Shown here one piece after another: positions 1 through 28,334 of a DNA stretch of 28,334 bases. The stretch is from a virus. The translations under genes were made by a program, and so were the position numbers. Position 1 is the first letter of the stretch; each line of letters begins with the position of its first letter. The stretch spans positions 1-28,334 of the IMG/VR virus record IMGVR_UViG_3300031957_000123; one strand, given 5' to 3'. The notes beneath the pieces are model-generated. The model was not told the origin of the DNA, did no database searches, and saw nothing but the letters and a program-made list of their open reading frames with translations.

Positions 1-2
1 CA

Positions 3-662
3 TGTCGTGAGTACATCTCTGAAGCACTGAAGGAACGCATAGACAAAGGTCAGTATGATCCTTGGGGTAACCTGTTCCCACCTAGTAAGTATCTGTCTAC
101 ACATGTCTGGTCTTCGATTCAGGATGTGATCTCTTCTGCTTCTACTGTGATGGATTACCTACGTCAGGTGGGGAGCCACTGTGCGAGGCAGAACAAACCA
201 ATGGAGTGGGTGACACCTACGAACCTTCTAGTACGTCAGGCTTACCCTCAGTTGTCACACCGTACCATCAAGACCATGATCGATGGCAGTGTAGTGAAGC
301 TATCGTTTCAGGACTATCAACAAGACACCATAGATCTCAACAGGACACGTAACGGCTCAAGCCCTAACTTCATTCATAGCATGGACGCTTCAGCACTCAC
401 GCTCACAATAGATCGTTGTCATGACTTAGGGATCGAGGACTTCGCTATGGTTCATGACAGCTACGGGACACATGCACCTAACATGCCTGCCATGAGTCAG
501 TTACTCCGTGAGGCTTTTGTAGACATGTATGAGCAACATGATGTCTTGATGGATCTTAAGAATCACGTTGAAAGCTACACTGAGGGAGGTCTTCCAGAGC
601 CACCGCAGCAAGGTAGTCTAAACCTCAGTAAAGTATTGGAATCTAAATACTTTTTTGCATAA
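3..662 (+). CDS. T7-type single-subunit RNA polymerase, C-terminal part (gene cut by window start)
   Basis: The reading frame is open from the left edge, so only the last 219 residues are present. This enzyme transcribes phage middle and late genes from phage-specific promoters. The fragment carries the motif C sequence MVHDSYGTHAP, where the Asp of HDS (codon 456-458) matches the second catalytic Asp of T7 RNA polymerase. It also has the conserved block PNFIHSMDASAL and ends in the family-typical ...LNLSKVLESKYFFA, which parallels the T7 ending with its C-terminal Phe-Ala. An internal GTG at 126 is not the start, because homology continues upstream of it (for example DPWGNLFPP). As in T7, the gene lies upstream of the replication genes. 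The identification is firm; the N-terminal DNA-recognition domain is outside the window. Confidence 0.96.
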   Translation, partial: CREYISEALKERIDKGQYDPWGNLFPPSKYLSTHVWSSIQDVISSASTVMDYLRQVGSHCARQNKPMEWVTPTNLLVRQAYPQLSHRTIKTMIDGSVVKLSFQDYQQDTIDLNRTRNGSSPNFIHSMDASALTLTIDRCHDLGIEDFAMVHDSYGTHAPNMPAMSQLLREAFVDMYEQHDVLMDLKNHVESYTEGGLPEPPQQGSLNLSKVLESKYFFA

Positions 663-663
663 A

Positions 664-687
664 TACTAAAGTCCTATTATGGCCTCC
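664..687 (+). promoter_or_regulatory. Candidate phage RNA polymerase promoter ahead of ssb
   Basis: The core CTAAAGTCCTATTATGG (666-682) sits in the short gap between the RNA polymerase gene and the ssb gene. Over 19 positions it matches 15 bases of the element at 10562-10580, and it also resembles 13443-13461. By analogy with T7-type promoters, transcription would begin at the GG at 681-682. The transcript would then open with the small hairpin at 683-695. This is inference from repetition and position, not from a known promoter consensus for this phage. Confidence 0.6.
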
Positions 688-695
688 TCTGGAGG
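683..695 (+). promoter_or_regulatory. Leader hairpin
   Basis: CCTCC (683-687) and GGAGG (691-695) form a perfect 5-bp stem with a 3-base loop at the predicted 5' end of the ssb transcript. There is no following T-run, so it is unlikely to be an intrinsic terminator. A similar GGCCTCCT...GGAG arrangement lies ahead of the capsid gene at 13460-13474. A role in protecting the RNA 5' end or in RNase III processing is possible but unproven. Confidence 0.4.
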
Positions 696-719
696 AAAAA
701 CTACACTTAAGGAGATTAA

Positions 720-1370
720 ATGGCTAAGAATGTTAGCACTCTGAAAGGCTCTGCTCTGTGGGCAAAAGTCTTTGAAGGACAGCAGGAGAAGTTTGATAAC
801 AACTCCCGCAAATTTACGAAAGCTCCTGATGGAGACTTCTCAATATCAGTTGTTGTTTCAGAGATTGAAGCAGCCGAAATGTGTGAGCACCTAGAGAGTA
901 TTGGCAACGCTGAGTTCCAAGCTCAGGTCAAGCGTGACCCTAAACTGAAGAACACGCTGTCCACACGACACAACTTTGAAACTGAGTATGACGAGAACGG
1001 TGATGCCACTGGCAACCTCGTGTTCAAGTTCAAAGCAAAGGCACGCACGAAGGAAGGTGGCCTACGCAAGATCATGGTAGTTGATGCCAAGCGTAAGCCA
1101 ATGACCGACATGGGCATCGAGATTGGTAATGGTTCAACTGTTAAGGTTGCCTTCAATCCGATTGCTAATTACGTGCCTGCACAGAAGACCATCTTCGTCA
1201 CTCTATATCTGTCAGCAGTACAGGTGATCGAACTCAATGAGTACAACGGTGCAAGTAACCTCTTTGATGAAGAGGATGGTTACGTTGCCCAAGCAGTTGA
1301 GAAGGACGATCAGAAAGAGCAGTACTTTGAAGAAGAGGCTGCGGATGTCGCAGTTGAAGGGGACTTTTGA
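720..1370 (+). CDS. Single-stranded DNA-binding protein (T7 gp2.5-like)
   Basis: The 216-residue product is close in length to T7 gp2.5 (232). It coats single-stranded DNA at the fork and helps organise polymerase and helicase. Family-like segments include the central FETEYDENGD region and the stretch GNGSTVKVAFNPIANYV followed by LYLSAVQVIEL, which are typical of the OB-fold core in marine T7-like SSBs. The C-terminus is strongly acidic and ends in Phe (...EEEAADVAVEGDF). This matches the gp2.5 tail, whose terminal Phe is needed for protein contacts in T7. The ATG at 720 has a good ribosome-binding site (AAGGAG, 709-714). It is the first gene after the candidate promoter at 664-687, and its 3' end overlaps the endonuclease I start by 26 bases. 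Confidence 0.9.
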   Translation: MAKNVSTLKGSALWAKVFEGQQEKFDNNSRKFTKAPDGDFSISVVVSEIEAAEMCEHLESIGNAEFQAQVKRDPKLKNTLSTRHNFETEYDENGDATGNLVFKFKAKARTKEGGLRKIMVVDAKRKPMTDMGIEIGNGSTVKVAFNPIANYVPAQKTIFVTLYLSAVQVIELNEYNGASNLFDEEDGYVAQAVEKDDQKEQYFEEEAADVAVEGDF

Positions 1371-1716
1371 GCAAAGGGTCATCGGTAAGCTGAAGGACGC
1401 AGGAGTGAACTACGAGTACGAACCTCACACCCTCTCGTACAGTGTAGAACGCTCCTACGTACCTGATCTCAAGATCGGTGACATCTATGTCGAACTCAAA
1501 GGTTATTTCCGTCAAGACGCTCAACGCAAGATGAAAGCAGTGAAGTCACAACATCCAGACCTAGACATCCGGTTCTTGTTCCAACGTGCCAACTCTCCAG
1601 TACAAGGAGCGAAGGTGCGGAAGGATGGAACCAAGATGACCTGTTCTGAGTGGGCTGACCGCTACGGCTTTACGTGGGCAGAAGGCGAGACCATACCTAA
1701 GGAATGGATAGCATGA
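1345..1716 (+). CDS. Endonuclease I, Holliday-junction resolvase (T7 gp3-like)
   Basis: T7 endonuclease I cuts branched DNA and helps degrade host DNA. The 123-residue product aligns with T7 gp3 (149 aa) through the catalytic PD-(D/E)XK core. The matching residues are Glu9 (FEQRV), Glu24 (YEYE), Asp41 (YVPDL), Glu50 and Lys52 (VELKGY), equivalent to T7 E20, E35, D55, E65 and K67. Conserved HPDLDIRFLFQ and the ending IPKEWIA also match. I chose the ATG at 1345 because homology starts a few residues later; upstream codons in this frame lie inside ssb. The gene overlaps ssb by 26 bases and shares ATGA with the next gene. It lacks the short N-terminal extension and the basic C-terminal tail of T7 gp3. 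Confidence 0.93.
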   Translation: MSQLKGTFEQRVIGKLKDAGVNYEYEPHTLSYSVERSYVPDLKIGDIYVELKGYFRQDAQRKMKAVKSQHPDLDIRFLFQRANSPVQGAKVRKDGTKMTCSEWADRYGFTWAEGETIPKEWIA

Positions 1717-1880
1717 AGATCGAATTTAGCTTGGAAGACATCTTAGAGCATGTCTATGAAGATACTTCAGACGAGGACTTACACCTCTTGTTTGAGTTGC
1801 TCTGCAACTGGAAGGACAAGGTGTCTGATGAGATTGATTACGTAGCCTCTTTGGAAGTTGACGTTGAAGACGATGAGTGA
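1713..1880 (+). CDS. Small very acidic protein, unknown function (55 aa)
   Basis: This short gene sits between endonuclease I and the primase-helicase, overlapping the former by ATGA and the latter by 8 bases. The product begins MKIEFSLEDILEHVYEDT and ends in an acidic run (VEVD-type then EDDE). About 20 of its 55 residues are Asp or Glu against only three Lys and no Arg. An AAGGA at about 1699 serves as ribosome-binding site. In T7 this slot holds gene 3.5 (amidase), but this product has no resemblance to an amidase and is far too short. Translational coupling on both sides supports a real gene. I do not recognise the family. A DNA-mimic or protein-binding role would fit the charge but is speculative. 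Confidence 0.7.
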   Translation: MKIEFSLEDILEHVYEDTSDEDLHLLFELLCNWKDKVSDEIDYVASLEVDVEDDE

Positions 1881-3477
1881 ATCCACTCTGATAAGACACG
1901 AAGCATGTCCTCACTGCACCAGTAGTGATGCTAACGCTTTGTATTCAGATGGCAGTCATTACTGCTTCTCTTGTCAGACCTACACGAAAGGAGAATCCAG
2001 TGCAGAATCAACAGCACCAGAGTTCACTTCAACAGATCGAAAGTTCCTCAGAGCAGAACCGCAGCACCTCACCAAACGAGGACTCAGCTACGAAGACTGC
2101 AAGAAGTGGGGATACGGAGTCTCTGAGTACCTCGGCTCTCCTGTACAAGTGGCTCCATTCACCGACATTCAGGGAAGAGTTGTCGCGCAAAAAATAAGGT
2201 TTCCTGACAAGACCTTCAAGATCATAGGGGACATGAAGGACGCATGTCTCTTTGGTCAGAGTCGTTGTCAGGATGCGGGCAAGATGCTCATCATCACTGA
2301 AGGCGAACTTGATGCCATGAGTGTTGAGGTGGCCTTACCTAATTGGCCTGTGGTCTCCATCAAGAATGGTGCATCAGGAGCCAAGCGGGACATACAGAAG
2401 CAGATCGAGTGGATTGAGAGATTCAGTTCAGTTGTCTTCTTGTTCGATCAGGATGAGGTGGGACAGAAGGCAGCAAAGGAATGTGCTGAACTACTGACCC
2501 CAGGCAAGGCCAAGCTCGCAACTATACCTTGTAAAGATGCAAACGAAATGCTTCAACAAGGACTGGTCAAGCAGCTGAGTCAAGCAATCTGGGGTTCCAA
2601 GCCTTTCCGTCCTGATGGACTGGTGCAGATTGAAGACCTCATTGATGACATCAGTAAACCTGTTGAGAAGGGACTGCCTTGGTTTATCCAAAGCCTCACT
2701 GACATCACCTTCGGGCGTAGGCCTTGTGAGTTGTATGCTTTCGGTGCAGGCACAGGGATCGGTAAGACAGACTTCCTGACGCAGCAGATCGCTTATGACA
2801 TCACTGAACTGAAGCAGAAGGTGGGCGTGTTCTTCTTGGAGCAGTTGCCTACTGAGTCTGCGAAACGCATTGCAGGCAAGGTAGAAGGTAGAAGGTTTCA
2901 TGTCCCTGATGGGAGTTGGGAGCCAGAGGAGCTTGTTGATAGTGTCCGCAAGTTGTCAGGCAGTATCACCTTCTACAACTCGTTCGGTCAGACAGACTGG
3001 GACATCATCAAGAATAAGTTGCGCTACATGGCTCACGCTGAAGGTATCCAACTGTTCTACATTGACCACCTGACTGCGATGGCTGACACCTCAGATGAGA
3101 AAGGAAGCCTTGAGCAGATCATGAAAGAGATGGCAGGGATTGCCAATGAACTCAAGGTCATCATCCACTTCGTGTCTCACTTAGCGACACCAGACGGAAA
3201 GCCCCATGAAGAAGGTGGGCAGGTATCCATCCGTCACTTCAAAGGGAGTCGAGCAATCGGCTTCTGGTCTTACTTCATGTTCGGACTAGAACGTAATCAG
3301 CAGGATGCAGATGAGAAGGTTAGACAGACTACAAGGCTGCGTGTGTTGAAGGATCGGTACACAGGGCAAGCCACTGGGCATCTGATGTATCTAGGGTATG
3401 AGCCTAACAGTACCCGCTTATTTGAGACGGATGATCCCTTCACTGAGGAAGTAACTACAATAGAGGAAGACTTTTAA
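1873..3477 (+). CDS. Primase-helicase (T7 gp4-like)
   Basis: The 534-residue bifunctional enzyme unwinds DNA and lays down primers at the replication fork. The N-terminus carries a Cys4 zinc-binding motif (Cys12, 15, 31, 34; T7 has the same layout). The TOPRIM primase core follows, with Glu143 in IITEGELDAM and Asp192/Asp194 in FLFDQDEVGQ. The RecA-type helicase domain has Walker A GAGTGIGKT (291-299, Lys298) and then FFLEQLPTE. After that come FYIDHLTAM, the SHL motif and GSRAIGFWSYFMFGLERNQ. It ends in an acidic tail with terminal Phe (TTIEEDF), like T7 gp4. The ATG at 1873 is preferred over an in-frame TTG at 1858 because homology begins right after it. It overlaps the previous gene by 8 bases and the next by one base (TAATG). 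Confidence 0.97.
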   Translation: MSESTLIRHEACPHCTSSDANALYSDGSHYCFSCQTYTKGESSAESTAPEFTSTDRKFLRAEPQHLTKRGLSYEDCKKWGYGVSEYLGSPVQVAPFTDIQGRVVAQKIRFPDKTFKIIGDMKDACLFGQSRCQDAGKMLIITEGELDAMSVEVALPNWPVVSIKNGASGAKRDIQKQIEWIERFSSVVFLFDQDEVGQKAAKECAELLTPGKAKLATIPCKDANEMLQQGLVKQLSQAIWGSKPFRPDGLVQIEDLIDDISKPVEKGLPWFIQSLTDITFGRRPCELYAFGAGTGIGKTDFLTQQIAYDITELKQKVGVFFLEQLPTESAKRIAGKVEGRRFHVPDGSWEPEELVDSVRKLSGSITFYNSFGQTDWDIIKNKLRYMAHAEGIQLFYIDHLTAMADTSDEKGSLEQIMKEMAGIANELKVIIHFVSHLATPDGKPHEEGGQVSIRHFKGSRAIGFWSYFMFGLERNQQDADEKVRQTTRLRVLKDRYTGQATGHLMYLGYEPNSTRLFETDDPFTEEVTTIEEDF

Positions 3478-3644
3478 TGGTGCTTTACACCGAAGACCAA
3501 CTACGTAAAGCGTGGATCGAACACTTGATCTCACTTTACTTGGTTGAGACCGAGCAAAACATTGAACTGGGCAACTACCCAGACATTGAAGAGTTCAGAG
3601 AAACCTTTGAACAAGAGCTTGAGGAAAACCCTGAAGTTAATTAG
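3477..3644 (+). CDS. Small acidic protein, unknown function (55 aa)
   Basis: Lying between the primase-helicase and DNA polymerase, this gene starts at an ATG sharing one base with the helicase stop (TAATG) and ends 19 bases before the polymerase start. The product MVLYTEDQLRKAWIEHLIS... is predicted mostly helical. It is acidic (about 15 Asp/Glu, three Lys/Arg), with a Glu-rich C-terminal half (FRETFEQELEENPEVN). It has the same length as the acidic gene upstream of the helicase but no clear sequence similarity to it. Small genes sit in the same interval in T7 (4.1 to 4.7), but I cannot assign homology. The coupled start and compact spacing are the main support. Confidence 0.65.
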   Translation: MVLYTEDQLRKAWIEHLISLYLVETEQNIELGNYPDIEEFRETFEQELEENPEVN

Positions 3645-3663
3645 TCACTGCGGAGACAGGGCA

Positions 3664-5370
3664 ATGAAGTACATCTTAGATATAGAAGCAGACAACCTAC
3701 TTGATGACATCACAACCATTCACTGCGTTGTGTTAAGAGATGTCGATTCTGATAACACATTCTCATTTTATGGTGAAAAAATTAAAGAGTGTGTACATGT
3801 CATCCAGAACGCTGACCAGATCATTGGTCACAACTTAATTGGTTACGATCTTCCTGCCTTGAAGAAGGTATGGGGATACGAACATCAAGGTGACGTTCTA
3901 GACACACTCGTCTGCTCCCGCACCATTTGGCCTCACCTCATGCAACTGGATGCGGAGAAAAAGAAGCTTCCAACAAAGCTATGGGGATCTCATTCCCTGA
4001 AGGCCTGGGGTTACCGTTTAGGAGAACTGAAAGGTGAATATAGCGAAACTAACGATGGGGCTTGGGAAAAATTCAGCCAACAGATGTTGGACTACTGCGT
4101 ACAGGACACGAAAGTTACGCAAGCACTGTACGAATGCATCATGGCGAAAGCGTTCTCAGAGGATGCGCTTACTCTTGAGCACAACATCGCTTCCGAAATG
4201 TTTAAGCAAGAGCAGCGCGGATTCGTGTTCGCTGTTAGTGACGGCCAGAAACTCTTTGCTGAGTTATCGCAGAGGAAGAATGACATCGAGGTTTCTTTGC
4301 AATCTCAATTTACTCCAACTGTGGTTCAACTCAAGACCAAAACAAAAGAGATTCCATTCAACCCTGCTTCTCGTCAACAGATTGCAGAAAGGCTTCAAAC
4401 CCTCGGATGGAAGCCCGAAGTATTTACTGAGTCGGGCATACCTAAGGTAGATGAAACTGTTCTGTCAGAGATTGATCTGCCTGAAGCCAAGCTCCTTGCT
4501 GAATACCTAATGCTCAACAAACGCATTGGTCAGTTAGGTTCTGGTAAGCAGGCGTGGTTGAAGCTAGAGAAAGAAGGAAAGATACATGGGCGCGTTAATC
4601 ACATGGGTTGCGTTACATCTCGTTGCACCCATTCGCAACCAAATTGTGCTCAAGTCCCGTCAGTTTCAGCACCTTATGGGCGTGAGTGTCGTGAGCTTTT
4701 TACTGTGCCTGATGGTTATTCCCTTCTTGGAGCCGATGCAAGCTCACTTGAACTTCGCTGTCTTGCCAGTTATATGGCTCCTTTTGATGGTGGTGCTTAC
4801 GCGCTAGAGGTAGTTGATGGTGACATCCACACAGCTAACCAAGAAGCTGCAGGGTTACCAACCAGAGCAACCGCTAAGACATTTATCTATGGATTCCTCT
4901 ACGGAGCAGGAGACGAAAAAATTGGTCAGATCATTAACAAAGGCGCAAAAGCAGGCAAGGCAATTAAGAAGAAATTTCTTGATAAAGTCCCCGCCCTTAA
5001 AAAGCTCAGAGATGCAGTCTCAGAAGCAGCCAAGCGTGGATGGATCAAAGGACTCGATGGAAGACAAGTCCCAGTAAGACATCCTCACGCAGCACTCAAC
5101 ACACTTCTGCAATCAGCAGGTGCAATCATCTGTAAGCGGTGGTACGTCCAAATTGAAGACGACTTACGCGCTGACGGTTACACAGAAGAAGATGTTGCGA
5201 TAGTGGCGTTTGTCCACGATGAAGTACAAATTCAAGTGAAACAAGGATTGGAAGATGCAGTTGGAAAACTTGTCATACGGTCAATGCACAAAGTTGAACA
5301 AATTTACAGTTTCAGATGCCCACTCGATGCAGAGTATACCTATGGACGTAACTGGGCAGAAACCCACTGA
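3664..5370 (+). CDS. Family-A DNA polymerase with 3'-5' exonuclease (T7 gp5-like), no thioredoxin-binding insertion
   Basis: This 568-residue enzyme is the replicative polymerase. Proofreading motifs are visible: Asp6/Glu8 (DIEAD), IGHNLIGYDLPAL, and YCVQDTKVTQ. Polymerase motif A is GADASSLELR (Asp358). Motif B is RATAKTFIYGFLYGAG, with Arg401, Lys405 and Tyr409 at the position equivalent to T7 Tyr526. Motif C is FVHDEVQ (Asp519). The end, YGRNWAETH, parallels T7 NWAICH. T7 gp5 has 704 residues; here the segment joining the exonuclease to the thumb (about residues 213-233) is short. The roughly 80-residue thioredoxin-binding insertion appears absent. The ATG at 3664 follows GGAG and starts exactly at the conserved exonuclease N-terminus; codons further upstream lie in the previous gene. 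The 3' end overlaps the next gene by 29 bases. Confidence 0.96.
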   Translation: MKYILDIEADNLLDDITTIHCVVLRDVDSDNTFSFYGEKIKECVHVIQNADQIIGHNLIGYDLPALKKVWGYEHQGDVLDTLVCSRTIWPHLMQLDAEKKKLPTKLWGSHSLKAWGYRLGELKGEYSETNDGAWEKFSQQMLDYCVQDTKVTQALYECIMAKAFSEDALTLEHNIASEMFKQEQRGFVFAVSDGQKLFAELSQRKNDIEVSLQSQFTPTVVQLKTKTKEIPFNPASRQQIAERLQTLGWKPEVFTESGIPKVDETVLSEIDLPEAKLLAEYLMLNKRIGQLGSGKQAWLKLEKEGKIHGRVNHMGCVTSRCTHSQPNCAQVPSVSAPYGRECRELFTVPDGYSLLGADASSLELRCLASYMAPFDGGAYALEVVDGDIHTANQEAAGLPTRATAKTFIYGFLYGAGDEKIGQIINKGAKAGKAIKKKFLDKVPALKKLRDAVSEAAKRGWIKGLDGRQVPVRHPHAALNTLLQSAGAIICKRWYVQIEDDLRADGYTEEDVAIVAFVHDEVQIQVKQGLEDAVGKLVIRSMHKVEQIYSFRCPLDAEYTYGRNWAETH

Positions 5371-5638
5371 CCCATCCCGCATTGGTGACATGGCAGAGCA
5401 TTACGCAATTACATGGTTATGGGATCAGGGTTATCAGGTATTCAAGAACTGTGGATGCACAGGAGCGATTGACTTGATCGCTATGAGTCCTGAAGGACAG
5501 CTACGTCTCCTTGATGTGAAGTCCTACAAAGATGGACGCTTATCTTCACGCACAGTGTTGCAGAAAGAACTAGGCGTTCAGTACCTACACTTTAATTCCA
5601 AAACAAGGAAGCTACGTTTTGTGGAGCACCGTCAATGA
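5342..5638 (+). CDS. Small PD-(D/E)XK nuclease-like protein
   Basis: The 98-residue product has a compact nuclease-type layout. An N-terminal helix holds Glu19 (GDMAEHYAITWLW), then come GYQVFKNCGCTGAIDLIAM with Asp44 and LRLLDVKSYK with Asp58 and Lys60. This Glu / Asp / Asp-x-Lys series is the PD-(D/E)XK signature and resembles archaeal-type resolvases and small phage endonucleases. The substrate is unknown; a role in recombination, resolution or host DNA breakdown is inferred. The ATG at 5342 lies inside the polymerase 3' end and has a weak ribosome-binding site. ATG at 5390 is a possible alternative start that would keep Glu19. It shares ATGA with the next gene. The phage also encodes endonuclease I, so this is a second nuclease of the same superfamily. 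Confidence 0.75.
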   Translation: MDVTGQKPTDPSRIGDMAEHYAITWLWDQGYQVFKNCGCTGAIDLIAMSPEGQLRLLDVKSYKDGRLSSRTVLQKELGVQYLHFNSKTRKLRFVEHRQ

Positions 5639-5826
5639 ATGAACTGATCCAATGGATTATTGCTCTAGCGTTTGCTGTCGTCAGTCTCTCACTCACTGCG
5701 AAGTTCCTGATGGAAGCGTACTTAGAGTACATCCAAGTAAAGCACGGCATCCGTGTAGTCACTCAGAAAGAGTTTGAGGATTACATGCGAGCTATGGCTG
5801 AGGAGGAAGAGGATGAAACTCAGTAA
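5635..5826 (+). CDS. Small membrane protein, unknown function (63 aa)
   Basis: This product has one clear hydrophobic segment near the N-terminus (about residues 5-24, WIIALAFAVVSLSLTAKFLM), a middle part EAYLEYIQVKHGIRVVTQKEF and an acidic tail (EEEEDETQ). It is likely a single-pass inner-membrane protein with the charged end in the cytoplasm. The start overlaps the preceding nuclease gene by ATGA and its 3' end overlaps the next gene by 14 bases, so it sits in a translationally coupled chain. It is not in the usual position for a T7 holin and I see no partner lysis gene nearby, so lysis is not a safe assignment. Family not recognised. Confidence 0.65.
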   Translation: MNELIQWIIALAFAVVSLSLTAKFLMEAYLEYIQVKHGIRVVTQKEFEDYMRAMAEEEEDETQ

Positions 5827-6073
5827 AGATAGGTCAGATTTAGAGAGCACCTTAATGGCTTTAGGTCACAGTGCTGATGATCTAAGAGTCTTGGCTGATG
5901 TTATTCTCGATAGCGAACTCATCTATGACGAAGATCGTCTACACACTGCACTCACTGGGTTAGCCGAGCTTATTGATGCACGGTTTGAGAAAGCCTTCGA
6001 CACCTACAAGCAGGTCTTTGAACTCGATGAATATTCATTGAGAGCAAGAGCATGGAGAGGAGATCACGAATGA
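5813..6073 (+). CDS. Hypothetical protein, acidic and helical (86 aa)
   Basis: The ATG at 5813 is preceded by a strong purine-rich site (AGGAGGAAGAGG, about 5800-5811), so it is a better start than any upstream codon in the frame, which would lie deep in the preceding gene. The product MKLSKDRSDLESTLMALG... is rich in Leu, Asp and Glu. It looks all-helical, with stretches such as DDLRVLADVILDSELIYDED and ALTGLAELIDARFEKAFDTY. No catalytic motif, signal peptide or membrane segment is visible. It overlaps the next gene by ATGA. Function unknown. Confidence 0.65.
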   Translation: MKLSKDRSDLESTLMALGHSADDLRVLADVILDSELIYDEDRLHTALTGLAELIDARFEKAFDTYKQVFELDEYSLRARAWRGDHE

Positions 6074-6264
6074 TTAAGATGGAATACAGGCCGTGGACAC
6101 CGGACAGTGAGTACGACTCGATGGTGGGGCCGCCTACTGTTGAACAAGTGACCATGACATTAGGCGATGATGTCTCATGGGATGAGGCAGTCTGTGAGTT
6201 TCGTAACTTCCTACGTGCGGCAGGGTATGTGGTTCCGTATGACTTTGAAAGTGAGGATGCATGA
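6070..6264 (+). CDS. Hypothetical protein (64 aa)
   Basis: The start at 6070 is chosen over the in-frame ATG at 6052. The purine run GGAGAGGAG (about 6055-6063) is correctly spaced for 6070, and 6070 makes the usual ATGA overlap with the upstream stop. The product MIKMEYRPWTPDSEYDSMVG... is acidic. It has a central VSWDEAVCEFRNFLRAAGYVV segment that could be one amphipathic helix. No known domain is recognised. It overlaps the exonuclease start by ATGA, so it is probably co-translated with it. Confidence 0.6.
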   Translation: MIKMEYRPWTPDSEYDSMVGPPTVEQVTMTLGDDVSWDEAVCEFRNFLRAAGYVVPYDFESEDA

Positions 6265-6986
6265 AGCTACTTATTGATGGTGACATTATTGCCTACACCG
6301 CAGCAACCAAAGCGGAGACACCTGTTAATTGGGGTGATGGCCTCTGGACTCTACATGCTTTTGAGCAAGACGTAGAGAGCGATATTGATGAGGCAGTATC
6401 CAAACTTGTTACGTCCTCTATCTGCACTGAGGTAGTTACTGCATTATCTGATGCAAGCAATTTCCGTAAACAAGTTGACCCAACCTACAAGGCAAACCGA
6501 AAGAACATTCGTAGACCGATGTTACTTCAGTACGCCAAGGACTACATGTACGAAAAGTACAACGGTGTCATTTGGGAAAACCTAGAGGCTGATGATGTCT
6601 TAGGGATCATGGGGACTGAGGATGACGACACGCTCATCTGGTCACTGGATAAAGACCTGAAGACGATCCCAGGCAAGCACCTAATTGATGGAGAGGTAGT
6701 CACCATCTCACCGCTTGAAGGTGATTACTGGTTCTACTCCCAAACCCTGATAGGTGACTTAACGGACAACTACTCTGGGTGTCCAAAGGTGGGAGCCAAG
6801 ACTGCTGAAAAGATCTTAGCTCATGACTGCTCATGGAATGCCGTTGTTGTTGCATACATGAAAGCAGGTCTGTCTGAAGAAGTTGCACTCACTCAAGCAC
6901 GCCTTGCACGCATCTTACGCACAGGTGAGTACAACAAGGAAACAGGGGAGGTAACTCTATGGACACCGCCCAATGGCTCAAATTGA
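6261..6986 (+). CDS. 5'-3' exonuclease, FEN-type (T7 gp6-like)
   Basis: The 241-residue product has the FEN/5'-nuclease active-site pattern. It shows Asp6 and Asp8 (LLIDGDIIAY), Glu109, Asp111 and Asp112 (ENLEADDVLG), and Asp130 and Asp132 (SLDKDLKTIPG). Asp166 and Asp169 follow in GDLTDNYSGCPKVGAKTA, which is also the helix-three-turn-helix. In T7 this enzyme degrades host DNA to nucleotides, removes RNA primers and trims concatemers. It is about 60 residues shorter than T7 gp6 (300). It would supply nucleotides to the ribonucleotide reductase encoded downstream. The ATG overlaps the preceding stop (ATGA) and the 3' end overlaps the DUF3310 gene by 28 bases. Confidence 0.92.
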   Translation: MKLLIDGDIIAYTAATKAETPVNWGDGLWTLHAFEQDVESDIDEAVSKLVTSSICTEVVTALSDASNFRKQVDPTYKANRKNIRRPMLLQYAKDYMYEKYNGVIWENLEADDVLGIMGTEDDDTLIWSLDKDLKTIPGKHLIDGEVVTISPLEGDYWFYSQTLIGDLTDNYSGCPKVGAKTAEKILAHDCSWNAVVVAYMKAGLSEEVALTQARLARILRTGEYNKETGEVTLWTPPNGSN

Positions 6987-7306
6987 TCGAGGTACATGAG
7001 GCTATGAGTGATGACAACTTTAATATGGATGAACGTGCCAGTACTGACCTCAGGGACGATCAGTCTGTTGATACCATCATCGAACAACCATCCCACTACG
7101 CGCAATACGCAATCGAACCTAAGAACTTCATCATCAGAAATGGCATGGAGTTTTGGCGAGGAAACATCATCAAGTATGCCTCGCGTGCAGGATCGAAATT
7201 GTATGAAGGCATGGACGAATTTGAAAGCGAAGTAGTGGATCTACGCAAAGTCATTCGTTACGCAGAAATGCGTATCAATCAAATTAATGGCGAATACGAT
7301 TTATAA
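6959..7306 (+). CDS. DUF3310 protein (related to the C-terminal part of T7 gp1.7)
   Basis: The 115-residue product has an acidic, probably flexible N-terminal third. The DUF3310 signature follows: QPSHYAQYAIEPKNFI, then WRGNIIKYASRAGSK and a helix EVVDLRKVIRYAEMRI. In T7, gp1.7 contains such a domain and has been described as a nucleotide kinase, but many phage DUF3310 proteins are much shorter and not tested. Position between the exonuclease and the ribonucleotide reductase fits a nucleotide-metabolism role. The ATG at 6959 has a good site (GGGGAGG, about 6945-6951); a later in-frame ATG at 7004 is possible. Activity is inferred from family only. Confidence 0.82.
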   Translation: MDTAQWLKLIEVHEAMSDDNFNMDERASTDLRDDQSVDTIIEQPSHYAQYAIEPKNFIIRNGMEFWRGNIIKYASRAGSKLYEGMDEFESEVVDLRKVIRYAEMRINQINGEYDL

Positions 7307-7316
7307 GGAATAACTG

Positions 7317-7496
7317 ATGATTTGGATTCTGTTTGTAATCCTCGTCAACGGTGAGCAGTACATGGTCAAGCCTGATTCCGTGCATCCAAGCATGGATTCA
7401 TGTTTTGACCGTAGAGATCAAATTGTTGCTGAGGTAGGAAAACCAATCATCAATTATCAAGTTATCTGCGTCCCGTCTGACCAAGGAACATTATGA
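7317..7496 (+). CDS. Hypothetical protein with hydrophobic N-terminus (59 aa)
   Basis: This short gene fills the gap between DUF3310 and nrdA. The ATG at 7317 follows AAGGA (7305-7309) and the stop overlaps the nrdA start by ATGA. The product begins MIWILFVILVNGEQYMVKP. The short hydrophobic start (about 9 residues) could be a buried beta-strand or a weak secretion signal rather than a full membrane segment. Two cysteines (DSCFDRRD and VICVPSD) could pair if the protein were exported. Small proteins of this kind are common in phages, but I do not recognise the family. Gene-chain coupling is the strongest support. Confidence 0.65.
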   Translation: MIWILFVILVNGEQYMVKPDSVHPSMDSCFDRRDQIVAEVGKPIINYQVICVPSDQGTL

Positions 7497-9235
7497 CCGA
7501 CTATCTCGGAATTAAAATTGATAAAACAAGAAATGAGAACTTCTCGGAACAAGCGTTAGCGTTGCTATCGTTTTATTGTTTAGATGGAGAAGATCCCCAA
7601 GAAGCATTAGCTCGTGCATCCGTTGCCTACTGTGAAGGTGACCTAGCATTTGCACAACGTATTTATAACTACGCATCAAAGCGTTGGTTCATGTTCGCAA
7701 GTCCTGTGTTGAGTAATGCTCCCCTACCTGACCAAAAGCCAACTGGCCTACCGATCTCCTGCTTCCTAACCTACGTAGCAGACAACCTCTACTCATTGAT
7801 CGAGCACAATACTGAAGTGTCTTGGTTATCTGTGAAGGGTGGTGGAGTCGGTGGTCACTGGTCTGATATTCGCGCTGTCTCTGATAAGGCTCCAAGCCCT
7901 ATTCCATTTCTAAAAGTTGTTGATAGTCAGATGACAGCATACAAGCAGGGCAAGACTCGCAAAGGCTCATACGCAGCCTACATGGATATTAGTCACCCTG
8001 ACATTGTGGAGTTTATTGGTATCAAGATCCCTACTGGGGGTGATTCCAATCGTAAATGTTTCAACCTATTTAACGCAGTCAACATCACTGATGACTTTAT
8101 GACTGCCGTGGAGAAAGATGATGTCTGGCAACTCAAAGACCCCTATGACGGAACTGTCCGAGATACAGTCAAAGCTAGAGGATTGTGGGAAACAATACTT
8201 AAAGCTCGCTTCCGAACTGGCAGTCCTTACCTCAACTTCATTGACACAGCCAACCGAGACCTTAACCCGTTTCAGCAAGAACTTGGACTCCGTGTTAATG
8301 GCTCTAACTTATGCAACGAGATACACCTCGTCACTAACGAAGACCGAACTGCAGTCTGCTGTCTCTCCTCAGTCAACCTTGAAGAGTACGACAAGTGGAG
8401 CAGAACCAACATGGTCAAAGACTTGGTTAGATTACTGGACAACGTACTGTCCTTCTTTATTCAGCACGCGCCAGAAGAATTAAGTAAGGCGAAGTTCTCA
8501 GCAATGCGGGAGCGTTCTATTGGTTTAGGAGCTATGGGATTTCATGGCTACTTACAAAAGAACAACATCCCCTGGGATTCTTTACCTGCTCAATGGCGTA
8601 ATGAAAGTATGTTTGAGGTAATCAAGAAGCAGGCAGTTGAAGCGAGTAGGACGATTGCACAGGAGAAGGGAGAACCTCTAGATATTCTAGGTTCTGGTAT
8701 GCGGAATGCACACCTTATCGCTATTGCTCCTAATGCAAACTCATCAATCATCTGCGGATGTACTCCGTCCATTGAACCACTGAAGGCTAACGCTTTTACC
8801 CATAAGACACGGGCAGGTTCACATCTAGTGAAAAACAGATACTTGGAGGAACACCTTGAAGAAATTGGGAGAAACACCTCAGAGGTTTGGAAAAGTATTA
8901 TTAACAATGAAGGCTCAGTCCAGCATCTGGAGTTCCTCAGTGCCGATGTCAAAGAGGTTTTTAAAACCGCGTTTGAGATTGACCAAGGCCACGTTGTTGA
9001 CCGTGCTGCAGAGAGGCAACCATTTGTCTGTCAAGGTCAATCCGTCAACCTCTTTTTCCCCGCAGGGTCGCCTGCGAGCTATATCAACTCTGTACACCTT
9101 AGAGCCTACAAGAAAGGACTCAAAGGCCTTTATTACCTACGCACTTCCGCAGGCTATGAAGCAGACAAGGTGGGTCTCAACGTGGAGCGTGTTGCTCTTC
9201 AGGACGCGGAAGAGTGTTTGAGTTGTCATGGATAA
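7493..9235 (+). CDS. nrdA: Class I ribonucleotide reductase, alpha (catalytic) subunit
   Basis: This enzyme reduces ribonucleoside diphosphates to deoxy forms for phage DNA synthesis. The key residues are all visible. Cys90 (PISCF) and Cys290 (CCLSSVNL) are the active-site pair. Asn272, Cys274 and Glu276 (NLCNEI) are the thiyl-radical site. Tyr547/Tyr548 (GLYYLRTS) belong to the radical-transfer path, and the C-terminal Cys575-x-x-Cys578 forms the shuttle pair for re-reduction. APNANSSIICGCTPSIEP is a typical catalytic-domain motif. At 580 residues it is shorter than E. coli NrdA (761). It begins near E. coli residue 150, so the N-terminal ATP cone used for overall dATP inhibition is missing. 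The start overlaps the preceding stop (ATGA); the 3' end overlaps the next small gene by 8 bases. The beta subunit is encoded 368 bases downstream. Confidence 0.96.
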   Translation: MTDYLGIKIDKTRNENFSEQALALLSFYCLDGEDPQEALARASVAYCEGDLAFAQRIYNYASKRWFMFASPVLSNAPLPDQKPTGLPISCFLTYVADNLYSLIEHNTEVSWLSVKGGGVGGHWSDIRAVSDKAPSPIPFLKVVDSQMTAYKQGKTRKGSYAAYMDISHPDIVEFIGIKIPTGGDSNRKCFNLFNAVNITDDFMTAVEKDDVWQLKDPYDGTVRDTVKARGLWETILKARFRTGSPYLNFIDTANRDLNPFQQELGLRVNGSNLCNEIHLVTNEDRTAVCCLSSVNLEEYDKWSRTNMVKDLVRLLDNVLSFFIQHAPEELSKAKFSAMRERSIGLGAMGFHGYLQKNNIPWDSLPAQWRNESMFEVIKKQAVEASRTIAQEKGEPLDILGSGMRNAHLIAIAPNANSSIICGCTPSIEPLKANAFTHKTRAGSHLVKNRYLEEHLEEIGRNTSEVWKSIINNEGSVQHLEFLSADVKEVFKTAFEIDQGHVVDRAAERQPFVCQGQSVNLFFPAGSPASYINSVHLRAYKKGLKGLYYLRTSAGYEADKVGLNVERVALQDAEECLSCHG

Positions 9236-9377
9236 GCTAAAACAAAAGCTTCTAAAAGTTTACTTAAAACTCTTAAAAGCTCAGGTCAACCATAGTTGGG
9301 ACAAGGCACGCAAGCATCACACACGCTACCTTGAACTATCTTTGAAGATCAAACGATATGAATCCAAGAAACGGTAA
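9228..9377 (+). CDS. Small basic protein, unknown function (49 aa)
   Basis: Overlapping the nrdA stop by 8 bases, this frame encodes MDKLKQKLLKVYLKLLKAQ... ending KIKRYESKKR. The N-terminal 19 residues make an amphipathic, Lys/Leu-rich helix, and the whole protein is strongly basic, with many Lys, Arg and His. A second helix (YLELSLKIKRYESKK) follows. It may bind nucleic acid or membrane, or may be a short helix-turn-helix-like hairpin. I do not recognise a family. Support comes from the coupled start and end (20 bases of overlap with the next frame) and the absence of another gene here. Confidence 0.55.
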   Translation: MDKLKQKLLKVYLKLLKAQVNHSWDKARKHHTRYLELSLKIKRYESKKR

Positions 9378-9498
9378 AGGATCCGCGCCTCGTAGGGGGC
9401 GTGACCAATCTAAATACGAACTTAATTACGACAGGATATTCAAAAAGAATGACGACAAGAAAGACAACAACTGCTCCAAAGCAGACAGAGGTAGATGA
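9358..9498 (+). CDS. Small conserved-type phage protein, NGKG...YDRIF pattern (46 aa)
   Basis: The product MNPRNGKGSAPRRGRDQSKY... continues with ELNYDRIFKKN. Short proteins with an N-terminal (N/K)GKG-x-x-PR motif and a following Tyr/Trp-Asp-x-Ile-Phe segment are, from memory, common in cyanophages and other marine phages, where they are unannotated. The first part is basic and probably disordered. The ribosome-binding site is weak (GAAG). It overlaps the preceding small gene by 20 bases and the next by 50. The overlap makes annotation less certain, but the recognisable pattern makes it more likely than the competing GTG at 9401. Confidence 0.6.
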   Translation: MNPRNGKGSAPRRGRDQSKYELNYDRIFKKNDDKKDNNCSKADRGR

Positions 9499-9625
9499 CG
9501 ATTACCGCACCAAGGCGATTGTTGCTGCCATCCTGATTCATAAAGGGACACCAGTAAAAGCATCAATGGAAAACGCAGATTGGATTGTGGAGTCTCTGAA
9601 GAATGAGTCTGTTAGAAGCAAGTAA
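9449..9625 (+). CDS. Hypothetical protein (58 aa)
   Basis: The first ATG in this frame is at 9449, with a partial site (AGGA, about 9433). The product has a Thr/Lys-rich start (MTTRKTTTAPKQTEVDDDY) and then RTKAIVAAILIHKGTPV and ASMENADWIVESLKN. The latter part could fold as two helices joined by a turn. A GTG at 9401 would add 16 residues, but they lie within the overlapping NGKG-type gene. The 3' end overlaps nrdB by 23 bases, which suggests coupling to reductase beta-subunit translation. No family recognised. Confidence 0.5.
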   Translation: MTTRKTTTAPKQTEVDDDYRTKAIVAAILIHKGTPVKASMENADWIVESLKNESVRSK

Positions 9626-10556
9626 AGTATATAAACCTTTCAAATATCCGTGGGCTGTCAACTTCGCCATTGACCATGAAAAGATTCATTGGGGCGAATG
9701 GGAAGCCAAGCTACAAGAAGATGTAGCACAGTGGATGGACGGTAAGCTGTCCCCCACAGAAAAGAATCACATCACACAGATTCTCCGATTATTCACTCAG
9801 ACAGATGTACAGGTAGGAACTAACTACCTTGAGTACTACATCCCTAAGTTCAAGAACAACGAAGTAAGGGCAATGCTGTCTTCTTTTGTGAATCGAGAGT
9901 TTGTACACCAACGAGCTTATGCACTTCTGAATGACACTCTTGGTTTACCAGAAGAGGAATTTGCATCGTTTACCTATGTAAAAGAGATGTCGGACAAACT
10001 GGAGTTCATGTCCGATATAGACGTACATAGCCATTCAGGAACAGCCCTAGCCATTGCTCGATCAGTAATGAATGAAGGCATGTCTCTATTCTCTGCATTC
10101 GTCATGCTTCTTAACTACCAACGCTTCGGCAAAATGAAAGGCATGTGCGAGATCGTAGAGTGGTCAGTACGTGACGAAACTATGCACTGTGAAGGAATGG
10201 TCAAGCTATTCCGCACTTTCTGCGATGAGCACTCCAGGATTGTTACAGATGAGTTTAAAGCAACTATCTATCAAATGTTCCGTGACGCTGTTGAACTTGA
10301 GGATAAAGTTATTGACCTATCGTTTGCGATGGGCGATGTGGAAGGCCTCACGGCTGAGGAAGTTAAGTCATACATCCGATTCATTGCTAACCGGAGACTT
10401 ACGCAACTTGGACTTAAACCCAACTGGGAAGCGATCACGGATAATCCGCTTCCTTGGTTAGATTGGGTATTAAATGGCACTCGCCATACTAACTTCTTTG
10501 AGGGAGTTGTTACGGACTACAACGCCTCAGGAATCGAAGGTGATTGGGGGTGGTAA
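9603..10556 (+). CDS. nrdB: Class I ribonucleotide reductase, beta (radical-generating) subunit
   Basis: The 317-residue product carries the complete dimetal site: Asp68 (TQTDVQ), Glu99 and His102 (REFVHQ), Glu158 (NEGMSLF), Glu192 and His195 (RDETMH). Tyr106 lies four residues after His102, the place of the radical Tyr122 of E. coli NrdB. This points to a metal-tyrosyl radical enzyme rather than one of the Tyr-less subclasses. The N-terminal YKPFKYPWAVNF matches the family start. It partners with the alpha subunit encoded at 7493-9235. The ATG at 9603 overlaps the upstream small gene by 23 bases and has a weak ribosome-binding site, consistent with coupled translation. It is the last gene before the virion-module promoter candidate. 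Confidence 0.95.
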   Translation: MSLLEASKVYKPFKYPWAVNFAIDHEKIHWGEWEAKLQEDVAQWMDGKLSPTEKNHITQILRLFTQTDVQVGTNYLEYYIPKFKNNEVRAMLSSFVNREFVHQRAYALLNDTLGLPEEEFASFTYVKEMSDKLEFMSDIDVHSHSGTALAIARSVMNEGMSLFSAFVMLLNYQRFGKMKGMCEIVEWSVRDETMHCEGMVKLFRTFCDEHSRIVTDEFKATIYQMFRDAVELEDKVIDLSFAMGDVEGLTAEEVKSYIRFIANRRLTQLGLKPNWEAITDNPLPWLDWVLNGTRHTNFFEGVVTDYNASGIEGDWGW

Positions 10557-10561
10557 TACAC

Positions 10562-10580
10562 CCCTAAAGTCCCTTTATGG
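10562..10580 (+). promoter_or_regulatory. Candidate phage RNA polymerase promoter ahead of the virion module
   Basis: CTAAAGTCCCTTTATGG (10564-10580) matches CTAAAGTCCTATTATGG at 666-682 at 15 of 17 positions (15 of 19 over the full 19-base element). It lies immediately behind the nrdB stop in a 48-base gap. Transcription would be expected to begin near the GG at 10579-10580 and to run into the virion genes. Its place at the boundary between nucleotide metabolism and virion genes is where T7-like phages carry late promoters. Confidence 0.6.
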
Positions 10581-10604
10581 AACATGGAGGGTTTAATTTA
10601 TTTT

Positions 10605-10787
10605 ATGAAAGTACTTTCTAATAACCTAAGTATCACCAAGGTTCTCCTTGAAATGCTTAAAGAAATGTATCCAAACACCCTGCCTGTTGACAACATTGAT
10701 GTTGAAACACTTAGGTATCTACAAGGACAGCAGTCTGTCATTCACAAACTCGAAACCTTGTACGAAGAAACTCTAGAGGAGAATTAA
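10605..10787 (+). CDS. Hypothetical protein (60 aa), first gene of the virion module
   Basis: The product MKVLSNNLSITKVLLEMLKE... contains helical stretches and ends LETLYEETLEEN. No motif is recognised. I chose ATG at 10605, with GGAGG at 10586-10590, rather than the in-frame ATG at 10584. If the promoter candidate just upstream is real, 10584 would leave a leader of only a few bases. The spacing from GGAGG to 10605 is rather long (14 bases), so the start is not certain; 10584 would add seven residues. The gene ends one base before the next start. Confidence 0.6.
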   Translation: MKVLSNNLSITKVLLEMLKEMYPNTLPVDNIDVETLRYLQGQQSVIHKLETLYEETLEEN

Positions 10788-10788
10788 T

Positions 10789-11010
10789 ATGTGTCTAGGA
10801 GGAGGTTCCCCTAAACCACCACCACCACCTGCCCAAGCAGCCCCAGTAACAGCGAAGGCTCCTGAGTTCGATACAGACGTATCAGAAAAGGAAACTTCAT
10901 CTGAGACTGCAGAAAAGAAGCGTAAAGGCAAGAAGGGTCTACGTATCCCACTGTCTAGCTCGGCAAATGTAAATAGCTCAGGTTCAGGTCTGAACATTCC
11001 AAAAGGTTAA
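10789..11010 (+). CDS. Small virion/tail-assembly protein (T7 gp6.7/gp7.3-like)
   Basis: The 73-residue product begins MCLGGGSPKPPPPPAQAAP, has an acidic Ser/Thr-rich middle, then a basic KKRKGKKGLRIP patch, and ends SSGSGLNIPKG. T7 gp6.7 also starts Met-Cys with a Lys/Pro-rich segment. T7 gp7.3 ends in a Lys-rich stretch followed by a Ser/Gly-rich tail reading GGGINI. Both are small virion proteins encoded just ahead of the portal, as here. The low-complexity sequence makes exact homology uncertain, but layout and position agree. The ribosome-binding site is GAGGAG (about 10777-10782). Confidence 0.62.
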   Translation: MCLGGGSPKPPPPPAQAAPVTAKAPEFDTDVSEKETSSETAEKKRKGKKGLRIPLSSSANVNSSGSGLNIPKG

Positions 11011-11013
11011 TCT

Positions 11014-12564
11014 ATGAACGAAGGCACTGGATGTGCGAAAAGATACGCACAACTTGAATCTAATAGAGATGCCTTCCTGCAACGTGCAAGAGATGCAGCA
11101 GAGATTACAATTCCCACACTTATGCCACCTGACGGACACAATGGGTCTACTATTTATAAGACTCCATATCAGTCTGTCGGTAGCCGTGGGGTAAACAATC
11201 TCGCATCAAAGCTACTTATTGCTTTACTTCCCCCGAATAGCCCTTTCTTCCGTCTAACTATTGACGACTTTGACTTGCAAGAACTTGCAGGCAATGATGC
11301 ACGAGGTGCAGTAGAAGATGCTCTTGCTCGTATTGAGCGTGCAGGCTTGCAGGAGATAGAAGGCACTGCGATTCGTGTACCAGTGTTTGAGGCATTGAAG
11401 CAGTTAGTCGTTACAGGTAATGCGCTTCTCTACATGCCACCTAAAGAAAAAGGAATGAAGGTATTTCGCCTAGACCGTTACGTGATTAAACGTGACACGA
11501 TGGGCAACGTACTAGAAATCATTACCAAGGAATCAGTCTCCCCACTCATGCTACCTGAAGAGGTACGTATGCAGTTGACTGACCCTGAAGACAAGAGTAC
11601 GAAAGACTACGATCTTTTCACTCATGTCTATCTGGAAGGCAAGAAGTGGATTGTCTATCAGGAAGTAGCAGGTATTGAGATTCCTGAATCTCGTGGCTCG
11701 TATCCATTAGAGCAAAACCCGTTCATCCCTCTACGATTCATTCGTATTGATGGTGAAGATTATGGGCGTGGGTATGTTGAAGAATACCTTGGTGACCTTA
11801 AGAGTCTTGAGGCTCTCACCAAATCTATCGTTGAAGGTTCTGCAGCATCTGCAAAGGTGTTGTTCTTAGTCCGTCCTAACGGCACAACGAAAGCAAAGAA
11901 CCTTGCTGAATCACCTAACGGAGCTATCGTTACAGGTGATGCTAATGATGTCTCTACGTTGCAGGTACAGAAGTCTGGTGACTTCCGTGTTGCTATGGAG
12001 ACTATGCGTACTATTACAGAACGTCTGTCCTTTGCGTTCCTTCTTAACAGTTCCGTACAGCGTCAAGCTGAACGTGTGACTGCTGAGGAAGTTCGTTACA
12101 TGGCACAAGAACTGGAGACTGCCCTGGGTGGTGTCTACTCGATCATGAGTCAAGAGTTCCAGATGCCATTGATCCGTCTATTGATGGCTCGTCTAGAGAA
12201 GGAAGGCAAGATGCCTAAACTTCCGAAGGACACAATCAAGCCAACCATTGTCACTGGTGTCGAAGCACTAGGCCGTGGTCAGGACTTGAATAAGTTGGCT
12301 ATGTTCCTGCAATACCTACAACCACTTGGTCAGGAGGTTATCGCGCAGGAAATGAACATAGACGACTACATTGACCGTCTTGGTGCGTCTCTGGGTATAG
12401 ACACTAGCGGTCTCATTAAGTCGCCTGAGCAGAAAGCAATGGAAGCTCAACAGGCTATGGAGCAACAACAGCAAATGATGTTACAGCAGACGATGCAGAG
12501 CATGGCAGAAAGTGCAGCACCTCAAGTCGCTAAAGCCGTAACAGAGGCAGGAACTAACCAGTAA
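11014..12564 (+). CDS. Portal protein / head-tail connector (T7 gp8-like)
   Basis: This 516-residue protein would form the dodecameric portal through which DNA is packaged and ejected. T7 gp8 has 536 residues. Recognisable features include the N-terminal YAQLESNRDAFLQRARDAAEIT, the SVGSRGVNNLASKLLIALLPP block typical of podoviral connectors, and SGDFRVAMETMRTITERLSFAFLLN. Near the end is VTGVEALGRGQDLNKL, then a Gln/Met-rich C-terminal tail (QQAMEQQQQMMLQQTMQ). The start has an AAGG site about 10 bases upstream. The stop overlaps the scaffold start by one base (TAATG). Confidence 0.95.
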   Translation: MNEGTGCAKRYAQLESNRDAFLQRARDAAEITIPTLMPPDGHNGSTIYKTPYQSVGSRGVNNLASKLLIALLPPNSPFFRLTIDDFDLQELAGNDARGAVEDALARIERAGLQEIEGTAIRVPVFEALKQLVVTGNALLYMPPKEKGMKVFRLDRYVIKRDTMGNVLEIITKESVSPLMLPEEVRMQLTDPEDKSTKDYDLFTHVYLEGKKWIVYQEVAGIEIPESRGSYPLEQNPFIPLRFIRIDGEDYGRGYVEEYLGDLKSLEALTKSIVEGSAASAKVLFLVRPNGTTKAKNLAESPNGAIVTGDANDVSTLQVQKSGDFRVAMETMRTITERLSFAFLLNSSVQRQAERVTAEEVRYMAQELETALGGVYSIMSQEFQMPLIRLLMARLEKEGKMPKLPKDTIKPTIVTGVEALGRGQDLNKLAMFLQYLQPLGQEVIAQEMNIDDYIDRLGASLGIDTSGLIKSPEQKAMEAQQAMEQQQQMMLQQTMQSMAESAAPQVAKAVTEAGTNQ

Positions 12565-13340
12565 TGGCAGAACAACTGAACACGTTTAACGAAACACCTG
12601 AGACACCTGAGGGTCATGATGAGGCCATGCTTGCGAAAGCAGAGCAACTAGAGCAAAACAATGACCCCTCTCGTCCAGACTGGCTACCTGAAAAGTTTAA
12701 GTCAGCAGAAGACATGGCTCAGGCCTACTCAGAACTTGAGAAGAAACTAGGTTCTAAGCAGGAAGATCAAACAACGGAAGCAGAAGAAGTTAATGAACCT
12801 ACTCCCGATGCAGATGCTACTGAGGTAGTCGATGTATTGGATAAAGCAGGTTTGGACTTTGATGTATTCCAACAAGAATACAATGAGAATGGTGGACTCT
12901 CTGATGATGCATACAAGGCATTAGAAGAATCAGGGTTCCCTAAATCTCTTGTAGATTCATGGATTGCAGGGCAAGAAGCTCTGGCACAAGACATGACACA
13001 ATCTGTCTACCAGACAGTCGGAGGACAAGAGCAATACGCTGAGATGGTTCAGTGGGCTGCTCAAAGCCTACCACCTGCAGAAGTTGAAGCATTCAACCAA
13101 GCAGTAGAGACAGGAGACGCTAACATTGTTAGCTTCGCAGTGCAGGGACTACATGCACGGTATCGCTCTGAAGCAGGAGCAACACCTAAGCTTGTTAAAG
13201 GTGAAGCATCACCTACTTCAAGCGGGGCGTTTAATAGTGCGGCAGAACTGACAGCCGCTATGCGTGACCCCAGATACCACAATGACCCCGCATATCGTCA
13301 GACTGTAGCTGAGAAATTAGCTCGGTCTAACGTGTTCTAA
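12564..13340 (+). CDS. Capsid scaffolding/assembly protein (T7 gp9-like)
   Basis: The 258-residue acidic, Glu/Gln/Ala-rich product is encoded between portal and capsid, the standard place of the scaffold. Near the N-terminus is RPDWLPEKFKSAEDMAQAYS, a motif shared by many podoviral scaffolds. The middle is acidic and probably flexible. The C-terminal part (AAMRDPRYHNDPAYRQTVAEKLARS) resembles the conserved region that touches the capsid protein. T7 gp9 has 307 residues. It would guide procapsid assembly and leave before DNA packaging. An intrinsic terminator follows 16 bases after the stop. Confidence 0.9.
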   Translation: MAEQLNTFNETPETPEGHDEAMLAKAEQLEQNNDPSRPDWLPEKFKSAEDMAQAYSELEKKLGSKQEDQTTEAEEVNEPTPDADATEVVDVLDKAGLDFDVFQQEYNENGGLSDDAYKALEESGFPKSLVDSWIAGQEALAQDMTQSVYQTVGGQEQYAEMVQWAAQSLPPAEVEAFNQAVETGDANIVSFAVQGLHARYRSEAGATPKLVKGEASPTSSGAFNSAAELTAAMRDPRYHNDPAYRQTVAEKLARSNVF

Positions 13341-13355
13341 CTGTCTCCTTTATAC

Positions 13356-13382
13356 GCCCTAGCGTCTTGTTAGGGCTTTTTT
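13356..13382 (+). terminator. Rho-independent terminator between scaffold and capsid
   Basis: GCCCTA (13356-13361) and TAGGGC (13371-13376) pair perfectly around a 9-base loop and are followed at once by six Ts (13377-13382). This is the clearest intrinsic terminator in the window. It lies just after the scaffold stop, so it would end or reduce transcripts from upstream and leave capsid expression to a downstream start. Confidence 0.8.
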
Positions 13383-13421
13383 AAGACACAAAAGTCTTTA
13401 ACTATACCTTGCAACGCAAGG
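13383..13421 (+). promoter_or_regulatory. Two small hairpins in the scaffold-capsid gap
   Basis: AAGAC (13383-13387) pairs with GTCTT (13394-13398). CCTTGC (13407-13412) pairs with GCAAGG (13416-13421) around a 3-base loop. Neither has a T-run. They follow the terminator in the 214-base gap (13341-13554) and could be RNA-processing or attenuation elements. Nothing but geometry supports this. No open frame of interest is present in the gap. Confidence 0.35.
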
Positions 13422-13442
13422 CTATCCTAAAAAGCATTCCAT

Positions 13443-13474
13443 TACAAACGATTACTTCTGGCCTCCTGCGGGAG
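13443..13474 (+). promoter_or_regulatory. Candidate phage promoter and leader hairpin ahead of the capsid gene
   Basis: The 19-base segment at 13443-13461 matches 664-682 at 11 of 19 positions (TAC-AA-G...TT-TGG) with identical spacing. The next six bases (CCTCCT) are also identical. In both places the GGCCTCCT stretch can fold back on a following GGAG. The spacing and shared leader make a late promoter plausible. It is weaker than the 664/10562 pair. It sits 80-110 bases upstream of the capsid start and downstream of the terminator. Confidence 0.45.
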
Positions 13475-13554
13475 ACAACCTGAGAGAAAGGATGTAGTGC
13501 GCGGCTGAGTAGGAACTAAAAACTCAACCATTCATTACTAAGAGGTAAATCCAA

Positions 13555-14571
13555 ATGGCATTTCCAACAGATCAGGCCGTGTCTCGTCTCGGTCAAGTGA
13601 ACGCAAGCGGTGACGCTCGCGCTTTGTTTTTAAAATTATTTAGCGGTGAAATCCTTAGTGCCTTTGAAGAGCGTAACATCTTCATGCCTTTGCACCGTGT
13701 CCGTACTATCCAGAACGGTAAGTCTGCACAGTTCCCTTTGACTGGTGTTGCTACTGCTAAGTACCACACCCCAGGTCAGTTGATCGAAGCAGACAAGATC
13801 AAGCACGCAGAGCGTGTCGTCACAGTAGATGACTTGTTGATCTCTTCAACTTTCATCTCAAACATTGACGAAGCAATGAACCACTACGATGTGCGTTCTA
13901 TCTATACTCGTGAAATGGGTTATGCACTTGCTAACGCAGCAGACAAGAACGTAGCACGCATCATTGCGAAGGCTGCTTCTATCACTGACGCGACTGCAGC
14001 GGCTACTCAGTTCGGTGCTTCTTTCGATGACGAAGTTTACACTTCTAACGTCACTATCGGTGCTTTGACTGCTGACGCAGTTGACGGTGCTAAGATCGCT
14101 AAGGCTATCTATGACGCACTTGAAGAGTTCGATAAGAAAGACATCACTCAAGAGAAGATCGTTGTTCTTCCTCCTCAGCAGTACTATGCGTTGTTCGGTG
14201 CTGACCAGTCTGTAAACACTCTGGCGTACATGAACCGTGACGTTGGTGGTTCTGGTTCTATTGCAACAGGTGCGGCTCCTACTATCGGTGGTGCTCGTGT
14301 TGTTATGTCTAACCACATCCCAACAACTGATGAGTCAACTACAGGTGCTACACCTGATCCTTTGACTAACACAGGTGCTTACAAAGCTGATTACTCTGCT
14401 GTTCGTGGTCTTGTCTTCACTCAAGACGCTGCTGCGACAGTGAAGCTTCTTGACTTAGGTGTTGAGAACGAGTATCAGATCGAGCGTCAAGGAAACTTGA
14501 TGGTTGCTAAGTATGCGATGGGTCACAACATCCTTCGTCCTGCTTGCGCGATCTCTTTGAACGCAGCTTAA
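13555..14571 (+). CDS. Major capsid protein (T7 gp10A-like)
   Basis: The 338-residue product is the HK97-fold shell subunit (T7 gp10A has 345 residues). Typical segments are ALFLKLFSGEILSAFEERNIF, QNGKSAQFPLTGVATAKYHTPGQ and KIKHAERVVTVDDLLISSTFI. Further on, QYYALFGADQSVNTLAYMNRDVGGSGSI and the closing GNLMVAKYAMGHNILRPACA also match podoviral capsids. The gene has a good ribosome-binding site (AAGAGG, about 13540). A terminator and promoter candidate upstream and a hairpin downstream set it apart for high expression. I see no convincing frameshift site for a longer form like T7 gp10B. Confidence 0.96.
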   Translation: MAFPTDQAVSRLGQVNASGDARALFLKLFSGEILSAFEERNIFMPLHRVRTIQNGKSAQFPLTGVATAKYHTPGQLIEADKIKHAERVVTVDDLLISSTFISNIDEAMNHYDVRSIYTREMGYALANAADKNVARIIAKAASITDATAAATQFGASFDDEVYTSNVTIGALTADAVDGAKIAKAIYDALEEFDKKDITQEKIVVLPPQQYYALFGADQSVNTLAYMNRDVGGSGSIATGAAPTIGGARVVMSNHIPTTDESTTGATPDPLTNTGAYKADYSAVRGLVFTQDAAATVKLLDLGVENEYQIERQGNLMVAKYAMGHNILRPACAISLNAA

Positions 14572-14582
14572 TGCTACACTGG

Positions 14583-14604
14583 GGGAGGCCTTCATTGGTC
14601 TCCC
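14583..14604 (+). terminator. GC-rich hairpin after the capsid gene, possible late terminator
   Basis: GGGAGGCC (14583-14590) pairs with GGTCTCCC (14597-14604), an 8-bp stem with one G-U pair and a 6-base loop. It begins 11 bases after the capsid stop, the place of the T7 late terminator. Only TCTATGTAT follows, not a real T-run. It may be a partial terminator for phage polymerase or an RNA-stabilising 3' end. Confidence 0.5.
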
Positions 14605-14624
14605 TCTATGTATAAGGAAACAAT

Positions 14625-14780
14625 ATGTCAAAAGGTCTATATGCAAACATCCATGCCAAGCGTAAGCGTATCGCTGATGGCTCTGGTGAAAAGATGCGGA
14701 AGCCTGGGGATGCAGGAGCACCTACAGCTAAGTCTTTTAAGGACTCCGCTAAGACAGCTAAGTACAAAAAGAAGAAGTAG
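14625..14780 (+). CDS. Small basic phage protein downstream of capsid (51 aa)
   Basis: The product MSKGLYANIHAKRKRIADGS... continues GEKMRKPGDAGAPTAKSFK and ends AKTAKYKKKK. From memory, near-identical short Lys/Arg-rich proteins (GLYANIHAKR...G-G-MRKPG) are widespread in marine and other phages and often sit near virion genes, with no proven function. Strong positive charge suggests DNA or capsid binding. The ribosome-binding site is AAGGA (about 14613-14617). It stops two bases before the next gene, so the two are probably expressed together behind the capsid. Confidence 0.78.
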   Translation: MSKGLYANIHAKRKRIADGSGEKMRKPGDAGAPTAKSFKDSAKTAKYKKKK

Positions 14781-14782
14781 TC

Positions 14783-15076
14783 ATGCCGAAGAAGGAATAT
14801 CAGAACTCTAAAGGTGGGCTAAATCAGAAAGGCCGTGATTACTACAAACGCACAGAAGGGGCAAACCTCAAAGCTCCTGTGAAGTCTGGGGACAACCCAA
14901 GGCGTGCTTCCTTCCTTGCTCGTATGGGCAACATGAAGGGTGCAGAGAAAGATGCAAATGGTGAGCCTACTCGCCTGTTGCTTGCACTACGTGCTTGGGG
15001 AGCTAGTTCAAAGGCAGACGCTAAGGCGAAAGCCGCAGCTATTTCAGCACGAAACAAAAATAGGAACACAGCATGA
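14783..15076 (+). CDS. DUF6321-like basic protein (97 aa)
   Basis: The N-terminal half follows the DUF6321 pattern as I remember it. GGLNQKGRDYYKRTEGANLKAPV is followed by a basic segment with RRASFLARMGNMKGAEKDANGEPTR and an ALRAWG block. The C-terminal third is Ala/Lys-rich. Proteins of this type occur in many phages and have no established role; the charge suggests nucleic-acid contact. The gene is between capsid and tail tubular A and overlaps the latter by ATGA. The start at 14783 is supported by homology beginning close to the N-terminus. Confidence 0.72.
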   Translation: MPKKEYQNSKGGLNQKGRDYYKRTEGANLKAPVKSGDNPRRASFLARMGNMKGAEKDANGEPTRLLLALRAWGASSKADAKAKAAAISARNKNRNTA

Positions 15077-15690
15077 CACCAACCACAAAGTTAGAGGCAG
15101 TAAACATTATGCTGTCCACCATTGGGGAAAGCCCTGTGAACAGCTTGTCGTCTGGCTTAGTGGACGCAGAGTTAGCAGAGACTATTCTCGATGCTACGTC
15201 ACGGGCAGTTCAATCTGAAACGTGGCACTTCAACCGTGAATCAAAAGTACGGTTTGCACCAAATTTAAGTGGGGAGATCATTCTTCCTACCAACATCCTG
15301 AAGGCAGACGCAAACCTTGATGCAGACAGTATCAACCGTCAGACCTCTACAGGACAACCACTAGATCTCGTACAGCGAGGCACAAAGATGTACGACAAGT
15401 ACAACCACACTTTCAATATTGGAAAGTCTGTTGAGTTGGACATTGTTGTAGGTCTGGACTTTGACGAATTGCCAGAGGTTGCCAAGCGGTACATCACAAT
15501 CAAAGCAGGCAGAACATTCCAAGATCGTGTTGTAGGGTCAAGTACTCTCCACGGTTTCCAAGAAGCGGATGAAGCGCGTGCCTACTACGAGTTGAAGGAA
15601 ACAGAAGGTGATACCTCTGACTTCAACATCTTAAACAACTATGACGTATTTGCTGTCATAGATCGTGTTTCCGGTAAGAGGATTTACTAA
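15073..15690 (+). CDS. Tail tubular protein A, head-tail adaptor (T7 gp11-like)
   Basis: At 205 residues it is close to T7 gp11 (196). The protein forms the ring joining the portal to the nozzle. The N-terminus TTKLEAVNIMLSTIGESPVNSL is characteristic. LDATSRAVQSETWHFNRE and VVGLDFDELPEVAKRYITIKAGRTFQDRVVGS follow as in podoviral adaptors. The order (gp11-like, then gp12-like) and stop/start overlaps on both sides match T7. Confidence is high. Confidence 0.93.
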   Translation: MTPTTKLEAVNIMLSTIGESPVNSLSSGLVDAELAETILDATSRAVQSETWHFNRESKVRFAPNLSGEIILPTNILKADANLDADSINRQTSTGQPLDLVQRGTKMYDKYNHTFNIGKSVELDIVVGLDFDELPEVAKRYITIKAGRTFQDRVVGSSTLHGFQEADEARAYYELKETEGDTSDFNILNNYDVFAVIDRVSGKRIY

Positions 15691-18029
15691 TGGCTCTAGT
15701 CAGTGCGTCTATCCCTAACCTCATCAATGGGGTCAGTCAACAACCTCCATCACTTCGACTGAAGACGCAGGCTGACCTTCAAGAGAATGGCTTATCTTCT
15801 GTAGTGAGTGGTCTGTCTAAACGTCCACCTACAGAGCACATAGCGTCCTTAGGTAACATCAGTGGTGCAGATAATGCATTCATTCACACCATCCGCAGGG
15901 ATGAGAATGAGTTCTACACCTTAGTTGTCACTACAGACAACGTGTATGTCTTTGATAAAGATGGTTCATCTAAGACGGTCTATGGCAGTGCAGCCTACCT
16001 GTCAGGATTAACCAACCCCTCACAAGAAGTTGCAGCCACAACGGTTGCTGATTACACCTTCATTCTTAATAAGAATACGACAGTCACTAAGAACACTACG
16101 GTGTCCTCTAGTCGCCCTAATGAGGCTCTGTTGTATGTGAAGCAGGGTGATTATCGCTGTCAGTACACAGTACGTATCACTAAAGGTGGATCAGTGTATA
16201 CCCGTTCCATCGAAACGATGTCCAGTACACAGGACACAACGACAGCAACCTCTAACGCAGAGCGTTCTATCCAGACTGACCGGATTGCTAAGAACCTCAA
16301 CTACTTCGTAGCTACGGAAAGCACTTACTACGGCAGTGTAGGAGCAGGCACAATCCCAGGCATGTCAGTCACTCGGTACGGAAACGTCCTGTACTACACC
16401 TCTACAGATGGCAACGACTTTGACATCGAGGTAGAAGACTCTCGTGGTAGTCAGCACCTGCTTGCGTTTAAGAATCAGACAGCAGACTTTGATGACTTAC
16501 CTCCAAGCGGCCCAGAAGGGTTTGTGATTGGAGTTGTAGGTGATAACGACAAAGGCCAAGACGACTACTATGTAGAACTCCAGATTGACGACAACGGTGG
16601 TCAGGTATGGAAAGAGACAATTAAGCCAAACATCGAGACTGAGCTTAATGCGTCTACCATGCCCCACCAGTTAGTCAGAAGGACTGATGGTGACTTTGAT
16701 TTCCAACAAGCCACCTATGCATCACGTAAGGTAGGTGATGATGACACTAACCCATTCCCGTCCTTTGTGGACTTTAAGTTAGCTGACATCTTCTTCCACC
16801 GTAACCGATTAGGCGTACTCGCAGATGAGAACGTCATCTTTTCTGAGGCAGGTCAGTTTGAAGAGTTTAACTTCTTCCAACGTACTACACTGACACTCCT
16901 AGACTCTGATCCCATTGACGTTGCTGTTTCCAACAACAAGGTGTCGTTACTAAGGCACGCAGTACCGTTCACAGAGTCGTTGCTACTCTTCTCTGATCTG
17001 ACTCAGTTCCGATTAGATGCAACAGACCTGCTAACTCCTGAGACTGTCTCTATTGACGTAACCACTCAGTTTGAGGCCTCTCTACGTGCAAAGCCTGTGG
17101 GTGCAGGTAGGTACGTGTTCTTTGGAACCAAGCGTGGTAAGTACTCAGGTGTCCGTGAATACTTCGTTGACCTTGATACAGAGGTAGATGACGCAGCAGA
17201 TATTACTGCTCACGTACCTTCCTACATTCTTGGTGAAGTGAAGAAGATGGAAGCATCCTCTAACGAAGACATGCTTATCTGCCTGACTGAAGACGATCCT
17301 ACAGCAATGTACGTCTACCGTTTCTACTGGCAGGGGAATGAAAAGCTTCAGTCCTCTTGGTCTCGTTGGGTGATGTCAGGTGACGTACTCAACGTCTCCT
17401 TCAACAAGTCAGAGATCTTTGTCCTTGTGAAGTACGACACTGGTGTCTTCTTGGAGCGTATCAACTTATCTGAAGACGATGCGACTGAAGTCACAAGTGC
17501 AGGACACGGAATCAACCTAGACCGTAGGGTCAAGTTGACCTCTGGTGGAACTACGACTGTTCCCTACACTTCGGACAACATAGTGTACGTAACCCATACA
17601 GGAAGGCTCATTTCAGACACTGGAGTGTCCAATGCGCTTTCTTCAGGTCTTACTGTTTATGCAGGAGTCCCCTATACCTTCCGCTACAGATTCTCTGAGC
17701 AGGTACTGAAAAACAACAATGAGCCAATGACAACTGGACGACTACAACTCCGTAACTGGAACGTGGTCTACAGCGACACTGGCTTCTTCCAAACCGAAGT
17801 AACCCCCACAGCACGCCCTACTAAGACAGCTAAGTTCACAGGGCGACTGGTAGGTGCGTCAGCTAACGTCTTAGGACAAGTAGCCATTGAGAACGGTACG
17901 TTCCGCTTTGGTGTCAACTCTAATGCCCAAGAGGTAAACATTGAGTTGGTTAGTGATAGTCACCTGCCTTGTTCATTCCAGAGTGCTGAATGGGAAGGCT
18001 TCTTTGTATTGAGATCACGGAGATTGTAA
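15690..18029 (+). CDS. Tail tubular protein B, tail nozzle (T7 gp12-like)
   Basis: The 779-residue product compares with 794 in T7 gp12. It begins VSASIPNLINGVSQQPPSLR, the hallmark N-terminus of the podoviral nozzle. It has FFHRNRLGVLADENVIFSEAG in the centre and the ending SAEWEGFFVLRSRRL. It forms the tail tip tube and carries fibre attachment surfaces. Most of the chain is beta-rich. It shares one base with the preceding stop and one with the next start (TAATG). Confidence 0.95.
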   Translation: MALVSASIPNLINGVSQQPPSLRLKTQADLQENGLSSVVSGLSKRPPTEHIASLGNISGADNAFIHTIRRDENEFYTLVVTTDNVYVFDKDGSSKTVYGSAAYLSGLTNPSQEVAATTVADYTFILNKNTTVTKNTTVSSSRPNEALLYVKQGDYRCQYTVRITKGGSVYTRSIETMSSTQDTTTATSNAERSIQTDRIAKNLNYFVATESTYYGSVGAGTIPGMSVTRYGNVLYYTSTDGNDFDIEVEDSRGSQHLLAFKNQTADFDDLPPSGPEGFVIGVVGDNDKGQDDYYVELQIDDNGGQVWKETIKPNIETELNASTMPHQLVRRTDGDFDFQQATYASRKVGDDDTNPFPSFVDFKLADIFFHRNRLGVLADENVIFSEAGQFEEFNFFQRTTLTLLDSDPIDVAVSNNKVSLLRHAVPFTESLLLFSDLTQFRLDATDLLTPETVSIDVTTQFEASLRAKPVGAGRYVFFGTKRGKYSGVREYFVDLDTEVDDAADITAHVPSYILGEVKKMEASSNEDMLICLTEDDPTAMYVYRFYWQGNEKLQSSWSRWVMSGDVLNVSFNKSEIFVLVKYDTGVFLERINLSEDDATEVTSAGHGINLDRRVKLTSGGTTTVPYTSDNIVYVTHTGRLISDTGVSNALSSGLTVYAGVPYTFRYRFSEQVLKNNNEPMTTGRLQLRNWNVVYSDTGFFQTEVTPTARPTKTAKFTGRLVGASANVLGQVAIENGTFRFGVNSNAQEVNIELVSDSHLPCSFQSAEWEGFFVLRSRRL

Positions 18030-18493
18030 TGACCCCTTACTACAGACTTGCTTGCGATGAAGATGCACACATCCTTGCACCTAAGATGCGTAAGCAAGAC
18101 GTAGAAGAAGTCAAAGCCTCTTCAGGACTAGAACCTCTAGAGGCTCTCCTGTTCTCGATGCAGCTAAGCGATGAGGTCTACGCGATCATTGCAGGCGATG
18201 AGGAAGTGATAGGACTCTTCGGAGTTACTCCTACAGAAGACCCGATTGTCGGGTGTCCGTGGCTTCTTGCGTCAGACCGCTTACCAGAAGTAAGCAGAGA
18301 GTTCATCCCACAAAGTTTGGAGTGGGTCAATCAGATCAACAAGAAGTACCCAATACTTCGTAACTATGTGGATGCCAGAAACCGTATTGCTATTCGTTGG
18401 CTTGGTTATCTTGGATTCACGTTTATCAATTTAATAGAGGACTACGGTAAAGGCCGTATTCCTTTCTACGAGTTTGTAAGGATAGAGGCTTAA
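18029..18493 (+). CDS. Internal virion protein gp13-like
   Basis: The 154-residue product lies in the gp13 position behind the nozzle gene (T7 gp13, 138 aa). The C-terminal part YPILRNYVDARNRIAIRWLGYLGF and the ending PFYEFVRI parallel T7 gp13. The pattern (aromatic and Arg-x-Ala-x-x-x-L-x-x-x-G-F) also recalls the fold of GNAT acetyltransferases, though no acetyl-CoA loop is evident and enzyme activity should not be assumed. In T7 the protein is needed for infectivity. ATG 18029 overlaps the preceding stop and fits homology better than an upstream in-frame codon at 17990. Confidence 0.8.
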   Translation: MTPYYRLACDEDAHILAPKMRKQDVEEVKASSGLEPLEALLFSMQLSDEVYAIIAGDEEVIGLFGVTPTEDPIVGCPWLLASDRLPEVSREFIPQSLEWVNQINKKYPILRNYVDARNRIAIRWLGYLGFTFINLIEDYGKGRIPFYEFVRIEA

Positions 18494-18495
18494 TA

Positions 18496-19023
18496 ATGTG
18501 TGATCCAGTCACCATTGCGTTGACTGCGGCTAAATCTGCGATGGAAATCAAAGCGCAGAACGATGCAGCTGCAGCCCAGAACGCATACTTCTATGCAAAT
18601 AGAAATAATGCCGTACAAGCCCGAGACCTAAAAGTTAAACAAGCTAATCTTAGAGCCAACCAAGAAGTTGAGAAACTAAGCGAAGAGAAAAGACAGGCAC
18701 AGATTGAAGCACTCCAAGTAGCATCCAAGCAGTATCTAGCTGCAGGGGAATCAGGTGTTTCAGGTAACTCTGTCGTTGCGATGCTGAGGCAAACTGAAGC
18801 GCAACAACTTCGTAACGAAACTTCAATCAACTCTGAGATCACAGGACTTCTTGCACAGAATGAAGTTGACGCTGAGGCGTACAACGCAGAAGCCCAGAGC
18901 CGTATTAACAGTGTCAAGATGGGTACGCCTGCTGACACCTTAGGGATCATTGCGGGTAATTCAATTATGTCTGCAGGCACTTACTACAGTGCTAATGACG
19001 ACTTAGGAATTTTCAGTACATAA
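18496..19023 (+). CDS. Internal virion protein gp14-like (ejected outer-membrane pore candidate)
   Basis: The 175-residue protein starts Met-Cys (MCDPVTIALTAAKSAMEIKAQ), as T7 gp14 does (MCW...). It has a long helical, Ala/Gln-rich middle (about residues 25-135). ESGVSGNSVVAMLRQTEAQQLRNE aligns with the gp14 GES...S..R....Q motif. In T7, gp14 leaves the capsid first and makes the channel in the outer membrane. The gene order gp13-14-15-16 is conserved here. The last stretch (LGIIAGNSIMSAGTYY) is mildly hydrophobic. Confidence 0.85.
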   Translation: MCDPVTIALTAAKSAMEIKAQNDAAAAQNAYFYANRNNAVQARDLKVKQANLRANQEVEKLSEEKRQAQIEALQVASKQYLAAGESGVSGNSVVAMLRQTEAQQLRNETSINSEITGLLAQNEVDAEAYNAEAQSRINSVKMGTPADTLGIIAGNSIMSAGTYYSANDDLGIFST

Positions 19024-19032
19024 GGAACCGAA

Positions 19033-20856
19033 ATGGCTAGAGTACAGGTTGAGGGACTGCGGTCTCGTGCGCCTAGTGCGCCAACTGCGCGTGTGGTAGA
19101 TACATTTGTACAACCACAAGCACCCAATAATGCACCAACACGAGCATCAATTATTGCTGATGCTTTAGGCAAGGTTGCCCCAGGCGTTATGAGTAAGGCC
19201 TCGGAAAACCGTAGAAAAGAAGACATGCTTCGTGCAGAGAAAGCCTACCTCATGGATGGTATGGCTTCTGAGATCAATGCCGTTGCGAATGGAGAGAAGT
19301 ACGCTCAGGAATCTAAGGTATTCCTACGTCACTACAAAGAATTACGTACTCGTGGGTATGTACAACAAGAATTAAATCAATTTGGTTCAGACCTGCTTGC
19401 GGGTAGGCTGACAGGAGAGGACGGAAATCCTCTCATCGTTGATAACATTGATGACTACAACAACCTGACATCGAGTAAGGTGCAGGAGTTAGTTGGGCAG
19501 ATTGATGACCCACTAATGATGGATGTTGTCTCACCTGCGATCCGTGAGTGGACACACAACACCAGTGTCTCCTTCAACGCACAACTGAACAAGAAGTTAG
19601 ACACCGACAGAGACCGTGCCTACGTAGATCTAGTTAACGCCAAGATTGATAATTTAGGTGAGCTAGGTATTGATGGCTTGGCTCAGGTATTGAGTCAGGA
19701 AGGTGACGACTTCTACACCTTGACTAGGAATGGCAAGTCTACAGAGATCATCGTAGATCAGCTTGTTGCCATTATGGATGCGACAGGTGACTCCCGTTAT
19801 GGGGATGTAGCTTTGAGGCTACAACAAGGTGGTAAACCCCTTGCGGCAACGCAGATCGACAAGATCATAGATGCCAAGGATAAGCTTCTTACAGAGGCTA
19901 CTGCAGCAGAGAAGGCTCGTTTAGCCAAGCTGACTGCACAGCAGAAAGAAGCGCGTATTGGTATTGAAAACCAAGTGCTTGATGGCCTTCTAAATCCTAC
20001 CAATCTCAACAACCCTCGTGCTGTTATTCAGGCTGCAGAAGCTCAATACGTAGCTGAGGGTGGTAAGAAGGAAGACTTGTACAAGTTGCTGAACACTGTA
20101 AACACAGTGACGGGCTTCAAGACTCCAATGATGGAAACCAACCTAGCAAACCTTAAAACAGACATTATTAGGTACGCACAGTCACCTAACAAAGAAGTTA
20201 CTCCAAGAGAGTTTGCGTTATCGTTTATCAATAACCCAAATAATGCAGGAGCTATCCATCCTCAAGATATTCCTGCTCTGCTTACTTTTGCACAATCTGC
20301 TCAACAGTCTTCTACTGTACTCAATAACAGCGAAGTCACTAAGTTTAAGAAGTCAGCAGTTGAGGCTACGTTAGGCACAGTTGCCCTGACACAGAGTATG
20401 AAGCCTCACGAGGCACGCGAAAAGTTAAGAATCGAGGGAGAGTTCGATGAACGATTCCAAACTCTTTATGCCGAAGCGTATGCCCAAGATAACTCAGTTA
20501 CTCAAGACGAAGTACGCGCAATAGCAAAGCAAGTTACGGATGAGTTGATTGTCGAAAAAGGCAAGAGAGATCAGCTTGAAGAAACACAATTCGATGTGTC
20601 AAAAGAGTCTCTGTCGTCTGTCCGTTACCCAGGCACAGTCTATGGTACTAATCCTATTGATGATGTTGAAGACATCCGCGTAAATATTCCTCAAGGATTT
20701 ACTGAACAAGATCTATATCAAATCTTTGTGGATGACGTTATCGCTGACCCTCGTGGTGTTCACCAAGGGACTAATCAACCCAAATGGAAAGCATTTGAAA
20801 GTCGCACATTCCCAGGTGCGTTTGCTTACTTCTACGAAATCTATATTGCACAATAG
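19033..20856 (+). CDS. Internal virion protein gp15-like
   Basis: The 607-residue product is encoded between gp14- and gp16-like genes and is largely helical, rich in Ala, Gln, Glu and Lys. T7 gp15 has 747 residues and forms part of the DNA-ejection tunnel across the periplasm. Here I see no catalytic motif. The N-terminus (VQVEGLRSRAPSAPTARVVDTFVQPQ) looks disordered and may be a packing or binding segment. Assignment depends mainly on position, size and composition. An AAGGAA ribosome-binding site (19022-19027) precedes the ATG. Confidence 0.75.
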   Translation: MARVQVEGLRSRAPSAPTARVVDTFVQPQAPNNAPTRASIIADALGKVAPGVMSKASENRRKEDMLRAEKAYLMDGMASEINAVANGEKYAQESKVFLRHYKELRTRGYVQQELNQFGSDLLAGRLTGEDGNPLIVDNIDDYNNLTSSKVQELVGQIDDPLMMDVVSPAIREWTHNTSVSFNAQLNKKLDTDRDRAYVDLVNAKIDNLGELGIDGLAQVLSQEGDDFYTLTRNGKSTEIIVDQLVAIMDATGDSRYGDVALRLQQGGKPLAATQIDKIIDAKDKLLTEATAAEKARLAKLTAQQKEARIGIENQVLDGLLNPTNLNNPRAVIQAAEAQYVAEGGKKEDLYKLLNTVNTVTGFKTPMMETNLANLKTDIIRYAQSPNKEVTPREFALSFINNPNNAGAIHPQDIPALLTFAQSAQQSSTVLNNSEVTKFKKSAVEATLGTVALTQSMKPHEAREKLRIEGEFDERFQTLYAEAYAQDNSVTQDEVRAIAKQVTDELIVEKGKRDQLEETQFDVSKESLSSVRYPGTVYGTNPIDDVEDIRVNIPQGFTEQDLYQIFVDDVIADPRGVHQGTNQPKWKAFESRTFPGAFAYFYEIYIAQ

Positions 20857-20865
20857 GAGATGCGA

Positions 20866-23800
20866 ATGGCTACGCTAGATGATCTGCTCGCAGTTCCTAC
20901 CGCCACAGACGAAGAAGAGACCGAAGCCTCTCAAGCAGGAGTAACTGTCGAGGTTGTTCCTTCAGGTCTTGATAAGCTGAGTCAGCTACCCGAAGTTACG
21001 GAAGTCCCTGCTCTCAAAGAGGAAGACCTCTACACAGACCCGACATGGATTGCTAACGCTCGCAGAATGGCTGAGTTACAACGTGGCACTGCGATGTTAG
21101 GAGTACCTGACGCAGATGCCTCAGATGAGGAGTTTGCTAAGTTTGGTATCTCCTACATGGGGCAGTTCAACTACAACCTGTACAACATGGCAACTGATGC
21201 ACTTGATGTAGCATCTTGGGAACCAGAAGACGCAACTGCTTTCGTAGATCTCATGCAGACCTATGACAAGTTACCTAACTTCACGATGTCTGGCACAGGA
21301 CGTTTACTGAAAGGGCTTGCTTCTGATCCCTCTACCTACTTAGGTGTGGGCTTATTGGCTCGTGCTTTTGGAGTGAACACTGCAGGTAAAGCTTCAGTCA
21401 AAGCTCTGGTAGAACGTGGGTTCAAGCAGAAGACTGCAGAGTCCCTCGTCAAGCGTGTTGGTATCTATACAACAGCCTCTGTTGAAGGTGGTCTCTACTC
21501 AAGTGCTGATAACGCTATGCGTCAGTCTGTTGAGATTGATGCAGGTGTCCGTGAAGCGTTTGACATCGAGCAAAACCTCACAGCAACTGGCTACGGTATC
21601 TTGTTTGGTAATGGTCTCGCAGGTGTCCTAGATGTGGGTTCTGCTGCATACAAATCGATGCGATCAAAGACTAAAGCAGAGTCTCGTTTAGCCTCAGAGC
21701 AACAGCCTACGTCAGAAGGCACTCCAGAGACCCCAGAAGCCTCCACACAAGGAGATACTGCACCAAGTCAAGCTGACGTATTAGACAACACTGAACAGCC
21801 TACAGTGACTGCTGACGAAGTGAATCGTGTACTGGATGAAGCAGAGAGTGCTCCTACTCCAAACGAGTTAGCTGCAGCCCGTAATGAGATCAATCGTGAT
21901 GCAAACTCTGGATTGAATCTAGAGCGTGTTAATGACAAAGGTGAAGCAGTTCCTGTCATACCACGGAACAGAGACCAAGAGATCATTAGTGAAACTGGTG
22001 ATGTCTCCTTACGTCCTGCTCCTATTGGCTCTAAGAACCTTAACAGTCTTGAAACAACAGATGACGTTAAGCGTCTCGTTGAAGAACGTGCAGTTAGGCA
22101 TGAAGCCAAGCTCGTTAAGATGGATGGCTACAACGGTGGCAAGCAAACACTAGAGCAGGCAGAGCGTGAAGCTAAAGAGTCTGTTCTACAGATTGCTCGT
22201 GACCTTGGTGATGAGACTGATCGTACAAGTGCTTTGTTTGAGAAGCTAAAAGACGAAGCTAAGGATGACATCAAACTGATGCGTCAGATTCAAGCTCGTG
22301 CTTTAGCGATCAACGAGATCATGACTGAGACTGCAGCCAAGCTTGTCGAGATGGCTAAGAAGAACCCTGATGAGTTCACGAACAAAGATAAAGCAGAGTT
22401 CATGCAGTTGAAGGATGTCCTTGATTCCTTGTCTGTGATGGACGGTCTTTATTCTCGTCAGTTCTCTCGTAACTTAGGTAGCAGACGAGTGACTCGTGGT
22501 ACTTGGGCAATCCTGGACGCATTGAATGATCCGAAGCTACGCAAGTCTAACCAAGCGGCTGATGAGTTCGCAGCACTACATGATGCCGTGAAGACCTCTT
22601 ATGGTGACATCAAGCTCTTACGTCAGAAGACCAAGCCTAGTGCTTTGATTAAGGCCTTAGGTAAGCTCAACAGCTTCCGTACAGAGGCGATGATCTCTGG
22701 TGCTTCTACTCAGCAAGCAGCAGCCTTCGGTAACATCATCAACCTGTTCCTTTATCCTTTCCTGCGTAAGTTAGCAGGTAGGAAGATTGGAGGAGAGCGT
22801 GGTGCAAGGATTCGTGCTGAAGCGGCTATCCAAGTCAACGCATACCGTATGTATGCCAAAGAAGCATGGGATGCAGCTAAGTTAGCATTCCGTCTTGGTG
22901 AGGCACTGACAGATCCAAGTTCAACACGTTTAGAGCGTGATGCATTCAATCTGGATCTTGATAAGTCTCAGACGTTCTTAGGCAAGCTCAACGTGTTCAA
23001 AGGGCAGTTCACGCTCTTTGGTGACCTCATGAGTGGCTATGATGAGATGGCTAAGTATCTCTTCACTCGTTCTCGTGCTTATGCTCGTGCATACACTGAA
23101 CTGTCACGGATGAAGCCTGATCTCACTCCAGAGCAACTGAGGTTAGAAGCAGATGCTTATGTCCGCAGACTGGCAGATCCAAGCACAGGACAATTCAAAG
23201 ACAAACAGATTGTTGAAGAGTCACGTGCAATCACCTTCACCCAAGATATTAACGATGGCGTAATCGGACAGATTATTAGTCGTGTAGCGAATGCGGGTGG
23301 TGGTATTGGACGACTGCTTGCGTTCCCGTTCGTCAAAGCACCTCTGAACATTGTGTCAGTGGGGATGTCTATGATCCCAGGCACTGCACGTATCTCTCAG
23401 CGTCAAATGAATGTGATTAACACCTTCAAGACTGCTCGACAGAACCTAGAGGACTTCAATGCAGGTAGGTTACCGGATGCTGATGCAGACCAACTGAAGA
23501 AAGAGTTTGAGTTTGCAGAAGAGCAAATGGCAGTGCTACAAGCAAAGAAGGCTGTTGGTACAGCAATCATGGCAGGATCAGTAGCTCTTGCAGCTTCTGG
23601 AGGTCTCACAGGTAATGGCCCTGGGGATCCAGTACAGCGTAGGTTATGGCTGAAAGCGGGATATAAACCTCTTTCAGTATGGGATCCAATTCGTAAGAAG
23701 TGGATTAGCTACAAAGCTATCGAACCCTTTGCTACACCTATGGCGATTGCTGCAGACCTCACGTACTTCATTCAACATGAGTTCGGTGGTCTTGACCAAG

Positions 23801-24618
23801 GCGGGGTTGAAGTAGCAAAAGAGATTGCTTCAAAGACCTTAGCTGTTGTCGTGGATAACATCCTTGGTAAGTCGTCCCTTATGGGAGCCAGTCAGTTGAC
23901 GGATGCTCTCAGTTCACCAGACAAGTTCGGAACATACATCGAGAGCTTTGTTACTTCCTTCGCCCCTAACATCGCACGTGATATTGGTGAGCTAGAGGCA
24001 GGAGCACAAGCCCGTGAGAATGGAACACTGCTTAATAAACTGCAGGCTAAGATTCCAATCTTGATGAACTCTGTTGGTCTGAAGTATGACGACTTCGGTA
24101 GACCGATACAAAAAGATACTGGGTTCTTATACATCTTCCCTGCCTTCAAAGAAGCAGAAGACGTAGATCCCATTGAAGAGCTTATGTACGACTTGCGCGT
24201 ACAGTTTGATCGAACAGGCTCTCTTGCCTCCATGCCTTACAGTTTGAATGTAGGCACATTGGATACTGACTTTAGAACCATCTTTGATGGAGATGCCTCT
24301 AGCGGGATATCTGTCTACGGTAAGTTCCACCAGTTACTAGGGGAGGTGAGACATCCTGCTTATGGTAACAAGACCCTCTACGATGCAATTTCTCAACGAG
24401 TCAGACAGCGTGACTTTGCAGCCATGATGTATGGCAACGAAGCCATGTCTCCTCCTGCCCTCAAGGAACTCTCAGGAATATTCAAAGCCTATCGAGATCT
24501 AGCTTTAGAAGATCTTAGGAAAGAATCTCCTGCCTACCGCGAGAAGGTGAAGGAAGAAGAAGACAAGAAGATACAAGCATCGAAAGATATTATCCGAAGA
24601 CTAAGGACTGGAAGGTAA
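20866..24618 (+). CDS. Internal virion protein gp16-like (DNA-ejection protein)
   Basis: This 1250-residue protein is the longest in the window (T7 gp16, 1318 aa). In T7, gp16 enters the cell envelope, makes the inner-membrane part of the ejection tunnel and carries an N-terminal lytic transglycosylase. In this protein the N-terminal 120 residues show no transglycosylase Glu-Ser/GLMQ-type pattern. There are hydrophobic segments, including AAFGNIINLFLYPFLRKLAG and AVGTAIMAGSVALAASGGL. A conserved marine-phage block follows: GPGDPVQRRLWLKAGYKPLS, then WISYKAIEPFATPMAIAADL. Start 20866 is preferred to ATG 20860, because AGGAG (20855-20859) is spaced correctly only for 20866. The stop overlaps the fibre gene by one base. 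Confidence 0.85.
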   Translation: MATLDDLLAVPTATDEEETEASQAGVTVEVVPSGLDKLSQLPEVTEVPALKEEDLYTDPTWIANARRMAELQRGTAMLGVPDADASDEEFAKFGISYMGQFNYNLYNMATDALDVASWEPEDATAFVDLMQTYDKLPNFTMSGTGRLLKGLASDPSTYLGVGLLARAFGVNTAGKASVKALVERGFKQKTAESLVKRVGIYTTASVEGGLYSSADNAMRQSVEIDAGVREAFDIEQNLTATGYGILFGNGLAGVLDVGSAAYKSMRSKTKAESRLASEQQPTSEGTPETPEASTQGDTAPSQADVLDNTEQPTVTADEVNRVLDEAESAPTPNELAAARNEINRDANSGLNLERVNDKGEAVPVIPRNRDQEIISETGDVSLRPAPIGSKNLNSLETTDDVKRLVEERAVRHEAKLVKMDGYNGGKQTLEQAEREAKESVLQIARDLGDETDRTSALFEKLKDEAKDDIKLMRQIQARALAINEIMTETAAKLVEMAKKNPDEFTNKDKAEFMQLKDVLDSLSVMDGLYSRQFSRNLGSRRVTRGTWAILDALNDPKLRKSNQAADEFAALHDAVKTSYGDIKLLRQKTKPSALIKALGKLNSFRTEAMISGASTQQAAAFGNIINLFLYPFLRKLAGRKIGGERGARIRAEAAIQVNAYRMYAKEAWDAAKLAFRLGEALTDPSSTRLERDAFNLDLDKSQTFLGKLNVFKGQFTLFGDLMSGYDEMAKYLFTRSRAYARAYTELSRMKPDLTPEQLRLEADAYVRRLADPSTGQFKDKQIVEESRAITFTQDINDGVIGQIISRVANAGGGIGRLLAFPFVKAPLNIVSVGMSMIPGTARISQRQMNVINTFKTARQNLEDFNAGRLPDADADQLKKEFEFAEEQMAVLQAKKAVGTAIMAGSVALAASGGLTGNGPGDPVQRRLWLKAGYKPLSVWDPIRKKWISYKAIEPFATPMAIAADLTYFIQHEFGGLDQGGVEVAKEIASKTLAVVVDNILGKSSLMGASQLTDALSSPDKFGTYIESFVTSFAPNIARDIGELEAGAQARENGTLLNKLQAKIPILMNSVGLKYDDFGRPIQKDTGFLYIFPAFKEAEDVDPIEELMYDLRVQFDRTGSLASMPYSLNVGTLDTDFRTIFDGDASSGISVYGKFHQLLGEVRHPAYGNKTLYDAISQRVRQRDFAAMMYGNEAMSPPALKELSGIFKAYRDLALEDLRKESPAYREKVKEEEDKKIQASKDIIRRLRTGR

Positions 24619-26621
24619 TGGCATACAGTTATATAGAGTATACGGCAGACGGTAGCACCACTACCTTCTCCGTTCCCTTTGACTACACAGCCCAAGCTGA
24701 TGTCAAAGTGTTTGTAGGCGGGGTGGAAGACACCTCGTTTACTTTCAATTCAAACTCTGTAGTTCAAACGTCCACTACTCCTGCTTCAGGGGTGGTGGTG
24801 CGTGTTGAGCGTAATACAGACCTAGACTCACGAGCCGTGGACTTTGCTTCAGGCTCCGTATTAACAGAAGAAGACCTTGATAACTCTAATATTCAGGTTT
24901 ACTTCGCAGCCCAGGAGGCGATTGATACTGCAGAATCTGCACTCATTCAGACTCCTGATGGTAAGTGGGATGCTCAATCCCGTGTGATTAAGAACGTCAC
25001 TGATCCAACCAATGCTCAAGATGCAGTCACTAAGAACTACCTTGAGAACACTTGGCTCACCTTGTCAGACAAAGCGCAGCTTAATGCTCTAAACACCGAC
25101 AACCTCAACCGAGTGCATACCTCTATTGATGAGTTGGATCGTGTCCATACGTCTATCGACAACTTGGATCGTGTTCATACTTCTATTGGTAACATTGATC
25201 GCGTAGATCAGTCCATCGACAACGTAGACCGAGTACACACTTCAATCGCCAACATTGACCGTGTGGAAGACTCCATCGCTAACGTAGATCGCGTAGCAAC
25301 TTCAGCCGACAACCTAGACCGTGTTCATACCTCGATTGGTAATGTAGATCGTGTCGATCAGTCGATTGATAACGTAGACCGTGTGGCTACCTCTGCGGAC
25401 AACCTAGATCGTGTTCACACTTCTATCGGTAAGTTAGATCGTGTTCATACATCTATCTCTGCGGTAGATACAGTAGCGGCAGACCTGAATGAGCCTACGT
25501 CTGAAATCGAGACAGTGGCTAACTCAATCACGAACGTCAACAATGTTGGCAATGACATTGCGTCAGTGAATCAAGTATCGACAGACATCGCGGATGTCCG
25601 GCAGGTTGCTACAGATACCGTAGCTCTCAACAGTGTCTACAACAACATCAGTGCAGTCTCGAACGTCAGCACAAACATGACAGCAGTTACAAACGTCAAT
25701 ACAAACATGGCGGTTGTGACAAACGTGTCTAACAACATGGCTGACATTCAGGCTGTTGAGGCAGAAGTAGCAAAGGTTGTCGCAGTCGCTAATGATCTAG
25801 CAGAAGCTACCTCAGAGATTGATGTAGTCGCAGGGTCAATTGCGAACGTAGACCTTGTTGGTGGTTCGATTAGTAACGTCAACCAAGTTGCGGCTAATCT
25901 GGCAGACGTAAACAACTTTGCGGATACCTATTTCGTAGGAGCTACAGAACCATCATCACCAACTACAGGTGACCTATGGTTTGACTCTGCGTCCTCTACA
26001 ATGAAGGTGTACAACGGTACAGGTTTCGTCAATGCAGGCTCATCAGTCAACGGTGTTGCTAACTCTGTAGAACATACAGCGACAGCTAACCAAGATACAT
26101 TTACTGCAACGTATGATGCAGGTTATGTAGATGTTTACTTAAACGGTGTCTTGCTTGCTACAAGTGACTACACAGCCACTAACGGTTCTAGTGTTGTTCT
26201 CAACACAGGAGCGGCGGCAGGTGACACGGTATTTATCCAAAGCTATGGCACGTTCCAGTTAGCGGATCACTACACACGCACTGAGACAGATAGCCTCATT
26301 GCAAACATTGATGCACTGCCAGACCAGACAGGTCACTCAGGACAATTCCTGACGACTGACGGTACTACGGCAGATTGGGCATCGGTAGACGCTCTACCAG
26401 ATCAGACAGGCCATGCGGGTCAGTTCCTTACTACGGATGGAACGACTGCTTCATGGGCTGACACAGGAGCCAAAGAAGGCATCTTCTGGGAGAACGGTAC
26501 TACCATTTCATCTAATTACACTATCCCGACAAACACCAATGCAGGGTCGTTTGGCCCGATCACTATTGCGAGCGGTGTCACTGTGACCATTAGTGCGGGA
26601 TCAACTTGGACGGTGGTTTAA
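24618..26621 (+). CDS. Tail fibre with T7 gp17-type N-terminal anchor and decapeptide repeats
   Basis: The 667-residue protein binds host receptors. Residues 1-150 match the T7 tail-fibre anchor: TADGSTTTFSVPFDY, RAVDFASGSVLTEEDLD, and then QTPDGKWDAQSRVIKNVTDP. Residues 163-282 are twelve 10-residue repeats of the form LDRVHTSIDN; residues 283-438 hold more divergent copies with hydrophobics at positions 1, 4 and 8. Then come GDLWFDSASSTMKVYNGTGFV, a YLNGVLL beta segment, a 26-residue duplication (DALPDQTGHSGQFLTTDG and its copy) and a C-terminal GPITIASGVTVTISAGSTW. It is the first of a run of fibre-like genes. The stop is followed directly by the next ATG. Confidence 0.92.
   Translation: MAYSYIEYTADGSTTTFSVPFDYTAQADVKVFVGGVEDTSFTFNSNSVVQTSTTPASGVVVRVERNTDLDSRAVDFASGSVLTEEDLDNSNIQVYFAAQEAIDTAESALIQTPDGKWDAQSRVIKNVTDPTNAQDAVTKNYLENTWLTLSDKAQLNALNTDNLNRVHTSIDELDRVHTSIDNLDRVHTSIGNIDRVDQSIDNVDRVHTSIANIDRVEDSIANVDRVATSADNLDRVHTSIGNVDRVDQSIDNVDRVATSADNLDRVHTSIGKLDRVHTSISAVDTVAADLNEPTSEIETVANSITNVNNVGNDIASVNQVSTDIADVRQVATDTVALNSVYNNISAVSNVSTNMTAVTNVNTNMAVVTNVSNNMADIQAVEAEVAKVVAVANDLAEATSEIDVVAGSIANVDLVGGSISNVNQVAANLADVNNFADTYFVGATEPSSPTTGDLWFDSASSTMKVYNGTGFVNAGSSVNGVANSVEHTATANQDTFTATYDAGYVDVYLNGVLLATSDYTATNGSSVVLNTGAAAGDTVFIQSYGTFQLADHYTRTETDSLIANIDALPDQTGHSGQFLTTDGTTADWASVDALPDQTGHAGQFLTTDGTTASWADTGAKEGIFWENGTTISSNYTIPTNTNAGSFGPITIASGVTVTISAGSTWTVV
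25104..25463 (+). repeat. Twelve tandem 30-base repeats inside the tail fibre gene
   Basis: Each unit encodes ten residues of the pattern (L/I/V)DRVHTSIDN, with HTS replaced by DQS, EDS or ATS in some units. The units are in frame and diverged at the base level (gtg/gtc/gta and cat/cac alternate). The array is therefore held by protein structure, with possible unequal crossing-over between closely matching units. Confidence 0.9.
25464..25931 (+). repeat. Divergent continuation of the decapeptide repeats
   Basis: Ten-residue units continue with V/I/L at positions 1, 4 and 8 and Asn or Asp common at 2, 7 and 10. The array is broken twice by 14-residue units with the same ending (VDTVAADLNEPTSE and VVAVANDLAEATSE). 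It ends just before the FVGATEPSS segment. Confidence 0.75.
26310..26465 (+). repeat. Two tandem 78-base repeats in the tail fibre C-terminal region
   Basis: The two 26-residue units are DALPDQTGHSGQFLTTDG... and DALPDQTGHAGQFLTTDG.... They differ at only a few residues, but their codons differ widely, which points to an old duplication kept by selection. The motif is common in phage tail fibres near the receptor-binding tip. Confidence 0.85.
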
Positions 26622-27179
26622 ATGGCAAGTGTATTACAAGTCGAAGAATTGCGTGGCCCCAGTAGTGGGGCTAACGCTAATAAAGTAATTATCCCTAGTG
26701 GGCAGACGTTGGAGATAGCAGGGAGTGCGTCTGGCCTTCTCACAGAGATGCCTAGTGGGTCAGTAATCCAAGTAAAAACAGCGTATATGCCTAGAGCATC
26801 TTCCGTCTCTGTGAACACTAATTATTCGGTTGATATTGGATTGAATGTAACGATCACTCCATCCTCAGCCACAAGTACGTTTCTTGTGATGATTGATTTT
26901 TCAATTGATGCGCTAGGTGACTCGCATTTTGATGCTCAGTTATACCGCAGAGAAAACGCCGCAGATACAGCCATAGGTAGTGGAGAGGCGTTTCAAGATG
27001 CGGCTAATTTTGGTGGATCAAACCAACATGGTCATGGGTACGCTTACTCCTTCTTGGATACACCAAGCACAACTAACGAATTGACCTACAAATTTCTAAT
27101 GAAGGATGGCGGGGCAAACAACATTATCGCGCATCATACAGGCGCATCAAATATGACAGTTATGGAGATCGCAGGATGA
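26622..27179 (+). CDS. Fibre-like virion protein, paralogue 1 of 3 (185 aa)
   Basis: The product begins MASVLQVEELRGPSSGANAN, includes LPSGSVIQV-like MPSGSVIQVKTAYM and VTITPSSATSTFLVMIDFSI, and has FLDTPSTTNELTYKFLM near the end before the closing MTVMEIAG. The same blocks, in the same order and at similar spacing, occur in the next two genes. The sequence is beta-rich and lacks enzyme motifs. Position directly behind the fibre gene and the resemblance to small tail-fibre-associated proteins in marine phages suggest a receptor-binding or fibre-tip accessory role. The start follows the fibre stop directly (TAAATG). Confidence 0.78.
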   Translation: MASVLQVEELRGPSSGANANKVIIPSGQTLEIAGSASGLLTEMPSGSVIQVKTAYMPRASSVSVNTNYSVDIGLNVTITPSSATSTFLVMIDFSIDALGDSHFDAQLYRRENAADTAIGSGEAFQDAANFGGSNQHGHGYAYSFLDTPSTTNELTYKFLMKDGGANNIIAHHTGASNMTVMEIAG

Positions 27180-27694
27180 GTACACTTATTGTAAACACCA
27201 TCGATGCTCCTTCTGGGCAGACGATCTCCGCTCCTGATCTTCAGTTACCAAGTGGGTCTGTGGTGCAGGTACGCAATAGACTCAAATCCAATATGGAAGC
27301 CTACACTAGCCATGCGTGGCACACGGTTTTGGAAGATACCATCACACCTTCAAGCTCTGCCTCTACAATCTTAATCACAGGTATCGTTGCGTTCTCTATG
27401 TCAGGCGGAGATGGAATGGTTCGTATTGAGAGAACGGTAAATAGTATAGCAACAGTAATTGGTGGCGGAACAGAAGGTTCTAACTTAAATGGTATCGCAG
27501 GACAGGCTTCTGGTTCGTATAACGCTATGACCACTCTTGCGGCTTGTTCGTATGAAGATTCCCCATCAAGTTCTTCTACTGTTACCTACAAATTGCAAAT
27601 TCGTGGGGACAACACGTTATATGTAAACAGGCGAGGAGTAGGTACAGATTTTGGATCAGGAACATATCTTACACTCATGGAGATCGCAGGATGA
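27176..27694 (+). CDS. Fibre-like virion protein, paralogue 2 of 3 (172 aa)
   Basis: The product starts MSTLIVNTIDAPSGQTISAP. It shares with its neighbours LPSGSVVQV, DTITPSSSASTILITGIVAF, a middle IERTVNSIATVIGGG, and EDSPSSSSTVTYKLQIR before the identical ending LTLMEIAG. The middle regions are otherwise very different from paralogue 1, the pattern expected of receptor-binding variation. It overlaps the genes on both sides by ATGA, so the three genes form one coupled unit. Confidence 0.78.
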   Translation: MSTLIVNTIDAPSGQTISAPDLQLPSGSVVQVRNRLKSNMEAYTSHAWHTVLEDTITPSSSASTILITGIVAFSMSGGDGMVRIERTVNSIATVIGGGTEGSNLNGIAGQASGSYNAMTTLAACSYEDSPSSSSTVTYKLQIRGDNTLYVNRRGVGTDFGSGTYLTLMEIAG

Positions 27695-28218
27695 GCAGTA
27701 TAATCAAAGTCGATCAAATCCAGACTGCGGCAGGCGGTACTCCAAGTTTATCTGATTTGGGTATTGCGACGACTGGTACGGGTAAGGTGCTTCAAGTTGT
27801 AAATAACACATACAGCACAGACACAGCAATTAACACCACGAGCTACACTAATAGTGGTTTGCTTGGCGTTATTACACCGACAAGCACATCTAGTAAAATT
27901 TTAGTACTGATTCAACTTGCTGTGAGGCTAAGTGGTACGTTTGACCACGGTGCTAGTTTTAAAGTTGAGAGAGATAACAACGGCACAACTACTGACATAT
28001 GGGCATCCGCAGGTACGCTAGATAGTTATATCTACGCTAACTCAGGCTCAGTCGATTCTAGAAGGAGAGAAGGTTGGGTAGTTTTAGATACTCCGAATAC
28101 AACCAATGAGTTGGACTATCGTATCTATGCACGTTCCATGCGTACTGACAACAATAATGATTGTCGTTTACATCAAAACAGCACCTCAACAATCACACTC
28201 ATAGAAATCGCAGGTTAA
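27691..28218 (+). CDS. Fibre-like virion protein, paralogue 3 of 3 (175 aa)
   Basis: The product starts MSSIIKVDQIQTAAGGTPSL, a pattern often seen at the N-terminus of small marine-phage fibre proteins. It continues VLQVVNNTYSTDTAINTTSY, VITPTSTSSKILVLIQLAV and FKVERDNNGTTTDIW. Near the end it has LDTPNTTNELDYRIYARSM and closes TLIEIAG. The blocks match paralogues 1 and 2. Its start overlaps paralogue 2 by ATGA and a 12-base gap separates it from the next gene. Function inferred as receptor binding or fibre accessory; not demonstrated. Confidence 0.78.
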   Translation: MSSIIKVDQIQTAAGGTPSLSDLGIATTGTGKVLQVVNNTYSTDTAINTTSYTNSGLLGVITPTSTSSKILVLIQLAVRLSGTFDHGASFKVERDNNGTTTDIWASAGTLDSYIYANSGSVDSRRREGWVVLDTPNTTNELDYRIYARSMRTDNNNDCRLHQNSTSTITLIEIAG

Positions 28219-28230
28219 ACAGGAGGCCAC

Positions 28231-28334
28231 ATGGCATCAATTGCACAAGCTCTCTCAGAGCTAAACATTACAGAATGGGTTCTCCGTGGAGAGCCTACAA
28301 CAGAAGCAGAGTTCAACGAAATGTTCCGCAAGGT
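28231..28334 (+). CDS. Start of an uncharacterised phage protein (cut by window end)
   Basis: Only 34 full codons are present: MASIAQALSELNITEWVLRG... then EPTTEAEFNEMFRK. It has an excellent ribosome-binding site (AGGAGG, 28221-28226). From memory, short phage proteins with an EWVLRGEPT-E-EFN pattern are common next to tail-fibre genes in marine phages. Function is unknown and most of the gene lies outside the window. Confidence 0.8.
   Translation, partial: MASIAQALSELNITEWVLRGEPTTEAEFNEMFRK

Follow-up and report, generated by a model that had tools for sequence, protein, structure and literature searches.

Three tandem genes behind a T7-type tail fibre encode putative fibre tips with position-specific tags and exchanged heads

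Directly behind the tail fibre gene of the viral DNA analysed here, three small genes probably (about two chances in three) encode detachable receptor-binding fibre tips that carry position tags and exchangeable jelly-roll heads, are expressed as a coupled unit and are assembled with the aid of a chaperone. Computation established that the three genes are paralogues, gave a predicted fold for genes 1 and 2, and showed how many tip genes relatives carry and in what order; it also revealed tags specific to each position, heads traded inside a slot as well as across slots, and a dual-coding joint between the genes. The window, that is, the whole stretch analysed, was a 28,334-base IMG/VR virus record; coordinates refer to it, and all features of the tip region lay on the plus strand.

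Results

Genome context and fibre stem

The gene order of the window was T7-like: the end of an RNA polymerase gene, replication genes, ribonucleotide reductase, portal, scaffold, capsid, tail tubes, internal core protein and fibre. The portal and capsid assignments were supported by homology. Large and small subunit genes of ribonucleotide reductase (7493–9235 and 9603–10556), recognised from the translated sequence, were present in this 28-kb podovirus record.

The fibre gene (24618–26621) encoded a T7 gp17-type tail fibre of 667 aa, assigned with PF03906 and PHROG tail fibre families. Residues 2–145 matched Pfam PF03906 (Phage_T7_tail, E = 5.5e-35), indicating that the T7 gp17 N-terminal domain was present, and the protein is probably the stem that carries the three tips. 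It closed with the C-terminal beta motif GSFGPITIASGVTVTISAGSTWTVV (26544–26618), an ending type common upstream of tip arrays, which we propose as the candidate docking platform. Within the stem, a repeat of approximately 10–14 residues (LDRVHTSIDNLDRV...) occupied 25110–25450; this stretch was 29–56% identical to that of the sister virus L155, and its flanks were 78–96% identical. Fibre residues 227–405 (25296–25832) matched the '60 kDa protein' of PDB entries 9lc0, 9yf4 and 9yf5 (556 aa, 84 chains; E 3e-13), and residues 295–395 matched PHROG 29955 'appendage'; this part is possibly a repeat stem shared with another kind of phage appendage.

Three coupled paralogous genes

Three tandem open reading frames followed the fibre, encoding proteins of 185 aa (slot 1, 26622–27179), 172 aa (slot 2, 27176–27694) and 175 aa (slot 3, 27691–28218), as an earlier note on this DNA had described and the list of open reading frames bore out. 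The fibre stop codon (26619–26621) abutted the first ATG of slot 1 with a gap of zero, and ATGA overlaps joined genes 1 and 2 and genes 2 and 3, in agreement with the earlier claim of one coupled unit. The sequence blocks reported for the three products were real, but in the alignment slightly looser than first written: (S/T)GxVxQV, ITPxSxxSxxL(V/I), D(T/S)PxxxxxxxY and a final EIAG. The products were 29–37% identical in the alignment. Pairwise BLASTP among them gave E values of 3e-15, 7e-16 (genes 1 and 3) and 4e-6, and a shuffle test with 2000 composition-preserving shuffles per pair gave Z scores of 19.9, 19.4 and 9.5, with none of the 2000 shuffles reaching the observed score. The three genes are paralogues.

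The slot 1/2 joint, GGAGATCGCAGGATGA (27164–27179), encoded the terminal EIAG and stop of slot 1 and supplied slot 2 with a GGAG ribosome site and its ATGA start; the same sequence at the slot 2/3 joint (27679–27694) held the slot 2 end, the ribosome site and the slot 3 start. Across loci, the glutamate codon of the final EIAG was GAG in all 53 slot-1 genes and in 48 of 52 slot-2 genes, which yields GGAG approximately 10 bases before the next start, and GAA in 34 of 38 slot-3 genes, where a separate AGGAGG precedes the chaperone. The window obeyed this rule, with GGAGATCGCAGGATGA at 27164 and 27679, and GAAATCGCAGGTTAA followed by AGGAGG at 28221 after slot 3. The conserved EIAG end of genes 1 and 2, listed earlier as a protein block, thus also serves as the Shine–Dalgarno site of the next gene.

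Predicted fold and family

Genes 1 and 2 were modelled as single chains with AlphaFold2, using alignments of related loci (gene 1: pLDDT 85.2, pTM 0.78; gene 2: pLDDT 84.4, pTM 0.79). Both heads were modelled as all-beta jelly rolls. At the N-terminus, the monomer models showed no secondary structure over the initial 47 (gene 1) and 30 (gene 2) residues. The slot 1 protein could be divided into a tag (residues 1–45, VLQVEELRGPSSGANANKVIIPSGQTLEIAG..., 26622–26756) and a head (residues 46–185, 26757–27176). The corresponding parts were 27176–27253 and 27254–27691 in slot 2, and 27691–27780 (MSSIIKVDQIQTAAGGTPSLSDLGIATTGT) and 27781–28215 in slot 3. The gene 1 model was closest to the Photorhabdus TNF-like lectin PLTL (9ib7_A; Z 15.2, with 128 residues superposed at rmsd 2.1), with further matches to chlamydial Pgp3 (Z 14.1), the Burkholderia BC2L-C lectin domain (Z 13.8) and C1q/TNF proteins (Z approximately 10). 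Gene 2 matched the Pgp3 C-terminal domain (Z 15.0), PLTL (Z 13.6), BC2L-C (Z 13.0) and the C1q domain of Caprin-2 (Z approximately 10.5). Genes 1 and 2 are therefore predicted to have a TNF/C1q-like jelly-roll fold whose nearest relatives are trimeric bacterial TNF-like lectins and Pgp3. The fold search also listed IBDV VP2 and eukaryotic TNF; these matches were discounted as a resemblance common to jelly rolls in general. Gene 3 is placed in the same superfamily on homology. Since genes 1 and 2 had the same predicted fold and gene 3 was homologous to gene 1, the unrelated folds that the earlier note had named as evidence against its reading were not found.

A Pfam search with the three window proteins gave no usable match, including to the C1q domain PF00386 at its curated cut-off; the slot 3 protein of another locus, L031, did match PF00386 (25.7 bits, cut-off 23.7). 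In a profile search with PHROG 6942, a tail fibre C-terminal domain, genes 1 and 3 were matched with E of approximately 2e-8 and gene 2 was not matched; the tip proteins of Prochlorococcus phage P-SSP7 were matched with E values of 1e-21 to 2e-26. The tip domain also forms the C-terminus of long fibres, as in PHROG 6942 and in orf22 of PDB 9efk (658 aa, profile E 2e-9). The 18 chains of orf22 in that entry would suit six trimers, and a literature search for it gave no matching paper. Among cultured phages the domain was found in cyanophages, pelagiphages and methylophages. The earlier statement that the family had no assigned function did not hold, given these fibre assignments and the RefSeq label 'tail fiber protein' for P-SSP7 037–039. 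Its suggestion of a link to fibres was supported by the fold, by the fusion of the domain to fibres and by the position between fibre and chaperone. In line with the probability given above for the whole tip cassette, the three window proteins are probably fibre-tip adhesins carried on the virion.

The predicted downstream chaperone

An addition to the earlier description was the start of a further gene past slot 3, at 28231, preceded by its own AGGAGG ribosome site (28221–28226). Its predicted product is a tail fibre assembly chaperone of the PF16778 (Phage_tail_APC) type, with the first 34 codons (28231–28334) inside the contig before the gene ran off its end. All 34 residues aligned to a chaperone profile constructed for this analysis (E = 4.2e-20 for one sequence). 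A full-length homologue, from locus L009, matched PF16778 (E = 4.1e-13) and the PHROG tail fiber assembly family (E = 6e-16). The conserved helical region of PF16778 is C-terminal and lies beyond the contig end; the 34 N-terminal residues in the window matched homologues carrying PF16778.

A three-slot cassette in other viruses

A family-alignment scan of viral contigs yielded 80 loci, or 87 together with the window and cultured records. Exactly three family members were present in 53 of the 87 loci, two of which (L001 and L002) were pieces of the window itself, and the most common join between tip genes in this set was a 4-base overlap (93 joins). Because the family-alignment scan favours the slot-1 tag, the scan was repeated from the downstream chaperone, and the counts of copy number and order were taken from this chaperone-anchored scan. 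Among 30 non-identical loci that were complete from stem to chaperone, 29 had exactly three tips and one had six. The tags stood in the order 1-2-3 in 24 of the 29; the others had one or two unclassified tags, and none was out of order. The 30 loci formed 10 chaperone clusters at 90% identity, nine of which had three tips, and 24 of the 30 fell in a single cluster at 80% identity. Most loci thus belonged to one related group, and tag conservation partly reflects recent ancestry.

The three-slot tip cassette was defined as a stem with a G-P ending, three tips whose tags run 1-2-3 and a PF16778-type chaperone; the window contained all of these, the chaperone as its first 34 codons. The ORF directly upstream of nearly every tip array carried a GPxT...TVxx..TVV ending, usually with a gap of 0 nt. 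The beta motif closing this ORF was G-P-[ILV]-[TE], and in the window the ORF was the T7-type fibre. In a fibre-anchored scan, the cassette was absent behind most T7-type fibres and accompanied G-P-ended fibres, which lead the arrays; fibres with other endings were never directly followed by a head. Behind the G-P-ended fibres of L166 and L167, the first two ORFs were small tip-like genes with another head type. Two T7-type fibres (L158, L160) had their own C1q-like ending (...FDGYLLG) and no tip array behind them, as if fused and detached heads replaced each other. A second small tip-like family (MSTLKADTIQ..., AKxWxxxxGTxxISIRDSxNVSSITDNGTG) was arranged in tandem in a similar way, with G-P-ended adaptors on one side and chaperones on the other (L142, L149, L166 at 8728–9520, and L238 at 3640–4014).

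Fixed tags and exchanged heads

Each slot had its own conserved N-terminus across loci, and each window gene fitted that of its slot: LxVxxLxGPTSGANANKVIIPSGQTL in slot 1, MSTLYVDNLxPNLGS or MSTLKVDSLVEKTSGNGV in slot 2, and MSSIIKVDxIQTAAGGTPTAADLG in slot 3. In a nearest-neighbour comparison of 108 genes, the slot was recovered for 97% by the tag versus 46% by the head; with labels shuffled within loci, recovery was 33% (chance) and at most 47–48%. Slots 2 and 3 were recovered as well as slot 1, though their tags were not the main target of the scan. Twelve loci with 95–98% identical chaperones had tags that were 93–95% identical and heads that were 33–49% identical; their 36 slots held 22 head types, two of which occurred in both slots 1 and 2. 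In Mantel tests, tag similarity tracked the fibre end and the chaperone (r 0.41–0.75), and head 1 tracked neither.

Five head pairs were nearly alike across different slots in the 108-gene comparison. Such heads linked slot 1 of L012 with slot 2 of both L042 and L067, slot 3 of L021 with slot 1 of L033, and slot 2 of L020 with slot 1 of L029; the slot 2 head of the window resembled the slot 1 head of L049 (77% identity). In the closest pairs, DNA identity climbed to approximately 100% at the tag/head junction and stopped in the 3' joint GGAGATCGCA..ATGA. A 52-kb contig (IMGVR_UViG_3300022905_000015) held two tip arrays approximately 39 kb apart (L153, L154), which were 98.8% identical over slots 2 and 3, the chaperone and 5 kb beyond, with unrelated slot-1 heads; this contig may be a joined strain pair instead of a true duplication. 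Two contigs from one sample aligned only at the tags and the chaperone. The closest relative of the window, L155 (portal 95% identical), was colinear with it as far as the end of the fibre, at approximately 80% DNA identity, and its tip set differed right after the fibre stop, with one head of the window family and one of another type. The tags are thus position-specific, and the heads have been swapped within and between slots and between viruses. The paralogues described earlier as the outcome of duplication and divergence hence did not diverge solely in place.

Discussion

Proposed function

In the explanation we favour, the three adhesins would be made together from one coupled message, each consisting of a short N-terminal tag and a TNF/C1q-like jelly-roll head. 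The head probably forms a homotrimer that binds a cell-surface glycan, and the slot-specific tag probably docks this trimer at a defined place, either the C-terminal beta platform of the fibre or the preceding tip; we infer that different tags have different docking sites. The downstream PF16778 protein probably aids folding of the trimers, as in the Pam3 gp24/gp25 pair. Since tag, platform and chaperone are conserved and heads can be interchanged, single heads would be replaced by recombination at two places, the tag/head junction and the GGAGATCGCA..ATGA joint. The virus would thereby bind different targets while the three ordered sites stay filled. The mixed tip set or host-range switching suggested earlier is supported as the likely use; the earlier observation as a whole was confirmed and its interpretation partly supported.

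A bolder version, which we hold only tentatively and judge slightly more likely wrong than right, is a widespread adhesin system of marine phages with three numbered sockets: each fibre would bear three different lectin-like tips in an order set by the tags, heads would move from socket to socket and also pass among viruses built differently, and host range would be combinatorial.

Alternative explanations

Unordered tips are the best-surviving alternative, and we consider them unlikely. Here homotrimers would compete for the same fibre end, producing a random mixture on virions or fibres as a form of bet-hedging. Coupled expression, the interchangeability of heads and a short beta-like start (xxLxVDxI) common to all slots are consistent with such a mixture, but competitors for one site would be expected to converge on one tag, and the tags differed by slot, were kept per slot (with the 97% recovery given above) and stood in fixed order.

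A single heterotrimeric A-B-C tip, each gene supplying one chain as in human C1q, appears improbable. It would account for the usual count of exactly three in fixed order, coupled translation, the C1q/TNF fold and the co-variation of the tags of the three slots (r 0.61–0.86). The heads, however, varied almost independently (head–head r 0.19–0.33) and jumped slots, and a C1q-domain protein can occupy slot 3 next to two other proteins. Copy number in cultured relatives is two or four, and the fused relatives are single-chain fibres. This explanation is weakened because of the independent head exchange, the C1q-type slot-3 heads and the relatives with two or four copies.

The proteins could instead decorate another surface, such as capsid or neck, and merely adjoin the fibre gene. 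TNF/C1q-like domains do decorate many particle surfaces, and a literature search yielded no virion localisation for the family. Yet the tips always had the end of a fibre or adaptor on one side and a tail fibre assembly chaperone on the other, followed G-P-ended stems in direct succession and shared their domain with fibres, so that we rate this reading as a little less probable than the heterotrimer. Plain duplication with divergence in place, with neither exchange nor assigned positions, fits the paralogy but is very improbable: it is contradicted by heads that are nearly the same yet sit on different tags, their DNA identity being bounded by the tag/head junction and the GGAGATCGCA joint, and by heads exchanged inside otherwise near-identical arrays.

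Implications

In marine phages, fibre genes often have small 'hypothetical' genes behind them. Should the tags prove to be addresses and the heads interchangeable lectins, the receptor types of a phage would be readable from sequence. A hypervariable part of the genome would also gain a mechanism, in which fixed joints allow single heads to be exchanged, and separate tests of tag and head would become feasible. Detachable, position-tagged tips also raise the question of why there are three, and whether all three are on each virion.

Comparison with known systems

In the branched tailspike systems of Ackermannviridae such as CBA120, receptor binding is divided among several proteins whose N-terminal assembly parts are conserved and whose C-terminal parts can be exchanged. 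These tailspikes are large enzymes with folded branching domains, whereas the window proteins have tags of 20–45 residues and heads of approximately 140 residues.

Copy number is not universal among cultured relatives: two tips are present in Melnitz, two in HMO-2011 (one with another head type), three plus one in P-SSP7 and four in Lederberg. Like the window, Prochlorococcus phage P-SSP7 has a T7-like gp17 (fibre gene 036); directly behind it lie three small genes of the tip family (037–039), which overlap, and then a small gene, 040, with a chaperone-like YPSxxxQLDxxYH motif. It differs from the window in its other tags and in an extra fourth copy (041) behind the small gene. No function is shown for the P-SSP7 tips in PMC5345008, and a literature search on P-SSP7 virion proteomics and on TNF-like tips of phages yielded nothing that treats this family directly, 037–039 included. 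Methylophilales phage Melnitz (193–196), a cultured T4-like myovirus, and Puniceispirillum phage HMO-2011 (gp41–gp38), a cultured 55-kb phage, likewise have a G-P-ended adaptor (ending GPLTIANNITLTVSGNLTIV in Melnitz), tips and a PF16778-type tail fibre assembly protein; in HMO-2011 the adaptor is followed by a tip of another type, then a tip of the window family and the chaperone. In contrast to the T7-like window, both have two tips and a separate small adaptor, not a T7 fibre stem. The family and its neighbourhood are therefore known from annotation in P-SSP7, Melnitz and HMO-2011, though the literature found gives no explanation of them.

In Pam3, the trimeric fibre gp24 with a TNF-like domain needs the chaperone gp25, whose gene lies directly downstream (PMC9608196). 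A TNF-like fibre followed by its chaperone gene resembles the window, but Pam3 has one fibre gene, an extra glycine-rich tip and docking via an alpha-helical stem (PMC9608196). In metaviromic islands of pelagiphages, according to the accessible text of PMC3909814, C1q-domain genes adjoin the tail fibre, are hypervariable within populations and were interpreted as serving host recognition. The jelly-roll heads beside the fibre are like those of the window; ordered three-slot arrays, position tags and slot-to-slot head exchange are, unlike here, not described in that text. Fibre–chaperone modules are shared across morphotypes in the Alteromonas phages V22 and A5 (PMC7289586, PMC10579305). The resemblance to the window system is that a receptor-binding fibre and its chaperone travel together from one phage to an unrelated one, but the fibre is single and of a different fold, and the whole module is transferred instead of a single head.

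Tags tied to position, a constant number of three and movement of heads from slot to slot were not described in the literature searched, which is weak evidence of novelty. The jelly-roll fold, the link to fibres and the high variability were already known (PMC3909814; P-SSP7 annotation); new here are the slot-specific conserved tags and the exchange of heads between viruses and slots.
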